Part shown: positions 1-64,000 of the stretch, piece after piece
Layout of the letters: each line of letters starts with the position of its first letter
Position numbering within the stretch: position 1 is the stretch's first letter
Virus record (IMG/VR): IMGVR_UViG_3300048833_000111
Span: 1 to 64,000 of that record
Length of the DNA stretch: 64,000 nucleotides
Reading direction: 5' to 3' (one strand)
Source: a virus
Notes under the pieces: model-generated
Seen by the model: the letters and a program-made list of their open reading frames with translations, nothing else
What the model was told of the DNA's origin: nothing
Database searches by the model: none
Position numbers and translations under genes: made by a program

Positions 1-955
1 CCCAGAACATTAATCCTGGTTCAGCTACATTATGAGCAGATTTTATAATCTCATCCCAATATTCTTTAGCCTTTATTCTTTTAACCTTACAATATTCTTT
101 TTCTTCTCCATGTAATTCCCAATGATGTAAATCTTCTACAGATAATAATTTATTATATATTTTAGGAAATTCTCTATCATCAAAACCTACTCCATTTTCT
201 CTAGTAAGACCATCTACATACTCCTGATTAAAATCTATATCACATGGAAATCTAAGAAAATAATCTTCATCATTTTCTACAGCTTTCATAAACTCATCAT
301 TGAGTTTAATAGAAATATTAGCACCAGTTACCTGTGATAAATCTCTTTTAATTTTTATAAAATCAAGTACATCAGGATGATTAATATCAATACTAATCAT
401 TAATGCACCTCTTCTTCCATTTTGTGCCACTTCTCTTGTAGTATTTGAGAATCTATGCATAAAGCTTATAGCCCCTGTAGAGGATTTAGCTGCATTTGTA
501 GTAGTTGTACCCTCAGGTCTCAATGTAGATATATCTATACCTACACCACCTCTTCTTTTCATTAACTGAGCTAATTCTTGGTCCTTTTGGAATATACCAC
601 CATAAGAATCATAAGGTTGTCCTACAACAAAACAATTGGATAGTGAACCTATGTTACTAGCTCCTAATTGTGACATTATACTCCCCTGTGGTATAATATA
701 TTTAAAATCTTTGAATAGTTTATAAATTGAATTCTCATCTAACTCATCCCTACTATTCCCATAGTCAGAAAGATAATCTATAGGATTATTTTGGTCCTGC
801 TTTTCAATATAACTTTTTTCAATTCTAGCAAATTCTTTTGCCATTCTTTTATGCATATCATCAGGAGTTTCTTCTCCTTCTAATGCATACTTACTCTGCC
901 ATACATTGGCAGCTAATTCATTGTCATTAAAATATTCTAATAACTTACTTCCCAT
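1..955 (-). CDS. nrdJ: Class II (B12-dependent) ribonucleoside-diphosphate reductase, C-terminus cut by window edge
   Basis: The frame starts with ATG at 955 (MGSKLLEYF) and stays open to base 1, giving about 318 N-terminal residues of a longer protein. Visible motifs are SNCFVVG, the block LAQLMKRRGGVGIDIST followed by LRPEG, FSNTTREVAQNGRRGAL and NVAEPGLMF, typical of adenosylcobalamin-dependent ribonucleotide reductases. The enzyme would turn ribonucleotides into deoxyribonucleotides for phage DNA synthesis in the cytoplasm. It follows a small membrane ORF and lies beside two other nucleotide-pool genes. The class II call rests on motif style, because the radical-site region lies outside the window; class I NrdA is less likely. 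Confidence 0.85.
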   Translation of the reverse strand, partial: MGSKLLEYFNDNELAANVWQSKYALEGEETPDDMHKRMAKEFARIEKSYIEKQDQNNPIDYLSDYGNSRDELDENSIYKLFKDFKYIIPQGSIMSQLGASNIGSLSNCFVVGQPYDSYGGIFQKDQELAQLMKRRGGVGIDISTLRPEGTTTTNAAKSSTGAISFMHRFSNTTREVAQNGRRGALMISIDINHPDVLDFIKIKRDLSQVTGANISIKLNDEFMKAVENDEDYFLRFPCDIDFNQEYVDGLTRENGVGFDDREFPKIYNKLLSVEDLHHWELHGEEKEYCKVKRIKAKEYWDEIIKSAHNVAEPGLMFW

Positions 956-965
956 TTTTTGTTTT

Positions 966-1133
966 TTAAAATAATATTATAAATTCTCTTGTAGTATAAT
1001 CTCCTGTTTTACCCTCTACTGTATACCATAAAAGGTACTTACCATACACACAATGTATGGAAGGTTTAAATCTTAGATAAAGTAAAAGCAAGACTACAAA
1101 GATACAAAATACTAATGCTATTATTAAATCCAT
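966..1133 (-). CDS. Small single-pass membrane protein (55 aa)
   Basis: A short frame (MDLIIALVFCIFVVLLLLY start) with one N-terminal hydrophobic helix of about 20 residues, then a polar tail ending REFIILF. It fits exactly between the genes at 1135 and 955 in the same direction, which supports it being real. Bases 1097-1104 read TATCTTTG on the minus strand, which could be a promoter inside it for the reductase gene. Function unknown; the prediction rests on position and hydrophobicity only. Confidence 0.5.
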   Translation of the reverse strand: MDLIIALVFCIFVVLLLLYLRFKPSIHCVYGKYLLWYTVEGKTGDYTTREFIILF

Positions 1134-1134
1134 A

Positions 1135-1377
1135 TTAATTTATTTTTACTATTTGTAATCTACCTTGCCTTTCCAATTCTTTCCTCATTTCTGCTGGAGT
1201 ACTAAAACCATATGGTCTATATAACCATCTTAACCTATAGTTAAAAGAACTACTAGCACTTCTTTTAGTCTCAAAACCAGCACTTCCATATCCTTGTATA
1301 GGATTACCATCTAGAAATATAACCCAAATATCTTCTTTAGCAATATTAAATTCACTAAGTTGTTTTAATTCAGCCAT
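1135..1377 (-). CDS. Hypothetical protein (80 aa)
   Basis: Small soluble protein of no family I recognise. It overlaps the start of the nucleotidase gene upstream by a few bases (1365-1377), so the two are probably translationally coupled. The middle is rich in serine and aromatic residues (SASSSFNYRLRWLYRPYGF), and the C-terminal half has a charged stretch, AEMRKELERQGRLQIVKIN. No membrane segment or signal peptide. The setting suggests an accessory early gene of the nucleotide metabolism block, but that is only proximity. Confidence 0.6.
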   Translation of the reverse strand: MAELKQLSEFNIAKEDIWVIFLDGNPIQGYGSAGFETKRSASSSFNYRLRWLYRPYGFSTPAEMRKELERQGRLQIVKIN

Positions 1378-1871
1378 TTGTTTACTTCACTTAAATGTGT
1401 TATTATTTTAGATTTATCATCTATTTCTGCTGACATATAAGAAGGTTTAAATTGCAATGCAATTCTATTACCTTTATTTATAGTCTCAATTGTAGATATT
1501 TTATCATCTACAAGTATATCTATACCTAAACTTTTCATTGTACCTAATTTATCTTTAGAATGTAATACAGGCTTATCTGGAAATCCATTTCTAGATAACC
1601 AAGCTTTTCTTACATAAACTAAAGACTGAGGTGAAGAGGTTATATAACAGGTAAAATCAAAATTTATAGTATTAGGATGTGAAAGCACATCTAAATTATA
1701 ATAGAAAGAAGGGTCTGCATCTACTTCTGGCATACATTCTCCCAACCACTTACAATCTTCTTTTCCATCCCAAATATCCACTTTTAATTCAGGTTTTTTA
1801 TATTTTATACACATTGCTGGATAAAATGCTGCTAATACATCATCTATATCTAATGCTATTTTCTTTCTCAT
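1365..1871 (-). CDS. HAD-family 5'(3')-deoxyribonucleotidase-like phosphatase
   Basis: The N-terminus reads KIALDIDDVLAAF, the DxDxV catalytic motif of HAD phosphohydrolases with the nucleophile Asp near residue 8. A second motif, CYITSSPQ, lies near residue 95, and DILVDDK near residue 120 supplies the acidic metal-binding residues. At 168 aa it has the usual length of the NT5C-type nucleotidases common in large phages. The likely reaction is removal of phosphate from deoxynucleoside monophosphates, trimming the pool beside the reductase and dNTP diphosphohydrolase. It overlaps the next gene upstream by 4 bases. Substrate is inferred from family and context. Confidence 0.8.
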   Translation of the reverse strand: MRKKIALDIDDVLAAFYPAMCIKYKKPELKVDIWDGKEDCKWLGECMPEVDADPSFYYNLDVLSHPNTINFDFTCYITSSPQSLVYVRKAWLSRNGFPDKPVLHSKDKLGTMKSLGIDILVDDKISTIETINKGNRIALQFKPSYMSAEIDDKSKIITHLSEVNKWLN

Positions 1872-2191
1872 TTCTCTCTAGGTTTGTTATGTCTATCATC
1901 AAATTCAGGTTTATGTTCCATCATCCAAGATAGGAATAAGGTATTACATTGTAAATGTCCTATATGGGATATACCAGATTCAGGGTCTATATCCTCTCCT
2001 TCCATAAAGGCATCTAAATGTCTTTTCATACTTTCACATATTTCAGTAATAGATAAGCCTTTCTGCCAATTAAATGGTGCATATTTCTCTGCACCAAACT
2101 CTAATACTCTAACCATAGGAGCTAATGCAGATTGAGGTACTAAAGACCATTTTAATTTACCTTGGTTATGTCTTGTTCCTTTTTCTTCCAT
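1868..2191 (-). CDS. dATP/dGTP diphosphohydrolase-like (all-alpha NTP pyrophosphatase) protein
   Basis: The protein carries FGAEKYAPFNWQKGL, then SMKRHLDAFMEGEDIDPESG and HIGHLQCNTLFLSWM, the pattern of the phage dATP/dGTP diphosphohydrolase N-terminal family. The EGEDID...H helix pair supplies Mg-binding acidic residues as in MazG-like folds. It would turn a dNTP into dNMP and pyrophosphate. Related MazZ enzymes serve 2-aminoadenine genomes, but no PurZ or DatZ is seen here, so ordinary dNTP balancing is more likely. It overlaps the nucleotidase gene by 4 bases. Confidence 0.75.
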   Translation of the reverse strand: MEEKGTRHNQGKLKWSLVPQSALAPMVRVLEFGAEKYAPFNWQKGLSITEICESMKRHLDAFMEGEDIDPESGISHIGHLQCNTLFLSWMMEHKPEFDDRHNKPREK

Positions 2192-2212
2192 ATTTTATTA
2201 AAATTAAAGGGT

Positions 2213-2863
2213 TCAAAGAGGCTTTACAGCCTCTTTTACTACCTCATAGTTAAAAATCTCTTCTTCTTTTTTTGGAGGAAAATCTAATTCTGCTTCTATA
2301 AAATCATTTACTGATGCAGTAGTTTTAAACTCCTTATTTACTATATCTACAAATGTCTTTATATAAGATTTCTCCTTATTAAGTACATCTTTAATTATCT
2401 TTAATTTACCATTTTGTTTTAGTTCCAATTCTTTATTGGGTATTTGAAGATATTTAAAATAATCTCTAATATCTTTTAAAGAATACATTTTACTATATTG
2501 TCCTTTTGTAAAGTTTATATAAGTAGAACTATACTCTTTTGGTATCCTAAGTACTAACATATGCATATCTTTCTCATAAATATAATCAGATACATAGTAC
2601 TCCTGATAACTTAACCAATCTAAAAACTTAGAAAACCTTTCTTTATAGTCTCTTATTTGACTATCACTAGCTAAAGGTATATTTGTATCTATAAGTATAT
2701 AAAGACAATTAGGTTCATCTTTTCTGTTGAAGTCTCTAACTCCTACAGCCAATTTAAAGAAACTACCTAAATTCTTCATTAGTTCTTCTCCATAGAATTT
2801 TAAACAAGGATATAAATATCTCCAGGTTTTGTTTTCATACAATTTCCCACGTTGTATTTGCAT
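2213..2863 (-). CDS. Hypothetical early protein (216 aa)
   Basis: No family recognised. The protein is soluble, rich in Lys and Tyr, with an alternating hydrophobic pattern around ILIDTNIPLA and YEKDMHMLVLRIPKEY that suggests an alpha/beta core, then a helical C-terminal third. The last codons overlap an inverted repeat (AAAGAGGC...GCCTCTTT, about 2216-2237), which may act as a terminator or mRNA-end hairpin. It sits 15 bases downstream of the exonuclease gene in the same operon, so a role in DNA handling is possible but unproven. Confidence 0.65.
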   Translation of the reverse strand: MQIQRGKLYENKTWRYLYPCLKFYGEELMKNLGSFFKLAVGVRDFNRKDEPNCLYILIDTNIPLASDSQIRDYKERFSKFLDWLSYQEYYVSDYIYEKDMHMLVLRIPKEYSSTYINFTKGQYSKMYSLKDIRDYFKYLQIPNKELELKQNGKLKIIKDVLNKEKSYIKTFVDIVNKEFKTTASVNDFIEAELDFPPKKEEEIFNYEVVKEAVKPL

Positions 2864-2878
2864 ATTTCTAATTTTTAA

Positions 2879-3943
2879 TTATACAATAATACCAGACCAA
2901 TCAATTTGTAGTTCAGATTTATTTTCTCTAACTACTTGGTCTACTTCAAAACCATTGGTACTATAATATTTGTATAATTCTAGTAATTGAACAAAACCCT
3001 TAATATCTTCAAGCTTTTGATAATATACAGTCTTTTTATTATCAGGATATAATGTATCTAATACATCTCCTTTTAAGTATATACATTCTCTACCATTCTT
3101 ACCTATATCAAGTAAAGTTTCATCACAAGTAAACACAAGAGGTTGCCCTGGGTCTGTTGTAGATTCAACTATAAATTTAAATGGTAAAATAGTATAATCT
3201 GGATATAAATACTTTAATGCTTCTGTATAAAAAGCAGCTTGAATATCATATCTCCTTCTTCTAAGAGATTTTGGAAATGTAATTGTATAATCTCCCATAG
3301 TTTTAATATCTATGGGTTGTATAGTTTTAGCCTTTCTATCAAATATAATCATATCTAATAAGGCTTTACAGTCTACACCCATACATTCAAAGTAAATTGG
3401 AACTTGATAATGTATTTCTGGAGCATTAAAATATACAGAAGTAGCCTCATTGGTTCTAAGTGACATAACTATAGTATCAATTAGTGTAGACTCTTCTTGG
3501 GATAATACAACTTTTCCTTGGGAAGCTTTTAAATCCTCCCAATATTCATAATTTTCACATATCTTATTTATCCTAGTGGCTTCATTCCATCTAGATTGAT
3601 AAGCATGACTATCACAAGCATTTATAATAAGTTCTTTGTAATCTTCATCAGTTATTCTACCTAATTCTGGACCATAGTGTTGTACAGCATTGTCAAATAC
3701 CATATTAATAATACTTTTTATAGTATCACTAGGTTTAGTATTTAAATCTGATACGTGATAGGTTTGATTATATATTTCCACATTTTGTGTTAACATACAA
3801 TCTACTGCTGAACCTATTATAAAATGAGTTTTTTCCTCAAAATATAGTTCAGCTTCTCTTTCATTTGTAAAAGCTTTGGGGCTAATTAATAAAGATTTTA
3901 ATTGTGATTGAGAAATACTACTATGTTCATAATAACTTTCCAT
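2879..3943 (-). CDS. PD-(D/E)XK exonuclease (RecE/Cas4/YqaJ-like)
   Basis: The N-terminus has SISQSQLKSLLISPKAF, the start typical of RecE-C or PDDEXK_1 nucleases. The catalytic core is visible as ALLDMIIFDRKAKTIQPIDIKTM around residues 190-215: the Asp of LDM and the D-x-K of IDIKT match the PD-(D/E)XK signature. A downstream YDIQAAFYTEAL supplies the conserved Q-x3-Y helix (motif IV). It probably degrades one strand from DNA ends in phage recombination. It overlaps the resolvase-like gene by one base (ATG within the TAATG junction). The 354 aa length fits the family. Confidence 0.75.
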   Translation of the reverse strand: MESYYEHSSISQSQLKSLLISPKAFTNEREAELYFEEKTHFIIGSAVDCMLTQNVEIYNQTYHVSDLNTKPSDTIKSIINMVFDNAVQHYGPELGRITDEDYKELIINACDSHAYQSRWNEATRINKICENYEYWEDLKASQGKVVLSQEESTLIDTIVMSLRTNEATSVYFNAPEIHYQVPIYFECMGVDCKALLDMIIFDRKAKTIQPIDIKTMGDYTITFPKSLRRRRYDIQAAFYTEALKYLYPDYTILPFKFIVESTTDPGQPLVFTCDETLLDIGKNGRECIYLKGDVLDTLYPDNKKTVYYQKLEDIKGFVQLLELYKYYSTNGFEVDQVVRENKSELQIDWSGIIV

Positions 3944-4353
3944 TATTTCTTCATATTAAATTGTAAAATCTTTTTAAAATCTTCAAAAGTCATAAAGACT
4001 ATATCATCATATGGAATTCTATTTCTTCTACCTTTTTCCTTATTCTTTCTATGTATAAGTATTTTAGGTAAAGTATGTTCTATAGAAGATGGTGGAAATA
4101 ACTCCACCATCTTTTCCTCTATATAACTTAATTCCTTACTAGGATTTAATCCTTTATCATATCCAGCTTTAATCTGGACATTAAAAGGTAAAAATATTAA
4201 GTCTATACCTGCATCATCATGCAATTTTGAACCCATCCTAGCTGTTTTACAATGACTAAATCCTAATTCATCCCTAAAAATTTTAGCATACAGTCTTTCT
4301 GCATCTGAGCCTTTTCTTTTATTTGTTTTTCCATAACTTTTTTTATCTGCCAT
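3943..4353 (-). CDS. Holliday-junction-resolvase-like PD-(D/E)XK nuclease
   Basis: A 136 aa protein with KGSDAERLYAKIFRDELGF near the N-terminus (the conserved Glu helix), then DDAGIDLIFLPFNVQIKAG, giving the E...GIDL...QIK arrangement seen in archaeal Hjc-like and related phage resolvases. It would cut branched DNA formed during replication or recombination. It lies directly before the RecE-like exonuclease, which strengthens a recombination role. A VRR-NUC-type nuclease is an alternative. The call rests on motif spacing. Confidence 0.65.
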   Translation of the reverse strand: MADKKSYGKTNKRKGSDAERLYAKIFRDELGFSHCKTARMGSKLHDDAGIDLIFLPFNVQIKAGYDKGLNPSKELSYIEEKMVELFPPSSIEHTLPKILIHRKNKEKGRRNRIPYDDIVFMTFEDFKKILQFNMKK

Positions 4354-4355
4354 AT

Positions 4356-5006
4356 TTATTGTATTTGTAACATTTTAGGCACATCTTCTTGTAAATGTTT
4401 CATCAATTGAGTAACATTCTTGAACTTAGGTTCCTCATAATTATTTTGAAATAACCATTCATTTATTCTTGAAGTTTGAACTACATCCATACCCAAATTT
4501 TTCAATGGGTCTATATACATTTCACCTACTTTTTTTCTTATATTTTTTAGCTCAGTTGTAGTATCAAAAGCATTATTAATAAATAAGGTAAATTTAGTTA
4601 TATCAGGATTACTTTCAATCTCACTTATAGGAGTATTTATAATATATTCTGAATTTATACCCAGACATACATATACAATATCACCTTTATAAATTATACC
4701 TCTATGTAAATTTACATACATATCCCTACCTCTTAATTTATAATTATATCTTATTGGTTGTCCAGTTGTAGATATAGTATTAAGTAGATGTGCATATTGT
4801 CTCACATAAGTATTGGGATTAGCATCCCCAGGTAATGAATATTCAATTAATCTTACACCACTTTCTTCAAATTCCACTAATTCATGTGCAAATAAAGAAT
4901 AAAATGGTACAAACATGTTACAATCAGAAGTTCCCATCAATCTAGTTCTATAATGCATTGGATTATATTGATTACTATTAAATTGAAAAGAAATTAAATT
5001 TCTCAT
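4356..5006 (-). CDS. Unknown protein at the end of the ubiquitin-like cassette (216 aa)
   Basis: It overlaps the ThiF gene by 4 bases, so it is probably co-translated with the conjugation cassette. No recognised family. Visible pieces are TSDCNMFVPFYSLFAHELVEFEESGVRLIEYSLPGD in the N-terminal third, VYVCLGINSEYIINTP in the middle (a likely beta-rich core) and a helical C-terminus. Two cysteines (in SDCNMF and YVCLG) are possible functional residues. It could be a substrate, an adaptor or a second E2-like fold; nothing in the sequence decides. The tight coupling is the main reason to link it to the cassette. Confidence 0.6.
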   Translation of the reverse strand: MRNLISFQFNSNQYNPMHYRTRLMGTSDCNMFVPFYSLFAHELVEFEESGVRLIEYSLPGDANPNTYVRQYAHLLNTISTTGQPIRYNYKLRGRDMYVNLHRGIIYKGDIVYVCLGINSEYIINTPISEIESNPDITKFTLFINNAFDTTTELKNIRKKVGEMYIDPLKNLGMDVVQTSRINEWLFQNNYEEPKFKNVTQLMKHLQEDVPKMLQIQ

Positions 5007-5752
5007 TGTTCTTGTTTTATTGGGTTAACTTCTTCATTTAAGTAATTAATAGGTATAAAATATTCCCATTTAAAAGGAACTATTCTATCATCTTCTCCAA
5101 TTACATTATTTGCATAATGGTTAGTAAAAAATCCCACCATATGTGATGCAATCATTGCTGCTGAGTGAGAGGTTTGCTTTAGAGTACAAGGTGCTTCCAT
5201 AACTTCAGAATCATCAAAAAGATATTGTTCATAATCTTCCATAGTTTCTGGAGTCACACAAAAGATAGTAAGTTGTTCCATAAGTAATCTACCATCTACA
5301 AATATAGGTATATTCTTATCTTTATCTTCTGCACCAGCTACAAGATTTACATCTTGCCAATCTTTTACATATTCTTTCCAATTTGCAAACATATCTTTCC
5401 TTGCTTGCATATTATCAAATGCTGAGAATACATAATGGTGACTCATAGAATCCTTAGTGTATCTCATATTGTTTGCCATTATATCTACATCTGCAAAATG
5501 TTTACATAAACCTTTTAATGCTTCTACTTTAGGTGCATTTTTCTCTGCATCCTCTTTTGTAAACAATTGACCTCCAATATTATGTTCTTCAATATTGTCA
5601 AAGTCAAACACTATAGGCTGAAAACCTGCTCTAGCTAACATTAGGGATAACCAAGAGCCTATTCCCCCAGCTCCCCCTACTATCACATGTATTGTCTGTT
5701 CTTTAGGATACCAAGGAGCATCTTTAAATCTACTTGCTTGTACTTGATTCAT
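5003..5752 (-). CDS. ThiF/E1-like ubiquitin-activating enzyme
   Basis: A Rossmann adenylation domain is clear: IHVIVGGAGGIGSW (residues 21-34, glycine-rich loop), FDFDNIEEHNIGGQLF (about 49-64, acidic strand end and the N-x3-Q element), and FSAFDNMQARKDMF (about 109-122, the DN-x2-AR motif). C189 in EAPCTLKQTSHSAAM is the best candidate for the thioester cysteine. At 249 aa it is short, without the C-terminal domains of eukaryotic E1. It would adenylate the C-terminus of the Ubl at 8091-8522 using ATP. It is coupled to the JAB gene (22-base overlap). MoeB/ThiF sulfur transfer is the alternative, but the E2-like and JAB neighbours favour protein conjugation. Confidence 0.82.
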   Translation of the reverse strand: MNQVQASRFKDAPWYPKEQTIHVIVGGAGGIGSWLSLMLARAGFQPIVFDFDNIEEHNIGGQLFTKEDAEKNAPKVEALKGLCKHFADVDIMANNMRYTKDSMSHHYVFSAFDNMQARKDMFANWKEYVKDWQDVNLVAGAEDKDKNIPIFVDGRLLMEQLTIFCVTPETMEDYEQYLFDDSEVMEAPCTLKQTSHSAAMIASHMVGFFTNHYANNVIGEDDRIVPFKWEYFIPINYLNEEVNPIKQEQ

Positions 5753-6962
5753 ATTTCTTATATTTTTCTAACACACTCTTTAATCCTTCTATTACTGGCT
5801 TTAACATCTCTCTTATATAGTTTATATTGCTAGTATATAGTTCTTCTTCCAAAACTTCAATAACACCTTCTGTCATTTGTTCAAACATTTCTGGTGCATC
5901 TTTATCTTGTACGTGTATAAAGAATTTATTATAGATTTTTAAATAATTTTTAATAATATTGGAAGCTAGTGCAAATGGAGATACACTAAATGATTTATAG
6001 TGGTCAAGTATATCCTCTATATCAGAGAATTCACTATGGTCAGCACCATTATTTATCACAAACATTGCAAAATCTTCCATTATTTGCTGTTCCAATTCTT
6101 CTTCTGCTTCTTCAACTTCTTCTATCTGTTCAGCAAAATGTTTTAGAGATTGGGTCCTAACTTCTTCGGGGAAAAAATCTGCATCTTCCCAGGCATCATC
6201 TCCCCAATTTGAACCTGGATTTAACTTTCCCATAAAACTCCCTTTAGAGTTTGTAGGGTGTATTCTAGTTCTACTATGACCTATATTAAAACTTTTAGTA
6301 GTTGTAGTTTCAACAGATTCTCTTTTTTCAGCAGCTTCTATAATACCTTCTACCTTCTTTTTAAAATCATCCTCAACTTCTATAGTATTCTTTGGAGAAT
6401 TTATATCACAATTTAAGGTAATTAGTTTCTTTTCTACAACTTCTTCTACAGAATAGTTATACTTTTCTCCATTTTCATCTTTTGCAACAAATTGAGCTTT
6501 ATCACTCTCTACTATAAAAGCTACTTTTGCAGTAAACTCCATAAAGTTATTTACAATAAGTGATAAGTAGAAATTATGGTTTGGTGCATTATCTTCCAAT
6601 TCAGACCAATCTGTACCTGAGAAAAATACATTCATAGTATTATGACTATGTATATGCCCCATTTTCCAATCATCTGATTCTGGATTATCCATCATATAAT
6701 TTATTACTCTTTCATCAAAAGTATATTCTGTATAAGAAGAAGTGCCTTTATGCATAGGAAGTATATCCTGTAAAGTAAGTACCATATTTTCTGGGTCTTT
6801 AATAGAACCTTCCAATGAATAAAATAATACCCCTGACCACTCTACTTTAGGTATTTCCTTACACAGCCACTTTATCTGGTCTAGCACTTTCTTTGGCATT
6901 ACCAGTTTTATTTGAGTATCTTCTAACTGTACTCTCTCTAATTTTTTTGATATTGATGTCAT
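5730..6962 (-). CDS. JAB/JAMM metalloprotease (deubiquitinase-like) with C-terminal extension
   Basis: The JAMM zinc motif is complete: H105-x-H107-x7-S115-x2-D118 (GHIHSHNTMNVFFSGTD), with the general-base Glu at residue 41 in VEWSGVLFY. The first 170 residues form the JAB domain. A linker rich in Glu and Ser and a helical C-terminal region follow, so at 410 aa it is larger than plain JAB proteins. It may mature the Ubl precursor or remove Ubl from targets. The start at 6962 overlaps the E2-like gene by 104 bases; the ATG at 6899 would shorten the overlap but cut into the domain. Its order in the cassette matches protein A of PRTRC systems. Confidence 0.85.
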   Translation of the reverse strand: MTSISKKLERVQLEDTQIKLVMPKKVLDQIKWLCKEIPKVEWSGVLFYSLEGSIKDPENMVLTLQDILPMHKGTSSYTEYTFDERVINYMMDNPESDDWKMGHIHSHNTMNVFFSGTDWSELEDNAPNHNFYLSLIVNNFMEFTAKVAFIVESDKAQFVAKDENGEKYNYSVEEVVEKKLITLNCDINSPKNTIEVEDDFKKKVEGIIEAAEKRESVETTTTKSFNIGHSRTRIHPTNSKGSFMGKLNPGSNWGDDAWEDADFFPEEVRTQSLKHFAEQIEEVEEAEEELEQQIMEDFAMFVINNGADHSEFSDIEDILDHYKSFSVSPFALASNIIKNYLKIYNKFFIHVQDKDAPEMFEQMTEGVIEVLEEELYTSNINYIREMLKPVIEGLKSVLEKYKKYESSTSK

Positions 6963-8028
6963 ATTCTAATTCTTGTTTTATAAAATTTCTTACTTCTGGG
7001 TGTAGAAAATACTTTATATTTGTAGTATCTCCTAAACTAGGGGGTTCCCCTATTTTAAATGTTAATTCTTTTCCTTGGAATATATATTTGAACTCAGGTC
7101 CAGTTGTACTCCTTACAGAAGGATACCCTGGTGGGCTACCAAACTGATAATAATTATTTTGACTATCCTTCATACATATAACCCTTTTCTTTAATGATTC
7201 ATCAAGTGGGACAGTTTCAGTAAGAAACTTTTCAAATCTATCATTGTCCACTATTATATATTGACCATTTTCAAGTTTAAAATCAACTTGTGGGGTTATT
7301 TTATTATTTCTATGATAATCTATAACTAAATCTTTTAAAGCCTTAAAATCATTTATATTAGGATTACTTCTCCTACCACTTTGAGTGTGTATTTGAATTT
7401 GCTCCATTCTTCTATGTGGTCCTCCCTCTAAAGATTCCCAACTTACTAATCCTGTTATCTGTATTAGAAAAGGTATTAATCTTTCTTCTGATATACCTTC
7501 AGAATTTATATCTGCAATAAAGTCATTTATATGTCCTGACCCTCTACAGAAAGAACTATAAAAAGGAGCTGTACTATTATGAAGATTAGTTGCACTTCCT
7601 GGTAAATGGCTATGGAAATAATTAGATGAATATTCAGCATAACTTACTGACATCCTTCCTCCAGATAGATGTGCTATATAAATTTCATCACCTCTTCTAG
7701 TTAAACTTATCTTTACAAATAAATCTGTAACTGTATGTTCTTTTTTATATGAATTTTTAAGTGTTATTTCAGGGAAATAAATAACTACACCAAGTATATC
7801 TACGATATCCTCATCAGGTCCTGTTAACGTTATATCCAAATCCCATAGTCCTTCATAAACTTCTTGAGTGCATTTAATAAATAACCTAAACTTTTCAAAT
7901 AAAGGTTTTGTCATATATTCTCCACTCAACAATAGTTTTTGATTCTTCTGTTGTTCTAAAATCCATTTAAAATCCCTACACTTATCAGCCTTTTTTATAT
8001 CTTGTATTTTTTTATTTAATGTTGACAT
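6859..8028 (-). CDS. Candidate E2-like conjugating protein of the Ubl cassette (389 aa)
   Basis: No clear family signature. Residues 75-170 show beta strands (ILGVVIYFPEITL, DLFVKISLT, GRMSVSYAEYSSNYFHSHLPG) followed by FCRGSGHIND. A histidine-flanked loop (H139, H141) just before a cysteine (C161) recalls E2 folds, where HPN precedes the active-site Cys. The gene lies between the Ubl and JAB genes, where PRTRC cassettes have their E2-like protein B. The N-terminal 70 and C-terminal 180 residues are unassigned. The E2 call is inference from motif order and operon position. Confidence 0.5.
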   Translation of the reverse strand: MSTLNKKIQDIKKADKCRDFKWILEQQKNQKLLLSGEYMTKPLFEKFRLFIKCTQEVYEGLWDLDITLTGPDEDIVDILGVVIYFPEITLKNSYKKEHTVTDLFVKISLTRRGDEIYIAHLSGGRMSVSYAEYSSNYFHSHLPGSATNLHNSTAPFYSSFCRGSGHINDFIADINSEGISEERLIPFLIQITGLVSWESLEGGPHRRMEQIQIHTQSGRRSNPNINDFKALKDLVIDYHRNNKITPQVDFKLENGQYIIVDNDRFEKFLTETVPLDESLKKRVICMKDSQNNYYQFGSPPGYPSVRSTTGPEFKYIFQGKELTFKIGEPPSLGDTTNIKYFLHPEVRNFIKQELEYDINIKKIRESTVRRYSNKTGNAKESARPDKVAV

Positions 8029-8049
8029 TATTATGTAGTAATATTATTA

Positions 8050-8078
8050 TAAAAGGGGAGCTGTATTGCCCCCCCTTA
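8050..8078 (-). terminator. GC-rich hairpin between Ubl and E2-like genes
   Basis: On the minus strand a run of G pairs with CCCC across a CAATACAGCT loop, followed by a short T run. It lies after the Ubl stop and before the E2-like start. It looks like an intrinsic terminator or attenuator that would make Ubl mRNA more abundant than the downstream enzymes. Confidence 0.6.
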
Positions 8079-8090
8079 AATATTTGATTA

Positions 8091-8522
8091 TTAACCTAAC
8101 CAGTCATTGCTATTATTTCTTTCAGAGCTTTGTCCACTTGCCAATCTTCTCAAATCATCCATATCTGGGTCATTTGTACAAGAGTTTTTTATTAGAGCAT
8201 CTTCAGAACCTGTAAGTTCATCACCCAATGCTTCAAATAAATCTGCTAGTTCATTAAGTGAATTAGAGATTTGTGCAAGAACTCCTTCTACACTACCAGA
8301 TTTAGTTTTAGCTGGCATTAAGTACAATTTGAAATCTCCTTCAGGAAGCTGAGCCTCATCTAGATTCAATTCATTTCTTGTTTCACCAACCATCATCTTC
8401 ATTCCTTGATAGTTGATTTCTCTCTGTCTTAAAAGAGGTTTTAATTCTGCAACAGTTGTTACATTTGTCTCAATAGTACCAGAGGCACCTACTGTAGATA
8501 AAACTTTAATTTTTCTTGTCAT
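8091..8522 (-). CDS. Ubiquitin-like beta-grasp protein (PRTRC-C/ThiS-like)
   Basis: The first 75 residues fit a beta-grasp: RKIKVLSTVGASG, an ETNVTTVAELKPLLRQR strand-helix, NYQGMKMMVGETRNEL and DFKLYLMPAKTKSG. This is the pattern of small Ubl proteins such as PRTRC protein C. A tail of about 65 residues follows, ending DWLG: one C-terminal glycine, no diglycine. It may need processing, for example after KTKSGSVEG, or conjugate through the single Gly. It would be the modifier activated by the ThiF protein and cleaved by the JAB protein. It starts the cassette on the minus strand and is followed by a hairpin. Confidence 0.7.
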   Translation of the reverse strand: MTRKIKVLSTVGASGTIETNVTTVAELKPLLRQREINYQGMKMMVGETRNELNLDEAQLPEGDFKLYLMPAKTKSGSVEGVLAQISNSLNELADLFEALGDELTGSEDALIKNSCTNDPDMDDLRRLASGQSSERNNSNDWLG

Positions 8523-8543
8523 AATATTATGTTTTTAAATTAA

Positions 8544-8843
8544 TTAAATAGATACGTCAGAAAATCTAGATTTCTTAATATCTTGTGTGAATTCAAGAGC
8601 TTCCTCTAATCTAGCTAATTCAGAAGTTAATTTGAATTCAGATTTAACATCATAAGGAATCTGTCTTTGTGCTGCCACAATAGCTGATTTCTTTTGAGCA
8701 ATTTGAGAGTTTAGATTCATAATCTCTCTTTGTACTTCAATTGAAGCTTCTTGAGCTTTAATTTGTAAAGCTTCTGTTTTTTGTGTTTTCTCATCTTGAG
8801 AAATTAACTGCAAGTAAGTTACTTGTGCATTGTCTTTTGCCAT
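8544..8843 (-). CDS. Coiled-coil protein (99 aa)
   Basis: Almost wholly helical with heptad-like spacing (QIKAQEASIEVQREIMNLNS, ARLEEALEFTQDIKKS). Rich in Gln, Glu and Lys, with no membrane segment. It lies 21 bases upstream of the Ubl gene and just downstream of the primase gene. It could be a structural partner or a target of the Ubl system, or a replication accessory. No family is recognised and function is unknown. Confidence 0.6.
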   Translation of the reverse strand: MAKDNAQVTYLQLISQDEKTQKTEALQIKAQEASIEVQREIMNLNSQIAQKKSAIVAAQRQIPYDVKSEFKLTSELARLEEALEFTQDIKKSRFSDVSI

Positions 8844-8872
8844 TTTATTTAAATTTAAATATTAATAATTAA

Positions 8873-9943
8873 TTATATAATTTGTTTTTCTTTTAAGAAT
8901 TTTAATAAGGATTCTTTACCTTTTTTTTCAAAATAATCAGAAGGGTCTTTAATATTTTCATTTAATAATATAGGTGGTAAAAATAGACTACTGGTTTTTT
9001 TTAACTTAGTGATATTATTAATATAATCACTTACTATTTTAGAATTTGTTATTCCAGTACTATCATTATCAAACCATATTATTATAGTTTTAAATCTTTT
9101 ACTTAAGTGTAGTAATATCTTTTTATTGGGTATCATTCCTTCATTTTGGAACCAGATACAGTTAAAACCTAAATTTCTTAGTACTCTACAGTCTTTATAA
9201 GATTTTGTAATTATTAAAAGTTTTCCTTTAAGTGGTAAATTTTGTATAGAACCTACTTCATTTTGGCTACAATTTGTAAACCATTTTGCATCTTTAGATG
9301 CATGTGGTCTGTATATTTTAACCTTACCTTCTATTGGATTACCTTCAATATCTATAAAACCTGTATATGCATAACATATATCTAATGGTCTTACAGTGAA
9401 AGGTTCTCCCTTTCTAGAAATAGATTTATATATTTCTACAGGAATTACCTTATCTTCTATTAAATTTTCTTTTGTTATTTCGTATTTATTCCAAAATTGT
9501 TTATCTTTGTAGTTAAATTGTCTTGGTAAATAGGTGATAACTCTTTCCTTAAAGACTTTCTTAACATTCTTTTCTTCTACATAGCCATATTCGTGGATTA
9601 TTTCTTTAGCTTTTCCTAAGTTATCACCTAAACCAAGATTTAACTCTTTGTTGATTATTTCTAAAGCTTCTTTAAATGTTACATTGTAACAAGCTTTTAT
9701 GAAATCTATACAATTCATACTCTTTATAGGGTATGGAGATGCAAAATCAACAAATAATAACTTTCCATTAAACTCTTCAAAGTAACAATCTGGATTATTA
9801 TCATCACGATAAGGGGCTATATACATAGCCCCTTTATCCTGAATAATATCATCTTGTATGACTATTTTAAATATTTCTTCTTCTGTAGCTCTCTTGAATA
9901 TTTCCTCAGGCTTTAAAGGTACATACTTATTGTAGCCATACAT
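8873..9943 (-). CDS. DnaG-type primase with degenerate zinc domain and Toprim domain
   Basis: The N-terminal 90 residues resemble the CHC2-type primase domain (DDNNPDCYFEEFNGKLLFVD, CIDFIKACYNVTFKEALEII), though the canonical zinc ligands are incomplete. A Toprim core follows: GKLLIITKSYKDCRVLRNLG (acid replaced by KSYKD), then KTIIIWFDNDSTG with the DxD-like DND motif near residue 290. It would make RNA primers for phage replication together with the DnaB-like helicase at 11733. The 356 aa length is short for bacterial DnaG, as in related phages. It belongs to the replication operon. Confidence 0.75.
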   Translation of the reverse strand: MYGYNKYVPLKPEEIFKRATEEEIFKIVIQDDIIQDKGAMYIAPYRDDNNPDCYFEEFNGKLLFVDFASPYPIKSMNCIDFIKACYNVTFKEALEIINKELNLGLGDNLGKAKEIIHEYGYVEEKNVKKVFKERVITYLPRQFNYKDKQFWNKYEITKENLIEDKVIPVEIYKSISRKGEPFTVRPLDICYAYTGFIDIEGNPIEGKVKIYRPHASKDAKWFTNCSQNEVGSIQNLPLKGKLLIITKSYKDCRVLRNLGFNCIWFQNEGMIPNKKILLHLSKRFKTIIIWFDNDSTGITNSKIVSDYINNITKLKKTSSLFLPPILLNENIKDPSDYFEKKGKESLLKFLKEKQII

Positions 9944-9957
9944 AGATTAAAATTTTC

Positions 9958-10680
9958 TTACCAAGTTGCTCCATTTCCACCACTAGTGGACATATCTTGG
10001 GTAGGTTCAGTATCCAATATAGTTTGTTTTGCATATGGGGAATTAGCATACCATTCACTTCTTTTAAATGGGTGTGTTATTCCTTCAGCATTTCTATATT
10101 TAATACCTGCTTCTTCTTGAACTTGGGTAAACCCTGGTCCCTGTGATTTTATAAGGTAAGTACCTTGTTTAACATCTTTAGGTATTTCTAAATATGTCTT
10201 ATTATTATCTCCAGTTGGTTTCCACTGATAAGATAAGAATATATCCAATGGAACTTTATTCCAATTTGGTACACTTGTAACAAGTCTTTGTAAAATTAAT
10301 GCATAGTCTTTAAAACTATTTATAGGAGTTTCAAGTGCAGCTTTAACATCTTCTTCAGATGCAAAACATCTTACAATATCAGTTAATGTTGCATTTAATA
10401 ACGCAACATCTTTTTTCTTCTGTTCTTTATACTCCTCAGAATTTACATCTGTAAGTTCTCCTACATCTCCTTTTCCAAACACTTTACTTACAGGGAAGAA
10501 TCTTTTTCTGTATTCTTTTTCTTCAACTTGTACTGTAAGGTCAATACCATCTCCTGGTGTTTCTCCAGTTCCTGAATTTGGGTTATATTCAAATTTAGTT
10601 AAAAATACTCCTGTGTTTAAACCAAACTTACCTCCTGACTTACCAGGTGTTATATCATTTGAATCTTGATATCCGTACAT
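9958..10680 (-). CDS. Conserved replication-region protein, possible ssDNA-binding protein (240 aa)
   Basis: The protein begins MYGYQDSNDITPGKSGGKFGLN and has a beta-rich N-terminal half (TGVFLTKFEYNPNSG, GIDLTVQVEEKEYRKRFF), a helical middle and a C-terminal region rich in Trp, Tyr and Pro ending NGATW. This layout and its position between primase and RecA-like ATPase suggest an OB-fold or other DNA-binding accessory, as in related phages. No decisive motif is visible, so the ssDNA-binding idea is inference. It is 26 bases from the next upstream gene. Confidence 0.4.
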   Translation of the reverse strand: MYGYQDSNDITPGKSGGKFGLNTGVFLTKFEYNPNSGTGETPGDGIDLTVQVEEKEYRKRFFPVSKVFGKGDVGELTDVNSEEYKEQKKKDVALLNATLTDIVRCFASEEDVKAALETPINSFKDYALILQRLVTSVPNWNKVPLDIFLSYQWKPTGDNNKTYLEIPKDVKQGTYLIKSQGPGFTQVQEEAGIKYRNAEGITHPFKRSEWYANSPYAKQTILDTEPTQDMSTSGGNGATW

Positions 10681-10705
10681 ATATTTTGCTTTTTTAAATT
10701 AATTT

Positions 10706-11011
10706 TTACCAATCTTGTGCTGTTGCTGTCTGTGGTTCTACCTCTTCAAAAGTTGTTTCAATGTCTTCTACTGCTGTAGCTTCCATATTAACTTCTTCTT
10801 GTTCATAAGGATGTGAAGCTGGTTCTTCTACCTCATCTACTAACTCAAATTTAGGTCTATGAAATTTCCTAATTTTTAGTCCAGCTTGTTTCAAAGCTTG
10901 TGTCATTTGTGTCATTGGAAGTCCATAATGCTCTGCTAAAGCATCTTTTTTCCAACCTGCTTGGACTTTCTCTTCTAAGTCTTGTTTTGTGATTCTAACT
11001 GGTTCTGACAT
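10706..11011 (-). CDS. Small helix-turn-helix protein (101 aa)
   Basis: Residues 8-45 (TKQDLEEKVQAGWKKDALAE, then HYGLPMTQMTQALKQAGLKI) read as a helix-turn-helix of the kind that senses DNA or regulates transcription. The C-terminal half is highly acidic (EEVNMEATAVEDIETTFEEV) and probably disordered. It lies between the RecA-like ATPase and the OB-like protein genes. It may be a regulator of the early operon or a DNA-binding accessory with an acidic tail. Exact role unknown. Confidence 0.55.
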   Translation of the reverse strand: MSEPVRITKQDLEEKVQAGWKKDALAEHYGLPMTQMTQALKQAGLKIRKFHRPKFELVDEVEEPASHPYEQEEVNMEATAVEDIETTFEEVEPQTATAQDW

Positions 11012-11016
11012 TTTTC

Positions 11017-11727
11017 TTAATTATTATATTTATTAATTTGTTCTAATACAAATCCCATATCATTGGGAATTAATTTTTCTTCAAACATTCCCACTGGAGA
11101 TTTTGCCATAATATGTATTCCCCTATCATCAATATGTTTATTGGTAACAAAATAATACTGTGTTCCTTGCGAATTTGTTTTAGTTGTAGTATATAATACT
11201 ACAGTAAATAAACCTGCAAGATTTACTTTATCATCTAACATTTTACCCAATGTTTTGATTTTAGATTTACCATCCTCCTCATCATCATGTGTTAGTATAA
11301 TAAAGTTAATATTATCTCTCATATTAATACCAGTATTAATAATATCATACATATTCTTAGCCATTTTATTGAATTTATCATACCCTGTTTTAAGGGCATT
11401 AGCCATAAATTCTTCTGACATAATATACTGACTATCATCTAGTACTACATTTTTAATATCTGGTCTATTTGCATTAATAAATTGTAAAGTTTTAATAATT
11501 AGCCCAGAATCTGTTGTTGAAAGATAATTTCCTTCTGTAGGTGGTTTACTAGTGTCTATAGGGACATACTTAGCTTTCCAACCTCTCATAGGTAAAGATT
11601 TGCCCTTTACATTCACTATAAATGTTTCTTTGGGGTCTAGACCTTTTATACCTAATTCTTCAATTTGTCCAATAGAGGTAGATTTTCCACTACCACTATC
11701 TCCTACAACTGCTATTGCGTTTGCCAT
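11017..11727 (-). CDS. Sak4/RecA-like AAA ATPase
   Basis: Walker A is AVVGDSGSGKSTS (residues 6-18) and Walker B is KNVVLDDSQYIMS near residue 100. Additional strands (NFIILTHDDEEDGKSK, LFTVVLYTTTK) match a RecA core without extra domains. At 236 aa this is the size of Sak4-type single-strand annealing or recombination ATPases in many phages. It probably works with the RecE-like nuclease and the adjacent putative ssDNA-binding protein. It lies 5 bases downstream of the DnaB gene in one operon. Confidence 0.75.
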   Translation of the reverse strand: MANAIAVVGDSGSGKSTSIGQIEELGIKGLDPKETFIVNVKGKSLPMRGWKAKYVPIDTSKPPTEGNYLSTTDSGLIIKTLQFINANRPDIKNVVLDDSQYIMSEEFMANALKTGYDKFNKMAKNMYDIINTGINMRDNINFIILTHDDEEDGKSKIKTLGKMLDDKVNLAGLFTVVLYTTTKTNSQGTQYYFVTNKHIDDRGIHIMAKSPVGMFEEKLIPNDMGFVLEQINKYNN

Positions 11728-11732
11728 AAATT

Positions 11733-12884
11733 TTAACTGTTTAATTGATTTACATAATTGTAAACTCTTCTCATTCCTTCATTATCATCAGCCTTAGGTA
11801 ATTCTTTAAAGAAATCTACAGCTCCATCAAAGAATAGAGGTAGCTTTTTATTTGCTATACCATCCCTATCCTTGAGTATTGACATTGACCTGTACCTATC
11901 TCTAAAAAAGGTTATATCATATCCATTATGTTGTTCAATATTATATCTATCTGGTGCAAAAAGACCTAAGACTATATTGGCATCTCTTTGAGTAGTTTTA
12001 TTATCCCCTAAACCTTCTAAACTAGGTTCTAATTTTTCCTCAATAGTGTTTCCTTTATAATTATACTCAACCTGCTCTTTTGCTGAAGCTTGTTGTTGTA
12101 CATTTACAGGAATAAAACCAAATTTATCTCTTAATCTAAGACAGTAATCTGAGGACCACTTACTCATTGTTTGCCAAGGTGTTAACCTTAATCCATCATC
12201 TGACTCTGTATCCAATAAGGATATATGGTCTACTAGGACTATGACATAATGTTTGGGATGGTCTTTTTTATAATAGGAAATCTTCTTATAAGTATCTCCT
12301 TCTCCCATTCTAACCTGTCTTCTTTCTTCATCTGTGAAAGGTCTATTGTTCACATCATAATAGTTTCCTACCTCCATAGCATAATTTCTCATATGCTTAT
12401 ATATACCAGTAGGATTTCTAACACTGTCTATAATTTCAACTGTTTCTAGAAATTCTTCAACATAAGCTTCAGCTTCCTTTACCTTCTCTAATATTTCAGA
12501 AGATATAGTATTGAATCTACCCCTAGATTGTAATTGTTTTATAGAAATGGATATATTATATTCACTGTGAAGATATTTTGATATCTCAGATAGAATAATC
12601 TTTTTTTTGCTTTCTTCTAGACTAAAATATTTCACAGTTAGTTTAACTCCACTTTCTGGATTATGCTTTATATATTGATAAGGATTATGAATAAATAAAG
12701 ACCTGGCTAGTTTAGATTTACCTACTCCAGAACTTGCAGTCAACAAATAATATGTATCTTGCTCAATTCCTGGAATATATCTCTCTAATCTCTCCATACC
12801 AGTAAAAGGTATACAATTGTAATATCCTTCTTCATGATTGTGCTTATTAGCTACAATCTCATTATAGATTTGTTCAAACTTCAT
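11733..12884 (-). CDS. DnaB-like replicative helicase
   Basis: The RecA-type helicase core is present: YLLTASSGVGKSKLARSLF (Walker A, residues 45-63), VKYFSLEESKKKIIL, YVIVLVDHISLLD (Walker B), FIPVNVQQQASAKEQ with the sensor Gln residues, and DANIVLGLFAPDRYN near the end. The N-terminal domain of bacterial DnaB is largely missing, as in many phage enzymes. It would unwind DNA 5' to 3' at the phage fork with the primase at 8873. It overlaps the helper gene upstream by 4 bases (ATGA). Confidence 0.85.
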   Translation of the reverse strand: MKFEQIYNEIVANKHNHEEGYYNCIPFTGMERLERYIPGIEQDTYYLLTASSGVGKSKLARSLFIHNPYQYIKHNPESGVKLTVKYFSLEESKKKIILSEISKYLHSEYNISISIKQLQSRGRFNTISSEILEKVKEAEAYVEEFLETVEIIDSVRNPTGIYKHMRNYAMEVGNYYDVNNRPFTDEERRQVRMGEGDTYKKISYYKKDHPKHYVIVLVDHISLLDTESDDGLRLTPWQTMSKWSSDYCLRLRDKFGFIPVNVQQQASAKEQVEYNYKGNTIEEKLEPSLEGLGDNKTTQRDANIVLGLFAPDRYNIEQHNGYDITFFRDRYRSMSILKDRDGIANKKLPLFFDGAVDFFKELPKADDNEGMRRVYNYVNQLNS

Positions 12885-13414
12885 ATGATATCATTACTGT
12901 ATTTATGTGTTCTCTCCTTAAATCTATTGTTTTGTTCCACATAATCTAATAACATAGATGTACCATCTATCTCATATATAAACTTATGTGATTTTTTACA
13001 ATATTTAGGATTGTCCACCCCTTTAAGATATAGTTTAGTGGCTTCCACTACATCTTCTTTCCTAATTGCTGGATTATTAATAAAGAATTTTTTCATTCTT
13101 GTGAGAACTTCTTTTTTAACTCCTCTTCTATCTGGATTGACTGCTTTGAACATATCCATCCAACTGGATATCCATTCATATCCAGTAATTGTTTCTTCAA
13201 ATAATGGAATTAACCATTTAATTTCATCATTTGAATAATCTTTTGTAACTATCCCACTAGCTAATATTTTTCTCTCTAATTCTTTTGGTATGAAGGAAGG
13301 TTGTACTCCATAGTATAAACATAAGAGAAAAGATATACCATCGTGAATAGATATATTTTTAGTTTTAAGTGCTTGTTTTATAGCACTATTAACTTCTACT
13401 TTTATCCTATTCAT
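12881..13414 (-). CDS. Unknown replication-operon protein, possible helicase accessory (177 aa)
   Basis: Predicted mostly helical, with ISFLLCLYYGVQPSFIPKEL at the N-terminus and GVKKEVLTRMKKFFINNPAI then EDVVEATKLYLKGV in the middle, which could be DNA- or protein-binding helices. It overlaps both neighbours (DnaB by 4 bases, SF2 helicase by 8). This tight coupling suggests a replication accessory such as a helicase loader or origin factor, but no ATPase motif is present. Function is inferred only from position. Confidence 0.5.
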   Translation of the reverse strand: MNRIKVEVNSAIKQALKTKNISIHDGISFLLCLYYGVQPSFIPKELERKILASGIVTKDYSNDEIKWLIPLFEETITGYEWISSWMDMFKAVNPDRRGVKKEVLTRMKKFFINNPAIRKEDVVEATKLYLKGVDNPKYCKKSHKFIYEIDGTSMLLDYVEQNNRFKERTHKYSNDII

Positions 13415-14522
13415 AATTTTTCCAACTTACATGTTTAACATTATCTAGATTAAAATCTTCTAGAACTTTATCCTTCCAAGATTCATCTACAGTATCTACA
13501 GCTACAAGAATATAAATATTTGCTTTATATCCTTCCTGTAATACTAAAGACCTTGCAATTTTCTGTGTTCCATCTCCTTTTTTATTGGAGTTTACCTGTA
13601 CTATAATAAGATTATCTACATTGGTAAATGTATGACCTACACCTCCAGAATTAACTAAAGAGAGTTCATCTATTTTACCTTCTTTGAACATATTTAAATA
13701 TTTATCATCTGTTTTAGAATGAAATACATATTTAGACATTTGTTCTGCTTTTTCTATACTTCCCGAAAATATCAAAGTTCTACCTTTGAGCTTTTTTAAT
13801 AGTTTTTTTGCAAATTCATTCTTTGAATCTAGATTATAGATAAATCTCATTCTATTTATATAAAAGAATGCAGGAACTGTTTCCCTATTGAATAATTTTA
13901 TATTTATAAGTCTTGTTAAATACTTATAATGATTAGCTTCAGTAGTTAAGAAAGGTTTTTTCTTATTACCTGCCTTAATTGTCTTTTTATTGGATTCCAA
14001 TCTACACTCTACAACTATAATATCATATGGAGCAATAAGTTTTTTATCAACAGCTTCATCTATAGTCATACTACTAAGTATTTCTAATTTAAGCTTTTTG
14101 TATAAATCCAATTTCTCCTTATGTTTTGGATGTGTTCCTGAGAGTCCTATTATAGTCTTGTATTTTATATTACCATTAAATAATGGTTCAGCATTATTCT
14201 CAGTTAAATCTTGATATTCATCTAATATGATTTTATCATATTTTCCAATATGTGATGCCATAGAGGCATAACATATTATATCAGTTTTATTAAGAAAGGT
14301 TTTAGCTTTCCACTCTTTAAATTCTTTGGGTATATCTACATCCCTTAATTTGGTATTAGGTGTTACCCATAATACTTTTTTGGGCTTTTCCTTTTTTATA
14401 ATATCAATACCAATCTTAGTTTTACCTACTCTTGGTGCTAAGTTAAGTAATCCATGACAAGGATTATCCAAAGAATCTACTATCTCTTGTTGTATTTCTT
14501 CTCTACTTATCACCTTTCCCAT
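13407..14522 (-). CDS. SF2 (SNF2/DEAD-like) helicase
   Basis: Motif I is LLNLAPRVGKTKIGID (residues 27-42), motif Ia VLWVTPNTKLRD, motif II KIILDEYQDLT, motif III TIIGLSGTHPKHK. The second RecA domain shows RTLIFSGSIEKAEQMSKYV and a motif VI-like QKIARSLVLQ. At 371 aa it is compact, as in the SNF2-like helicases of crAss-like phages. It is probably an ATP-driven DNA translocase in replication or recombination. It overlaps the genes on both sides. Confidence 0.8.
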   Translation of the reverse strand: MGKVISREEIQQEIVDSLDNPCHGLLNLAPRVGKTKIGIDIIKKEKPKKVLWVTPNTKLRDVDIPKEFKEWKAKTFLNKTDIICYASMASHIGKYDKIILDEYQDLTENNAEPLFNGNIKYKTIIGLSGTHPKHKEKLDLYKKLKLEILSSMTIDEAVDKKLIAPYDIIVVECRLESNKKTIKAGNKKKPFLTTEANHYKYLTRLINIKLFNRETVPAFFYINRMRFIYNLDSKNEFAKKLLKKLKGRTLIFSGSIEKAEQMSKYVFHSKTDDKYLNMFKEGKIDELSLVNSGGVGHTFTNVDNLIIVQVNSNKKGDGTQKIARSLVLQEGYKANIYILVAVDTVDESWKDKVLEDFNLDNVKHVSWKNYE

Positions 14523-14794
14523 AGACCATTTTCTTTTACTTCCATATTACCAGCTTTAGTCTGTATTTTATTTGGTGCAAATAAATGAGGATGTATAGAT
14601 TTTGCTTTACTCCAATCTCCCTTATGTAAACTTTCCCAAAACACACCACCTTCTGGTGTGTTACTCCAACCAAAAGCCATACCTAGACTTAAGTTATTTA
14701 TTTTTTCAATATTAGTATTACCTGAATATTTCTCTACATTTTTTACAGCTTTTTTATATAGTTCAGGATATTTTTTTAATTCATATACTACCAT
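14510..14794 (-). CDS. Small protein between polymerase and helicase genes (about 94 aa)
   Basis: I chose the ATG at 14794 (MVVYELKKYPELYKKAVK), 4 bases after the polymerase stop codon. Upstream ATGs at 14815 and 14854 would overlap the polymerase. The protein has a Lys-rich N-terminal helix, then SLGMAFGWSNTPEGGVFWES, a Trp/Gly-rich patch often seen in phage proteins that contact polymerase or DNA. It overlaps the helicase start by 13 bases. Function unknown; a replication accessory role is inferred from operon coupling. Confidence 0.55.
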   Translation of the reverse strand: MVVYELKKYPELYKKAVKNVEKYSGNTNIEKINNLSLGMAFGWSNTPEGGVFWESLHKGDWSKAKSIHPHLFAPNKIQTKAGNMEVKENGLWER

Positions 14795-14798
14795 TATA

Positions 14799-16667
14799 TC
14801 AATGTATTTTTGCATAATTAATACCAAATTGAACATCCACTCCAAGTGGTACATTTAATTTTACTTTTTCATTTACAGAATCAATAGAGTCTCTAAGAGA
14901 TTTATCTACTTCTTCTTTTTGCTCTTTAAGTAAAGCTATTACTACCTCATCATGATATTGTAAGGTTATTTTGATACCCCTACTTCTAACTTCTCTTACC
15001 CACAGGTCAAAGCAATATACTCCAGTTCCTTGATTAAGTGTACTGAATCTATCTTTTAGGTATCTTAAAGAGTACCAAAATCCAGATACAGGATTCAATA
15101 ACCACATTTGTTCTCCTATAGTTTTAACAGCACAGGATTTTTCTACTAATTTTACAGCTTTGTTTCTCTGCCAATATATAGTATGTAGTTTTTTAGCTTC
15201 AGATAATGTCATACCAGAGGTAAGTGCAATCTTAGGTGGTCCTGCTCCATATACTCCTGCAAAATTAACTACTTTAGCTCTTCCCCTTATTTGTGAATGG
15301 TCTTCTAATTTTTGTTTATGTGCTTCTGCTTGCTCTTCTGTAAGCATTTTGGATAAAACTGCAATATCCAAATGAGGGTCAAATCCTGGCACTCTCATTT
15401 GCTCCACATACTCTGGGTCAAAGAAATACATATAATGCTGTTTAGTAGTATCCTCTAAGGAAGTCATATCAGCACCACATAATAAATATTCTTCACTAGG
15501 TGGTATAATTGCACCTCTTATTTGCTCACCATAAAACTTAAAAACTTTAGGGAGATTAACAATAGGTTTTTTATGCCTAAATCTTAAAGTATTTGTAAAT
15601 CCATGTATTTCAGCTATAGTAAAATTATTACTATCCATTGTATCTAAATAAGATTCAAATATACTAATCCTATGATTAATCAAAGTCAGCATATCTAAAC
15701 TCTCTAATGCTGGCTCTATATCATATAAAGCTTTAATAGATTCACATACTCCATCATCTCCATATATTTGTGGTATAGCTTTAACTTCTCCTGCACTATT
15801 AGCTCTATGTTCAAAAGTAATAGGTTCCCAACCCAATGAGTACAACCAATCTTTTAATTGTATGGTACTACCAGGATTACCTGGTTCATCAGATACTTTT
15901 ACCATTATACTATCTTCATAGTTAGCTGGTAAATTGTTTTCCTCTAATAATTCATACCATTTAATAGCCTTAACAGTAGGACTACCATCTATTTTTTCCA
16001 TTTTAGATGGTTTAGATACTTCCTTATATTTTATACTTCTGGGCATAGCTTCAGTTAAGATATTTTCTTTCTCTTCCTTTAAAATTATTAAATCCGAAAG
16101 ACTATCTTCTATAAGTTTCTTATCTAACTTACATTTTACTTCTTCTTGTTCTCTAGCACAATCTAATTTGAAACCTAGGTAATTAATTAAATTATCAATT
16201 TGTTTTGAATCTTCTTCATATATCTCTTTTAAATACTTTAATTGTTTAAAGAATAGAAGTTTATTAATCTTAACATCACTCTCACATCTGTGTACATAAT
16301 CCCTTATAGATAAATTTTGCCAATCTGTAATTACAGGTTTTGGAACTCCTAGTTCTTCTCCCCATAATTCTAGACCATGTTTAAGTCTTATAGGGTATAA
16401 GTACCAAGATAGACCTAAAGTATCTATCAATCTAGCAGTTACTTTTATATTAAGTATTTTTTCTAGTACAGGAACATCATATCTAATAATATTATGTCCT
16501 ACTAATATGTTTTGTTGGGTTAAAAATTGTTTTATTTGGTTATAATTGGTAATAGAGCCTTTATCTATCTCTCTACCATTTAATATAATACTATAGGATA
16601 AGCAATGTATTTTTGTTACAGTTTCTAATAGTCCATCTGTCTCAATATCTACAATTGTATATCTCAT
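14799..16667 (-). CDS. polA: Family A DNA polymerase with 3'-5' exonuclease domain
   Basis: The N-terminal DnaQ-like exonuclease is clear: TIVDIETDG (Exo I, D7 and E9), ILVGHNIIRYDVPVLEKI (Exo II) and HRCESDVKINKLLF (Exo III). The polymerase domain has motif A (CGADMTSLEDTTKQHYM), motif B (RGRAKVVNFAGVYGAG, Lys and Tyr present) and motif C (ITLQYHDEVVIAL). At 622 aa it has no 5'-3' nuclease domain, as usual for phage replicative PolA. It copies the phage genome with the DnaB-like helicase and primase. Some crAss-like groups carry PolB instead. Confidence 0.92.
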   Translation of the reverse strand: MRYTIVDIETDGLLETVTKIHCLSYSIILNGREIDKGSITNYNQIKQFLTQQNILVGHNIIRYDVPVLEKILNIKVTARLIDTLGLSWYLYPIRLKHGLELWGEELGVPKPVITDWQNLSIRDYVHRCESDVKINKLLFFKQLKYLKEIYEEDSKQIDNLINYLGFKLDCAREQEEVKCKLDKKLIEDSLSDLIILKEEKENILTEAMPRSIKYKEVSKPSKMEKIDGSPTVKAIKWYELLEENNLPANYEDSIMVKVSDEPGNPGSTIQLKDWLYSLGWEPITFEHRANSAGEVKAIPQIYGDDGVCESIKALYDIEPALESLDMLTLINHRISIFESYLDTMDSNNFTIAEIHGFTNTLRFRHKKPIVNLPKVFKFYGEQIRGAIIPPSEEYLLCGADMTSLEDTTKQHYMYFFDPEYVEQMRVPGFDPHLDIAVLSKMLTEEQAEAHKQKLEDHSQIRGRAKVVNFAGVYGAGPPKIALTSGMTLSEAKKLHTIYWQRNKAVKLVEKSCAVKTIGEQMWLLNPVSGFWYSLRYLKDRFSTLNQGTGVYCFDLWVREVRSRGIKITLQYHDEVVIALLKEQKEEVDKSLRDSIDSVNEKVKLNVPLGVDVQFGINYAKIH

Positions 16668-16674
16668 AATCTTA

Positions 16675-16974
16675 TTATTTTAATCTAACCAATCCATTTG
16701 AAATTATATTTACATCAGAAGTATTTTTTTCCCAATCCAATACTTTTTTAGGTATTTTAAAACTACCAAATATATTATTAAATGTTACTTCTTTAGGTAC
16801 AGACTCAAAATCTTTATAGATATTCTTTAATTTATCTGTAATATCAGTACCAAATAAACTTTTAAATCTCCATACTTTAAGTTCCTCTGAACCATATGTT
16901 GTCAGCTTAGTGACAAAATGTGGATAAATAGCCTGTATATCTTCTTCTGTTTTTATTTTTAATTTAATGTGCAT
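16675..16974 (-). CDS. Hypothetical protein upstream of polymerase (about 99 aa)
   Basis: Start chosen at ATG 16974 (MHIKLKIKTEEDIQAIYPHF). A longer frame reaches 17076, but those codons overlap a strong inverted repeat that looks non-coding. The protein has mixed alpha/beta character (ELKVWRFKSLFGTDITDKLK, SFKIPKKVLDWEKNT) and no recognised family. It ends 8 bases before the polymerase gene and is probably co-transcribed with it. Confidence 0.55.
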   Translation of the reverse strand: MHIKLKIKTEEDIQAIYPHFVTKLTTYGSEELKVWRFKSLFGTDITDKLKNIYKDFESVPKEVTFNNIFGSFKIPKKVLDWEKNTSDVNIISNGLVRLK

Positions 16975-17007
16975 TGTTTTATATTTTAAGGTAAGTGAAT
17001 AATAAAA

Positions 17008-22035: not shown

Positions 22036-22111
22036 TACTACCACTAAGATTCGAACTTAGGACCTATTGCGTGTAAAACAATTGCTCTGAACCAGACTGA
22101 GCTATGGTAGT
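22036..22111 (-). tRNA. tRNA-Val (TAC)
   Basis: Acceptor ACTACCA/TGGTAGT, anticodon arm ATTGT-TTTACAC-GCAAT, T arm CTAAGTTCGAATCTTAG. Confidence 0.92.
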
Positions 22112-22117
22112 ATATTG

Positions 22118-22193
22118 TGGACTCTACAGGATTTGAACCTATGACCTTCTCGTTATGAGCGAGTTGCTACTAACCAAGCTGAGCTAAGAGTCC
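22118..22193 (-). tRNA. tRNA-Met (CAT), second copy
   Basis: Acceptor GGACTCT/AGAGTCC, anticodon loop CTCATAA, T arm ATAGGTTCAAATCCTGT. It may be elongator Met or Ile2 after lysidine modification. Confidence 0.88.
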
Positions 22194-22203
22194 ATTAATA
22201 AAG

Positions 22204-22276
22204 AAAGGAGAAATTGAGAAGAGTTTATTTTGTGCAAATTATATATTAGCGAAGTAACTCTTCTCTTACTACCTTT
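22204..22276 (-). repeat. CGAAGTAA hairpin element, copy 4 (no tRNA inside)
   Basis: Outer helix AAAGG (22204-22208)/CCTTT (22272-22276), 10-bp inner helix GAGAAGAGTT (22216-22225)/AACTCTTCTC (22256-22265), motif CGAAGTAA at 22250-22257. About 30 nt inside, no tRNA parts. Confidence 0.7.
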
Positions 22277-22286
22277 AAATATTTTG

Positions 22287-22358
22287 AGGACTGTGGAGGA
22301 TTCGAACCTCCAACCATTTGCTTAACAGGCAAAAGCTCTACCCTTGAGCTAACAATCC
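22287..22358 (-). tRNA. tRNA-Asn (GTT)
   Basis: Acceptor GGATTGT/ACAGTCC, anticodon arm TTTGC-CTGTTAA-GCAAA, T arm GGAGGTTCGAATCCTCC. Confidence 0.92.
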
Positions 22359-22362
22359 AATT

Positions 22363-22567
22363 AAAAGAGAGAATAAAATAATAAGGATATAGATGTTTTG
22401 ATTCCATATCTAGAAAGAATGTTCCTAAAATACCCTTTAGTATAGGTAGAATAAAGTTTCAATTAGTTTTTCCTTTATTCAACTGTTCTTACGTCATATT
22501 TAGTATGTTCAGGCATATGCCTGTAATATAAAAATTTACGAAGTAACTTATTACTAACTACTCTTTT
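22363..22567 (-). repeat. CGAAGTAA hairpin element, copy 5 (encloses about 160 nt of structured RNA)
   Basis: Outer helix AAAAGAG (22363-22369)/CTCTTTT (22561-22567), inner helix TAATAAG (22379-22385)/CTTATTA (22547-22553), motif CGAAGTAA at 22539-22546. The loop holds perfect hairpins (GAATAAAG/CTTTATTC, CAGGCATATGCCTG, TAGAT/ATCTA) but no tRNA T loop. Confidence 0.65.
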
Positions 22568-22569
22568 AG

Positions 22570-22643
22570 TGAAGATAGAAGGATTCGAACCTACAACCCT
22601 CATCTTAGAAGGATGATGCTCTATCCAATTGAGCTATATCTCC
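22570..22643 (-). tRNA. tRNA-Arg (TCT)
   Basis: Acceptor GGAGATA/TATCTTC, anticodon arm TCATC-CTTCTAA-GATGA, T arm GTAGGTTCGAATCCTTC (one weak pair). Reads AGA, by far the main Arg codon of these genes. Confidence 0.92.
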
Positions 22644-22706
22644 AATTGTACATTTTAATGAGATGTACTAACTCTTACTATCCAATATGTCAATGAGCTT
22701 ACATTG

Positions 22707-22779
22707 AGCTACAAGTAGGACTCGAACCTACAACTGCTAGTTTACAAAACTAGTATTCTACCAATTGAATTATTATAGC
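22707..22779 (-). tRNA. tRNA-Thr (TGT)
   Basis: Acceptor GCTATAA/TTGTAGC, anticodon arm CTAGT-TTTGTAA-ACTAG, T arm GTAGGTTCGAGTCCTAC. Confidence 0.92.
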
Positions 22780-22781
22780 AT

Positions 22782-22910
22782 AAAAGAGGGAAATTTAACA
22801 AACTTGTGAGATTTCTCTCGGATGGATTTGAACCACCAACAGATTGTGTATGAAACAATTACTCTACCAATTGAGTTACGAAGTAAGTTTGCTATTACCA
22901 CCCTTATATT
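22782..22910 (-). repeat. CGAAGTAA hairpin element, copy 6 (encloses permuted tRNA-Met)
   Basis: Inner helix CAAACTT (22799-22805)/AAGTTTG (22885-22891), weaker outer helix using GGG/CCC, motif CGAAGTAA at 22879-22886. Confidence 0.7.
22808..22881 (-). tRNA. Circularly permuted tRNA-Met (CAT), break in the acceptor stem
   Basis: On the minus strand: TCG-TA, D arm ACTCAATTGGTAGAGT, anticodon arm ATTGT-TTCATAC-ACAAT, T arm GGTGGTTCAAATCCATC, acceptor CGAGAGA, then AA, then TCTC. The bases before TCG (ACTTAC) do not pair with CGAGAGA, but joining the trailing TCTC to TCG gives TCTCTCG, a perfect 7-bp acceptor. The mature length would be about 73 nt. The permuted reading is inferred by analogy with the Lys and Leu copies. 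Confidence 0.6.
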
Positions 22911-22918
22911 TTATTTTG

Positions 22919-22991
22919 CGGATTATAAGAGATTCGAACTCTTAGCACTACATAGACAGTGTAGCATGTTAACCATTGACACCAATAATCC
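22919..22991 (-). tRNA. tRNA-Asp (GTC)
   Basis: Acceptor GGATTAT/ATAATCC, anticodon arm CTACA-CTGTCTA-TGTAG, T arm AAGAGTTCGAATCTCTT. The 5' end overlaps the last codons of the HNH gene at 22969-23490. Confidence 0.92.
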
Positions 22992-23490
22992 TTATTATTT
23001 CTAACATCTGTTCATGTGTCATAGAATTTTTTAAATGATTCATAGCAACACTAATAAACTGGATATTATCTTTGTGATAACCTTTAGAAGAATCTATTCT
23101 ATCTAAACTAATAGTATAAATAGGGTCATTCTTTTTATTATTATCAGATTCTGAAAGTTTTACTTTAGAATAAACACATATTCCTTTTTGTTTATCCCAA
23201 ACTTCTTTCATTTGTTCTAATGTTAAAGAACAATCTTGTTTTCTATAACAAGCTCTTCTTAAATGAGGTCTAAACAATGTAAATTCATCTCTTCTGTTTC
23301 CAGGATTAAGATGTTCTACATTTCTCTCTACACCATCTAAATTAGAAATATTAGCTATTCCTAAGCAAGTTCTAGAACAGTAATTTTTTCTATTTAACTT
23401 TAAGTTTCTTTTAATTTCAGAAACATCTTTATTAAATAAGGTGTTGCAACCATCACATTTTATTTCTTGTTGTTTTCTTATGTATTTCAT
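22969..23490 (-). CDS. HNH endonuclease with N-terminal zinc ribbon
   Basis: Start chosen at ATG 23490 (MKYIRKQQEIKCDGCNTLFN), 4 bases after a promoter box. The N-terminus has CDGC and YCSRTCLG zinc ligands. The C-terminal half shows GICVYSKVKLSES, YTISLDRIDSSKGYHKDNIQ and FISVAMNHLKNSMT, an HNH variant with SLDRID-x-N typical of phage endonucleases next to introns. The stop codon lies inside tRNA-Asp, as the other HNH gene ends inside tRNA-Pro. It probably spreads itself by cutting cognate sites in related phages. Confidence 0.8.
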   Translation of the reverse strand: MKYIRKQQEIKCDGCNTLFNKDVSEIKRNLKLNRKNYCSRTCLGIANISNLDGVERNVEHLNPGNRRDEFTLFRPHLRRACYRKQDCSLTLEQMKEVWDKQKGICVYSKVKLSESDNNKKNDPIYTISLDRIDSSKGYHKDNIQFISVAMNHLKNSMTHEQMLEIIRIIGVNG

Positions 23491-23494
23491 AATA

Positions 23495-23525
23495 CAAAGA
23501 TACAAATTAATTGTGGAATACACAA
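23495..23525 (-). promoter_or_regulatory. Promoter of the second HNH gene (TTG-N20-TATCTTTG)
   Basis: TATCTTTG lies at 23502-23495 on the minus strand with TTG 20 bases upstream. The ATG follows after 4 bases, giving a nearly leaderless transcript. Confidence 0.6.
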
Positions 23526-23543
23526 GAAATATTTTTGTGGAAG

Positions 23544-23907
23544 TGGAGATGTGCGGACTCGAACCGCAGTCTTTAATACTCCTATATATAATACTTTATA
23601 CAGCTTATTCTCCAACACTTATTTAAAGACTCTGTTGGGACAGTCTATGAAATCAAATCGCTAGTTAGCTTATGCAGCTATTGCAACCTGTCTTGTTCCC
23701 CAAGATAAATCTTGAGAAGGAGATACAGATTTTCTCTCTCCTTTGTGTACTACCATCATTGGAGTACTAAATGTGTAGTTTATATCAACTACTTCTTGTG
23801 CATCATTATCAATGTTTCCATTTATTCAATTCACCTTAGTTTTAACCAGTTATCTCTCTGGGCTGAATATTATATAAGTCTTACCAAATCAAATCCAGGT
23901 CATCCCC
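23544..23907 (-). ncRNA. ssrA: tmRNA with an unusually long tag reading frame
   Basis: The minus strand starts GGGGATGACCTGGATTTGAT, close to the bacterial tmRNA 5' end, and ends TGCGGTTCGAGTCCGCA-CATCTCC; acceptor GGGGATG/CATCTCC pairs in 7 positions. The segment before the T arm (TAAGCTGTATAAAG...AAAGACT) matches the tRNA-like domain, with helix AGTCTTTA/TAAAGACT. Total length 364 nt, like E. coli. A frame ending GCA ATA GCT GCA TAA (23670) gives a tag ending RQVAIAA. It is open back to at least GCA at 23799-23801, implying about 43 residues. Hairpins normally formed after the tag seem to be inside it. Confidence 0.85.
23670..23801 (-). CDS. Probable tmRNA tag-encoding segment (up to about 43 aa)
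   Basis: The only frame through this tmRNA that ends in a hydrophobic-Ala-Ala tail reads AQEVVDINY at its start and RQVAIAA-stop at its end. The other two frames stop at TAG or TGA within about 20 bases of the likely resume site and do not end in AA. The true resume codon cannot be fixed by eye; the frame is open from a TGA about 27 bases further upstream. Typical tags have 8-35 residues. Confidence 0.5.
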   Translation of the reverse strand, partial: AQEVVDINYTFSTPMMVVHKGERKSVSPSQDLSWGTRQVAIAA

Positions 23908-23912
23908 ATATA

Positions 23913-24152
23913 TTACTTTCTTAAAGAAAGTTCATTTTCAAAAGTCTTTCTCCAAAACTCTCTCCCTTTTCCATTAACAGGAAAGTATATTCTAGTTTTA
24001 CTTTTTTTTTTAATGCAATTTAGTGTATTTTTAATATGAGCTGTTGACATATCACATACACTAACTCTAGAACCATCTTTTCTAATCCAGAAATGTTTTG
24101 CATTAATGTAAGAACTTACAAAATAAGTACTTGTTATCCGTATCTCTTTCAT
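23913..24152 (-). CDS. Hypothetical basic protein upstream of tmRNA (79 aa)
   Basis: Start chosen at ATG 24152 (MKEIRITSTYFVSSYINAKH), downstream of a TATCTTTG box at 24173-24166. Lys/Arg-rich (CIKKKSKTRIYFPVNGKGRE). It may bind nucleic acid, but no family is recognised. It ends 6 bases before the tmRNA 5' end, so both may share a transcript. Confidence 0.55.
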   Translation of the reverse strand: MKEIRITSTYFVSSYINAKHFWIRKDGSRVSVCDMSTAHIKNTLNCIKKKSKTRIYFPVNGKGREFWRKTFENELSLRK

Positions 24153-24165
24153 ATTAATAATACTT

Positions 24166-24173
24166 TGCAAAGA
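24166..24173 (-). promoter_or_regulatory. -7 box TATCTTTG before the gene at 23913-24152
   Basis: Minus-strand TATCTTTG, 13 bases upstream of the ATG and just after the terminator hairpin at 24185. It may also drive the tmRNA and the tRNA array. Confidence 0.45.
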
Positions 24174-24184
24174 TAAATAATAAA

Positions 24185-24217
24185 ATTAAACCCTGCAAGT
24201 ACAGGGTTTAATTTTTT
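24185..24217. terminator. Bidirectional intrinsic terminator
   Basis: AATTAAACCCTG pairs with CAGGGTTTAATT across a 6-nt loop, with a T6 run on the plus strand and TTTTA on the minus strand. It closes the operon that ends with the gene at 24234. Confidence 0.7.
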
Positions 24218-24233
24218 AAATATTTTTCTTTAT

Positions 24234-24473
24234 TTAATCATTTAAAAGCCTGTCTATTTTACTAGCAATCTTATAATTTTCTTTAGCTAGAACCTCTAAT
24301 TGTTCAGACTCTAACTTAGCTCGTTGCATTTCTTCAAGCTTAATTTTTCTCTGCTCTTCAGCTTTCTTACCTATATCATTTAATTTAGATATAGTTTGTT
24401 TAAACACTGATAATACATTGTCAGATTCTTTAGCTAGTGAATCTGGTGTTGGTTTTGTATTGAATATATCCAT
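24234..24473 (-). CDS. Coiled-coil protein (79 aa)
   Basis: Helical throughout with heptad-like repeats (LNDIGKKAEEQRKIKLEEMQ, AKLESEQLEVLAKENYKIAS). It is 3 bases downstream of the gene at 24477 and ends at a terminator. No family; perhaps an oligomeric partner of the Ro60 or MoxR module upstream. Confidence 0.6.
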   Translation of the reverse strand: MDIFNTKPTPDSLAKESDNVLSVFKQTISKLNDIGKKAEEQRKIKLEEMQRAKLESEQLEVLAKENYKIASKIDRLLND

Positions 24474-24476
24474 AGT

Positions 24477-24785
24477 TTAAAATCTTTGTTTTCCCCAATT
24501 TCTATACTCATTCCAAAAATGGGTTCTAGCTTCTTTAGTGAATTCCCCATCTTCCAATGCTTTCTTCAAAGCTAGTTGTCTTCCAATTTCTTTGTTAAAA
24601 TTGTCATTTGGATGACATCTGGAATATCCTATAGAGATATATCCCAAATCTTCTTTACCTTCTTCAGCTTGAAGAATTTTGCATTGAGTGTGACGTACTG
24701 GATTTTCTGAATCCAAGTTTTCTTGGATATGTAAGAACTTAACAATATATGCTAAGCCTACTAATCCTGGCAATAATACTCTCAT
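24477..24785 (-). CDS. Conserved phage protein of unknown function (102 aa)
   Basis: The N-terminal 20 residues (MRVLLPGLVGLAYIVKFLHI) are moderately hydrophobic. The C-terminal half carries SIGYSRCHPNDNFNKEIGRQ then LALKKALEDG, a block I recognise as widespread in small phage proteins without known function. A role as a regulator is possible. It lies after the hairpin that follows the Ro60 gene and may be read through. Confidence 0.6.
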   Translation of the reverse strand: MRVLLPGLVGLAYIVKFLHIQENLDSENPVRHTQCKILQAEEGKEDLGYISIGYSRCHPNDNFNKEIGRQLALKKALEDGEFTKEARTHFWNEYRNWGKQRF

Positions 24786-24822
24786 AGTATTTAGTGAATT
24801 AAATTAATAGTTATTTTAAATA

Positions 24823-24845
24823 GAGGGGAGAAATTATCTCCCCTT
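24823..24845 (-). terminator. Hairpin after the Ro60 gene (AGGGGAGA/TCTCCCCT)
   Basis: On the minus strand AGGGGAGA pairs with TCTCCCCT across a 5-nt loop, followed by CTATTT. Weak T run, so attenuation or 3'-end protection fits better than full termination. Confidence 0.55.
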
Positions 24846-24850
24846 GAAAC

Positions 24851-26566
24851 TTATATTACTACTCTTTTCACTTTTTCTAAGTGATGGGCAGCATTGAATT
24901 CAGATGTAGCAATATCATCAAACATTGCATATCCGTATCCATAGTAATATCTTACCTTATCTCCTGCAATACAGTTAGTACCATATCCAGCTAAGTCAAC
25001 TGAATATACATAAGGATTGCCTGATTTCTCAACATACCCCATATAGCTCTTATAGCTATTGCCAATATTACATTCATTATCAGATAAGATAAATACTCTA
25101 GTATATTTATTACCAGAAGCATTTGCAGTATTCCAAGCTGATGCTAAACTAGTTCCTCCCATATTTGCACTACTTAAGTTTTTAGCTAAAGTAAATACAT
25201 CAACATTGGGATTATACTGCACATATTTAGCAGAAGAACCAAATACAATTATATCTGCATTGGTAGCTATTGCTATTGTAGCTGCAACAAGTGCTGCTTT
25301 ATGTGCGCATAATACACCAATCTTACCATTAGGTAGTCTAATAGGAGTATGCATAGAACCAGATTGGTCCAAGAATATACAGTTATTTCCTGGTAGCATT
25401 TCTGCTAAATTAGGAATAGCTTCAATATATCCTTTAGCTAATGCCTGTGATATTTGTCTAGAGTAAGGAGTATTAAACTCAGAGAGCATAATATCATTTG
25501 CCAAATCTAGTTGATATGGCATTATTTTTCCTTCTCTAATCAATCTTGGATTGGAAACTAATTCACACACCTTACTGACAGTATCTGGGTCTGGGTTATT
25601 GATAAGAATGTTTCTTAAATTTCTCAAACAAGCCAGTATACCCAGTTTGTTTGTATCAAGAAGTTCTTTCCAATTATCAGATTTTGCCTGCTTTAAGACT
25701 TGCTCTGCTTCATCTTTATCCAACTTACCTTCCTTAACAGCTTTTGCTACAATTTGTCCTGCTTCTCCTTGGTTAACTTCCCAAGTATTTGCTGACACAT
25801 TGTAACCTCTCATTATTGCATCTAAAGTATAGACATCTTTATCCTCATATTTAACTATAGCACCTGATTTTTCTCCAGATGGGTGTGTTAAATTGATTAC
25901 ATCTATAAGTTTAGATTTGTATTTCAATAATGAATAAGTGTCGATAGATTCCAAAGCATCTTTGAAACCTTTCTTCATAGCATTTGTAAGCTTTGTACCA
26001 CTTACATTTACTTCACTACTTGTTTCTCCAGTCCTGTGATTTACCACAGTAGTAGTTTTATATTCCCCATTAAGGGCAACAAAACCTGCAATAATTTCAG
26101 ACATATCATCAGGTCTGAATATTACTCCACCTTTTTCTTTTTTCTTATCCCATAGACCATAAAATCTCTTTCCAAACTCTTGTCCTGAAAGATGTGGGGC
26201 AATAAATACAGATGCTGCGTGAGAGATAGTTCTCATACCTTCTCCTAAGCATCTAGAATAAACTATACATTGACAAGTTAAGTACAGATTTTCTGTAGCA
26301 CATTCCCTAATTAGACTTTCTAGTTCTACTAGTGTCTGTTTATCAGTTCTGTAATACTGGTTCTGTAATTTTAATGTGTTAAGCATAGTTAACAATTTCA
26401 ACCATTTATCTTGTGTATGGGCAGGTAATCCCTGTCTATTTACAGTATCTGGTTTTGGAATAGCTCTTGAGGCTACTAAGTTTTCTTTAGGTTTCTTCTG
26501 ACCTATAACTCCTGCTAATTTTGAGTTTGTTTTTGACATATTCAGTTCAATTTTATATGTTGACAA
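24851..26566 (-). CDS. Ro60/Rsr-like TROVE-domain RNA-binding protein
   Basis: The first 370 residues form the HEAT-like TROVE ring (DKWLKLLTMLNTLKLQNQYY, then RTDKQ; CIVYSRCLGEGMRTISHAAS, FRPDDMSEIIAGFVAL). The C-terminal third is a vWA domain with an intact MIDAS DxSxS: FLDQSGSM (D400, S402, S404), then GGTSLASAW and LSDNE. This is the architecture of Ro60, which binds misfolded RNAs and Y RNAs. At 571 aa it is the full usual length. Bacterial homologues act with tRNA-like YrlA RNAs and nucleases. It is flanked by hairpins and lies next to the MoxR/vWA genes and the tRNA/tmRNA array, suggesting RNA quality control or handling of the structured RNAs here. Confidence 0.9.
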   Translation of the reverse strand: MSTYKIELNMSKTNSKLAGVIGQKKPKENLVASRAIPKPDTVNRQGLPAHTQDKWLKLLTMLNTLKLQNQYYRTDKQTLVELESLIRECATENLYLTCQCIVYSRCLGEGMRTISHAASVFIAPHLSGQEFGKRFYGLWDKKKEKGGVIFRPDDMSEIIAGFVALNGEYKTTTVVNHRTGETSSEVNVSGTKLTNAMKKGFKDALESIDTYSLLKYKSKLIDVINLTHPSGEKSGAIVKYEDKDVYTLDAIMRGYNVSANTWEVNQGEAGQIVAKAVKEGKLDKDEAEQVLKQAKSDNWKELLDTNKLGILACLRNLRNILINNPDPDTVSKVCELVSNPRLIREGKIMPYQLDLANDIMLSEFNTPYSRQISQALAKGYIEAIPNLAEMLPGNNCIFLDQSGSMHTPIRLPNGKIGVLCAHKAALVAATIAIATNADIIVFGSSAKYVQYNPNVDVFTLAKNLSSANMGGTSLASAWNTANASGNKYTRVFILSDNECNIGNSYKSYMGYVEKSGNPYVYSVDLAGYGTNCIAGDKVRYYYGYGYAMFDDIATSEFNAAHHLEKVKRVVI

Positions 26567-26567
26567 T

Positions 26568-26596
26568 TTTAAAGGGGAGTTTTCCTCCCCTTTAAA
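26568..26596 (-). terminator. Hairpin before the Ro60 gene (AAAGGGGAG/CTCCCCTTT)
   Basis: Perfect 9-bp inverted repeat with a 5-nt loop between the acidic protein gene and Ro60, flanked by T and A runs. It shares the GGGGAG stem with the hairpins at 8050 and 24823. Confidence 0.55.
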
Positions 26597-26603
26597 TTGG
26601 TTA

Positions 26604-27032
26604 TTACCATCTAAATTTCTTTTTCACTTTAATAAGTAGATTATCATCTTCCTTTAATTCCTCTATAGAAGGAACATTAAAGAAATCTTCTTCATCTTCA
26701 TCTTTAGGATGTGGATTCCAATGATGTGTAGGTATAGTTGGATGAAAGAAACTATCTGGAATATCTTTGGATGTTCCTTTTTGATTTTTTAAAGTACTAT
26801 CAGAACTATCTGATTGTCCTTTACCACTTCCATCTCCACTTCCATCTCCTTCATTGCCCTCTCCTTCTAATTTAAAATAGGTCTTATCTATTATGATTTC
26901 ATCTGGCTCATCACAAAAATCCTTCTTAGCTTTTTTAAGAAGTTCCAATTGTCTTTCAGTATGTGTTTTTTTAGGAGGTATATTACCTTTAAAAACATTA
27001 TACTTATCTGTTGATTCTACATCTATTATCAT
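26604..27032 (-). CDS. Acidic low-complexity protein of the MoxR/Ro60 module (142 aa)
   Basis: A Lys/Glu-rich N-terminus (PPKKTHTERQLELLKKAKKD) is followed by a Gly/Ser/Asp tract (GEGNEGDGSGDGSGKGQSDS) and an acidic region with DEDEEDFFNVP. It overlaps the vWA-like gene by 4 bases. Such disordered acidic linker proteins occur in MoxR/vWA operons, where they may bridge the ATPase and vWA partner. No enzymatic motif is visible. Confidence 0.6.
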   Translation of the reverse strand: MIIDVESTDKYNVFKGNIPPKKTHTERQLELLKKAKKDFCDEPDEIIIDKTYFKLEGEGNEGDGSGDGSGKGQSDSSDSTLKNQKGTSKDIPDSFFHPTIPTHHWNPHPKDEDEEDFFNVPSIEELKEDDNLLIKVKKKFRW

Positions 27033-27886
27033 CCTAAACCTATTTTTAAAATTCTACTTACCATTTCTCTTTGCTCTTCATTATCTCCTGGTATCCTAAG
27101 TGTATTACCTCCTATGATATCATATCTAGAAGATAAATCTTCTATTAACCTCTTCTCAGGTAAGAAAGTACCTATACTTCTTTGTATACCTGATGCAGAA
27201 TAACCATTAAATAATGTTGTACTAAAGAACTCTCTGTGTGAGCAAGCTAAAATATTCTTTAAGTTTAATTTTTCACTGGACTTAGCTACATTACATATAA
27301 CATATCCCATTCCATTTCCAATTGCATAAGTATCAGAATCAAACATATCAATATTTACATTGATATTCATTGCCTGACACATAAGTATTGTTTTAAGTAT
27401 TTTTACAAAAGATTTTGTATAATCCCCTCCTACAAAAGTACCTACTTGAAAAGCTAAATTTAAAGTTAACTTCTTTGCTCCTGGTCTCCCCCTCTTGAAT
27501 ATCTTTTCAGAATTAGAGGCATAATGTGGCATAGAAAGATTACCCTCAAATCTATTGAGGGTAAATTCTCTTTTTGAAGACTTTGCTTTATATACCAATT
27601 CTAGAAAATCCTTATCAACAGACATATCTTTCATAGCTATATTAATAATTTTCTGCTTGTGAGCAGTCAATATATTTCTATCTCTAAAATATTCTCTATG
27701 ATTGGATAAGTAATATGATATATCTCCACCATGTTGGATATCTCTTTTTAAAGCAATTCCATCAGGGTTGTTAGCAGGAATATCATACCAAAATATATCT
27801 GATAAATTATCAAATCTAATTAGTTTACTTCCTGATTCTAAAGTAGTATAAAGCACCTTTGGCTTAGGAATAGAAGAATCAAACAT
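27029..27886 (-). CDS. vWA-like partner of the MoxR ATPase (285 aa)
   Basis: Start chosen at ATG 27886 (MFDSSIPKPKVLYTTLESGS), just after the MoxR stop. The central block KKLTLNLAFQVGTFVGGDYT, then KSFVKILKTILMCQAMNINV and NIDMFDSDTYA, looks like a vWA Rossmann core whose MIDAS residues are not canonical. Pairing with a MoxR ATPase is typical for metal-insertion or protein-remodelling modules. Here the acidic protein and Ro60 follow, so the remodelling may act on a Ro60 ribonucleoprotein. The fold call is moderate. Confidence 0.55.
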   Translation of the reverse strand: MFDSSIPKPKVLYTTLESGSKLIRFDNLSDIFWYDIPANNPDGIALKRDIQHGGDISYYLSNHREYFRDRNILTAHKQKIINIAMKDMSVDKDFLELVYKAKSSKREFTLNRFEGNLSMPHYASNSEKIFKRGRPGAKKLTLNLAFQVGTFVGGDYTKSFVKILKTILMCQAMNINVNIDMFDSDTYAIGNGMGYVICNVAKSSEKLNLKNILACSHREFFSTTLFNGYSASGIQRSIGTFLPEKRLIEDLSSRYDIIGGNTLRIPGDNEEQREMVSRILKIGLG

Positions 27887-27887
27887 A

Positions 27888-29039
27888 TTAATAATATAAA
27901 TCTCTATCACTTGCAGCTACTAGAGGTCTATCACCTTTTTGCATCCTAGCTAAAGCCTTTGCAACTTGTTCGTCTCTAGATATCTGTTGTGGATTCCTAT
28001 ACTCAACTTGTGGTTCATTAGAAAAATTAATATTGTTATTAACCTTTCTAAATATATTAGACCTATCCTCTGTAGATAAATCCTGACATACCATATTAAG
28101 AATTCTTTTGCTGGTATAACCAGCATTGATTAAAATAGATATATCTTCTACATTTCTGGTAGATAGATAATTACCTATTTCTTCAAAAGCATCTCTCATA
28201 GCTTCAACCCAAGGATAATAGTTACCCATAAGTTGTTTCTCCAATTGAATATGATATCCAATATGGTGTCTACAAAATCTAAATCTATCCATTAAAGCCA
28301 TATCTTGGAAATCCCTACCTGAATAATCAGTAGAGCCTTTCCCCCAAGTATTTCCACACATAACTAAATAAAAATCCTTGTGCTTTTTAGCTGTTGGATT
28401 ATCATCTCTATGTGGAATAGATATAAAGTTAGAATTATCTGCAATACCATTAAAGAATAGTGCCATATCTCCTGACATAGCATCATATTCATCTACTAAG
28501 AATAGACCACCATTTTCATATGCATTCAAGAAAGAAGTCTGTAAGTATACCTCAGATTTAGGTTGTTTATAACCTAATAAATCATGTACACTAGAGTCTC
28601 TAGAACAAGAATATTTATAAAAAGGTATGTTCATTCTTTTAGCTATTTCAGCTACCATATAAGTTTTACCAGTTCCTGCTGGTCCAACTAACATAGTTTT
28701 CTTTTGTATTACAAGGGATTTTACAACATCTTCCATTTTAGGATGGTCCATATGTTGTATTTCAATTTCAGAGGTATTGGGGAGAACTATTGTAGTTCTA
28801 CCTTTTACTATCTCTTCCATTATTTTATCCCGCATATTTCTTGCAGCATATTTTGCTGCATCTTTATGCTCTTTCAATATATTTTGAAGCTCTAGTCTCC
28901 ATTCATCTGAAGATTTAGATACATCAACATCAAAAGCAAGAATACTATCTTTCAATTTATCTTGAAAGATAGTATCTATTTCCTTTGCCAATCTATCTAA
29001 ATCAAATTCAGGTACTGCCTGTGATTTGATTTCATCCAT
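27888..29039 (-). CDS. MoxR/CbbQ-type AAA+ ATPase
   Basis: Walker A MLVGPAGTGKTYMVAEIA (about residues 115-132), then FYKYSCSRDSSVHDLLGYK, Walker B GLFLVDEYDAMSGDM, sensor 1 FYLVMCGNTWGKGS and an arginine finger region MALMDRFRFCRHH. This is the MoxR class of AAA+ remodelling ATPases. The N-terminal 100 residues are helical and may recognise the partner. It starts the module that continues with the vWA-like, acidic and Ro60 genes. Role inferred: ATP-driven remodelling of a protein or RNP complex. Confidence 0.85.
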   Translation of the reverse strand: MDEIKSQAVPEFDLDRLAKEIDTIFQDKLKDSILAFDVDVSKSSDEWRLELQNILKEHKDAAKYAARNMRDKIMEEIVKGRTTIVLPNTSEIEIQHMDHPKMEDVVKSLVIQKKTMLVGPAGTGKTYMVAEIAKRMNIPFYKYSCSRDSSVHDLLGYKQPKSEVYLQTSFLNAYENGGLFLVDEYDAMSGDMALFFNGIADNSNFISIPHRDDNPTAKKHKDFYLVMCGNTWGKGSTDYSGRDFQDMALMDRFRFCRHHIGYHIQLEKQLMGNYYPWVEAMRDAFEEIGNYLSTRNVEDISILINAGYTSKRILNMVCQDLSTEDRSNIFRKVNNNINFSNEPQVEYRNPQQISRDEQVAKALARMQKGDRPLVAASDRDLYY

Positions 29040-29041
29040 TG

Positions 29042-29431
29042 TTATGGTGTTATTTTTTGTTCTATGAATAATTTGAATATCTCCAATATAAGATACTTTT
29101 CTTCTGAAAATAAGAATTGTACAAAAGTTTTTGCAACTGCATTATTATCTTTAATCCATTTGAAATCTTTTGCAATACTATCCCTATCAGTAAAGAGTTC
29201 TATGTCCAATTCAACTAAATCCTCTATTTGGGAGTCCTTGAGTTTTTCTCTAGGGTCTCTCATAAAGAAAGGTAAATTGTTCATTGAAGTATATCTATTA
29301 TATACTTTATTGAAAGAAAATAAACTATCTTCTTCCTCTTCTGCATAATAGAAACAAATCAGAGCTTTCTTTTTATCAAAGTAAAACCCTGATTTTAAAT
29401 TTCTCTTATTGTGTTCAAATGGATTCTTCAT
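29042..29431 (-). CDS. Hypothetical protein upstream of the MoxR gene (129 aa)
   Basis: Soluble, rich in Lys, Asp and Phe (FYFDKKKALICFYYAEEEED, FVQFLFSEEKYLILEIFKLF). It lies 2 bases before the MoxR start in the same operon. It could be an adaptor for the ATPase, but no family or motif is recognised. Confidence 0.6.
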   Translation of the reverse strand: MKNPFEHNKRNLKSGFYFDKKKALICFYYAEEEEDSLFSFNKVYNRYTSMNNLPFFMRDPREKLKDSQIEDLVELDIELFTDRDSIAKDFKWIKDNNAVAKTFVQFLFSEEKYLILEIFKLFIEQKITP

Positions 29432-29438
29432 AATAATA

Positions 29439-29804
29439 TTATGGTTTTATCCTACTTATTTGTTCTTCAAATTGTTCGGATTCTTTCATAATATCCTCCA
29501 TTTTCATACCATCATCTTGAAACTTTATGGTAAGCATCATAACCTCAGACATAGGTTTAGGTACACCTTCTTTCCCAGGATTTAATTTTCTTGGGGTATC
29601 TTTGTGTTTATTGGATTTAAAGAAATCTGCAAGTCCTCCCTTACTTAGTTCTTTTTGAACTAAAGTACCAGGTACTTTTTCTATTTCTTCTGTTTCTCCA
29701 AACTTCTCTTTTTGGTACTTTTGAAGAGCTTTGATAGTTTTTTCAAGGATAATCTCTTCTGGCATTAGGGCTGTTAACATACGAGCCATTCCAAGTGTTG
29801 ACAT
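29439..29804 (-). CDS. Hypothetical helical protein (121 aa)
   Basis: Helical with Lys/Glu-rich segments (EKTIKALQKYQKEKFGETEE, FQDDGMKMEDIMKESEQFEE) and a Pro/Gly turn region (PRKLNPGKEGVPKPMSEVMM). It lies 7 bases upstream of the gene at 29042. No family is recognised. Confidence 0.55.
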   Translation of the reverse strand: MSTLGMARMLTALMPEEIILEKTIKALQKYQKEKFGETEEIEKVPGTLVQKELSKGGLADFFKSNKHKDTPRKLNPGKEGVPKPMSEVMMLTIKFQDDGMKMEDIMKESEQFEEQISRIKP

Positions 29805-29838
29805 AATTTAAGTATTTAAAAGTTTAAAAATAATTTTA

Positions 29839-30165
29839 CTAACTGATTATGAAATAGGATGCACCTATATCATTGGCAGTATCTTGAAAAACATCAAGTA
29901 CTTCTTGAGGAGACCTCCTTACCAATTTTCCTTTTACTTCCTTTTGGAATACCAAAGGACTTATTGGAGCTGAAGTACTGCTTTTATGTTTTACAGTAAT
30001 TCCCAAAGGTGATTGCTTTGTGAATTTTATTCTTTCCTGTATAAATACATAAGTTACTGTACCACCTTGGTTTTTATGTATTGTTTGTAAGGTTTTTAGT
30101 AACCTTGGACTGGGATTCTGGATACTGTACTTCTCCTTTGCACCCTTTTTTGAATTGTTATTCAT
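29839..30165 (-). CDS. Hypothetical basic protein (108 aa)
   Basis: Lys-rich N-terminus (MNNNSKKGAKEKYSIQNPSP), middle beta-like segments (GGTVTYVFIQERIKF) and a C-terminal helix ending ASYFIIS. It may bind RNA or DNA through its basic N-terminus. No family. It starts 3 bases after the stop of a 45 aa ORF upstream. Confidence 0.5.
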   Translation of the reverse strand: MNNNSKKGAKEKYSIQNPSPRLLKTLQTIHKNQGGTVTYVFIQERIKFTKQSPLGITVKHKSSTSAPISPLVFQKEVKGKLVRRSPQEVLDVFQDTANDIGASYFIIS

Positions 30166-30168
30166 TTT

Positions 30169-30306
30169 TTATTCTTGATAATCTATAGCTTTAGCTATTG
30201 CCATTGGTAGTGGCATACGCATAGAGCTTACCTTATGCTTACACATCCATTCTACGAGTGTAAGCTTCCTAGGATTTTTTTCAATCTTTTTTTCTTGATT
30301 GTCCAT
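30169..30306 (-). CDS. Small basic protein (45 aa)
   Basis: Frame MDNQEKKIEKNPRKLTLVEW to DYQE-stop, packed exactly between the genes at 30165 and 30311 on the same strand. Lys-rich N-terminus and a short C-terminal helix with Met and Ala. The tight packing supports it being real; function unknown. Confidence 0.5.
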   Translation of the reverse strand: MDNQEKKIEKNPRKLTLVEWMCKHKVSSMRMPLPMAIAKAIDYQE

Positions 30307-30310
30307 AAAA

Positions 30311-30508
30311 CTAAAGTTTGGTTCTAAGGAATATTATTAGAAATACTATAAATAGTATAAATAATCCAAATAGTAATGAAATCCAAATTGGACTCAATAC
30401 CCACCACCAACTCCAATCAATGTAGTTGGTAAGCTTAAGCACTATAAATACAATAGTAAGTAATCCTGTAAATCCTACACCTGAACTGGTTGATTTTGAA
30501 TTTGACAT
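30311..30508 (-). CDS. Two-helix membrane protein (65 aa)
   Basis: Two hydrophobic segments (GFTGLLTIVFIVLKL near residue 15, WISLLFGLFILFIVFLIIFL near residue 42) joined by a Trp-rich loop (YIDWSWWWVLSP). It could be a holin-like or anti-exclusion factor, but the early location argues against a lysis role. It lies 2 bases from the next gene. Confidence 0.6.
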   Translation of the reverse strand: MSNSKSTSSGVGFTGLLTIVFIVLKLTNYIDWSWWWVLSPIWISLLFGLFILFIVFLIIFLRTKL

Positions 30509-30509
30509 T

Positions 30510-30914
30510 TTAAACTATTTTTAAAGGTGACTTTTCTTCTCTTTTTACTTCTTGATTTGAGATTTGGAGCAAAGCCTCGAAATTTACATGTGGATTAAAT
30601 AATATAGTATTATCAACTTTAAATCCTTCCATAACTTCGTGTTCAACAGCTTGTTTAAATGTAACATAAGCTGTTTTAATGATTTCATCATCAGTCATAT
30701 GGTCTGATAGATAATTCTTTCTACCTTTCCATTCTTCTTCTACACCTGTCTTTGTACATTTAGATACATAGTGTGCTTGAAGATATATTCTACCTTTAAC
30801 ATCTCCATTGGGAAATGTTAAACTGTATTTATCATCATAACTGGCACGTATTTCAAATGTTTTATCCAAACAAATACAACTAATACGTGCCAATATTTCT
30901 AATACTCTTTCCAT
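30510..30914 (-). CDS. Hypothetical protein (134 aa)
   Basis: Start chosen at ATG 30914 (MERVLEILARISCICLDKTF), overlapping the stop of the outer-membrane-like gene by one base. Soluble, beta-rich (GDVKGRIYLQAHYVSKCTKT) then helical (DDEIIKTAYVTFKQAVEHEV). No family is recognised. It is translationally coupled to the membrane-protein gene, so they may act together. Confidence 0.55.
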   Translation of the reverse strand: MERVLEILARISCICLDKTFEIRASYDDKYSLTFPNGDVKGRIYLQAHYVSKCTKTGVEEEWKGRKNYLSDHMTDDEIIKTAYVTFKQAVEHEVMEGFKVDNTILFNPHVNFEALLQISNQEVKREEKSPLKIV

Positions 30915-31477
30915 TACACTTTCCAATATAATGAAACCATAAAATCCCAACGTATCTCTTTACCTTCATTAATAAGAGCTTGTTCAGCTCTAAATGCATT
31001 AAATCCAGCACCACAATACCATTTTCTATACATTCTATATTGAAATTCAAGGTTAAGACCAGGATTAAGTACCCGTGTTGATGTTTTCTTCCTAAAATTC
31101 TCTGGATTGCCATACCAGGCATCTTTATGCCTTCTGTATATAACAGAAGTTTCAGCCCCTGCGTAAATACCAAAGTTTTTTACTGGTACATCTACTATTT
31201 TATAATCTAGAGCTAACCAAGTCCATTTAGAATAATTTATAGCTGGATGTATTTCATAATACATACCAACTCTAAAATGTTCTTTTTCAATACCCAATTT
31301 AAACTCTCCATTAAATGTAGTACCAATATCATTTGGTTTACCTGCATAAGGTCCTTCAATTGCCATTTTGGGGTCTATTGAAAACCCTATAAAAATATCA
31401 AATCCTTTATCAGAGTTTGTCTGACCATAACTACCCAGTGTTAGGATACACACTAAGAGAATAAATAGATTTTTCAT
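30914..31477 (-). CDS. Secreted outer-membrane-like beta-barrel protein
   Basis: A clear signal peptide (MKNLFILLVCILTLGSYGQT, cleavage likely before QTN) is followed by alternating strands rich in aromatics (FDIFIGFSIDPKMAI, HFRVGMYYEIHPAI, FGIYAGAETSVIY, WYCGAGFNAF), ending MVSLYWKV with Trp two residues before the end. This is typical of small outer-membrane barrels. It lies in the early region, so it may alter the host surface (for example block superinfection or receptors). A structured RNA leader lies upstream at 31506-31638. Confidence 0.65.
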   Translation of the reverse strand: MKNLFILLVCILTLGSYGQTNSDKGFDIFIGFSIDPKMAIEGPYAGKPNDIGTTFNGEFKLGIEKEHFRVGMYYEIHPAINYSKWTWLALDYKIVDVPVKNFGIYAGAETSVIYRRHKDAWYGNPENFRKKTSTRVLNPGLNLEFQYRMYRKWYCGAGFNAFRAEQALINEGKEIRWDFMVSLYWKV

Positions 31478-31505
31478 TTGTTTTTGTTTTAATTATTATT
31501 GGATA

Positions 31506-31638
31506 GTTTTAAATAAACTCTCACAAGGTTGCACCTTGAGTATAGTCATCTCATCACCTATACCACCGATGTGTCTTATATCGCTCCTAAGAGGATCACG
31601 CAGCATCAAGTTCCTGCAATTGGATGAGAGTTTAAAAC
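31506..31638 (-). ncRNA. Structured leader or small RNA upstream of the membrane-barrel gene
   Basis: GTTTT + AAACTCTCA (31506-31523) pairs with TGAGAGTTT + AAAAC (31625-31638), enclosing about 100 nt with a CAAGG/CCTTG hairpin and further pairings. It lies directly before the secreted protein start at 31477, so a cis-regulatory role is plausible. No known riboswitch motif is recognised. Confidence 0.5.
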
Positions 31639-31691
31639 AATAGGTTTTGATGATTTTTATATACTATCTACATTAGTACTCCTATTATATT

Positions 31692-31892
31692 AAAAAATAG
31701 TTGTTTAATCGCAAGGTACAACTATTAAAACCTAATTATAAATAACTACTACATCTAAGTGGATTTTTCCTCCTTATAATGTAATTTTAACGTTTCTGAG
31801 CATATTAATAGTTATCTATAGTTCTATTAATACTCTAAGTTATATTTTGTACCACCAATTCTAATCATACAATATAAGGTGTAGTAGTTATT
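31692..31892 (-). ncRNA. Candidate RNA with 13-bp closing stem followed by terminator
   Basis: On the minus strand AATAACTACTACA (31892-31880) pairs with TGTAGTAGTTATT (31753-31741), a perfect 13-bp stem enclosing about 125 nt. Downstream ATAGTTGT/ACAACTAT (31725-31697) with a TTTTTT tail is an intrinsic terminator. It starts inside the stop region of the gene at 31888. Confidence 0.55.
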
Positions 31893-32169
31893 GATATTTA
31901 TTTTCAAGACAATCCAATCCTTCTTGGTTATCTGATACTGTTATATCTGAAATGTATTTCTTCAATTCAGCTTGTGTATTAAACCGTATTGGTGGATTAC
32001 TATTTTCATCTGTTACAGTTAGACCATTTATATAATAGATATTTTCTAATGTATAAATTTCAAGATTTGTTGGTTCTTGTTTAGTATTTACTCCTTTTAC
32101 ATCAAATATATGAATTAATGTGCTTGTAAGTGTAAAACTAACAATAAGTGCAATTATAAAGTATTTCAT
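31888..32169 (-). CDS. Small exported or membrane-anchored protein (93 aa)
   Basis: An N-terminal hydrophobic segment (YFIIALIVSFTLTSTLIHIF) looks like an uncleaved signal anchor. The rest is polar (TLENIYYINGLTVTDENSNP). Probably a small envelope protein of the early region. Its 3' end overlaps the RNA candidate at 31692-31892. No family. Confidence 0.55.
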   Translation of the reverse strand: MKYFIIALIVSFTLTSTLIHIFDVKGVNTKQEPTNLEIYTLENIYYINGLTVTDENSNPPIRFNTQAELKKYISDITVSDNQEGLDCLENKYQ

Positions 32170-32254
32170 AATTTGGCTATTTAGAAGTTATTGGTGTATA
32201 TTGTGTGGTATTCTATGGTATTACAATATAGTACCAAGGTATTTGAATATTTGG

Positions 32255-32292
32255 GTATTCTGTAATTAATTATTGTATAATATTACAGAAGG
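32255..32292 (-). other. Hairpin TTCTGTAAT/ATTACAGAA
   Basis: 9-bp inverted repeat with a loop of about 15 nt between the genes at 31888 and 32624. It may belong to the RNA region 32290-32570. Confidence 0.35.
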
Positions 32293-32570
32293 TGATTTGT
32301 CTTGAAGATGTATTGATTGTATCAAAAAGGCTATATTAATATATGAAGGCAATTTTGATGATTTTGAATATGTAGTGAAATGTGTGTAATGTTGTCTGGA
32401 CAGCATACAGCCTTAAACTACAAAATAAATCTAGTTTCAGTAAGAATGCACCATTGGAGGCAGTATTGAACTAATTAATCTTCAAAACTTTTCAGCTTGT
32501 TAGGACTGTATGGAGCATTCCGCAATGGTTTACTCCCAAAAAATAACCAATAAGTGAGGTCAATAAAATA
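32290..32570 (-). other. Non-coding interval with interleaved pairings
   Basis: No ORF of note in about 450 bases. Three 6-7 bp complementary pairs (32404-32410/32506-32512, 32444-32449/32515-32520, 32450-32456/32523-32529) cross each other, as in a pseudoknot. It could be an ornate non-coding RNA or a folded 5' or 3' UTR. Confidence 0.35.
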
Positions 32571-32574
32571 ATAA

Positions 32575-32599
32575 AGGGGAATACATTACATATTCCCCT
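32575..32599 (-). terminator. Hairpin AGGGGAATA/TATTCCCCT after the gene at 32624
   Basis: Perfect 9-bp stem with a 7-nt loop just downstream of the coding region on the minus strand. Probable terminator or mRNA-end stabiliser. Confidence 0.6.
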
Positions 32600-32623
32600 A
32601 AATTAACTAAGGCACCTATTCTA

Positions 32624-33073
32624 TTAGATAGCTTGTCCAGCTAATGCCTCTTGTACATTCTCTGCTACTTCCGCAGGACTTTCATTTACCCATACATCAG
32701 GAGTATTTGGGTCTTCCACATACTCAAACTGAAGGTAAGTTTCTCTACCATTGGTAAGTACAACCTCCCCTGTAGTAGGATTGATTTTAGGATTTTGAGT
32801 GGATGTGGCACCATTTTGTCCAGCTACATAGAAAGGCTGAAAGCTCTCTTGTTTCTGGATTTTACCTGGCAACACTTGTCCTTCCCTTAATCCCAAAGAT
32901 TCCAAATCTGCAATCTTACCTCTAATGAAGGCACTTCTCTTGGAGACATTAAGAATACCTCCAGCAAAGGATTTATTCTCAGAGTCTACTCTGATTGTAC
33001 CCCACTCTGGGTTGTTTGTACTTGGGGTAATGATATTACCTGTTTCTGGATGTTTTGCAACTTTTACTGACAT
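32624..33073 (-). CDS. Hypothetical protein, possibly abundant (149 aa)
   Basis: Beta-rich with repeated Gly/Asn turns (HPETGNIITPSTNNPEWGTI, QNPKINPTTGEVVLTNGRET) and an acidic Ala-rich C-terminus. No membrane segment. It is flanked by non-coding intervals and followed by a strong hairpin, a pattern of a single strongly expressed gene. It might be an anti-host or DNA-binding protein; no family is recognised. Confidence 0.6.
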   Translation of the reverse strand: MSVKVAKHPETGNIITPSTNNPEWGTIRVDSENKSFAGGILNVSKRSAFIRGKIADLESLGLREGQVLPGKIQKQESFQPFYVAGQNGATSTQNPKINPTTGEVVLTNGRETYLQFEYVEDPNTPDVWVNESPAEVAENVQEALAGQAI

Positions 33074-33196
33074 AATAAGATTATTTAAAGGTTATTAAAA
33101 GATTTTAAGAGTGCAAATACAATGCCTTCTAGGCTTTCAACTCTTCTAGCAAGATTTGCAAAAACAAGTGAGGGTATTTAGTGTGAGTGAATATAG

Positions 33197-33229
33197 AAAA
33201 GAAGAGAGTATTAAACACTCTCTTCTTTT
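33197..33229 (-). terminator. Hairpin overlapping the end of the gene at 33211
   Basis: AAAAGAAGAGAGT pairs with ACTCTCTTCTTTT (13 bp, 7-nt loop). The stop codon lies in the loop. Confidence 0.55.
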
Positions 33230-33417
33230 ATTTTCCATATATATCTTCTACTGTATTCTCCTCTACTTGCTAATACACCCATAGCTTGAAAATATTCAAT
33301 ATTTGGTACCTCTTGAATTAATAGTCTATATTTAGATTGAGCAGAGATATTTCTAGATATAATATCTTCAATAAGAGCTTTATCTTTTACAGATATATTT
33401 ATAATAGGTTTTTTCAT
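33211..33417 (-). CDS. Small helical protein (68 aa)
   Basis: Residues KDKALIEDIISRNISAQSKY, then RLLIQEVPNIEYFQAMGVLA, look helical with a possible HTH-like turn. The C-terminus has SRRYIWKIKEES. Perhaps a small regulator. It stands alone between hairpins, so it is likely transcribed on its own. No family is recognised. Confidence 0.5.
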   Translation of the reverse strand: MKKPIINISVKDKALIEDIISRNISAQSKYRLLIQEVPNIEYFQAMGVLASRGEYSRRYIWKIKEESV

Positions 33418-33490
33418 AATATTTGGTTTTAGATTAAGGCACTATTGCCACTAATAAGAAAGGGTATTTAGTAATAGTAGAGATAACAAT

Positions 33491-33523
33491 AAAAAAACAA
33501 AGAGAAGGCATAACACCTTCTCT
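33491..33523 (-). terminator. Intrinsic terminator AGAGAAGG/CCTTCTCT + TTTGTTTTTTT
   Basis: 8-bp stem, 7-nt loop and a T-rich tail on the minus strand, downstream of the gene at 33606. Confidence 0.7.
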
Positions 33524-33605
33524 AAGTCTAACCAAATATTAATTGGGGATATATACTGAAGGTATTTTACCTTCTGTAGTATTGTGTAATAGTGATACTA
33601 CCAAG

Positions 33606-33794
33606 CTATTGAAGCCTGGTAATATCATCTTTTATTTCCTTCTGTTCTTTTAGTATGTACATCATCCATACCATAAGACCAACAATAGAACTAACAAGCA
33701 GACCACACACACCACGTTGTGATGAAGTGATGGCAAAGTCTAGTGAAAAGCCAACCACACTGACAATCAATAAAGCATAAAATAAATATTTCAC
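33606..33794 (-). CDS. Small two-helix membrane protein (62 aa)
   Basis: Two hydrophobic segments (YLFYALLIVSVVGFSLDFAI; GVCGLLVSSIVGLMVWMMYI) and a charged tail (KEQKEIKDDITRLQ). It may sit in the inner membrane. It begins the small cluster that ends at the terminator at 33491. A second hairpin, GAAGGTA/TACCTTC, lies at about 33558-33574. Function unknown. Confidence 0.55.
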   Translation of the reverse strand: MKYLFYALLIVSVVGFSLDFAITSSQRGVCGLLVSSIVGLMVWMMYILKEQKEIKDDITRLQ

Positions 33795-33939
33795 GAGGAT
33801 AAAAGTTTAAGTTAATAATGATGGGTGGGGGACTTTCCCTTCCAAAAATAAGTAGGGGTGTTTTTTGAGGTACACTCACACATCCATAATATTACAACTT
33901 AAAAAATTTTTTATAAAAATTTTGTGGTGGTATAGTATA
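33795..33939. other. Non-coding interval without recognised features
   Basis: AT-rich with a short G-rich patch (GGTGGGGGACTTTCC near 33824). I see no convincing ORF, promoter or hairpin. Confidence 0.3.
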
Positions 33940-33973
33940 TAAAAAAAACCCCAGTAGACTTAACTACTGGGGT
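33940..33973 (-). terminator. Strong terminator of the GIY-YIG transcript
   Basis: CCCCAGTAG pairs with CTACTGGGG across a 6-nt loop and is followed by TTTTTTTT on the minus strand. Textbook intrinsic terminator. Confidence 0.85.
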
Positions 33974-34103
33974 ATATTGTTAGAACATACATCACAGATA
34001 CTTTCATAAAAAGGTACTCTCCTCTCTTATAAACACACCTCACCCAAAAAACTAAAGTTTTTTAAGTTCAGCTTATCAGCTTCCTTATTAAGTAACAAAG
34101 TTA

Positions 34104-34850
34104 CTACTTTTTTTTTACATTATTGCAATCTGTCAAGTTAAATTTTTTTAAATAAAATCCTGAAGACTTATGAAATTTATTTTTAGTTAAAAGTATTTGT
34201 CTTACTCTTTCCCTACTTATACTAAGAAAATTTCCTACTTCTTTTAAGGTTTTAAAAGTATATTCTTTTTCATCATTATACACTTTAACTCTTTTTAAGT
34301 TATATAGTTTAGATTTTTCCCTACTTTCATTAGTATAAGATTTCCAATTATTTATAATATGTTTATTACATACATAAAATTCAGGAGTTACTAATCTATA
34401 CTTTCTCTTGTAAACAGTTTCAGTATTTATTGTACTTGTATTATAAGTACTTCTTTTATTATTAGTAGTATACCTAATACATTCAGATATACTAGGAAAA
34501 ACTTTAATTAGATTTCCTTTTAAATCAATTAAACACACAGCTATTTGCATACAATCAAACCCTCCTGCTTTAGCTATTTTAGTTTGATTATAATTCTTAT
34601 TAAAATCTAAAGTATCAAGGTATTTTTGTTCAATTTCATATAAGTTATTATAACTACATATTTCTAGTATCTCCCATTTAAAAGCTTGTTTTCCATATTT
34701 ATTAAATGAGGATTGTAAATGAGAATTTTTATGTGTACCTTTTTTTAATTCTCTAAAATGTCTCCTTATTCTATCTTCTATATTTTTAGAAGAACCTATA
34801 TAACATTTATTATTTTTAATATTTGTTATTTTATATATTCCTGTTTTCAT
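34104..34850 (-). CDS. GIY-YIG homing endonuclease
   Basis: The N-terminal domain has TGIYKITNIKNNKCYIGSSK and RIRRHFRELKKGTHKN, then QAFKWEILEIC and LYEIEQKYLD, the full GIY-YIG set (GIY, YIG, Arg and the catalytic Glu). The C-terminal half carries modular DNA-binding elements (EYTFKTLKEVGNFLSISRER then VRQIL, a NUMOD/HTH-like unit). At 248 aa it resembles phage seg-type free-standing endonucleases. It lies alone at the divergent boundary with its own compact promoter and terminator, as expected of a mobile gene. Confidence 0.88.
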   Translation of the reverse strand: MKTGIYKITNIKNNKCYIGSSKNIEDRIRRHFRELKKGTHKNSHLQSSFNKYGKQAFKWEILEICSYNNLYEIEQKYLDTLDFNKNYNQTKIAKAGGFDCMQIAVCLIDLKGNLIKVFPSISECIRYTTNNKRSTYNTSTINTETVYKRKYRLVTPEFYVCNKHIINNWKSYTNESREKSKLYNLKRVKVYNDEKEYTFKTLKEVGNFLSISRERVRQILLTKNKFHKSSGFYLKKFNLTDCNNVKKK

Positions 34851-34854
34851 ACTA

Positions 34855-34886
34855 CAAATTTAATAAAAAGTCAAGACCTGACAAAA
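34855..34886 (-). promoter_or_regulatory. Promoter of the GIY-YIG gene (TTTTG-N19-TAAATTTG)
   Basis: The minus strand reads TTTTG, 19 bases, TAAATTTG (34862-34855), then 4 bases to the ATG at 34850. Matches the Bacteroidota consensus. Confidence 0.65.
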
Positions 34887-34924
34887 TAATAATTAATATT
34901 AATATTAAAAAAGTTTAATATTTA

Positions 34925-34956
34925 TTTGTATAGATTAAATAAAGTTTATATCTTTG
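34925..34956 (+). promoter_or_regulatory. Promoter of the late (virion) operon (TTTG-N20-TATCTTTG)
   Basis: TTTG at 34925-34928, 20 bases, TATCTTTG at 34949-34956; the first late gene starts at 34961. A start about 7 bases past the -7 box would give a leaderless mRNA. Confidence 0.7.
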
Positions 34957-34960
34957 CCTT

Positions 34961-35296
34961 ATGGAAAATTTACTAGAATATAAAGTGGTTATATACCTTA
35001 ATAATGCTAAAGCTGAAGAACAGGCTGAAAAGTATAGGGATTTAGGTATACAGATTCCTGAAGAAGAACAGGAAGTAGAAGAAAAGATTGTTAAATACTC
35101 TTTTAATATTAGTGGAGAGATAGTAGAGATTAGGGAGACTTTTGTTAAATATATGTCAGAATGGCTACCTGCTGTATGTGTCTCCTTTACTACAAAGGAA
35201 GGTACATTTATAGATACACCTCCATTACTTGTTACATATGAAGAGTTTAAAAGAAATTTAAATGAACATAATAAGAAAGATACTCAGGTTAAATAA
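34961..35296 (+). CDS. First late-operon protein (111 aa)
   Basis: Acidic and helical (NAKAEEQAEKYRDLGIQIPE, EEEQEVEEKIVKYSFN) then a beta-rich half (WLPAVCVSFTTKEGTFIDTP). No family is recognised. It opens the rightward operon only 5 bases after the promoter box and overlaps the next gene by 35 bases. It could be an early-late switch factor or a virion component. Confidence 0.6.
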   Translation: MENLLEYKVVIYLNNAKAEEQAEKYRDLGIQIPEEEQEVEEKIVKYSFNISGEIVEIRETFVKYMSEWLPAVCVSFTTKEGTFIDTPPLLVTYEEFKRNLNEHNKKDTQVK

Positions 35297-35618
35297 GGAG
35301 GAGTATTATAAAAAACATTTACTGATAATTAATCATTTGTTACCTATACAGATGACTCCTAAAGAAGCTGAAGTTTTAGCTGCCTTTATGTCATTGGAAG
35401 GAGATATAGCAAATGACCCTTTTGGTACATCTGGAAGAAAGATAGTAAAAAATAAATTAGGTATATCTGCTGGAGGATTGGGAAATTATTTAGACCAATT
35501 GAAAAAGAAGGAATTTATATTGACTAGAGATGACAGCTCACTTTATATATTACCTATACTGATTCCTGACAGAGATATACAGGGATACCAATTTAAATTA
35601 GAAAACAATGAAGTGTAA
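35262..35618 (+). CDS. Winged-helix-like DNA-binding protein (118 aa)
   Basis: MTPKEAEVLAAFMSLEGD, then RKIVKNKLGISAGGLGNYLD and QLKKKEFILTRDD, form a winged helix with recognition helix and wing; beta strands follow (LYILPILIPDRDI). This MarR/initiator-like fold suggests a regulator of late transcription or a terminase small-subunit-type DNA binder. A start at Met 31 (MTPKEAEV) is possible and would remove the overlap. Confidence 0.55.
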   Translation: MNIIRKILRLNKEEYYKKHLLIINHLLPIQMTPKEAEVLAAFMSLEGDIANDPFGTSGRKIVKNKLGISAGGLGNYLDQLKKKEFILTRDDSSLYILPILIPDRDIQGYQFKLENNEV

Positions 35619-35772
35619 GAGAACTAAAAATGGATTACTACTTCCAACTATATTTGAAATGGAATTCTTTGGAGTGAAAGCAATACCAGATAATACTTAC
35701 TATAATCCAAATACACTTGAAGTAGTAGAAAGAGAATTATTCAGTCAACAAGAATTTCACACATATGCATAA
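35608..35772 (+). CDS. Small late protein (54 aa)
   Basis: Frame MKCKRTKNGLLLPTIFEMEF to HTYA-stop with 11-base and 8-base overlaps to its neighbours, typical of coupled late genes. Contains NTYYNPNTLEVVERELF. No family; kept because it fills the gap exactly and codon use matches its neighbours. Confidence 0.55.
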   Translation: MKCKRTKNGLLLPTIFEMEFFGVKAIPDNTYYNPNTLEVVERELFSQQEFHTYA

Positions 35773-36145
35773 TTATAAAGTAAGTAGAAATGGTCTTTGG
35801 GGGGATAGGGTAAAACCATCTTATCCAGGTATTACCAAAGAAATGATAGAAGAGACTGTACAATATGTCTTTAGGGACCAACCTGAAAGACAGATGGTAT
35901 TACATACTGGACCAAGAGGAATGGAACAATTTAGACAAGCTGTGCAAGAAGAGTTAAATAGTGATGAACAGCTCTGGGCTGATATAAGAAATGAACAGTA
36001 TCCTTTAACACCAGAAGAGTCTTTTGATACAGGTGTAGTAACACAAGTAGGTTGGACAACAGCAACCAACCCTAATTATTTAAGATTACAGAGAGGAGAA
36101 ATAACACCAGTGGAATATCTGGATTTAATAAGTGAAGAAGAATGA
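35765..36145 (+). CDS. Late-operon protein, probable virion or assembly factor (126 aa)
   Basis: Soluble, with NGLWGDRVKPSYPGITKEMI, then PERQMVLHTGPRGMEQFRQA and GWTTATNPNYLRLQRGEITP. The turn-rich C-terminus and helix-loop pattern suit a small structural or assembly protein. It overlaps the next gene by 4 bases (ATGA). No family is recognised. Confidence 0.55.
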   Translation: MHNYKVSRNGLWGDRVKPSYPGITKEMIEETVQYVFRDQPERQMVLHTGPRGMEQFRQAVQEELNSDEQLWADIRNEQYPLTPEESFDTGVVTQVGWTTATNPNYLRLQRGEITPVEYLDLISEEE

Positions 36146-36552
36146 ATATATTTAAATTTCAACACCCATCAGACTTAATCTCAAGATTATTTATACTTGA
36201 GTATATGAGAGAAATTGGGGCAAGCACATTATATAGTAAAGCAAATAAACATCAGAGAAATAAGTTTTTCTATAAGTTTACTTCAGAGGATACAGAAGGT
36301 ACTCAAGAGATAGAATCAGTAGATATTAATTATGAGTATTGTTTATTTATAGCTACTCTTCATGAACTAGAATCATTCTTGAAATTATTTCTTGATGAAA
36401 TAGAACAAGTGGAAGCTAGTAGACAAAAGATTTATAAAGAGGCTAAAAAGAAGTTAATTGAGGAAAGAATAAAAGCTCCTGTAGATATTAATATAATGGA
36501 TTTAGCCCAAACTGAAATAAATAAAAATAACTCTAATGAACTCATTCTCTAA
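36142..36552 (+). CDS. Helical late-operon protein (136 aa)
   Basis: Mostly alpha-helical (FIATLHELESFLKLFLDEIE, EASRQKIYKEAKKKLIEERI) with charged faces, suggesting a coiled-coil assembly or scaffolding helper. It overlaps the IHF-like gene by 17 bases. No family is recognised. Confidence 0.55.
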   Translation: MNIFKFQHPSDLISRLFILEYMREIGASTLYSKANKHQRNKFFYKFTSEDTEGTQEIESVDINYEYCLFIATLHELESFLKLFLDEIEQVEASRQKIYKEAKKKLIEERIKAPVDINIMDLAQTEINKNNSNELIL

Positions 36553-36826
36553 TAATATAGAAGAATATTGGGAAGAAGTAAAAGACCAGTATGATATAGA
36601 TTTTGAAGAATTTAAAAAAGTATGTAAGAATGTATTTACTTTTATAAAGGAAACTATATCTTCTGGTGTTGGTAAAAATATTAGGGTAAAATATCTTGGG
36701 GTATTTGAAGTTTCTAAAAGTAGAGTAGAATATTGTAAAAAATCACTTCTTAATAATCTAGAGAAAGGAGCTATATCCCAAGAAAGGTATGATAAAAGAA
36801 TAAAGATATTAAATAATTATGTTTAG
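36536..36826 (+). CDS. IHF/HU-like DNA-bending protein
   Basis: At 96 aa it has the size of HU/IHF. EEFKKVCKNVFTFIKETISS forms the helical body and GVGKNIRVKYLGVFEVSKSR matches the beta-arm base motif (G-x-G-x-I-x3-x-G-x-F). crAss-like phages carry IHF-like genes near virion genes. It may bend DNA for packaging or regulation. It ends in TAG and overlaps the next gene. Confidence 0.75.
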   Translation: MNSFSNNIEEYWEEVKDQYDIDFEEFKKVCKNVFTFIKETISSGVGKNIRVKYLGVFEVSKSRVEYCKKSLLNNLEKGAISQERYDKRIKILNNYV

Positions 36827-37211
36827 ATTTATTAAGGATATGTATTATTATGTACAAGGTAATTTGAGATATAAATTATTTTATAGTAACTTTGCATTTT
36901 TAATACCTACACATATTTATGAACAGATATGTGTTAGAATAAATAGCATGGATAAAAAATGCTATGATGATGGACAATGTAAGCTATGTGGTTGTAATAC
37001 TACAGCTCTACAAATGGCAAATAAAGCTTGTGACAAGCCTTGTTACCCACCTTTGTTAAATCAAAGTATGTGGAATAAGATGAAAGAATCCAGAGATAGA
37101 AAGGTAGTTAGGTTTGGTGTTAGATTTAAAAACTGTAATTGGTTTTTATATAAAGATAAATTTTTAAAAAATGAATTGGGAGAAGACAAGGCTGGATTTA
37201 GGAGAAGTTAA
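36819..37211 (+). CDS. Cysteine-containing late protein, possible zinc binder (130 aa)
   Basis: The centre has MDKKCYDDGQCKLCGCNTTA and NKACDKPCYPP, seven cysteines in spacing that could bind zinc or iron-sulfur. The C-terminal region has VRFGVRFKNCNWFLYKDKFL. The pattern suggests a structural zinc knuckle. The gene overlaps both neighbours. No specific family is assigned. Confidence 0.55.
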   Translation: MFRFIKDMYYYVQGNLRYKLFYSNFAFLIPTHIYEQICVRINSMDKKCYDDGQCKLCGCNTTALQMANKACDKPCYPPLLNQSMWNKMKESRDRKVVRFGVRFKNCNWFLYKDKFLKNELGEDKAGFRRS

Positions 37212-37464
37212 ACAAGGTTCTTCTAAGAAATTTATTTTTAAGGCTACTAAAGATTTAGATATAAGTAGTATAAAACTTGGTTGTAATAGCTGTACCAAAG
37301 CTAAATACAAGGATAGGATACTTAATGTAACCTTTACACCACAGAATATACCTGTACACATATCTTTAACTCAAAACTGGCAAAGAGTAGCTAAGATAAT
37401 AGTAATAAAATATAGTAATGGTACAGAGGAAACTCTTACCTTTACTGCTAAAATAGTGAAATGA
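37171..37464 (+). CDS. DUF1573-like Ig-fold protein (97 aa)
   Basis: LDLGEVKQGSSKKFIFKATK, then SIKLGCNSCTKAKYKDRILN and VTFTPQNIPVHISLTQNW, follow the DUF1573 pattern of Bacteroidota (GxVxxG, C-x2-C, beta sandwich), usually in extracellular or periplasmic proteins. No signal peptide is seen, so it may decorate the virion. It overlaps the upstream gene by 41 bases. Confidence 0.65.
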   Translation: MNWEKTRLDLGEVKQGSSKKFIFKATKDLDISSIKLGCNSCTKAKYKDRILNVTFTPQNIPVHISLTQNWQRVAKIIVIKYSNGTEETLTFTAKIVK

Positions 37465-38051
37465 TGAGTGATAATAAAGTAAGAGCGTATAGTAATAAAG
37501 AACTATTGGATAGGGTATCATCCCTACCTAGTTTCAAAGGTATACCTACAGATTATTGGATATTGGGAGTTCAATCTAATGAAGATTCCTATAATTTATT
37601 TGATGACAAATTCTATATTTTTAAAGGAACTAGATTTGTAAAAGTAGTATCAGGTACAACTAATGCTGGAACTACTGGATTAATGAACTATGAAAAGTAT
37701 AGTAAGGATGGTGTATTGGTAGTTAAGACCAATGAATGGTATTATGGATTATGGAAATTTGGATATCATAATGGTAGAATGCCAGCATTAAAACAAGTTA
37801 GACCTATAAAATATTTTAGAGATTGGAACAAAAACAAAAGTGTAGAAGAGATTGGACAAGTATACTCAGGAATGAGAGGGATAAACTTTCATACAGTACT
37901 CTATGAAAAAACTTTATCTTTTGTAAGAAAGTTTATAGGAGGGTGGTCCGTGGGTTGCCAAGTGGTAAATAGTGTGGGAGATTACTATGAAATTTTAGAG
38001 CTTATGAAGGACCAAAATAGTGTGACTTATTGTATAATAAAAGAATTTTAA
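37461..38051 (+). CDS. Putative cell-wall-active protein (His/Cys motif, endolysin candidate)
   Basis: 196 aa. The C-terminal part reads MRGINFHTVLYEKTLSFVRK and GGWSVGCQVVNS. A histidine (NFH) and a serine-x-glycine-cysteine (SVGC) at this spacing resemble YkuD/DUF5675-like hydrolases or L,D-transpeptidases. The N-terminal 120 residues are beta-rich with many aromatics. It may be an endolysin or virion muralytic enzyme. No signal peptide. The enzyme class is inferred from the motif pair. Confidence 0.5.
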   Translation: MMSDNKVRAYSNKELLDRVSSLPSFKGIPTDYWILGVQSNEDSYNLFDDKFYIFKGTRFVKVVSGTTNAGTTGLMNYEKYSKDGVLVVKTNEWYYGLWKFGYHNGRMPALKQVRPIKYFRDWNKNKSVEEIGQVYSGMRGINFHTVLYEKTLSFVRKFIGGWSVGCQVVNSVGDYYEILELMKDQNSVTYCIIKEF

Positions 38052-38052
38052 T

Positions 38053-38262
38053 ATGAAAATAAAAGTAGATTTTGATACAAAACAAATAGAGATTATAGGA
38101 GAGGTAAATTTGGGTGAATTTTCTAGAAAGATTATGGACCTTGGGTTGGATGTAGAAGAGTGGAGTGTAATAACTAAAGTAGAATATGTACTTGGAAATA
38201 TCTTTACAACTCCTAATATAACTCCTTATAGAAACCCTTTTGAACCTTATGTGACTTACTAA
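38053..38262 (+). CDS. Small late protein (69 aa)
   Basis: Beta-rich (KIKVDFDTKQIEIIGEVNLG) with a helical middle and a Pro/Tyr-rich tail (NITPYRNPFEPYVTY). It starts 1 base after the hydrolase-like stop and ends 1 base before the next gene. No family; probably a small virion or assembly component. Confidence 0.55.
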   Translation: MKIKVDFDTKQIEIIGEVNLGEFSRKIMDLGLDVEEWSVITKVEYVLGNIFTTPNITPYRNPFEPYVTY

Positions 38263-38263
38263 T

Positions 38264-38815
38264 ATGGCATTTTTATTTGTAGTAGAAAATAGTATAGCTA
38301 AGCCCAATACAGAAACCCTACTTATAGAGCCTTTTAAGACTATATGGGAGAGAGATAAATCCTCTTCTAAAAGTCTAGCTCTCAAGGAACTTACTTTTAT
38401 AGAGTTTATGTCCTCAAAGAAAAAGACAAATCCTTATGCAGGTTATGATGATGATATAAGATATGAAAGACTTAAGGAAACAATGCCAGAGGATTGGGAG
38501 ATGGATAGTGTTGTAGAGCAAGGGTTAATAAAGATTAAGGACTTTCAAATAGAAGCATCCCCAACTTACCAATATTATTTGTCTGCACAGAAGGCAGCAG
38601 AAAAGATGAGAGGATTCTTTAATACTTTTGATATAAATGAAAGGAATGAAAGGAATGGAAATCCTGTATATAAGCCAAGTGATATTACAAAAGCTCTAAA
38701 TGATACTGATAAAGTGTTACAAAATTTAAACTCAATGAAGGAGAAGGTAGAGCAGGAATTATTTGAACAAACAAAGACAAGAGGAAATAAACAAATTAAT
38801 CCATTTGAAGTATAA
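38264..38815 (+). CDS. Late protein before the GroES-like and terminase genes (183 aa)
   Basis: Helical C-terminal two thirds (SAQKAAEKMRGFFNTFDINE, KALNDTDKVLQNLNSMKEKV) with an acidic segment DEQE-like MPEDWEMDSVVEQG. Placement just upstream of the terminase large subunit suggests a small terminase or packaging adaptor, but no HTH is visible, so that is only context. It lies 5 bases before the next gene. Confidence 0.45.
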   Translation: MAFLFVVENSIAKPNTETLLIEPFKTIWERDKSSSKSLALKELTFIEFMSSKKKTNPYAGYDDDIRYERLKETMPEDWEMDSVVEQGLIKIKDFQIEASPTYQYYLSAQKAAEKMRGFFNTFDINERNERNGNPVYKPSDITKALNDTDKVLQNLNSMKEKVEQELFEQTKTRGNKQINPFEV

Positions 38816-38820
38816 GAAAT

Positions 38821-39090
38821 ATGATTATATTACCAACAGGTGCTGTTATAGTAAAACAGAGAATAGAGAAATATAAAAATTCAGGGGGTATAATATTGGA
38901 AGATACCAGTGCATTGGATAAAGTGTATAATGATGGAGAGATTATATTTACTGCCCCAGAGCTTACAGATTTACAGTCAAAGAAAATAGTATTTAGACCT
39001 AATTATGCAGAGGAAATAGATATTGAGGGAGAAAAATATTTATTTTTTAGGGATGTACAATCCTCTATGTATTATATTATAGAAGAATAA
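38821..39090 (+). CDS. GroES-like co-chaperonin
   Basis: 89 aa. It reads GAVIVKQRIEKYKNSGGIIL, then NDGEIIFTAPELTD, SKKIVFRPNYAEEIDIEG and EKYLFFRDVQSSMYYIIEE, matching the GroES layout (mobile loop with GGI-x-L, dome, GEKYLFFRD-x2-ILYII). It is slightly shorter than bacterial GroES. It would cap a host GroEL to fold the capsid protein, like T4 gp31. It overlaps the terminase gene by one base. Confidence 0.75.
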   Translation: MIILPTGAVIVKQRIEKYKNSGGIILEDTSALDKVYNDGEIIFTAPELTDLQSKKIVFRPNYAEEIDIEGEKYLFFRDVQSSMYYIIEE

Positions 39091-41297
39091 TGATTAGAAA
39101 AAGTAGTGGTGTTTGGGTAGACTCTTCAGTATTTAGAGCAGAGGCAATTAAATTCCAAGAGAATGGAGTTTATTGTTCTGCTCCTATTGGTACTCCAGAT
39201 TGGTTTACATATTGGGAAGAACAGTTGAGAAGATGTAGAGAAGGTTATGAAGTTGATGGTCATAAGATAACTGGTAATCACTACTTTTATTTAAATTTTA
39301 CCCAAATACAAATTGTAAAAGAAGAAGATGATGATTCTGTAGTAGCAGAGAAAATCACCCAACAACCTGACTTTTGGGATGGGGATTACAATTACTTTTG
39401 GGCTTTGGAAATAGCTAAGAATGGAATCTGTACAAAGAATAGTTTAGTACCTTCAACTGAGCAGGAAAGAAAAGATTGGATAGCTTACAATAAAAAAGTA
39501 AAATTAATTAAGAAAAAAGATAGAAAGACCTATAGAAATAATCCAGAATATTTAAAGGCTAAAGAGAAAAGAGATACTATTTCTAAAGCTATATTGGATA
39601 GGTTAAATTTATTTGTAAAACCCCATCTGGATTATTTGGATGGTGGTTATCATATGATTGTAGGTAAGTCTAGAAGGAAGGGTTACTCTTATAAGGATGG
39701 TGCAATTTGTGCTAATATTTATAATACAGTTAGAAAAGCACAGGTTATTATTGGAGCGCATGAAAAGAAGTTCCTTTATCCTAAAGGGACTATGGGTATG
39801 GCATCAGATTATTTAAACTTCTTAAATGAACATACTGGATGGGCAAAATCTAGAGATTATGTAGATAAACAGGACCATAAAAAAGCTTCTTATAAAACAG
39901 TAGTAAATGGTGTACCTGTAGAGAAGGGTTATGAATCTGAAATATTTGCACTATCTTTTAAAGATAATCCAGATGCTGCTAGGGGAAAGGATGGTAAGAT
40001 TGTACTATTAGAGGAGGCAGGAGCTTTCCCTAATTTAAAAGATGCATACAATGCTATATATCCTGCACTTACAGGGGGTTCTTATATTACTGGACAAATT
40101 ATTATATTTGGAACTGGTGGGGATATGGAATCAGGTACTGTAGACTATGCTGATATGTTCTATAATCCTACTGCCTACAGATTAATGCCTTTTATAAATA
40201 TATGGGATGAAAATGGACAGGATTCTGTTTGTGGATTCTTCCATCCAGTTACTTGGAATCTTGAAGGTTTTTATGATTCACAAGGTAATTCAGATATAGA
40301 GGGTGCTACTGAGTTTGAAAATGATAGGAGACAGACATTATTGGAAGAATCCTCATCATCAACTACCCTTCAGAAACACGTACAGGAATACCCATTCTGT
40401 CCTTCAGAAGCCTTTCTTACTGTCAGTACTAACAACTTCCCTGTTATTGAGCTGAGAAACCAACTTAATAAAGTTATACATGAGAGATTACAATTGAAAA
40501 AGGGTACTCCTGTGTATTTAGATAGGGTAAATGGAAAAGTAGTTGCAAGACCAGATTTACAGAATAAATTACAACCAGTATTAAACTATAGACCTAAGAT
40601 AGAAGATTTAACTGGGTGTCCAATTATATATGAATATCCAATAGATAATCCTCCTAAAGGATTATATAAAATAGGATATGACCCATATAGGCAGGATTTA
40701 TCAACAGGTGTATCTTTAGCAGCTATTTATGTATACAAGTCTTCACATAAATTCTCATATAAGAGAAACATTATAGTAGCTGAATATGTAGGTAGACCAC
40801 CAGAAGCAGATGATGTAAATAGAATAGCAGCTCAATTGGCTGAACTTTACAATGCAGAAATAATGCATGAAAATGAAGTTACACATGTAAAGAATTATTT
40901 TAGAAGAACAAAACAATTACATTTGTTAGCTGCACAACCTGATGAGGTTATCAGTAAAAATATAAAGAACTCTACTGTTGCAAGGATATATGGTATACAT
41001 ATGAATGAACAGTTAAAAGATGCTGGGGAGAAATATATAAAGGATTGGTTATTGGAAGTAAGAGATTATGATGAGAATGGTAGTCCAATATTAAATCTGG
41101 AAAGTATATATTCTATAGGTCTTTTAGAAGAATTAATACAATATAACAGAAAAGGAAACTTTGATAGGGTAATGTCTTTTATGATGTGCATGTTCCAAAT
41201 ACAAGAAGAAGATTTAGGTAAGGAATATGGCGATAAAGAAAATACAAGAGTGCAAAGTATTGTAAACTTTTTTGATAAACTAAATAAAAGAAATTAA
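39090..41297 (+). CDS. terL: Terminase large subunit
   Basis: 735 aa. The ATPase domain has the adenine-binding area (FVKPHLDYLDGGYHMIVGKS), a Walker-A-like SRRKGYSYKDGA and Walker B KIVLLEEAGAF, with the coupling motif QIIIFGTGGDMESG. The C-terminal RNase-H-like nuclease shows GLYKIGYDPYRQDLSTGVSL (first acid), AEIMHENEV and a late acid region. The enzyme packages DNA into proheads through the portal. Size and order (terminase then portal then capsid) match crAss-like phages. Two bases separate it from the portal gene. Confidence 0.92.
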   Translation: MIRKSSGVWVDSSVFRAEAIKFQENGVYCSAPIGTPDWFTYWEEQLRRCREGYEVDGHKITGNHYFYLNFTQIQIVKEEDDDSVVAEKITQQPDFWDGDYNYFWALEIAKNGICTKNSLVPSTEQERKDWIAYNKKVKLIKKKDRKTYRNNPEYLKAKEKRDTISKAILDRLNLFVKPHLDYLDGGYHMIVGKSRRKGYSYKDGAICANIYNTVRKAQVIIGAHEKKFLYPKGTMGMASDYLNFLNEHTGWAKSRDYVDKQDHKKASYKTVVNGVPVEKGYESEIFALSFKDNPDAARGKDGKIVLLEEAGAFPNLKDAYNAIYPALTGGSYITGQIIIFGTGGDMESGTVDYADMFYNPTAYRLMPFINIWDENGQDSVCGFFHPVTWNLEGFYDSQGNSDIEGATEFENDRRQTLLEESSSSTTLQKHVQEYPFCPSEAFLTVSTNNFPVIELRNQLNKVIHERLQLKKGTPVYLDRVNGKVVARPDLQNKLQPVLNYRPKIEDLTGCPIIYEYPIDNPPKGLYKIGYDPYRQDLSTGVSLAAIYVYKSSHKFSYKRNIIVAEYVGRPPEADDVNRIAAQLAELYNAEIMHENEVTHVKNYFRRTKQLHLLAAQPDEVISKNIKNSTVARIYGIHMNEQLKDAGEKYIKDWLLEVRDYDENGSPILNLESIYSIGLLEELIQYNRKGNFDRVMSFMMCMFQIQEEDLGKEYGDKENTRVQSIVNFFDKLNKRN

Positions 41298-41299
41298 TT

Positions 41300-43735
41300 A
41301 TGTCAGAACAAAGAGTCAGTACACAACAAAGATTGACAAGAAAACAAAAAAATGCTAATGATAAGCAGTATTTTAAAGACCAATTGGATTCCTTAGATTC
41401 ATTGTCTTTTATAAATGGTGGTATCTTTACATTTGGAGAGAATGCTACTGGAATGTCAGAGTATAGAAGAATGAAAATCAACTATGATTTATTTAATAAT
41501 ATAGTAAATAAAACTGATTTTGAACATGTATGTTCTCCATTTGGTAAAGAGGTTGGAGAGCTTCCAGCAGATTTTACAAACAAAGATATCATATCAGGTA
41601 AGGTTAAAGCTCTACTTGGTATGGAAATGAAAAGACCTTTTTCATGGAAAGTAGCAGCAACCAATGAGGAAGCTACTACTAGAATAGAACAAGAGGAGTT
41701 TAAACTTTTAAAGGATTTTGTAATAAACAGTATTATGTTGCCAATAAGACAACAAATAGAACAACAGTATTTAGAGCAAAGTCAAGGAAAAGAGCTTTCT
41801 CCAGATGAGCAAAGAAAAATTCAGGAACAGGTAGAACAGGAGATGCAATCTATGACACCACCTGAAGTTAAGAGGTATATGTCCAGGGAACATCAGGACC
41901 CTGCTGAAGCATTGGCACATCAAATTTTAGAATATCTTATAGAGAAAGAAGATATAAAAATGAAATTCAATAAGGCTTGGAAACATGGTCTTATATCAGG
42001 AAGGGAAATATTCTGGGTAGGTATAGTAAATGGGGAGCCTTGTATAAGAGTTGTAAACCCATTAAGATTTGATTATGATAAAAGTCCTGATTTAGATTAT
42101 ATTGAAGATGGAGAATGGGCTGTATATGAAATGTATATGACTCCCTCTGAAATTGTAAAAAGCTTTGGTAGTGAACTTAGTGATGAGGATATAGATGATA
42201 TATATGAAGAATACCATAATGTAGCTAGTTTTTCAGATGACTCATTTACATTTAGAAATGATGGTGTCTCTAGTATAAATGGAGTAAGGGTGTTACATGG
42301 TGAATGGAAAGGACTTAAACCTATAAAATTTATAGAAGGGGTAGACCCTGTTACTGGAGAATTTTATGAAGATATAGTAGATGAAAGTTATCAGTTAAAT
42401 GGAGAAGCTGGAGATATAAATGAAAGAATTGAATGGATTATTACTAAGTATGAGGGTTATAGAATAGGAAGGGATAAGTATGCTTTCCTTAGAGAAGTAC
42501 CAGGTCAGTATAAGGATTTAACTAATTTATATCATTGCAAGCTATCTTTTATAGGTGCTGCCTATGATAATCTAAACTCTGAAGTTACATCTTTGGTGGA
42601 TAGGATGAAATACTGGCAGTATTTTTACAATATTATAAGTTATAGAATAGAACTTCTTACTGCATCTGATGAAGGAAAGAAAATATTACTTAACTTAAAT
42701 TTAATACCTAAAGGTTCAGGTATAACTTTAGAAAAGTGGATGCATTATTTTTCTGCAAATAAAATAGGTTTCTTGAATCCAAATGAAGAGGGTAATAGAA
42801 ATGCAGATATCACACAGGCAGCAAAAGAAATTGATATGTCTCTTGCATCTGACATCCAAAAATATATAGCTTTAGCTGAATATATAGAAAGAAGATGTGG
42901 AGAATCTGTTGGTATTACTAAACAAATTGAAGGGCAAATTAAAGAAGATGAGGCTGTATCTAATACTAGAACAGCAATTATACAATCTTCAAATATTATT
43001 GAACCTTACTATGAAGTGCATAATAATATAAAAAGAAATGCTCTACAAGCTCTTATTGAATGTGCTAAGGTAGCATATGCTGAATTCCAACCTAGGTATA
43101 TAAACTATGTACTTGATGATATGTCAAGAAGAATGGTCAATATAGATTATGAGTTGTTAGAAAATTCTACTTATGGCATCTTTGTATCTAATTCAATGAA
43201 GTCACATGAAGCATTACAAATGGTACAACAATTATCACATGCAGCATTACAGAATCAAACTGCTGAACTATCTGATGTACTTAAGATTATGAGAAGTGAA
43301 TCTGTACAAGAGGCAGAAGAATTACTTAAAGTTGCAGAACAAGATAGAAAAGATAGAGAGCAACAAATGCAACAACAACAACTTCAAGCTCAAGCTGAAT
43401 CTGAAGAAAAAGCTAGAGAATTTAAGAGAGAGGAATGGCAACATGAAATGAATAAGATGGAGAGAGAGGAAGAACTTAAAACAGAAAGAGAACTTCAGAA
43501 ACAAGCTATATTATCACTTGGATTTAATGAAGATAAAGATTTGGATAAAGATGGTATGCCAGATGTACTTGAAGTTTATAAAGCTGGGGTAGATGCCCAA
43601 ATAAAAGCAAGTAAACAAAAATTAGATGAAGACAAACTAATGCATCAAAAAGAAGTTGATAAGAAAAAGCTTGAACAAAAGGATAAAGAGATAAAAATTA
43701 AACAACAACAAGGTAATAAAGTAGTTAAAAAGTAA
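41300..43735 (+). CDS. Portal protein
   Basis: 811 aa. It follows the terminase directly, as in crAss-like phages. Visible parts are wing/stem regions (FWVGIVNGEPCIRVVNPLRF, DYDKSPDLDYIEDGEWAV), a long helical stem (NRNADITQAAKEIDMSLASD) and a C-terminal barrel or tail rich in Gln, Glu and Lys (QQQLQAQAESEEKAREFKRE). It would form the dodecameric DNA channel at one capsid vertex. Assigned from position, size and crAss-like layout; no single decisive motif. Confidence 0.85.
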   Translation: MSEQRVSTQQRLTRKQKNANDKQYFKDQLDSLDSLSFINGGIFTFGENATGMSEYRRMKINYDLFNNIVNKTDFEHVCSPFGKEVGELPADFTNKDIISGKVKALLGMEMKRPFSWKVAATNEEATTRIEQEEFKLLKDFVINSIMLPIRQQIEQQYLEQSQGKELSPDEQRKIQEQVEQEMQSMTPPEVKRYMSREHQDPAEALAHQILEYLIEKEDIKMKFNKAWKHGLISGREIFWVGIVNGEPCIRVVNPLRFDYDKSPDLDYIEDGEWAVYEMYMTPSEIVKSFGSELSDEDIDDIYEEYHNVASFSDDSFTFRNDGVSSINGVRVLHGEWKGLKPIKFIEGVDPVTGEFYEDIVDESYQLNGEAGDINERIEWIITKYEGYRIGRDKYAFLREVPGQYKDLTNLYHCKLSFIGAAYDNLNSEVTSLVDRMKYWQYFYNIISYRIELLTASDEGKKILLNLNLIPKGSGITLEKWMHYFSANKIGFLNPNEEGNRNADITQAAKEIDMSLASDIQKYIALAEYIERRCGESVGITKQIEGQIKEDEAVSNTRTAIIQSSNIIEPYYEVHNNIKRNALQALIECAKVAYAEFQPRYINYVLDDMSRRMVNIDYELLENSTYGIFVSNSMKSHEALQMVQQLSHAALQNQTAELSDVLKIMRSESVQEAEELLKVAEQDRKDREQQMQQQQLQAQAESEEKAREFKREEWQHEMNKMEREEELKTERELQKQAILSLGFNEDKDLDKDGMPDVLEVYKAGVDAQIKASKQKLDEDKLMHQKEVDKKKLEQKDKEIKIKQQQGNKVVKK

Positions 43736-43801
43736 AAAAAGCTATTAGCTACTATTTTTAAAAATTAAGTTTAAAACTTAAAAAAATTAAATAATTAATC
43801 T

Positions 43802-43809
43802 TAAATTTG
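43802..43809 (+). promoter_or_regulatory. -7 box TAAATTTG before the acidic scaffold-like gene
   Basis: TAAATTTG lies 9 bases before the ATG at 43819, after a TTAAGTTT/AAACTTAA palindrome at about 43767-43783. The -33 box is weak. Confidence 0.4.
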
Positions 43810-43818
43810 CAACAGATT

Positions 43819-44943
43819 ATGGCACAAGAAGAACAAGAAGGTCTATTAGGATTTAATTGGGAGAATGATGGAGATGATTTCTTTGGTATAGAACAAACTA
43901 CCACAGCAACTCCATCAAAAAAAGAAAAAGAGAAAAAAGTTGAAATTGAAGAAGAGGAAGGTAATCCTACTCCACCTACATCAACTGAACCTGAGGAAGA
44001 AGAGGAAGATGATTTCTTTGAAACTTCAGAAGAGGAAGAAGAAGAGGGTGATGAAGGTAAACCAAATCCTCCAGCATCAACAAGTATCTATTCAGATGTA
44101 TATAAAGATTTAAAAGAACAAGGAATCTTTAAACATATTGAAGTAGAAGAAGGAGAAGAATTAGATGCTGACAAATTTTTTGAATTACAACAAGAGGAAT
44201 ATGAAGCTGAAGTAAATGCTAGGTTGACCAATTGGGCAACTAAAGAATTGGATGAAGATGCAAAAGCATTTATTAAGTTTAAAAGAGATGGTGGTAATAC
44301 TGAAGACTTCTTTAGTATTTATTCTAAATCTACTGACCTTCCTACAGGAGATATCTCAGAGGAATCCCATCAAGATAGGGTAATTAGATACCAATTAAAG
44401 CAAGAAGGTTGGGATGCAGATGAAATAGAAGATAGATTAAGATATCTTACAGAATCTGGTAGAAAGGAAAAAGTTGCTAAAAAATATAATGCTAAGATAA
44501 AAGAGCAAAGTGAAGCTCAAAAAGCAGAAGTATTAAAGCAAGCTAATAAACAAAAAGAATTAATTCAAGCTCAAGAACAAGAGTTTAAAGATAATATTAA
44601 ATCTGTATTAGATACTACAAAAGATGTAAAAGGTATTAAAATTTCAGATAAAGATAAAATACAGTTGTATAATTTTCTAACAAAAAAAGCTCATAAGATT
44701 TCAGATACTAAATCTATTACAGGCTTCCAAAAGAAATTAGGAGAAGCTTTCCAAGATACAAATAAGATGATACTCTTGGCAAAATTGATAAGTTCTGATT
44801 TTGATATGAAAGATTTTGAAAAAGCAACTGTAACAAAAAAGACACAACAAATAAAAAGTAATTTAGAACAGCGCAAGGGCTTAAGACCAACTAATTCTGG
44901 AAGTTCATTAGAAGGAAAAGGGCTTGCTGATTTATTTAATTAA
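43819..44943 (+). CDS. Acidic scaffold-like protein before the capsid gene (374 aa)
   Basis: ATG at 43819 (MAQEEQEGLLGFNWENDGDD); the TTG at 43807 is less likely. The first 100 residues are extremely acidic with repeats (EEEEEDDFFETSEEEEEEGD) and the rest is helical, Lys/Glu/Gln-rich (EVLKQANKQKELIQAQEQEF). This acidic-then-coiled build, just before the major capsid gene, is typical of capsid scaffolding or cargo proteins. Function inferred from composition and position. Confidence 0.7.
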   Translation: MAQEEQEGLLGFNWENDGDDFFGIEQTTTATPSKKEKEKKVEIEEEEGNPTPPTSTEPEEEEEDDFFETSEEEEEEGDEGKPNPPASTSIYSDVYKDLKEQGIFKHIEVEEGEELDADKFFELQQEEYEAEVNARLTNWATKELDEDAKAFIKFKRDGGNTEDFFSIYSKSTDLPTGDISEESHQDRVIRYQLKQEGWDADEIEDRLRYLTESGRKEKVAKKYNAKIKEQSEAQKAEVLKQANKQKELIQAQEQEFKDNIKSVLDTTKDVKGIKISDKDKIQLYNFLTKKAHKISDTKSITGFQKKLGEAFQDTNKMILLAKLISSDFDMKDFEKATVTKKTQQIKSNLEQRKGLRPTNSGSSLEGKGLADLFN

Positions 44944-44970
44944 AAAAAAGAAAACTAATAAAAACAAACT

Positions 44971-46437
44971 ATGGCAACATTAGGAAGTAGATTAAAAACA
45001 AAGCAGATGCCTTGGCATGCTAATATGACTGAGTTGAATCACTTGGGAGCTGCTTTGATTGCTAAGCCTCACGTATTTGAAGGTAAGATGAATCAACTAT
45101 TTTCTGCACAAAATTATTATTCTGATAACCCACTATCAAGTATAGCTTGGGGTACAGGAGCAGAAAAAGTTATCACTACAATGGAGTGGGAATGGCAGTT
45201 AAAAGGTGCTAATACTAGACCTCTAGTAGTTATTGAAAATGTTGAACCAGCAGCTAATACAACTCCAGGAAAAGGTAAAGAACCATTTTTCGTAAAATTG
45301 GATGAGAATTGGTATGAAGCAGGGGATACAATAACTCCAGGTACAGCAGGTCAGAAGTATCAGTGTAGAATTATGGAGAAACCAGAGAAACATGGTAATG
45401 GTTGGATATATAAAGTTAGACTTAAGTCTGATGATTTCCAAGCATTCTTACCAGTATCTTTGTTACAACCAGGTCAACAATGGGCTAAGCTATGGGCTGA
45501 ATACGAAGAAGGTGCTAACCAAGATGGTAGTACTCAGTATGCAATGCCTTTGACACTTAGAGATTCTCTAGGTAAATTCAGAAAGAAGTATGAAGTAACA
45601 GATTACGCATCTGAAGAAGTTCTTGCAGTAAAAATTCCAGATTCAAAAGGTGGATACCATGATTCTTGGATTAAATATGCTGAAGTAGAATATTGGCAAC
45701 AATGGTACAGAGAGCTTGAAAGAGCATTCTGGTATAATAGAAAAACAAAATCTGTACAAGGTTCAACAGGTAGAAGTGTAGATAACTTCTCAGGTATCCA
45801 AGAGAAACTTGAAGATAGTCATTTACACTATTACACTGAATTAACAGCTAAACTTATTGAAGAATTCTTATTGGATATCTTCTATTCAAGAGTTAAGCCA
45901 GGTTCAGGTAGAAAGATTAAAGTATTCACAGGTGAATATGGAATGGTATTGTTCAATAGAGCTATGCAAGATATTATGGATAAGAGAGGTTGGGTTATTG
46001 CTAACCAAAACTTCAATCCAGTACAAAAAGCTACTTCTGCATACCACTCAAATGCTTACTCTGTAGGATATCAATTCGTACAGTACAAAATGCACAATGG
46101 TGCTGAACTTGAATTAGTACACAATCCTCTATATGATGATAGAAGTATTAACTTTGAAATTGACCCAGTAACTGGTTATCCAGTAGAATCAATGAGATTT
46201 ACTTTCCTTGATTTCTCAGGTGGAAATGGAGAAAGTAATGTATCTCTAGTATCTAAGAAAGATGGTTACAAATTTGGATATGTTGGTGGATTAGTAAACC
46301 CAATGGGACCTAATAAAGGTGGTCTTATGGCTCACGCAGGGGAATACTACTCAATGCACGTATCTAAAATATGTGGTGTACATATTGAAGATATCACTAA
46401 GTGTGGTGAACTTATATTAAAAAGAAACGTAGGTTAA
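44971..46437 (+). CDS. Major capsid protein (HK97 fold, crAss-like)
   Basis: 488 aa. It follows the scaffold-like gene. Recognisable pieces are AEKVITTMEWEWQLKGANTR, then RDSLGKFRKKYEVTDYASEE, NYYSDNPLSSIAWGTG and FLDFSGGNGESNVSLVSKKD. The MEWEWQLKGA block and the order after portal and acidic protein are those of crAss-like capsid genes. The fold call is inferred from family. A -7 box and hairpin follow at 46450-46487. Confidence 0.85.
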   Translation: MATLGSRLKTKQMPWHANMTELNHLGAALIAKPHVFEGKMNQLFSAQNYYSDNPLSSIAWGTGAEKVITTMEWEWQLKGANTRPLVVIENVEPAANTTPGKGKEPFFVKLDENWYEAGDTITPGTAGQKYQCRIMEKPEKHGNGWIYKVRLKSDDFQAFLPVSLLQPGQQWAKLWAEYEEGANQDGSTQYAMPLTLRDSLGKFRKKYEVTDYASEEVLAVKIPDSKGGYHDSWIKYAEVEYWQQWYRELERAFWYNRKTKSVQGSTGRSVDNFSGIQEKLEDSHLHYYTELTAKLIEEFLLDIFYSRVKPGSGRKIKVFTGEYGMVLFNRAMQDIMDKRGWVIANQNFNPVQKATSAYHSNAYSVGYQFVQYKMHNGAELELVHNPLYDDRSINFEIDPVTGYPVESMRFTFLDFSGGNGESNVSLVSKKDGYKFGYVGGLVNPMGPNKGGLMAHAGEYYSMHVSKICGVHIEDITKCGELILKRNVG

Positions 46438-46449
46438 GACTATTTTTCT

Positions 46450-46487
46450 TATCTTTGCAAATGGGGAGTAAAGATACTACTCCCCTA
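46450..46487 (+). promoter_or_regulatory. -7 box TATCTTTG and hairpin after the capsid gene
   Basis: TATCTTTG at 46450-46457 and a GGGGAGTA/TACTCCCC hairpin at 46462-46487 lie between the capsid gene and the next late gene. The box could re-start transcription; the hairpin could attenuate or protect the capsid mRNA end. Confidence 0.5.
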
Positions 46488-46518
46488 TGTAAAGAAATAT
46501 TAATTAAACACGAAACAA

Positions 46519-47316
46519 ATGGCAATAGTAGAAGTAAGACCCATTGAAAAAGAAAGATGGCATAATAAAAAAGGAAAGGATTCTTTTAAAAGACCAGTAA
46601 CAATTGAAGCATTAATAGATGTTAATACAGGTCAATTTGCTACAGGTCTATCAACAGAAGATAGAGAGAGGTTAGAGAAGGCTACTGGACAGAATCTATC
46701 ACCAGATTATATGGTTGGAAAACCACATGAATTTTGGAATTCACCAGCAGCAGCAATTAAGTTAGAATATAAAACAAATATATTTGATACTAAAAAAGCT
46801 TTTGATGAGATAAAGGTTAAAGTACTTAAGGCATCTGATTTAGTAGCTAATTCAATGAAAGAATACGAGGAAGGTAAATTTCCAAATGCAATCTTTGTTA
46901 TATTTGATGAAACTGAAGAAGTTGAAAGAAAAGCTAGTAAAGCTGCTATAAAAAGAAAAGTAGTTATAGAGAGTTCTAAATTAACAAAGTCTAGAAAGGC
47001 TGAAATAGTACAGATTTTATCTGGAGTTTCAGTTAAAAATCAAACAGAAGATTATATTGATTTGAAACTAGATGAAGAAATTGAAGATAAAGGTCCAGAC
47101 AAAGTACTTGCAATAATCCAAAGAGATAAGGCTAGAACTAGTTTACATGCATTGGTATTGGAAGCAATACAAAAAAATGTACTTAGAAAAGAGGGAACAG
47201 CAGTGTATTATATGGATGACCAAGTAGGATTTGATTTGGAATCTGCAATAGATTATTTTGCAGATAGTAAGAACCAAGCTTTAAAAGCACAAATTTTAGA
47301 AAAAATAAACGAGTAA
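46519..47316 (+). CDS. Virion-region protein after the capsid gene (265 aa)
   Basis: Lys/Glu-rich and helical-beta mixed (KRPVTIEALIDVNTGQFATG, VEREASK-like ERKASKAAIKRKVVIESSKL, IEDKGPDKVLAIIQRDKART). crAss-like phages have a conserved gene in this place, but no biochemical motif is visible. It lies 1 base before the next gene. It may be a head-completion or decoration protein; uncertain. Confidence 0.6.
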   Translation: MAIVEVRPIEKERWHNKKGKDSFKRPVTIEALIDVNTGQFATGLSTEDRERLEKATGQNLSPDYMVGKPHEFWNSPAAAIKLEYKTNIFDTKKAFDEIKVKVLKASDLVANSMKEYEEGKFPNAIFVIFDETEEVERKASKAAIKRKVVIESSKLTKSRKAEIVQILSGVSVKNQTEDYIDLKLDEEIEDKGPDKVLAIIQRDKARTSLHALVLEAIQKNVLRKEGTAVYYMDDQVGFDLESAIDYFADSKNQALKAQILEKINE

Positions 47317-47317
47317 T

Positions 47318-48046
47318 ATGGATATTAGAAGTATGCACTATGACTTCAAGCAGAAGTTAAATAAAATTGACTCCCAACAATATAGGAACTTAAGAGTACC
47401 TGAAATTGATTGGAAGCTTAATGAAGCATACGAAATTTTTGTAAAATCCATAGCAGAACCAAGGTATAATAATCACTTAGGGTTTGAAGTAAATCAAAGA
47501 ACAACTGATGACATAAGAACTATAGTTAAAAATAATGTAACTATAGCACCTTTTATGGTAAATGAAACTTTAAAACCAGAAGTGATATTTAATATACCAA
47601 CAGATTATATGTTCTTCATATCTGGATATGCTACTATAGAGAAACCAGGGTGTGGCTCTAAACTAGTTAGAATAAAGATAAGACAACATGATGACGAACA
47701 TGAAGAGAGTTCTTTTGATAAATCCTCATATGAATGGGGAGAAGTAAATGCTAGATTTGTAGGTAATACTATAAAAGTATTTACAGATGAAACTTTTTAT
47801 GTACAAAATATAAAATTAAATTATATAAGAAAACACGCATATATTCACAATGCTCAAGACTTTTTGCCAAGCTCTAGTTATAAATTACCAAATGGTACTA
47901 TATTAACAGGCTTTCAAAATTGTGAACTTCCAGAACATACACATAGAGAAATAGTGGATATAGCTGTGCTTATAGCAACTGGTGAATTGCAGATACCAGA
48001 TTATCAAACAAAACAAGCAAAAATAAATTTAAATCAAATTAATTAA
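47318..48046 (+). CDS. Virion-region protein, possible neck or tail adaptor (242 aa)
   Basis: Starts MDIRSMHYDFKQKLNKIDSQ with a helical N-terminus, then beta-rich (TIAPFMVNETLKPEVIFNIP, TDYMFFISGYATIEKPGCGS). The order capsid-unknown-this gene fits a head-tail connector or ring protein of crAss-like phages. No decisive motif. It ends near the ATG of the following large gene. Confidence 0.55.
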   Translation: MDIRSMHYDFKQKLNKIDSQQYRNLRVPEIDWKLNEAYEIFVKSIAEPRYNNHLGFEVNQRTTDDIRTIVKNNVTIAPFMVNETLKPEVIFNIPTDYMFFISGYATIEKPGCGSKLVRIKIRQHDDEHEESSFDKSSYEWGEVNARFVGNTIKVFTDETFYVQNIKLNYIRKHAYIHNAQDFLPSSSYKLPNGTILTGFQNCELPEHTHREIVDIAVLIATGELQIPDYQTKQAKINLNQIN

Positions 48047-48057
48047 ACTAAAAAATT

Positions 48058-49284
48058 ATGAGTAGAAACAATCATGTGTTTCAAGTTTTAGTAACTAAAG
48101 GAAACCAAGCACCTATTGCTGCTGGTAATAGAGTTACAGACTTAGCTCCAGGTCAAATTGGTGTATTTGATTTCAACACTAATCTATCTTTAAGTGCTGC
48201 AACTCCATCTAGAAATTTCTATATGGCAGTTGGATTGGATTTAGATGGAGATACTGTTACTGATGATGTAATAAAATCTAGAGGTACACATATCCAGGGA
48301 AGAAATTCAGTATACTATACTTACAGACCACATACTCCAGGACAACCTATGAAAGTAGTTCTAAAGGATTATACAGCAGAGTGTGAAACAGAATATGGAA
48401 TTAAACTTGAACTTAGAAATCAAGAAATCTACAGAACACAAGGGTACAATCAGTTTACAAAAACTTATAGTATTGTAACTTCTTGCTGTAATGGTTGTAA
48501 TCCAACATGTCCATCAGGAGATGCTAATGAGATTACTAAACTATTAAAAATTAATATTAATAATGACCCATCTGGTCTAGTAGTTGCAGAAGCTATTGCA
48601 AGACAAGATATACTAGCAGAAGATGTACCAGATTTATCTGGAGATTTAGATGCAGGTGATGTTGTTTCTGATGCAGATTTAGAAGCTATTATGGCTTATA
48701 ATGCTACATTGGAAGACCCAGCAAATATGTTGTATACTGATTTAGAAGTAACAACTGTACCACAAAAGTTGAAATCTTTTGGAGATTTAAATCTTCAATA
48801 TTTCTACCCAAGAGAAGGTACTGTTATTATGAGTAAAGCAGGTTCAGATGGATTCAGATGTTCAGGTACTATTGAGGTTACTCAACAAGCTGTATTTGAA
48901 GAAGGTGCTGGATATGATATCAAGCAATTAGAATTCTTTGCAAAAGGTTGGGATGAATCTCCATATAGAGTGTCTACTCTAAATGGTGTAGCTGATGCTA
49001 AATTCTACAACACTGATGCAACTGTAAAATATGACCAATTTGTATTGGCTTATGAGCAAATGCATAAAAATGCTTGGTTGACATACAGTAATTCAGAAGC
49101 TACTTATATAGCTATTCCTACTACAGATGGTACAACTAGAACAGGTCTAGTAGCAATATTAGATGCTTTACTGGCAGATGAGAAATTTGATGCTAAAGCT
49201 GATGATGTAGCAGCTACAGTAGCTAGTACATCTACTATAGAAAGAACACAGGATAAAACTCCTGCTACTGATGGTATAGGGTAA
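48058..49284 (+). CDS. Abundant virion protein (408 aa), capsid-associated or tail tube-like
   Basis: Beta-rich with Gly/Asp turns (AGNRVTDLAPGQIGVFDFNT, KVVLKDYTAECETEYGIKLE) and an internal cysteine cluster (SIVTSCCNGCNPTCPSGDAN). The C-terminal 100 residues read FDAKADDVAATVASTSTIER. A strong terminator follows at 49310-49340, as expected for a highly expressed structural protein. The position suggests a decoration or tube-like virion component; no family motif is decisive. Confidence 0.6.
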   Translation: MSRNNHVFQVLVTKGNQAPIAAGNRVTDLAPGQIGVFDFNTNLSLSAATPSRNFYMAVGLDLDGDTVTDDVIKSRGTHIQGRNSVYYTYRPHTPGQPMKVVLKDYTAECETEYGIKLELRNQEIYRTQGYNQFTKTYSIVTSCCNGCNPTCPSGDANEITKLLKININNDPSGLVVAEAIARQDILAEDVPDLSGDLDAGDVVSDADLEAIMAYNATLEDPANMLYTDLEVTTVPQKLKSFGDLNLQYFYPREGTVIMSKAGSDGFRCSGTIEVTQQAVFEEGAGYDIKQLEFFAKGWDESPYRVSTLNGVADAKFYNTDATVKYDQFVLAYEQMHKNAWLTYSNSEATYIAIPTTDGTTRTGLVAILDALLADEKFDAKADDVAATVASTSTIERTQDKTPATDGIG

Positions 49285-49309
49285 TAAGTATTAATAATAC
49301 AAAATAACC

Positions 49310-49340
49310 AAAAAGGAGGAGGAAAGCCTCCTCCTTTTTT
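49310..49340 (+). terminator. Strong terminator after the 408 aa virion gene
   Basis: AAAAAGGAGGAGG pairs with CCTCCTCCTTTTTT across a 4-nt loop, a 13-bp stem with T tail on the plus strand. Confidence 0.85.
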
Positions 49341-49369
49341 ATAATAAATAACTTTAATACTTATATAAT

Positions 49370-50035
49370 ATGGTTGCCGTAAACTATTTTTACTCTTTTG
49401 TTGAAACATCTATAGGTGTTTTTAAACTTGAAAACATTTCAGCTAATTTAAATCTAGATTATATATTAACTAGTGATAATGGTTGTGGTAGTTCTACTTT
49501 AGTACAAAAAGGACAATTAACTTCTAAAACTGTTATAGTTACTAATTCTGTAAATAATGAAGTAACTTTTTCAAATTTACCTGATGGCATATATTATTTA
49601 AGAGTTAAACATGTAGGACAATCTTATTATCCTACTATTCAAATAAATAATTTTGCAAATTTAGAATTATCTATATTGCAAGATGTAAAGGGGGTATTTG
49701 GAAACTGTACAGATTGTAGTGACCCAGCTAATCTATGTTGTCTATTAAATAAGATGAACTATTATTTTTTCTTAAAAGGAGGTACTAATAATAGTTTGGT
49801 TAAAAATGCTAATCAAAATCTTTTTGATAGTTATAAATGTTCTATGATAGGTAATATTGATTGTACCTTAAATAATGAATTATTTTATGGAAAATGTAAA
49901 ACTGATTTAAGATATATTATATCTTTTTTCTATTTATGGATGTATAACAGTAGGGTATTAGTTGATAAGATAACAGTATATGACTACACTAGAATATATA
50001 AATATATTTCAACAAAAATAGTAAACTTACAATAA
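49370..50035 (+). CDS. Virion protein with cysteine-containing beta N-terminal region (221 aa)
   Basis: N-terminal Ig-like or carbohydrate-binding-type strands (NYFYSFVETSIGVFKLENIS, GIYYLRVKHVGQSYYPTIQI), then several cysteines (KGVFGNCTDCSDPANLCCLL) and a helical C-terminus. It may be a fibre or head-surface component. It lies 1 base before the Cys-pair repeat gene. No family is recognised. Confidence 0.55.
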   Translation: MVAVNYFYSFVETSIGVFKLENISANLNLDYILTSDNGCGSSTLVQKGQLTSKTVIVTNSVNNEVTFSNLPDGIYYLRVKHVGQSYYPTIQINNFANLELSILQDVKGVFGNCTDCSDPANLCCLLNKMNYYFFLKGGTNNSLVKNANQNLFDSYKCSMIGNIDCTLNNELFYGKCKTDLRYIISFFYLWMYNSRVLVDKITVYDYTRIYKYISTKIVNLQ

Positions 50036-50036
50036 T

Positions 50037-50498
50037 ATGGATTTTTTCTTAAAAAAAGAAATAGAACAACTTAAGTGTACAATAAGAAAGTTACTATGTT
50101 GTAATTGTACTTGTGATGATGGTGGTTCAACTGGACCTCCAAAGAACACTGTAAAAGTATTTTTAAACAGTAATTTCTGTTGTAATTATGAGGATAGTGT
50201 ATCTTTAAATATACCCAATAATTGCTGTTCTAATCCTACTGTGTATGTTCAATTATTTCAAGATTGCTGTGAAAACACAGCCCCAAGAGTACTATTAAAT
50301 ATGTATAGTAATTGCTGTACTCCAGATAATGTATCTGTTGAAATAGCTAATCCTTGTTGTGCTAATTTAGTTGTAATCTCAATGCCTAACCCTTGTTGTC
50401 AGGTAAATACTGTAGAAGTAATCTTATCTACAGACTGTTGTCAAGATGATGATAATACAGTTACATTAAACTTATATAGTAACTGTTGTGAAAATTAA
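50037..50498 (+). CDS. Cysteine-pair repeat protein (153 aa)
   Basis: After an N-terminal helix (MDFFLKKEIEQLKCTIRKLL) come about eight units of 15-16 residues, each with a CC pair flanked by Asn/Asp/Pro and a hydrophobic strand, for example NSNFCCNYEDSVSLNIP, NNCCSNPTVYVQLF, SNCCTPDNVSVEIA, NPCCANLVVISMP and SNCCEN. This looks like a beta-solenoid or fibre stem held by disulfides or metal. I know of no closely matching family. In the fibre gene cluster it is probably a virion surface protein. Confidence 0.7.
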   Translation: MDFFLKKEIEQLKCTIRKLLCCNCTCDDGGSTGPPKNTVKVFLNSNFCCNYEDSVSLNIPNNCCSNPTVYVQLFQDCCENTAPRVLLNMYSNCCTPDNVSVEIANPCCANLVVISMPNPCCQVNTVEVILSTDCCQDDDNTVTLNLYSNCCEN

Positions 50499-50526
50499 TA
50501 AATAAAAAAATAAAAATAAAAATAAA

Positions 50527-51048
50527 ATGTGTGTAATAGATTTTAACATTGTAACTACTGGTACAGAACCAGTAGCAGCAGAAGGTAGATACAGAAATTT
50601 AGATGTTGTAGATGCTTTATGGACAACATTTACAGTAAATTTATTAGAACAAGAAACTCCAGATATTGTTATTAATGGTAACTATGAGCTTCAAGTAAGA
50701 GTTCAATATCCAGATACAACTTGGTCTGATTGGACTGGTTCTTCATTATTTACTATAGGTAATTGTACTCAAACAGGTAACTTATATGCACCTTTAGGGG
50801 AATCAGATTGTCAAGATATAGTAGCAGGAGACTTTACTACAGTATTATTTTCAGATAATCCTGATTCAGGTCAAGCTTGTTATAGTGTAGAAATAGGAGA
50901 TATGTTGTATAAAGATAGTAGCCTTACTATACCAGCAGATGCTGGAACTTATATAATGTATGGTTCCTTTAATGGATGTTTCCAAGAAAGAAGAGGATTT
51001 ACTGTAAATGGTTCAGGACAAGTTATAGATAATTTCTTCTGTGCTTAA
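50527..51048 (+). CDS. Ig/fibronectin-like virion protein (173 aa)
   Basis: Beta-sandwich pattern (EGRYRNLDVVDALWTTFTVN, NYELQVRVQYPDTTWSDWTG) with a second beta region (GTYIMYGSFNGCFQERRGFT). Ig-like domains on phage virions often bind glycans. No signal peptide. It lies in the fibre cluster between the Cys-repeat protein and the first long fibre. Confidence 0.6.
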   Translation: MCVIDFNIVTTGTEPVAAEGRYRNLDVVDALWTTFTVNLLEQETPDIVINGNYELQVRVQYPDTTWSDWTGSSLFTIGNCTQTGNLYAPLGESDCQDIVAGDFTTVLFSDNPDSGQACYSVEIGDMLYKDSSLTIPADAGTYIMYGSFNGCFQERRGFTVNGSGQVIDNFFCA

Positions 51049-51065
51049 TATAAAAAATATATAAT

Positions 51066-52073
51066 ATGTTTCAAAATTTAAAACAGAAAACTAGAAATAG
51101 AGAAGATATTTCTAAGTTACTTGTAAGACTTATGTATAAAGTTGCTCTTTTAGAAAAAGAAGTTTCTGAAGGAGGGGGTGGTGGTGGAATACAATCTGTA
51201 GTTGAAGGAGAAAATATATCTATTGATAATTCTGACCCTTTAAATCCAATAATAAATAATACAGCAGGTATAGGACCTCCAAATACTTTTATAGGTAATG
51301 CTGGAGCAACTTTAACAACAAAGGAATTGTTGGCAAATAGATATGTAGATATTACTGCAAATGATATACATAATTTTCAAATTGATGCTAATAATAACAT
51401 TTCTTGTTATATAGGTAAAGAATATACATTTAAGAGAGATGCTTTTAGAAATTCTGCTATACCAGGAATATCTTATTATATAGATATTGATGGAAAAGCT
51501 GTAGATACTGTTTATGATGGGGCTAATATTTTTAGGCAAATTACTAAACTTCTTGTTATATTGCCTAATTGGAAAAGAATGGAATATAATACTTTTGCCT
51601 ATAGTAGTATTGAGTTGATAAGTATTCCTTCCGCAATACCTATTGGTTATAACCCTGCTGCAAATAGTGAATTTCAAAGTGCTACTTTTCTAAATACAGC
51701 AAATATTTATGTTAATAAAACAAATGAAACAATAAATGCAGGAAATCCAGATGCTGATTTAACTGGAGGAGCAGCTCCTTTTGTAAAATATTCTACAAAT
51801 AAAGATAAACCTATGCCAGTAAATTACATAGAAAGTACACAAGGAAGTAATAATATTAATGTTACATTAATAGGTAAAGTCTTTCATTCAAACCCAATAG
51901 ATTGGTATTTAGTATTTGTAGATGGTGTTTATAAAGGAAGAACTAATACTACAAGTTTTGATATTACTGGCTTAAATCCCTCCACAAGTTATAAAATAAA
52001 ATTTTTAACAATTGATAGTATGGGTAATAATTCAAAATTTAGTAGAGAATTTAATATAACAACAACAGCTTAA
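51066..52073 (+). CDS. Fibre protein with anchor, Gly linker and C-terminal Fn3 domain
   Basis: Residues 1-45 form a coiled-coil anchor (REDISKLLVRLMYKVALLEK then EVSEGG), a GGGGGGIQSV linker follows and then SVVEGENISIDNSDPLNPII. The C-terminal 100 residues are fibronectin-like (YLVFVDGVYKGRTNTTSFDI). The IQSV-EGxNISIDNSDP block recurs in the next gene (GIQSIQEGTNITVDNTDPSS), so both share a trimer anchor module. Role: tail or head fibre binding the host surface. Confidence 0.7.
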   Translation: MFQNLKQKTRNREDISKLLVRLMYKVALLEKEVSEGGGGGGIQSVVEGENISIDNSDPLNPIINNTAGIGPPNTFIGNAGATLTTKELLANRYVDITANDIHNFQIDANNNISCYIGKEYTFKRDAFRNSAIPGISYYIDIDGKAVDTVYDGANIFRQITKLLVILPNWKRMEYNTFAYSSIELISIPSAIPIGYNPAANSEFQSATFLNTANIYVNKTNETINAGNPDADLTGGAAPFVKYSTNKDKPMPVNYIESTQGSNNINVTLIGKVFHSNPIDWYLVFVDGVYKGRTNTTSFDITGLNPSTSYKIKFLTIDSMGNNSKFSREFNITTTA

Positions 52074-52075
52074 TT

Positions 52076-54385
52076 ATGAGAAACTTAAGAAGTACAATAA
52101 ATAAAATATTAAAAGACATTAAATGTCTTAAATGTGCTGTAAAAGAGCTTATAGAAGGTGGAACTGGTGGTGATGGTATTCAGTCTATTCAAGAAGGAAC
52201 TAATATAACTGTAGATAACACAGACCCAAGCAGCCCAATAATAAATGCTATTACACCAACACTTCAACAAGTAACCACAGCGGGAAATACAAGTAATAAA
52301 GATATAGAACTCGCCTATTCAGCCAACCAAAAAACGTCAATCAAGAGTTATGGAAATATAGACCTTCAATCATCAATCGGAAAAGCTGCATTAAACTCCC
52401 AAGGATTAACCATATATCAAAATGCGTCATCTACTAATGCATATACTTTTAACTACTCGAAATTTAGTTTTAATACTTCGAGCGGTGCAGTAACGTATCA
52501 CCTACCCACACAAGCAGACTATAATAGTACATCTATTAATAATATTGCTATTGTAGGCAGGAAGCCTGTAAAAACAATAAGTACAGCAACATATAGTTTG
52601 GTTTACAATGACAGAAATAACATTCTACTCTTCACACATCCCGCTGGTTGTACGATAACTGTATCATCTAGTGACTTGGCTAGTACAAGAACTAATAACC
52701 ATTATTATGGATTACAGCTTGGCGGAAAATTAACTTTTACACCACAAGCAGGAATTACATTAACAGGTAGTACTGAAACATTGGGAGTTGGTTGTCGTTT
52801 TGAGATAAACTTTATTGCAAATGAAAATTTTCACATATCAGTAACTCCAACAAAAGAATGGGTTTTAGCTAATTCTAATATATCAGCAAATGATGTTAGA
52901 AGCTTTGGAGCAGTTGGAAATGGTGTTACAGATGATACAGTAGCTATACAAGCTGCTTTAGATTCAGCACATAAAGAAATTATATTTCCAGCAGGATTTA
53001 CATTTTTAGTAGATGGTGGAGTAGAAGACAATGTTGGTTTTAGGACTATACATGCAAATGGTAGTACAATTAAATTAAAAGACAATGCTTCTGTTGATAA
53101 AGTAATACTTAGAGTAAATGCTGATTTTACAACCATACTTGGTGGTACTTGGGATGGTAATAAAACTAATGGTAATGCTACTGGAGATACTTATAGTAAT
53201 TCAGGTATTTCTTTATATGCTGATAATTGTGTAGTAAGGGATGCTTGGTTAAAAGACTCTTCTGATATAGGTATTAAAGGAAATGGTAGTTATAATGAAT
53301 GTATTAATAATAGAATAACAGGAACTACTCACTATGGTATTTTCTTTGATGCAGATGACTCAACTATTTATGTAGGTAACAAAGCTTTATCCAATAAAAT
53401 AGATATGTCTTCTGCTACAGGTGAAGGACAAGGGATATTATTTACTTCTTCTGAATCAACAGGAGGAGACCAACAAGATTGGGAAATTTCTTATAATTAT
53501 GTAATTGGAGATAATAGTCCAGGAGTATTAGACCAAGCTATCAACCTTAATTGTAGAGGAACTAATGGAAAAGTTATTGGAAACAATACTAAATATGGTT
53601 CTATGGGATGGTCAGAAGGTGGGGATGGTACTTTAATACAAGGTAATAATTTCCATGATTTAGCAGCTACAGGAATAGGGTATGGTATTGAACCTTCTGG
53701 TAAACAAATTATAATAGGTAACACTATTACAGGGGCTAAGACAGGTATTATTGTATCTGATTACTACTTTGATAAAGGTATTATATCTAATAATGTAATT
53801 CAAAGTACAGTAGCAGGAATTGAAATAGCTCCTTCTGTTGGTAAGTCTGCTAATTATGCAGTAATAATAGGAAATACAATTACATCCTATGACCCAATAG
53901 TACTTATTAGAGAAACAATAGGAATGGCTATTAAAGGTAATACCTTAATGGGAACAAATAGTGCAAGAAGTGGTATTACTGCTGATAGTATAACACAACC
54001 TTGTTATTTAAATGTAGTAGGTAATACTTTCTATAATTTACATGCTCCTGTTAGATTATACGCTGGTTCAGCATTAGCTTATCAAAATGTATATGTAAGT
54101 GATACTACCACAATAGGAATGAACTTAGATAGAGCAACATCATTCTATTTAGATGGTTCAGCCACATTAGGTGCCAATTGTAAAATAGTAAATCATTCTG
54201 AAAGAAATGTAAATGTTTTAGATGCCCAAAATAACATAGTTGATTATACAGTAGGATGGTATTCAGACCCTAATGGAGATATTGCTGCGGGAGTAGGCTC
54301 TACTTACAAAGGAACAAGTGGAGGTGGTTACTATTTTAAACAGACAGGAACAGGTAATACAGGATGGGTTAAAATAGACCCTTAA
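52076..54385 (+). CDS. Tailspike-like fibre with pectate-lyase-type beta-helix (769 aa)
   Basis: N-terminal anchor and the shared module GIQSIQEGTNITVDNTDP, then an insert-like region (about residues 70-250), then DVRSFGAVGNGVTDDTVAIQ followed by a parallel beta-helix (repeated GN/GS turns, for example NRITGTTHYGIFFDADDSTI, YVGNKA, GNNTKYG), ending with a small tip domain. This is the pectate_lyase_3 layout of polysaccharide-depolymerising tailspikes. It would degrade or bind capsule on the host. Bases 52270-52800 contain far more CG dinucleotides than flanking DNA, which suggests recent acquisition of that part. Confidence 0.8.
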   Translation: MRNLRSTINKILKDIKCLKCAVKELIEGGTGGDGIQSIQEGTNITVDNTDPSSPIINAITPTLQQVTTAGNTSNKDIELAYSANQKTSIKSYGNIDLQSSIGKAALNSQGLTIYQNASSTNAYTFNYSKFSFNTSSGAVTYHLPTQADYNSTSINNIAIVGRKPVKTISTATYSLVYNDRNNILLFTHPAGCTITVSSSDLASTRTNNHYYGLQLGGKLTFTPQAGITLTGSTETLGVGCRFEINFIANENFHISVTPTKEWVLANSNISANDVRSFGAVGNGVTDDTVAIQAALDSAHKEIIFPAGFTFLVDGGVEDNVGFRTIHANGSTIKLKDNASVDKVILRVNADFTTILGGTWDGNKTNGNATGDTYSNSGISLYADNCVVRDAWLKDSSDIGIKGNGSYNECINNRITGTTHYGIFFDADDSTIYVGNKALSNKIDMSSATGEGQGILFTSSESTGGDQQDWEISYNYVIGDNSPGVLDQAINLNCRGTNGKVIGNNTKYGSMGWSEGGDGTLIQGNNFHDLAATGIGYGIEPSGKQIIIGNTITGAKTGIIVSDYYFDKGIISNNVIQSTVAGIEIAPSVGKSANYAVIIGNTITSYDPIVLIRETIGMAIKGNTLMGTNSARSGITADSITQPCYLNVVGNTFYNLHAPVRLYAGSALAYQNVYVSDTTTIGMNLDRATSFYLDGSATLGANCKIVNHSERNVNVLDAQNNIVDYTVGWYSDPNGDIAAGVGSTYKGTSGGGYYFKQTGTGNTGWVKIDP

Positions 54386-54451
54386 TAAATCAAACATAAT
54401 AATATTCATAAATTATGTATAAAAGACATTAACCCTCTTAAAATAAGAAAT
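54386..54451 (+). other. Short non-coding gap in the fibre cluster
   Basis: 66 AT-rich bases with no clear hairpin, box or ORF. Confidence 0.3.
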
Positions 54452-54946
54452 ATGAAAATTTTAAAAGAAATAAATAAAAAGTTTAATATAATATTTCAAA
54501 GACTTAGAAATATTGAGAATACTACAACTGAAGTACCTACACCTAAAATATTAATCTATAGGAAATTTTTAACAGCTGAAGAAGTTAGAAGTGGTTATGT
54601 AGAGTTATTTTCAGCTCCAAATATATCCTCTTATATATTACCTAGAAGTTGTTACTTGAGATTTACTCCTTTTAGTACTCCTTATGATGCTACTGCAATA
54701 ACTATAGCATACAACAACCCCTCTCAAACTACAGCATTCACAGGACCAGATGATATACTTACAGGAGTTGCTAATATAGTTACACCACTTACAAATGTAT
54801 TTACTGGTGAAATTAGATTATCTGGAGGGAGTTCAGCTATTAGGGGAGCTGGACTTGTATATCAACATGATGGAGATGCAGGTATTGATGGAGATGGTAG
54901 AGTAGAAATCATAATAGAATATACTATAGAAAGTTCGCAGTTATAA
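54452..54946 (+). CDS. Small fibre or tip protein (164 aa)
   Basis: A helical N-terminus (MKILKEINKKFNIIFQRLRN) resembling the fibre anchors of the two genes before it, then a beta domain (GYVELFSAPNISSYILPRSC, GAGLVYQHDGDAGIDGDGRV). Probably another receptor-binding or fibre-tip component. No recognised lectin motif. Confidence 0.55.
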   Translation: MKILKEINKKFNIIFQRLRNIENTTTEVPTPKILIYRKFLTAEEVRSGYVELFSAPNISSYILPRSCYLRFTPFSTPYDATAITIAYNNPSQTTAFTGPDDILTGVANIVTPLTNVFTGEIRLSGGSSAIRGAGLVYQHDGDAGIDGDGRVEIIIEYTIESSQL

Positions 54947-54950
54947 TAAT

Positions 54951-55064
54951 ATGGAAGTACATCCAGTATATTATATAACAGTAGTTGTATTTATAATTAT
55001 TGCAACTTTAGTAACATTATATAGAATATTGAGAATTATGCCAAAATATATGTGTAGAAAATAA
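54951..55064 (+). CDS. Small single-pass membrane protein (37 aa), lysis accessory candidate
   Basis: Frame MEVHPVYYITVVVFIIIATL to CRK-stop: one membrane helix and a basic tail. It overlaps the holin-like gene by one base (TAATG), so they are co-translated. It could be an antiholin or spanin-like factor, but the family is not recognisable at this length. Confidence 0.55.
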   Translation: MEVHPVYYITVVVFIIIATLVTLYRILRIMPKYMCRK

Positions 55065-55435
55065 TGGAACAATTAATAGAACACCTAATACCCTATATTA
55101 AAAAATATGGTCCCCTTATATTAGGAGGGGTATTAGGTGCTATAATACATAGATTAAGAACACAAATGTCCCTATTACAATTTATAGGGTCTGTAATAAT
55201 ATCTATGTTTGTAGCCCTTAGTGTAGGTATTGTATGCCAAGATTATTTTGAACTTAAAGATACTATTATATTCGTATTATGCGGAGCTTCAGGAGTATTT
55301 AGTAAAGCTATACTTGATGAGATTGAAGAGATAATTAAAAGTGCATCAAGTATTGTTAAAGCTAGATATGGAAGGTCAGAGCAAATAGAGATAATACCAG
55401 GTACAGAGCCTGAGGGAAATTCTGAAAAATATTAA
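55064..55435 (+). CDS. Holin-like membrane protein
   Basis: Three hydrophobic segments (YGPLILGGVLGAIIH, LQFIGSVIISMFVALSVGIV, TIIFVLCGASGVFSKAILD) with a polar, charged C-terminal tail (ARYGRSEQIEIIPGTEPEGN). This topology and size suit a class I or III phage holin. The position before a promoter box and after a coupled small membrane protein supports a lysis role. Confidence 0.6.
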   Translation: MEQLIEHLIPYIKKYGPLILGGVLGAIIHRLRTQMSLLQFIGSVIISMFVALSVGIVCQDYFELKDTIIFVLCGASGVFSKAILDEIEEIIKSASSIVKARYGRSEQIEIIPGTEPEGNSEKY

Positions 55436-55470
55436 ATTTTCGCTATATATAAATTAGGTTTTTAGGGATT

Positions 55471-55500
55471 TTTTTTGTAATTTTGTACTTACAAAATTAT
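55471..55500 (+). promoter_or_regulatory. -7 box TAATTTTG with palindrome before the exonuclease gene
   Basis: TAATTTTG at 55478-55485 is part of the hairpin TAATTTTGT/ACAAAATTA. The next ATG is at 55509. A T run precedes it. Confidence 0.45.
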
Positions 55501-55508
55501 ATAATAAT

Positions 55509-56477
55509 ATGCAAAATTTACAAAATTTATTTAGAGAAAATGAGTGGAATCTTATTCAGGACATTTTAACAAATGGAAAAACTGAAAGTTGGTATGAATT
55601 ATCTACAAGATATAATATTAAACCACAAGGCAGTTCAATACAAAGAAGAAAAGCTGCAAATGATATTTACAGAAAATATTTAAGAAAAATTAATAGTACT
55701 ATTGAAGAATCAATACAACCTAAAGTTTTAATATATGATATTGAAACTTCTAAAACAATATTTGAATTGTGGTGGAGTGGTAAACAATTTGTAAATGGTA
55801 ATAGTTCATTAGAAGATTCTAAAATAGTTACTATATCTTATAAGTGGTTAGGCTCAGATGAAGTGGGAGCAGTTAAATGGAGTAAGAAGAAATCTGATAA
55901 GAAGCTTATAAAAAAGTTTCTTAAGGTCTACAATCAAGCTGACATGGTTATAGGAATTAATAATGACAGATTTGATAATAAATATATAAATACAAGAGCA
56001 GCAAAGTATGGTCTAGATGTAAACTTACATGTTAAGTCTTTAGATGTTCAAAGAGAATGTAGAAGATTATTTAGGTTACCTTCTTATTCTATGAAATATT
56101 TAGGAAGATATTTCCAATTACCACAGCAAAAAATGAAAGTACATTTGGAAGATATCTGGGAAGATATAGCACATGGTACTCCAAAACAAGCTAAGAAGGC
56201 TATGAATCTTCTTATTGAATATAATGTAGTTGATATTCTTACTACAGAACAATTATATTTAAAATTAAAAAAATATTTAAAACACCCTATACATTTAGGA
56301 GTTTTAAAAGGGGAAGGTAAGATAACTTGCCCAGCTTGTGGAAGTAATAATGTTAAGGCTAAAAAGACAACTTGGACTTCAGCAGGTACAGTACAAATAA
56401 TAATGGAATGTAAAGAGGATGGTCATACTTACAAAGTAAGTAATTCCACTTATCTAAAAGAATTTACAAATGGGTAA
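55509..56477 (+). CDS. DnaQ/RNase-H-like 3'-5' exonuclease with HTH and zinc ribbon
   Basis: 322 aa. N-terminal helical domain (GKTESWYELSTRYNIKPQGS). The nuclease has KVLIYDIETSK (Exo I), DMVIGINNDRFDNKYI (Exo II) and LLIEYNVVDILTTEQLYLKL (Exo III, Tyr and Asp present), fitting DEDDy exonucleases such as YprB/RNase_H_2. The C-terminus has CPACGSNNV...MECKEDGH, a zinc ribbon. A late-operon location suggests a virion or maturation role. It overlaps the next gene by 8 bases. Confidence 0.75.
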   Translation: MQNLQNLFRENEWNLIQDILTNGKTESWYELSTRYNIKPQGSSIQRRKAANDIYRKYLRKINSTIEESIQPKVLIYDIETSKTIFELWWSGKQFVNGNSSLEDSKIVTISYKWLGSDEVGAVKWSKKKSDKKLIKKFLKVYNQADMVIGINNDRFDNKYINTRAAKYGLDVNLHVKSLDVQRECRRLFRLPSYSMKYLGRYFQLPQQKMKVHLEDIWEDIAHGTPKQAKKAMNLLIEYNVVDILTTEQLYLKLKKYLKHPIHLGVLKGEGKITCPACGSNNVKAKKTTWTSAGTVQIIMECKEDGHTYKVSNSTYLKEFTNG

Positions 56478-57210
56478 ACAAAGTATAATAGATAGGATGA
56501 AACCTTTACAGGAAATTACTAATAGAAAACAGCAAATTCTAGACTTCTTTGGGAGTCTAGAATTTAATGCTAAAGAACATAGCTACAGTGTAGCTAATAA
56601 AAATATGAAGTCTGTATCTTCAGTTATAAAAGATTTTACAGAACCTTTTGATGCTGATAAAGTAGCTGGATTTGTGGCTAGGAAAAGAGGTATTTCAAAA
56701 GAAGAAGTTTTACAGGAATGGGAAAATAAAAGAATTGCAGCTTGTAGTAAAGGTAATAGGGTACATAGCTTTGGAGAGAATTTTACAGGTGAAACAACTC
56801 CTATAGATGGATATGAAAAAGCAGTATGTGCTTTCTGGGATTCAATTCCAAATCATATACAACCTTTTTTATTTGAACTTCAAATGTTTTCAGAAGAATT
56901 GGGAATTGCAGGTACAGCAGATATTATATTGTATAATACCAATACTGGTAAATTTGTAATAGCAGATTATAAGACTAATATAGATTTATTTAAAAACTAT
57001 AGGGGTAAAAAAATGTTACCACCTTTTGACCATATGTTAGATTGCCCATATAGTAAATATGAATTACAATTATCTTTTTATCAGTATTTATTTGAACAAT
57101 CAGGTTTTGAGGTTGAAGATAGAAAAATAGTTTGGTTAAAAAATAATGGTACTTTCAAAGTGTATAGAACACAAAATTGGATACATGAAATTAAAAATGC
57201 ACTACAATGA
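56470..57210 (+). CDS. PD-(D/E)XK nuclease (Cas4/RecB-like), late operon
   Basis: 246 aa. ELGIAGTADIILYNTNTGKF, then VIADYKTNIDLF, gives the D-x(n)-(D/E)-x-K signature, with a C-terminal QLSFYQYLFEQ (motif IV, Q-x3-Y). The upstream region has a helical N-terminal part (SSVIKDFTEPFDADKVAGFV). It pairs with the exonuclease gene before it (8-base overlap) and may process packaged or concatemeric DNA. It is a separate gene from the early RecE-like nuclease. Confidence 0.7.
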   Translation: MGKQSIIDRMKPLQEITNRKQQILDFFGSLEFNAKEHSYSVANKNMKSVSSVIKDFTEPFDADKVAGFVARKRGISKEEVLQEWENKRIAACSKGNRVHSFGENFTGETTPIDGYEKAVCAFWDSIPNHIQPFLFELQMFSEELGIAGTADIILYNTNTGKFVIADYKTNIDLFKNYRGKKMLPPFDHMLDCPYSKYELQLSFYQYLFEQSGFEVEDRKIVWLKNNGTFKVYRTQNWIHEIKNALQ

Positions 57211-57908
57211 AAATAAAAAATCTTATAGATAGAGTACAGACCTTATATTCTAAAGGAGTAAAATCTGATGATTCTAGATTATCTAATAGATATATTTATA
57301 ATAAGTTACTTTCTATAAGAGCTAAACTTATTGCACAACAGTATAAGAAGAAACAATCTGTTTCTCAATGGAACTATCAAACCCTTCCCTGTGTTAAACT
57401 TATTAAAGTTCCAGCACACCAATGTCCATGCTTACCACCTATAGGATGTAATATATTAAGAAGTGAGTATAGATTGCCAAAACCTATAATGGGATTTACT
57501 GATGAATTAATACAAAATGTAACTTCAGTTGATAGGGTAATGAAAATTGATAGGGTAAATCTTAATGCAGTTAATTCACAGAAAGGTAATAAGTATACTT
57601 CTATGAAAACTAATTATTTTGTACAAGATGGTTATCTGTATATTACTACTCCAGTTAATATAAAAGTAGTATCTTTGTCAGGTCTATTTGAAGACCCACT
57701 AGAAGCAGAAACTTTTAAAGGATACTGTGATGATTGTGTAGATTGTATGAAATGTATAGACTATTTAGAACAAGATTTTCCTATAGATAATGATATGATT
57801 GATAGCCTTATAGAACTTACTGTACAGGAAGTTGTTGTACTATTCTCTCAAAGTGCAGAAGATATAACTAATAATACTAGGGATAACTTAAAAGAACAAA
57901 GTAAATAA
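57207..57908 (+). CDS. Late virion-region protein with cysteines (233 aa)
   Basis: A Lys-rich N-terminus, then CVKLIKVPAHQCPCLPPIGC, beta strands (YLYITTPVNIKVVSLSGLF) and CDDCVDCMKCIDYLEQDF. The cysteine groups may bind metal. The gene is coupled to both neighbours (4-base and 1-base overlaps). It lies in the tail or neck part of the crAss-like layout. Function unknown. Confidence 0.55.
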   Translation: MKIKNLIDRVQTLYSKGVKSDDSRLSNRYIYNKLLSIRAKLIAQQYKKKQSVSQWNYQTLPCVKLIKVPAHQCPCLPPIGCNILRSEYRLPKPIMGFTDELIQNVTSVDRVMKIDRVNLNAVNSQKGNKYTSMKTNYFVQDGYLYITTPVNIKVVSLSGLFEDPLEAETFKGYCDDCVDCMKCIDYLEQDFPIDNDMIDSLIELTVQEVVVLFSQSAEDITNNTRDNLKEQSK

Positions 57909-58375
57909 TGCCAAAGAAGTTTTATAATACAAGAGATAGTTACAAACTATATCTAAAAAGTACTGATACACCTATAGATATATCTATGTATTTATCTATT
58001 GTAAATGGTTTTATGAAATTTCTAATTAAAAAGTTATTTAGTACAGGCAGTATAATGTTTCCTGAAAGATTGGGTAGCCTACAAATTGTAGGTAGAAAAG
58101 TGAAGGTAAGGATTGAAGATGGAGAAATAAAAGGGCTTGCCCCAGACTGGGCAAATACCAAAAAGCTTTGGGAAGAGAATGAACAAGCTAAAAAAGATAA
58201 ACAGTTAGTATATCATTTCAATGAACATACAAATAGTGTAAGATATAGATTCTTCTGGAGTAAAGCTAGAGCTTTAGTAACCAATAAAACATTATACAAC
58301 TTAAGAATGACTAGAAGTAATAAAAGAGAATTATCTAAGTTAATACAAGAAGGCAAAGAATATTTAATAAAATAA
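57908..58375 (+). CDS. Second IHF-like protein (155 aa)
   Basis: The core TPIDISMYLSIVNGFMKFLI, then KKLFSTGSIMFPERLGSLQI and VGRKVKVRIEDGEIKG, matches the HU/IHF fold (helices, then G-x-I...G-x-L...V beta arm). The protein is longer than HU, with a C-terminal basic extension (LYNLRMTRSNKRELSKLIQE). crAss-like genomes often carry IHF-like genes near tail genes. It may bend DNA in the virion neck or regulate packaging. Confidence 0.65.
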   Translation: MPKKFYNTRDSYKLYLKSTDTPIDISMYLSIVNGFMKFLIKKLFSTGSIMFPERLGSLQIVGRKVKVRIEDGEIKGLAPDWANTKKLWEENEQAKKDKQLVYHFNEHTNSVRYRFFWSKARALVTNKTLYNLRMTRSNKRELSKLIQEGKEYLIK

Positions 58376-58376
58376 G

Positions 58377-59321
58377 ATGGGAAAAAAATTTCAATATGTC
58401 ACTTTAGATAGAATACTATCTAAACTATATAGAGACCTAGGACTAGATGAAATCTCTGAAACAGATGTAATTGAGTGGACTGGAGAAGCTCTTAACTTTA
58501 TGGAAACACCTAGCCTCTTAGAAGAGGCTGTTGCATTTATAGAGGTTTCTAATCATTCAGCTACCTTACCAAATGGTCTACAAGCTATTATACAAGTAGC
58601 TAGGAACAATAATTTTATTAAGGATAATAGCTGTCCAGCTAATGTAGTATTAGATACTACAGAGGAAATAACAGAAGATACTACTTGTCCCAACATAAAT
58701 AATATTCCTTTAATACTAGATTGCAAGGGTAGTCCAATAAGAGGATTTGAATTAGCTTACTATAGACCTTACTATGATTTACAATATGAATATTCAGGTT
58801 GGGGTAATAGTCATTATTACAAATCTCAATTCACACCTATGAGGTTAGCAAATCATAGTTTCTTTAACACTTTAGTATGTCCAGAAGATAAACAGATATA
58901 TACTGAAAGTTGTAGAGATGAATATACTATTGCAGGAGACCAAATTAAAACATCTTTTAAGGATGGGCAAATTGCTATAGCTTATTATAGACAAATAGTA
59001 GATGAGGAAACAGGGTATCCAATGATACCAGATGATTCTTCTTTTACTACAGCTATTACAATGTATATTACTATGAAGTATATGGCTAGAATGTGGTATA
59101 TGGGAAGAGAGGGGTATGCAGATAAAATGCAAAAAGCTGAAGCTGATTGGCAATGGTATTGTAAACAATCTACCAATAAAGCTTTTACATTATATGGATT
59201 GGATGAACATCAAAATATGTTGGATAGTAGATACCAGATGATACCAAATTTTAATAAATATTATGGATTTTTTGGTAAATTAGGTACTACAGATAGAGGA
59301 ATTAGTTTAAGAGGAATATAA
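58377..59321 (+). CDS. Tail or ring structural protein (314 aa)
   Basis: N-terminal MGKKFQYVTLDRILSKLYRD, then LGLDEISETDVIEWTGEALN, then a large beta region (YRPYYDLQYEYSGWGNSHYY, GDQIKTSFKDGQIAIAYYRQ) and helices (SSFTTAITMYITMKYMARMW). The place between the IHF-like and the giant tail gene matches conserved crAss-like tail or ring proteins. It starts 1 base after the upstream stop. The exact role (neck ring or tail hub) is unclear. Confidence 0.65.
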   Translation: MGKKFQYVTLDRILSKLYRDLGLDEISETDVIEWTGEALNFMETPSLLEEAVAFIEVSNHSATLPNGLQAIIQVARNNNFIKDNSCPANVVLDTTEEITEDTTCPNINNIPLILDCKGSPIRGFELAYYRPYYDLQYEYSGWGNSHYYKSQFTPMRLANHSFFNTLVCPEDKQIYTESCRDEYTIAGDQIKTSFKDGQIAIAYYRQIVDEETGYPMIPDDSSFTTAITMYITMKYMARMWYMGREGYADKMQKAEADWQWYCKQSTNKAFTLYGLDEHQNMLDSRYQMIPNFNKYYGFFGKLGTTDRGISLRGI

Positions 59322-59322
59322 T

Positions 59323-62300
59323 ATGCAAGGAGATAAATTACAAAGACCATATAAAGGTTTATATAAAGATACTTCTAAACAGGACCAACCTAAAGATACT
59401 TATTTATTTGCATTAAATGCAGTTAATGAGACTGAAGTAGGGGATTCTAATCTTATAGGTAATGAAGAGAGTAATGCATTATGTGCAAATATAACTTCTG
59501 GATATATACCTCTAGGAAAGGTTTATATTGGCAATAATGAAACTGTAATATTATCAGTTTCTCAAGATGAAACTAGTTCTGAAATAGGTATATTAGATGG
59601 TAACTGTAAGTACAAAGTATATGTAAATGATAGTGATAGTACAGAAGAAGATAAACTTAATTTTAAAGTAAGTAATCAAATACAGGCTGTGTATAGATTA
59701 AGGAGAGGTTGTGAAAGAACAATTTATTTTACTGATGATTATAACAAACCTAGATACTTTAATTTTAATAATCCAAATAAATTTAAAAATAATGATGGTA
59801 GTTGGAATGCCAATTTATTTGATTTACAAAAACAATATTCTAAAATACCTAACTTTCAAAGTGTTGAGATATTAGATTCTGGAGGTAATTTAGAACCTGG
59901 TGGATATAATATTGCTATACAGTATGTAGATGATAGTTTAAATCCAACAGAATGGATAACAACATCTCCCCTAATAGAAATATATAATGACCTATCTTCT
60001 GAGGAATTTAGAAAAATAAGTGGTAGTATTAATGGAGATGAGGACTTCTTTGCATACCCTAGAACCAGTAAAGCTATTAAAATAATATTATCTAATATAG
60101 ATACAGATTTTGTTTTCTACAGATTAGCTTTTATAGAATCAAATAATGGGTCAGGACAAATAAGTGATGTAAAGTATTCAGATATAATACCTACATCAAA
60201 AAACTTCTTTATATATACAGGAGATAATGCTATAAGTACAGGTACTACTCAAGAGATAGCAGCTTTCTCTGATATTATATATAAAGCACAAAGTATTGAA
60301 CAGATAGAAAATAGATTATTGTTAGGTAATACAGAAGGTAAGAAAGTAGATTTTTGTAAGTTACAACAATATGCATCTAGAATTAAAGCTGATTGTATTA
60401 CAAAGACTGTTAATCTAACAGATTTGGTAGACCCAGCTAACCCTAAAAATCCATCCCACCAATTTAATGGTATAGGTTATATGCCTGGTGAGATATATTC
60501 TTTTGGTATAGTTTATATATTTGAGGACAATTCATTATCTCCAGTATTCCATATACCTGGAAAAAACCCTACAGTAGACCCAGAGGCTGTATTCTCTCCA
60601 GCAGAGAATGTATATCCTATGTCAAATAACAATCAAATAAGTACTACTTATATAGATAATGATACTTGTGGTAATAATAACTTCTGGGGTAAAGATGCAC
60701 AAGGGGATTCTCTTACAGGTAAGCCTGTAAGACATCATAGATTTCCCTTAAGAAGTGATATAAATCTACCTTTGGTAACAGACCAAATAGGAGAAGAACA
60801 AACTGTAGATTATTACCAATTATTTTTAAGGATACAGGGAACACTTATAACTCCTGTTTCCTGTCCACCTGAAAACCCAGGTTGTGGAACTGATGTATCT
60901 AACTTTTTTGAAGTTAGGGTAAATTACAAAGTAGAAGGAGAAAGTTTTAGTTTTACTGAACTAGTAGACCCTGCTTTCTTTGCAGATGAATCAGGTACTT
61001 TTGAGCTGGATATACAGGAAAACTCACAATATCATTCTACTAATGTCTTTACAGATATTGAAATAGAGATATCTGATATTAATGGAACTTTCCATCCACT
61101 GGTAACAGTAGGGGGAGATGCTGAATATAATAATGAGTTTGGGGATTATTTTGATGGTACAGCAGATTTTACAACATCAGTAGAGTTATTTGAAGCTACT
61201 GTACAAGATAGAACTTATAGTACTGAGATATTAGGTATAAAATTTTCTGGTATTGAATTACCAGAATTAAATGAGTTGAACCAGGATAGAGGTAATAGAA
61301 TAATTGGATACTATATAGTAAGAAATGAAAGAACTGAGTTTGATAAGACTATATTGGATTCAGCAGTTCTTACTCCTTCTACTATTTATAAGAATTATAT
61401 ATCACATGGGTTGCTACAACCTGAAACTAATAATATATCAGATTCTGTATATGGTATAATACATCCAGAACATAAATTTAATGATAAAGAATATACCCAA
61501 TATGATGAGATTATACAGCAAGGTAATTTTACATTAAGGGATAGAAAATATGGTAAAGTCTCTTTTAATGATGTTTTTGATGGTTCATCTTTAGATACAA
61601 GTAAACAAAAAGATACAGGAGATGATGGAAAACCAGCAGATGGTAAACCTAGAACTGATGGGTATGATGGATGGAGTTTAGAGATAATATCTAGAGATAA
61701 TATTGTATCCTATGAAAGTAAATCAGAGTTTACTATAAGTAGAGCTAATATTGAAGAGAATTTTTATTTAGATGCTCTAGAGAGTAGAGCTATAAATGCT
61801 GAAGCAAATGATGTCTTTAATATTACTACTGATAATAAGATTGGTATAGTACAATTAAAAGAAGGTACAACAATACCTCAAAGTAGTAATTTACCTTATG
61901 TAGTATTTAGAAAAAATAATTTAGAATCTTATTCAGATTTTAGAACTCTTCCTTATTATAAGGAAACAGTAAATCCTAAGTACTTCAGTGGAGGACCTAG
62001 TGGAGAGATATGTACAGTATTTAATGGAGATAGTTATGTATCTCCAATGAGATATGTAAACTCTGTATTCTGGGATAATAGAGTTGCTAAAAGAGCAGGA
62101 AAAACTAATGTTTGGAAATATATTGTAGGGGCTATATTAATTGTAGTTGCTGTAGTATTAGCTTATTTTACTGTAGGTACTTCTCTAGCTCTTATTGGAG
62201 CTGCTGCTGCATTGATGGCAGCAGGTGGTGGAGTACTGCTTATTAGTGCTGGAGTAAAGCAGGATAACTGGAATAAGGTATATATGCAAGAATATGACAA

Positions 62301-64000: not shown

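What the first reader, a model, noticed from the sequence alone, without database searches (positions are those of the whole stretch)
22363..22567. Element copy enclosing about 160 nt of non-tRNA structured RNA
The same flanks enclose perfect hairpins (GAATAAAG/CTTTATTC, CAGGCATATGCCTG) but no tRNA. If the element circularises its loop, this would produce a stable circular small RNA, possibly a Y-RNA-like ligand for the Ro60 protein encoded nearby.
Basis: inference. Interest (0 to 1): 0.75.

Follow-up and report, generated by a model that had tools for sequence, protein, structure and literature searches.

The report
Phage Y RNA with unusual head
This stretch most likely encodes a small non-coding RNA of the "Y RNA" kind, a partner of the phage's own Ro60 ring protein; many large phages carry several such RNAs, most of which display a rearranged tRNA on a shared stem, while this copy displays a different structured domain of unknown target.

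Summary
The RNA runs on the minus strand (22568-22362). A two-part stem with conserved internal loops (P1, UAGUUA, P2, UUACUUCG / P2', UUUAUUCU, P1') encloses 153 nt with no tRNA and no Rfam match that folds far better than shuffles (z -3.9). It fills the gap between tRNA-Arg and tRNA-Asn to within 0-3 nt.

The stem is a family. At least 100 copies occur in large phages, with covarying helices. About three quarters of copies with 60-135-nt inserts carry a tRNA cloverleaf circularly permuted relative to the stem; others carry short loops; a few, like this one, carry long non-tRNA domains.

I first read this as a circularising intron. The evidence turned me to a Y RNA: the stem lies beside and on the same strand as Ro60 genes (80 of 81 copies; 38/62 Ro60 loci against no independent copy in about 90 control loci), stands upstream of Ro60/TROVE genes in Rhizobium, crAss-like and gut phages, and matches Rfam YrlA (E 7e-6 to 1e-3, below Rfam's cut-off) where the insert is tRNA-like.

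Ro60 binding and this copy's target are untested.

The parts
22561..22568 (-). P1 5' strand (UAAAAGAG), outer helix of the Y-type stem; starts right after tRNA-Arg
   Evidence: pairs with 22362-22369
22555..22560 (-). conserved loop strand UAGUUA (family consensus UAGUAA)
   Evidence: U 100%, A/G 90/10, G 100%, U/C 75/25, A 84%, A 100% in 100 copies
22547..22554 (-). P2 5' strand (GUAAUAAG)
   Evidence: pairs with 22378-22385; P2 varies with kept pairing across copies
22539..22546 (-). conserved core UUACUUCG, junction between stem and displayed domain; aligns with the YrlA strand AUGCUU
22386..22538 (-). 153-nt displayed (effector) domain, multi-hairpin, not tRNA
22511..22524 (-). hairpin CAGGC-AUAU-GCCUG in the displayed domain
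22450..22480 (-). hairpin GAAUAAAG...CUUUAUUC in the displayed domain
22378..22385 (-). P2' strand (CUUAUUAU)
22370..22377 (-). conserved loop strand UUUAUUCU (family AAYUUUCU)
   Evidence: last base covaries with base 2 of the 5' loop strand
22362..22369 (-). P1' strand (CUCUUUUA), ends 3 nt before tRNA-Asn
24851..26566 (-). Ro60-family protein (TROVE + vWA), 571 aa, about 2.3 kb upstream in the same transcription direction
   Evidence: (phrog_850 E 9e-27)
18437..18521 (-). sister copy, 27-nt insert, between tRNA-Glu and tRNA-Ala
20487..20631 (-). sister copy displaying a permuted tRNA-Lys(UUU)-like domain; YrlA match 20520-20585, E 9e-4
21287..21432 (-). sister copy displaying a permuted tRNA-Leu(UAA)-like domain, by hand reading
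   Evidence: not found by the strict descriptor: P2 has an internal loop
21441..21567 (-). tRNA-like RNA (GGGGAAG...CUUCCCC) with the stem in place of a D-arm
22204..22276 (-). sister copy, 24-nt insert
22781..22908 (-). sister copy displaying a tRNA-Met(CAU)-like domain split in the acceptor stem

Best explanation
The stretch encodes a phage Y-type RNA. Its 5' and 3' ends form a stem with two conserved internal loops. By analogy with bacterial Y RNAs this stem is the Ro60-binding part, and Ro60 is encoded 2.3 kb away on the same strand. The enclosed 153 nt are the displayed domain. In sister copies that domain is a tRNA mimic cut open at various points; here it is a multi-hairpin domain of unknown partner. 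The RNA lies flush between two tRNAs, so RNase Z and RNase P cuts would release it as a linear RNA of about 207 nt. Shown by computation: the stem, its covariation, the insert fold, the flush tRNA boundaries, the association with Ro60 genes and the YrlA likeness of sister copies. Inferred: transcription, release, Ro60 binding, and the role (tethering something to Ro60 or gating its ring, as described for Deinococcus Y RNA).
For: Stem: P1 and P2 canonical in 90-100% of 100 copies at most positions with 3-5 pair types, though copies were picked by pairing. Independently, base 2 of loop strand 1 and the last base of loop strand 2 covary A-U 90, G-C 9, G-U 1 (Fisher 5e-12). Ro60 link: phrog_850 in 13 of 20 contigs found by DNA pattern alone against 1 of 20 controls, and that one also holds a likely copy. 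Starting from Ro60, 38 of 62 loci hold a strict copy within 5 kb, 80 of 81 copies on the Ro60 strand and 40 within 1 kb; controls 1/91 (a re-fetched true copy) and 0 shuffled. Named phages: copies directly upstream of TROVE/Ro60 in Rhizobium RHph_TM39, csAssE-Sib, cr111_1 and LR745206. Rfam YrlA matches at E 4e-5 to 1e-3 in IMG/VR copies and the window Lys copy, 5e-4 in csAssE-Sib, 7e-6 and 1.6e-5 in the Rhizobium phage. FpV4, the closest named relative by capsid protein, lacks both Ro60 and the element. Orthologues of this copy in L003 and L004 keep stem and core and sit 3-6 nt from the flanking tRNAs.
Against: All YrlA matches are below Rfam's cut-off (69 bits), and tandem tRNAs alone can give weak YrlA matches (up to 29 bits). 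This copy has no tRNA-like domain and no YrlA match itself. 7 of 20 pattern-found contigs lack Ro60 and 24 of 62 Ro60 loci lack a strict copy; many are fragments. The control loci seldom carry tRNA arrays. Two Vibrio Ro60 phages show no copy by this descriptor. No binding or expression data.
Confidence: 0.8

Rival explanations
1. The stem is a small intron-like splicing element in permuted order that cuts out and circularises what it encloses; this copy makes a circular RNA of about 155 nt.
For: Joining the insert ends gives a tRNA cloverleaf in 47 of 61 inserts of 60-135 nt, against 0/244 shuffled and 4/244 random segments. L226 1493 is a perfect tRNA-Asn after removal of a 63-nt hairpin.
Against: The inferred junction slides over 9 nt on one side and 13 on the other relative to the core, unlike a fixed cleavage site. 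One group has acceptor stems closed by a tetraloop and could not make ordinary tRNA. The GGGGAAG group would be left without a D-arm. No RtcB in 13 phages; an RNA_ligase domain in only some. It does not explain the Ro60 link or the YrlA match.
Confidence: 0.08
2. The stem is a tRNA-array spacer or processing signal (or a small mobile hairpin), with no partner protein, and the insert is filler.
For: Copies often fill tRNA spacers exactly: 22/77 flush on both sides against 95/1219 at random. Inserts vary in length and sequence.
Against: Ro60 association and same-strand bias; copies next to Ro60 in LR745206 where ARAGORN finds no tRNA in 41 kb; tRNA arrays of phi4:1 and phi17:2 and the whole FpV4 genome have none; the insert here folds better than all shuffles.
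Confidence: 0.1
3. A sub-case of the best explanation: the insert is a degenerate former tRNA domain on a still intact stem, so this copy is a decaying Y RNA.
For: Insert sequence is not conserved between the three orthologues, while the stem is.
Against: The domain is long and structured here (z -3.9) and in L004 (z -2.7), and is kept at 153-169 nt in all three phages.
Confidence: 0.2

Closest known systems
YrlA, bacterial Y RNA-like (Rfam RF02553)
   Same: Terminal stem with a U/C-rich 5' loop strand and AAAAC-type 3' loop strand; tRNA-like domain permuted relative to the stem in sister copies; located next to Ro60/Rsr genes.
   Different: Scores below Rfam's cut-off; extra outer helix with the UAGUAA/UUUUCU loop; many copies per genome inside tRNA arrays; complete tRNA with anticodon arm displayed in sister copies; no tRNA-like domain in this copy.
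Y RNA of Deinococcus radiodurans, tethering Rsr to PNPase (described in PMC7790460)
   Same: Y RNA working with a Ro60 orthologue, with a part that tethers a second protein.
   Different: Phage-borne; partner of the displayed domain unknown; no direct sequence comparison made here.
Circularly permuted tRNA genes of algae and archaea
   Same: Order of tRNA halves reversed in sister copies.
   Different: No bulge-helix-bulge motif or splicing endonuclease shown; the reversed order follows from grafting the stem onto a tRNA mimic.

Membership tests
bacterial/phage Y RNA | encoded near a Ro60 (TROVE) gene | tested here: met
   window: same strand, 2.3 kb from Ro60; family: 38/62 Ro60 loci, 80/81 on the same strand
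bacterial/phage Y RNA | long stem formed by the RNA's own 5' and 3' ends with a conserved internal loop | tested here: met
bacterial/phage Y RNA | binds Ro60 | not testable with these tools
   no binding data
YrlA (RF02553) | passes the Rfam gathering score | tested here: not met
   best 39 bits in sister copies against a cut-off of 69; no YrlA match for this copy
YrlA (RF02553) | tRNA-like displayed domain | tested here: not met
   this copy has none; sister copies do
permuted intron / circularising element | fixed splice or cleavage sites relative to a catalytic core | tested here: not met
   inferred junction offsets vary from -5 to +4 and 0 to 13 nt
permuted intron / circularising element | circular product | not testable with these tools
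   no RNA data

The most novel reading that the evidence does not exclude
These phages carry a set of Y RNAs that use one Ro60-binding stem as a display platform: permuted tRNA mimics with fast-changing anticodons, closed acceptor stems and, in this copy, a non-tRNA domain, held on Ro60 as decoys or bait for host enzymes that attack or bind tRNA and other RNAs.
Probability: 0.25. Interest if true: 0.85.

Novelty: new variant of a known kind. Interest (0 to 1): 0.62.

Why it matters
Bacterial Y RNAs are poorly understood, and only few examples have been studied. A phage family with several copies per genome, one conserved stem and interchangeable displayed domains gives many natural variants for testing what Ro60-Y RNA particles do, and whether phages use them against tRNA-cutting defence. 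It also means that a number of annotated phage "tRNAs" (for example tRNA-Lys in csAssE-Sib and tRNA-Gln in cr111_1, beside Ro60) are probably Y RNA domains.

Tried and rejected
A self-splicing or circularising intron was my working model. It was dropped when junction positions slid, a closed-acceptor group appeared, D-armless members appeared, no RtcB was found, and the Ro60/YrlA evidence came in. A strict search for the ordinary intron order gave 0 hits. RNA_ligase PF09414 is present in only part of the phages (7/13 and 8/20), so it is no universal partner. Genome-contig hits were at about chance level except a few MAG contigs. Literature searches for phage permuted or circular tRNAs found nothing relevant; the main paper on bacterial Y RNAs (Chen et al. 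2014) is not held. A Vibrio phage Ro60 region gave no copy with this descriptor.

Full report
OBSERVATION. The stretch lies in a tRNA array of a 96,217-base phage contig, read on the minus strand. The closest named relative by major capsid protein is Flavobacterium phage FpV4, 59% identical. There is no tRNA and no Rfam match. Whole-RNA fold z = -3.9, 0 of 200 shuffles as stable. The RNA starts immediately after tRNA-Arg and ends 3 nt before tRNA-Asn (on L159, an identical copy of this stretch).

FAMILY. TTACTTCG occurs seven times in the window, all on the tRNA strand in the array (0.17 expected). Ro60-bearing relatives and pattern scans of IMG/VR gave 100-108 distinct copies with both helices. 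Controls: sites with the same 5' motif but shuffled downstream sequence reach score 14.5 in 0/789 cases against 41/263; relaxing the core to two mismatches adds one hit against 73 exact and 19 one-mismatch hits. Geometry is fixed: 14-15 nt from P1 to core; U, A/G, G, U/C, A, A on the 5' strand; AAYUUUCU on the 3' strand; core UACUUC nearly invariant. Base 2 of the 5' loop strand and the last base of the 3' loop strand covary (A-U 90, G-C 9, G-U 1; Fisher 5e-12); this pair was not required by the search, although U-ending loops got a small bonus in the score.

INSERTS. Of 61 inserts of 60-135 nt, 47 form a full tRNA cloverleaf when their ends are brought together, against 0/244 shuffled inserts and 4/244 random segments of the same loci. 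The stem is grafted at the anticodon stem, acceptor stem, variable loop or D-arm. One group of eight has conserved D- and T-arms and an acceptor stem closed by a tetraloop (mostly GAAA), but a changing anticodon loop. In L226 a tRNA-Asn carries the stem as an extra arm in its anticodon stem, and the GGGGAAG...CUUCCCC RNAs, one of them in the window, carry it in place of a D-arm. Other inserts are 15-40-nt loops. A few are long and not tRNA: this copy, its orthologues L003 13796 and L004 13666 between the same tRNAs, and L007 12080, L163 7729, L229 6926. The three orthologues share stem and core, not insert sequence.

WHAT IT IS. I first favoured a circularising intron. Four results turned me. 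First, the implied junctions slide, and several groups could not yield tRNA. Second, Ro60 (phrog_850) is in 13/20 contigs found by DNA pattern alone against 1/20 controls, and the one control with Ro60 also holds a likely copy. Third, starting from Ro60 in IMG/VR, 38/62 loci hold a strict copy within 5 kb, 80/81 copies lie on the Ro60 strand and 40 within 1 kb; among 91 control loci the only hit was a re-fetched true copy, and shuffled loci gave none. Fourth, named phages with Ro60 have copies directly upstream of the gene: csAssE-Sib, cr111_1 and LR745206, and a run of about seven in Rhizobium phage RHph_TM39, three by the strict descriptor and the rest by reading. Rfam's YrlA model, a bacterial Y RNA with a tRNA-like domain, matches copies at E = 7e-6 and 1.6e-5, 5e-4, 4e-5 to 3e-4 and, for the window Lys copy, 9e-4. 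All are below Rfam's curated score, and neighbouring tRNAs alone can mimic the model weakly (up to 29 bits). In csAssE-Sib the alignment places the YrlA loop strands AUGCUU and AAAACUUG on the phage strands UACUUC and AAAC.

MECHANISM. Shown by computation: stem, conservation, Ro60 association, flush tRNA borders. Inferred: tRNA processing enzymes release a linear RNA of about 207 nt; Ro60 holds it by the stem; the 153-nt domain faces outward and binds, tethers or competes with something. In Deinococcus, Rsr is tethered by Y RNA to PNPase, and the tRNA-like domain of Salmonella YrlA has been proposed as a competitive inhibitor of an anticodon nuclease (PMC7790460). No RtcB ligase was found in 13 phages, so nothing points to circularisation.

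NOVELTY. Y RNAs near Ro60 in bacteria and phages, with tRNA-like domains, are a known kind: Chen et al. 2014, cited in PMC7790460; that the paper includes phages is from my memory, as it is not held. The many copies in tRNA arrays, the free choice of graft point on complete tRNA mimics, the changing anticodons and the non-tRNA displayed domain of this copy appear to be new variants. I found no paper describing them in the held library.

Noticed in passing
L142 3721, L171 5511, L152 10909, L155 (3088 -), L228 (8352 -), L236 (312 -), L008 11949, L010 14076: A Y-RNA group with conserved D- and T-arms and a closed acceptor stem but changing anticodon loop, including anticodons that would read stop codons (UUA, UCA).
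   Followed up: partly
L226 1405-1600: tRNA-Asn(GUU) interrupted in its anticodon stem by a 63-nt hairpin of the same stem type; perfect cloverleaf once the hairpin is left out.
   Followed up: partly
window 21441-21567; L010 14961, L012 3826, L059 (5013 -), L165 847, L184 (4577 -, 2777 -), L210 3353: tRNA-like RNAs with GGGGA.../...UCCCC ends, the stem where a D-arm should be, and different anticodon loops.
   Followed up: partly
L184 3190-3605: GOLLD RNA (RF02032, 288 bits) on the same contig as the stem copies and Ro60.
   Followed up: no
window 23541-23907: A tmRNA gene in the phage tRNA array.
   Followed up: no
window 20034-20468: HNH endonuclease gene inside the tRNA array.
   Followed up: no
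window 27888-29039: MoxR-like AAA ATPase gene near Ro60; Vibrio phage phiKT1024 also has a MoxR-like gene about 6 kb from its TROVE gene.
   Followed up: no
L291 19778-19851; L290 18884-18959: Features annotated as tRNA-Lys (csAssE-Sib) and tRNA-Gln (cr111_1) are the displayed domains of stem copies just upstream of Ro60, so probably Y RNA parts.
   Followed up: partly

What the first reader, a model, noticed from the sequence alone, without database searches (positions are those of the whole stretch)
23544..23907. Phage tmRNA with a tag of about 43 residues ending AIAA
Ends, tRNA-like domain and length are those of tmRNA. The only frame ending in a ClpXP-type -AIAA tail is open for at least 43 codons before the stop at 23670, while usual tags are 8-35 residues. 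The hairpins that normally follow the tag appear to be within the coding part. A phage could append a functional peptide to stalled products, or fuse tagging with a peptide cargo.
Basis: partly seen in the sequence, partly recalled or inferred. Interest (0 to 1): 0.88.

Follow-up and report, generated by a model that had tools for sequence, protein, structure and literature searches.

The report
Phage tmRNA with unusually long tag
A crAss-like phage of flavobacteria carries its own tmRNA, the RNA that rescues stuck ribosomes, and it encodes a 49-residue tag instead of the usual ten or so; its relatives in several distantly related flavobacterial phages share a helix inside the tag that selection has kept, so these viruses may redirect the fate of unfinished proteins.

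Summary
Window 23907-23544 (minus strand) is a one-piece tmRNA: Rfam RF00023 60.6 bits (cut-off 47), acceptor stem with G3-U70, T-arm, PK1 hairpin, one H-type pseudoknot after the stop. ARAGORN misses it.

The larger finding lies in the relatives. A search by the PK1 RNA sequence alone gave 22 distinct tag-coding sequences; 21 share an internal module, Q[VI]xANMxxVxx[IL][IL]. In all I found 26 distinct module-bearing tags of 24-50 residues, in Crassvirales (including cultured phi14:2), Fipvunavirus, a 110-118 kb group, and cultured Callevirus phi38:1. The module is under protein-level selection (pN/pS 0.39; permuted mean 0.93, 0 of 300), is predicted helical, and was found only in tmRNA tags in 16 phage genomes searched. 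Annotation software drops or trims these tags.

The window's own tag is the outlier: no detectable module, and unusually structured coding RNA. I infer a two-part tag, a docking helix plus a C-terminal degron; partner and fate are unknown. Peptide cargo is not shown.

The parts
23544..23907 (-). tmRNA gene (ssrA), one-piece form
   Evidence: RF00023 60.6 bits, full model; acceptor stem with G3-U70 and T-stem
23833..23863 (-). PK1 element; S1 CCAG/CUGG, near-invariant CAGAGAGAUAACUG..UAAAACUAAGGUGA
   Evidence: Conserved in all relatives; S1 closing pair covaries C-G, A-U, U-A, G-C
23817..23819 (-). resume codon GGA (Gly), after AUAAAU
   Evidence: Same position (83-90 nt from the 5' end) and context in homologues
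23673..23819 (-). tag reading frame, 49 codons, ending -AIAA
   Evidence: Translation without stop
23670..23672 (-). tag stop codon UAA
23697..23792 (-). four hairpins inside the tag-coding RNA
   Evidence: RNA fold, z -3.15 for the coding part, 0 of 200 shuffles
23612..23646 (-). H-type pseudoknot after the stop (PK4-like)
   Evidence: Read from sequence: AGACU/AGUCU and CCAACA/UGUUGG

Best explanation
It is a working one-piece phage tmRNA that uses the host's SmpB, is charged with alanine, rescues stalled ribosomes during infection and adds a very long tag (Ala plus 49 residues) to unfinished chains. It belongs to a family of flavobacterial-phage tmRNAs whose tags have two parts: an internal amphipathic helix (Q[VI]xANMxxVxx[IL][IL]) set between linkers of variable length, and a C-terminal ClpXP-type tail (mostly -xAA). 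Most likely the helix is a docking site for a protein partner (a protease such as Lon, a Clp adaptor or another host factor), so that tagged products are handled differently from those with the host tag. In the window's phage the frame and tail are kept, but the helix has been replaced by an unrelated stretch whose RNA carries strong hairpins, perhaps standing in for pseudoknots missing after the stop. Shown: tmRNA identity, frame, length, family, protein-level selection on the module in relatives, no SmpB or ClpP gene in the phages. Inferred: expression, tagging, docking role, partner.
For: RF00023 and tRNA-like domain. 49-codon frame. 21 of 22 distinct tag-coding sequences found by PK1 alone carry the module; more in terminase relatives, phi14:2 and phi38:1/Calle. 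pN/pS 0.39 in frame, 0.83 and 1.35 out of frame; permutation 0.93 +/- 0.25, 0 of 300. Module only in tmRNA tags in 16 genomes. AlphaFold2 helix 5-21, block pLDDT 86. Variable spacing on both sides (2-14 and 8-31 residues). No SmpB or ClpP.
Against: The window's tag is not found by a profile built without it, so the docking idea rests on relatives. phi38:1 ends -VGV and phi14:2 -MVA, not -AA. No partner identified. Hydrophobic moment only mildly above shuffles (0.34 vs 0.24 +/- 0.12). Host tags not compared. No expression data.
Confidence: 0.5

Rival explanations
1. RNA-first: the long frame is a by-product. The RNA needs structure between the resume codon and the 3' domain; in the window the hairpins lie before the stop, the frame stayed open, and the extra residues do nothing beyond the tail.
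For: Window coding RNA z -3.15 with tandem hairpins; only one pseudoknot after the stop; no module.
Against: In relatives the module is kept at the amino-acid level with free synonymous change, and 8 of 12 coding parts tested are not unusually structured. Tag length and post-stop length are not significantly correlated (rho -0.25, p 0.24).
Confidence: 0.2
2. Functional peptide or cargo: the tag is not mainly for degradation; it gives the tagged protein a new activity or location.
For: Conserved internal module; tails of phi38:1 (-VGV) and phi14:2 (-MVA) depart from -AA.
Against: All complete tags found through PK1 end in -AA; the conserved part is about 13 residues, with linkers of free length; no match to any protein family or solved structure.
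Confidence: 0.17
3. Decayed gene: the window's tmRNA has lost its function, and the tag drifts.
For: Module absent; no independent homologue of this tag.
Against: tRNA-like domain, G3-U70, PK1, resume context, open frame and -AIAA tail are all intact.
Confidence: 0.05
4. The true tag is short and read in another frame (for example ETLIMMHKK).
For: Such a frame exists after the resume region.
Against: That frame is not conserved and has no degron-like end in homologues, whereas the long frame is open in all.
Confidence: 0.02

Closest known systems
Standard one-piece bacterial tmRNA (RF00023)
   Same: tRNA-like domain, G3-U70, PK1, resume codon, tag frame, pseudoknot after the stop
   Different: Tag of 49 residues (most frequent length 10, PMC11915505); family tags carry a conserved internal helix; the exact PK1 pattern is absent from 84,980 species genomes
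tmRNAs of Callevirus (phi38:1, Calle) and of Flavobacterium phages FpV4/Fpv1
   Same: Same PK1, same resume position, long tags
   Different: They carry the QxxANM module, which the window lacks; 30 and 35 residues
Long Lon-directed ssrA tags of Mollicutes (Mesoplasma florum)
   Same: Lengthened tag; precedent for a tag changed to suit another protease (PMC9382460)
   Different: No ClpXP-type -AA tail there (NYAFA); no shared sequence noted
E. coli ssrA tag with SspB docking site (AANDENY-ALAA)
   Same: Works like: docking element upstream of a ClpX-type tail
   Different: Docking site there is about 7 residues and not a helix module; no SspB relationship tested
Permuted tmRNAs of Bacteroidota phages cr50_1 and MA9V-3
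   Same: Phage-borne, tags begin GN
   Different: Two-piece form, tags of 13 and 17 residues, no module

Membership tests
tmRNA (RF00023) | Covariance-model score above the curated cut-off | tested here: met
   60.6 bits against 47
tmRNA (RF00023) | Alanine tRNA-like domain with G3-U70 and T-arm | tested here: met
   7-bp acceptor stem, G3-U70, 5-bp T-stem; the same in every relative whose 3' end could be placed
tmRNA (RF00023) | PK1 upstream of the resume codon | tested here: met
   S1 hairpin with covarying closing pair; the second pseudoknot stem was not identified
tmRNA (RF00023) | Open tag frame from a fixed resume codon to a stop | tested here: met
   49 codons, position as in relatives
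tmRNA (RF00023) | Works with SmpB and tags stalled chains | not testable with these tools
   No SmpB in 14 phages; host SmpB would have to serve
Phage tmRNAs with the internal QxxANM tag module (defined here) | Near-invariant PK1 sequence and resume position | tested here: met
Phage tmRNAs with the internal QxxANM tag module (defined here) | Internal module Q[VI]xANMxxVxx[IL][IL] | tested here: not met
   Hold-out profile does not find the window tag; the window belongs to the RNA family but lacks the tag module
Permuted (two-piece) tmRNA (RF04321) | 3' half precedes 5' half | tested here: not met
   Halves in standard order; permuted model 25.2 bits against 47, truncated

The most novel reading that the evidence does not exclude
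Distantly related flavobacterial phages share a portable docking helix inside their tmRNA tags that binds a specific host or phage factor, so that products of trans-translation during infection meet a different fate from that given by the host tag; some lineages, such as the window's, have swapped the module for another sequence.
Probability: 0.4. Interest if true: 0.85.

Novelty: new variant of a known kind. Interest (0 to 1): 0.68.

Why it matters
Why phages carry tmRNA is open; proposals so far are upkeep of the ribosomes or recycling of host proteins (PMC9004378). A conserved element inside the tag, shared by distantly related phages and kept at the protein level, says that what is added to the chain matters to the phage, not only ribosome release. 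It can be tested in cultured phages (phi14:2, phi38:1, FpV4) and in public proteomes. It also shows that routine annotation hides such tags: ARAGORN reports no tmRNA for FpV4 and trims phi14:2 to GSSVQKLAMVA and phi38:1 to AQIEANMEAVNAILNLEVAVGV.

Tried and rejected
Short tag in another frame: rejected by conservation of the long frame. Origin of the module from a phage protein: a six-frame profile search of 16 phage genomes found it only in tmRNA tags; no Pfam, PHROGs or PDB match. Phage-encoded SmpB or ClpP: none in 14 phages. A co-occurring adaptor gene: comparison of 19 phage genomes gave phrog_15656 as best candidate (8 of 12 module phages, 0 of 7 without; often within 1-3 kb of the tmRNA, present beside both tmRNAs where there are two), but four module phages lack it and it also occurs in phi4:1 and Bacteroides DAC19, where RF00023 gave no convincing hit; a weak lead only. 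Trade-off of tag length against post-stop length: not significant. The idea that the window's tag carries a recognisable module: rejected by the hold-out profile; DNA similarity past the first five codons p 0.075. Prior description: ten paper searches found none of the module; most subscription papers are not covered.

Full report
What is there. The window lies in a 96-kb virus record whose large terminase is 51% identical to that of Flavobacterium phages Fpv1/FpV4 and related to that of crAss-like phages. Just upstream of an array of 24 tRNA genes, on the same strand, is a tmRNA at 23907-23544. The Rfam model matches over its full length at 60.6 bits, cut-off 47. ARAGORN does not report it. 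The acceptor stem is fully paired with the alanine determinant G3-U70, the T-stem is intact, and CCA is not encoded. The permuted model stays below its cut-off, so this is the one-piece form.

The frame. From the resume codon GGA (23819) the frame runs 49 codons to UAA (23672-23670): GNIDNDAQEVVDINYTFSTPMMVVHKGERKSVSPSQDLSWGTRQVAIAA. The start is set by comparison: in the homologues the codon lies 83-90 nt from the 5' end, follows the same PK1 element, and is GGA/GGC (Gly) or GAC (Asp) with A at -4. Local base composition gives about a 0.9% chance of 49 open codons. The most frequent tag length in the tmRNA database is 10 residues (PMC11915505).

The family. Searching IMG/VR for the PK1 sequence alone gave 22 distinct tag-coding sequences. 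Each one that is not cut by a contig end is open and ends in -AA, and 21 share an internal stretch that reads, for example, NAQVQANMNVVHNILNGG, QIEANMSVVHNIL or QIDANMAKVRSLI. A looser pattern and terminase relatives added five more, including a 50-residue tag in L087. The cultured crAss-like Cellulophaga phage phi14:2 has GNDTDNTQLKANMTVVHNILNGSDALIGSSVQKLAMVA in an unannotated tmRNA that scores 46.0 bits, one below the cut-off. The cultured phages phi38:1, phi40:1 and Calle, placed in another family (Pervagoviridae), have GNNTNAVNAQIEANMEAVNAILNLEVAVGV. Twenty-nine Flavobacterium phage records encode a tag of this kind; that of FpV4 is GNTNNSVVSLEDNAQVEANMNMAFSLIREDVAVAA. The PK1 pattern has no match in genomes of 84,980 bacterial and archaeal species, so this RNA form looks phage-specific.

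Selection. In the 14-codon module, codons of invariant residues vary synonymously: CAA/CAG, GCT/GCA/GCC, AAC/AAT, GTA/GTT, and leucine between TTA, TTG and CTT. pN/pS is 0.39 in the tag frame, 0.83 and 1.35 in the other two. Permuting nucleotide columns (15 diverse rows, observed 0.43) gives 0.93 +/- 0.25 and never reaches the observed value in 300 trials. So in the relatives the peptide is selected, not just the RNA. The number of residues before the module varies from 2 to 14 and after it from 8 to 31. AlphaFold2 on the alignment predicts a helix over residues 5-21 (block pLDDT 86) and a low-confidence remainder. The hydrophobic positions 2, 6, 9 and 13 would lie on one face of a helix; the mean hydrophobic moment, 0.34 against 0.24 +/- 0.12 for shuffles, is suggestive only.

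The window as outlier. A profile built without the window does not find the window's tag. The first five codons, the AQ, the M.VVH and the -AIAA tail resemble relatives, but DNA similarity past the first five codons is not significant (p 0.075). Its coding RNA folds better than shuffles (z -3.15), as do those of L041 (-4.6), L016 (-2.8) and L008 (-2.4), while the other eight tested are unremarkable. One H-type pseudoknot follows the stop. The only other copy of this tag is on a contig that looks like the same phage, so selection on its own residues cannot be tested.

How it likely works. By established tmRNA biology, an alanine-charged tmRNA with SmpB enters a stalled ribosome, the resume codon is read, and the tag is appended. 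The phages have no SmpB or ClpP gene, so host factors would serve. The mostly -AA tails suggest delivery to ClpXP. The internal helix, conserved but at variable distance from both ends, looks like a docking site for another protein. Precedents are SspB docking next to the ClpX site in E. coli and the longer, Lon-directed tag of Mesoplasma florum (PMC9382460). [quoted passage not shown] Partner and fate here are inferred.

Known or new. Phage tmRNAs are known: 402 phage genomes in one survey (PMC9004378), 79 unique phage sequences in the tmRNA database (PMC11915505), one counted in Calle (PMC8776804). I found no description of a conserved internal tag module, within an open-access library. Other Bacteroidota phages (cr50_1, MA9V-3) have permuted tmRNAs with short tags lacking it. 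Annotation software may explain the gap: ARAGORN misses FpV4 and L016 and trims phi14:2 and L010 to their last residues.

Limits. Host tags were not compared, no expression data were examined, and relatedness among sequences is kept but not modelled in the permutation test.

Noticed in passing
window 24851-26566 (-) and 27888-29039 (-): A Ro60-like protein (TROVE and vWA domains) and a MoxR-like AAA ATPase lie beside the tmRNA and tRNA array. The TROVE gene lies about 2 kb upstream of the tmRNA in the window and in its four closest relatives (G001-G004), but was not found in the other module phages. No Y-RNA-like Rfam match.
   Followed up: partly
L008 and L041 (both on IMGVR_UViG_3300025853_000041, 105 kb): One phage contig carries two tmRNAs with different module-bearing tags, each with a phrog_15656 gene about 0.5-1 kb downstream.
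   Followed up: partly
L097 2448-2919 (phi14:2); L001 2509-2923 (FpV4); L223 (phi38:1): tmRNA genes left unannotated in GenBank records of cultured phages; phi14:2 scores 46.0 bits, just under the Rfam cut-off of 47.
   Followed up: yes
L229 1140-1635 (cr50_1); L228 1139-1497 (Chryseobacterium phage MA9V-3): ARAGORN calls permuted tmRNAs with short tags (GNNFVTDYTAIGA, GNVIDINKYVAKLEVAA) in phages of Bacteroidota.
   Followed up: no
L230 (Tunturiibacter phage Tunturi_4): A permuted tmRNA with a predicted 33-residue tag lies next to a gene annotated as an RF-1-domain release factor.
   Followed up: no
L097 611-1321 (phi14:2 gp006) and relatives: phrog_15656, of unknown function, tends to lie near module tmRNAs; also in Cellulophaga phages phi4:1 and phi38:1.
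   Followed up: partly

What the first reader, a model, noticed from the sequence alone, without database searches (positions are those of the whole stretch)
24851..29039. Ro60 plus MoxR/vWA module next to the tRNA and tmRNA array
A full TROVE + vWA protein with intact MIDAS is followed upstream by an acidic linker protein, a vWA-like protein and a MoxR AAA+ ATPase. Ro60 proteins bind misfolded and tRNA-like RNAs; MoxR/vWA pairs remodel complexes. Together they suggest an ATP-driven Ro60 RNP machine acting on the many structured RNAs encoded nearby.
Basis: inference. Interest (0 to 1): 0.82.

Follow-up and report, generated by a model that had tools for sequence, protein, structure and literature searches.

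The report
Phage Ro60 with many Y-like RNAs
This phage carries the gene for a Ro60 ring protein and, scattered through its tRNA gene array, at least six small RNAs that share one stem structure and look like Ro60's partner 'Y RNAs' (many of them imitating tRNA), while the neighbouring ATPase genes turn out to be a separate machine.

Summary
The genes are real. Ro60 (24851-26539) belongs to the TROVE/Ro60 family by profile and fold. The three genes upstream are a MoxR-type AAA+ ATPase, a vWA-like protein lacking the metal site, and a short acidic protein. But the 'ATP-driven Ro60 machine' is not supported: the AAA+/vWA/acidic trio occurs as a unit in phages with no Ro60, and Ro60 occurs in large phage contigs with no trio. 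What does travel with Ro60 are the 'CGAAGTAA' elements. On the transcribed strand each is part of a structured RNA: outer stem P1, internal loop, stem P2, UUACUUCG, a variable module, ACA, P2', P1'. All 14 scored pairs show two-sided compensatory changes. The window has six well-folded copies plus one rearranged copy, between tRNA genes. Across 77 Ro60+ phage loci there are 119 well-formed copies on the Ro60 strand, none on the other, 0.2 expected. An exact-sequence scan of 2.9 million viral contigs with the RNA motif recovered Ro60 phages. Most modules are tRNA-like, in normal or permuted order; some give sub-threshold YrlA matches. Best reading: a multi-member phage Y-RNA-like set for Ro60. 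Ro60 binding itself is untested. New variant of a known kind.

The parts
24851..26539 (-). Ro60 / TROVE-vWA protein (start probably ATG at 26539; the listed ORF begins at TTG 26566)
26568..26596 (.). strong hairpin (12-15 bp) between the acidic-protein gene and Ro60; terminator- or leader-like, suggests the two gene groups need not be one transcription unit
   Evidence: z -5.5
26604..27032 (-). acidic linker protein, third member of the AAA+/vWA cassette (motif IDK[ST]YFK, acidic Ser/Gly-rich middle, basic-aromatic end)
   Evidence: found directly after vWA in loci with and without Ro60
27029..27910 (-). vWA-like protein without MIDAS residues, partner of the AAA+ protein
27888..29039 (-). MoxR/CobS/NorQ-type AAA+ ATPase
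22781..22908 (-). E1: Y-RNA-like element with normal-order tRNA-like module (ARAGORN calls it tRNA-Met(cat) 22812-22886)
   Evidence: z -2.4
22360..22570 (-). E2: Y-RNA-like element with a long (153 nt) apical module
22197..22281 (-). E3: Y-RNA-like element with short loop (26 nt)
   Evidence: z -3.3
21437..21567 (-). E4: rearranged element: tRNA-like RNA with acceptor GGGGAAG/CUUCCCC in which the Y-stem module seems to sit in place of the D arm
   Evidence: family-level, tentative for this copy
21285..21433 (-). E5: Y-RNA-like element with permuted tRNA-like module (T arm before D arm)
   Evidence: z -1.6
20486..20631 (-). E6: Y-RNA-like element with permuted tRNA-like module; sub-threshold Rfam YrlA match 20520-20585
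   Evidence: z -2.5
18436..18521 (-). E7: Y-RNA-like element with short loop (28 nt)
   Evidence: z -2.9
17808..22991 (-). tRNA array in which the elements are interspersed
23541..23907 (-). tmRNA
   Evidence: 60.6 bits

Best explanation
The phage encodes one Ro60 ring protein and a family of Y-RNA-like partners. Each RNA pairs its two ends into a bipartite stem (P1, internal loop with UAGYAA on the 5' side and ANYUUUCU on the 3' side, P2) followed by UUACUUCG; this shared part is inferred to be the Ro60-binding site. The variable apical module is the effector: permuted tRNA-like (as in YrlA), normal-order tRNA-like, or a short loop. By analogy with bacterial Y RNAs, each RNA would dock on the outer face of Ro60, gate its RNA-binding ring, and tether it to a different partner such as PNPase or tRNA-modifying enzymes, so that one Ro60 makes several RNPs that survey, degrade or protect structured RNA (host RNA and the phage's own tRNAs and tmRNA) during infection. 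The RNAs lie in spacers between tRNA genes and could be released by tRNA processing. The AAA+/vWA/acidic trio is a separate remodelling module. Shown here: RNA structure, its association with Ro60, Ro60 identity, independence of the trio. Inferred: Ro60 binding, tethering, function.
For: Covariation on 24 elements: 14 of 14 pairs change on both sides, score 0.881 against 0.255 shuffled (0/500) and at most 0.194 when slid. With the 3' strand located only by unpaired bases, at least 12 of 14 pairs form in 29 of 69 own strands against 1.8% of swapped ones. 119 well-formed elements on the Ro60 strand of 77 Ro60+ loci, 0 on the other strand, 0.2 in shuffles, 0 in eight loci with AAA+ and no nearby Ro60. 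Two motif-only scans of viral contigs gave 18 contigs; 14 encode Ro60, and the other four are either short (6.7-25 kb) or, in the 120 kb one, have the element 1.6 kb from the contig end. The same pattern in 257 Gb of cellular genomes gave 6 hits, none with the 3' strand. YrlA matches fall on elements in the window, L003, L007, L011. Unconstrained folds give P1 and P2. A cultured Rhizobium phage has about seven tandem units of the same plan directly upstream of its TROVE gene, with YrlA matches among them. An independent study of a Listeria phage found abundant noncoding RNAs close to an Rsr-like gene and proposed Y RNAs (PMC12282133).
Against: No binding data. All YrlA matches are below Rfam's gathering score (31-42 bits against 69). 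The elements share no clear sequence with the bacterial Y-RNA stem. Some distant Ro60 loci (44-49% identity tier) have almost none of these elements, and csAssE and a Vibrio phage show none by this motif. The Ro60 model is of moderate confidence (pLDDT 72, pTM 0.46).
Confidence: 0.8

Rival explanations
1. One reading: MoxR AAA+ and the vWA-like protein power or remodel the Ro60 RNP, so that the four genes are one machine.
For: The genes are adjacent in the window, and two close relatives carry both within about 4 kb. MoxR/vWA pairs are known remodelling chaperones (PMC7824862).
Against: Cassette without Ro60 in contigs of 178 and 106 kb; Ro60 plus elements without cassette in 68-207 kb contigs, including a 71%-identical Ro60 neighbour (L009); 30 kb apart in another. 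In relatives other genes lie between them. The acidic 'linker' belongs to the cassette, not to Ro60. A strong hairpin lies between the two groups.
Confidence: 0.07
2. The tRNA-like RNAs are decoys: they mimic tRNA to absorb host tRNA-cutting defences or tRNA-modifying enzymes, with Ro60 mainly stabilising them.
For: Most modules are tRNA-like. 'Anticodons' differ between relatives at one syntenic site (CAT in the window, TAG in L009, between tRNA-Asp and tRNA-Thr), so they do not decode. Wolin's group suggested YrlA could act as a competitive inhibitor of an anticodon nuclease (PMC7790460). The phage carries a near-complete tRNA set, as expected if tRNAs are attacked.
Against: About a quarter of the elements have only a short loop and no tRNA features. 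In Salmonella the YrlA tRNA-like domain was not cut by the anticodon nuclease.
Confidence: 0.25
3. The elements are signals for processing or regulating the long tRNA-array transcript and co-occur with Ro60 only because both sit in tRNA arrays.
For: They lie exactly in spacers between tRNAs.
Against: Elements follow Ro60 even in loci without detected tRNAs, for example L042 and L043 with three each. The motif occurs in almost no other viral contig although tRNA arrays are common in phages. They carry large tRNA-like inserts, unlike processing signals, and match YrlA.
Confidence: 0.08

Closest known systems
Bacterial Y RNAs / YrlA (Rfam RF02553) with Rsr (bacterial Ro60), as in Salmonella rsr-yrlBA and Deinococcus RYPER
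   Same: Encoded beside Ro60; ends pair into a bipartite stem with internal loop; YrlA-type permuted tRNA-like module (T arm before D arm); RNA length range
   Different: Six or seven copies per phage; shared UUACUUCG motif; normal-order tRNA-like, short-loop and possibly rearranged forms; scores below the Rfam cut-off; embedded in a tRNA array; no Rtc repair genes found among the proteins scanned
Phage Ro60/TROVE proteins (Thermus phage phiLo structure 9l5y; TROVE proteins of jumbo phages, PMC7824862; Rsr homologue of Listeria phage CKA15, PMC12282133)
   Same: Same protein family and fold; putative noncoding RNAs near the gene in CKA15
   Different: Here the candidate RNA partners are identified and their structure is supported by covariation
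MoxR-vWA pairs: NorQ/NorD, CobS/CobT, Rea1 MIDAS, jumbo-phage MoxR-vWA proposed for virion assembly (PMC7824862)
   Same: AAA+ gene directly followed by a vWA-like gene; best fold matches are NorD and Rea1/MDN1 vWA
   Different: vWA partner lacks MIDAS residues and has a separate acidic third protein; not tied to Ro60

Membership tests
Ro60 / TROVE | Sequence profile of Ro60/TROVE | tested here: met
   Pfam TROVE 25 bits over cut-off 23; family profile against solved Ro60s E 2e-19 to 7e-7
Ro60 / TROVE | HEAT-like ring closed by a vWA domain | tested here: met
   Top 13 Foldseek hits, all with E of 1e-8 or less, are Ro60/TROVE structures; model of moderate confidence
Ro60 / TROVE | MIDAS D-x-S-x-S, T, D in the vWA domain | tested here: met
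   D, S, S invariant in 11 sequences; T and D present in the window protein
Ro60 / TROVE | Binds Y RNA and misfolded RNA | not testable with these tools
   needs biochemistry
Bacterial Y RNA (general) | Encoded near a Ro60 gene | tested here: met
Bacterial Y RNA (general) | 5' and 3' ends pair into a lower stem with internal loop | tested here: met
   covariation; folds
Bacterial Y RNA (general) | At least one member with a tRNA-like module | tested here: met
   window E1, E5, E6
Bacterial Y RNA (general) | Bound by Ro60 | not testable with these tools
   needs pull-down or gel shift
YrlA (Rfam RF02553) | Score at or above the gathering cut-off (69 bits) | tested here: not met
   Best 31 bits in the window, 42.3 in L009: not filed as RF02553, only as YrlA-like
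MoxR/vWA pair | AAA+ with Walker A and B, adjacent vWA gene | tested here: met
MoxR/vWA pair | vWA partner with a MIDAS site | tested here: not met
   AFQVGTF in place of D-x-S-x-S, invariant in 8 sequences
MoxR/vWA pair | vWA fold of the partner | tested here: inconclusive
   NorD and Rea1 MIDAS domains rank first but at Z 5-6

The most novel reading that the evidence does not exclude
A phage RNP toolkit: one Ro60 serves a set of interchangeable RNAs built on one conserved docking stem onto which evolution has grafted tRNA-like modules in at least three topologies (normal, circularly permuted, and acceptor-ended with the docking stem replacing the D arm), giving the phage control over tRNA quality, decay or host tRNA-directed defence.
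Probability: 0.35. Interest if true: 0.85.

Novelty: new variant of a known kind. Interest (0 to 1): 0.7.

Why it matters
Bacterial Ro60 and Y RNAs have been studied in only a few species and their purpose in phages is unknown. A compact phage set of six or seven Y-like RNAs with different effector modules, plus a cultured Rhizobium phage with a tandem array next to its Ro60 gene, makes the long-standing question of what Y RNAs tether Ro60 to directly testable. It also warns that some phage 'tRNAs' called by standard programs are not tRNAs.

Tried and rejected
Treating the four genes as one module: rejected by distribution. Chance: rejected. YrlA-like match at 22618-22734 (E 2.5) and several in other loci: head-to-tail tRNA pairs, not counted. 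Element pattern in bacterial genomes: six chance hits without a 3' strand. csAssE and Vibrio phage phiKT1024 Ro60 regions: no element by this motif, motif may differ. Second YrlA-like RNA of L002/L009 (no UUACUUCG): no counterpart found in the window. Rearranged (class D) copies: acceptor stem covaries in three versions, but own-strand P2 is clearly formed in only about four of seven, so this topology is tentative. A simple own-versus-swapped helix count on the Rhizobium array was not discriminating for P2; its units were read by eye. vWA-like protein: no hit in cultured phages or in PDB sequences. RtcB or other RNA repair genes: none among the ten window proteins scanned, not exhaustive.
Full report
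What is there. The window is part of a 96,217-base virus record. Its terminase is 51% identical to that of Flavobacterium psychrophilum phages, with crAss-like phages among the further hits. Ro60 is genuine by profile, conserved MIDAS residues and fold. The AAA+ protein has Walker A and B and matches PHROG 249. The vWA-like protein lacks MIDAS residues in all eight relatives and its model is nearest to NorD and Rea1/MDN1 vWA domains, at modest Z.

The AAA+ genes are a separate module. In related viral contigs the AAA+ and vWA genes always sit together and are followed by the acidic protein with the motif IDK[ST]YFK or a close variant. This trio is found without Ro60 in contigs of 178 and 106 kb and in six shorter ones. 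Ro60 is found without it in contigs of 68-207 kb, including L009, whose Ro60 is 71% identical. Where both are present they can be separated by other genes or by about 30 kb.

The CGAAGTAA elements are RNA genes. The seven copies (0.18 expected) are all on one strand, reading TTACTTCG in the tRNA direction. Reading around them in relatives showed a constant plan: P1, an internal loop with TAGYAA, P2, TTACTTCG, a module of 16 to about 170 nt, ACA, P2', a loop A-N-Y-TTTCT, P1'. In a gap-free alignment of 24 elements every one of the 14 pairs has compensatory changes; covariation is 0.881 against 0.255 in shuffles, and drops to 0.19 or less when partners are slid by one to three columns. Because the 3' strands in that set were chosen partly by pairing, I repeated the test locating the 3' strand by unpaired bases only, with each genome left out: own strands reach at least 12 of 14 pairs in 29 of 69 cases, swapped strands in 1.8%. 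Unconstrained folding of six window elements gives P1 and P2 each time.

They go with Ro60. A profile search found 77 Ro60+ viral loci. They hold 119 well-formed elements on the Ro60 strand, none on the other; shuffled sequence gives 0.2. Starting instead from the RNA, an exact motif scan of 2.9 million viral contigs gave nine contigs, eight with Ro60; a second, different motif gave eleven, eight with Ro60. Of the 18 contigs in all, 14 encode Ro60; the four others are 6.7, 17.8 and 25 kb long, or have the element 1.6 kb from the end of a 120 kb contig. In the comparison set the elements occur in 16 of 16 Ro60+ records and in none of eight records with AAA+ but no Ro60. In 257 Gb of cellular genomes the motif occurs six times, never with the 3' strand.

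They look like Y RNAs. About 78 of 121 distinct elements contain tRNA arms, in permuted or normal order, and 31 have only short loops (the script's split between the two orders is approximate). Permuted ones in the window, L003, L007 and L011 give Rfam YrlA matches, but below the gathering score, so I do not file them as RF02553. The normal-order ones fool tRNA finders: in the window 'tRNA-Met(cat)' and in L009 'tRNA-Leu(tag)' stand at the same place between tRNA-Asp and tRNA-Thr, so the 'anticodon' is not under decoding constraint. The cultured Rhizobium phage RHph_Y65 has about seven units of the same plan directly upstream of its TROVE gene, with GTTGCGA and UACUUCG or variants, and YrlA matches. 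A further class, with acceptor GGGGAAG/CUUCCCC and in some phages an encoded CCA, appears to carry the docking stem in place of the D arm; window E4 belongs to it. This is tentative.

How it probably works. In bacteria the Y-RNA stem binds Ro60 while the tRNA-like domain binds PNPase, and YrlA is modified by DusA and TruB (PMC8394870). By analogy the phage's Ro60 would be loaded with several Y-like RNAs that gate it and tether it to different partners, acting on structured RNA during infection. A decoy role against tRNA-cutting defences is the main rival and not exclusive (PMC7790460). No step of binding or function has been tested here.

Novelty. Y RNAs near Ro60 in phages have been predicted before: mycobacteriophages (Chen et al. 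2014, as cited in PMC12282133), and a Listeria phage with abundant noncoding RNAs near an Rsr-like gene (PMC12282133). New here, as far as the held literature shows (the key Y-RNA papers themselves are not in the library), are the multi-member families with a shared docking stem supported by covariation, their spread over dozens of phages, and the variety of module topologies.

Noticed in passing
window 20034-20468 and 22969-23523 (-): Two ORFs that look like HNH-type endonucleases sit inside the tRNA/tmRNA array, possibly homing genes.
   Followed up: no
window 5003-5752 (-): ThiF/E1-like protein (Pfam ThiF E 1.8e-16) among unknown ORFs; possible modification or conjugation system.
   Followed up: no
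L005 5541-5963: GOLLD RNA (256 bits) beside the tRNA array and tmRNA of another Ro60 phage.
   Followed up: no
L011 5026-5184: Match to permuted tmRNA (64 bits) inside a phage tRNA array.
   Followed up: no
L002 17070-17193, L009 18551-18671: A second, conserved YrlA-like RNA without UUACUUCG (35-42 bits), perhaps another Y-RNA type.
   Followed up: partly
L111 4447-5640 (Rhizobium phage RHph_Y65): Tandem array of about seven Y-RNA-like units directly upstream of the TROVE gene in a cultured phage.
   Followed up: partly
L109 about 9523 (LR745206, 635 kb phage): Element with AUACUUCG about 500 bases upstream of a 30%-identical Ro60.
   Followed up: partly
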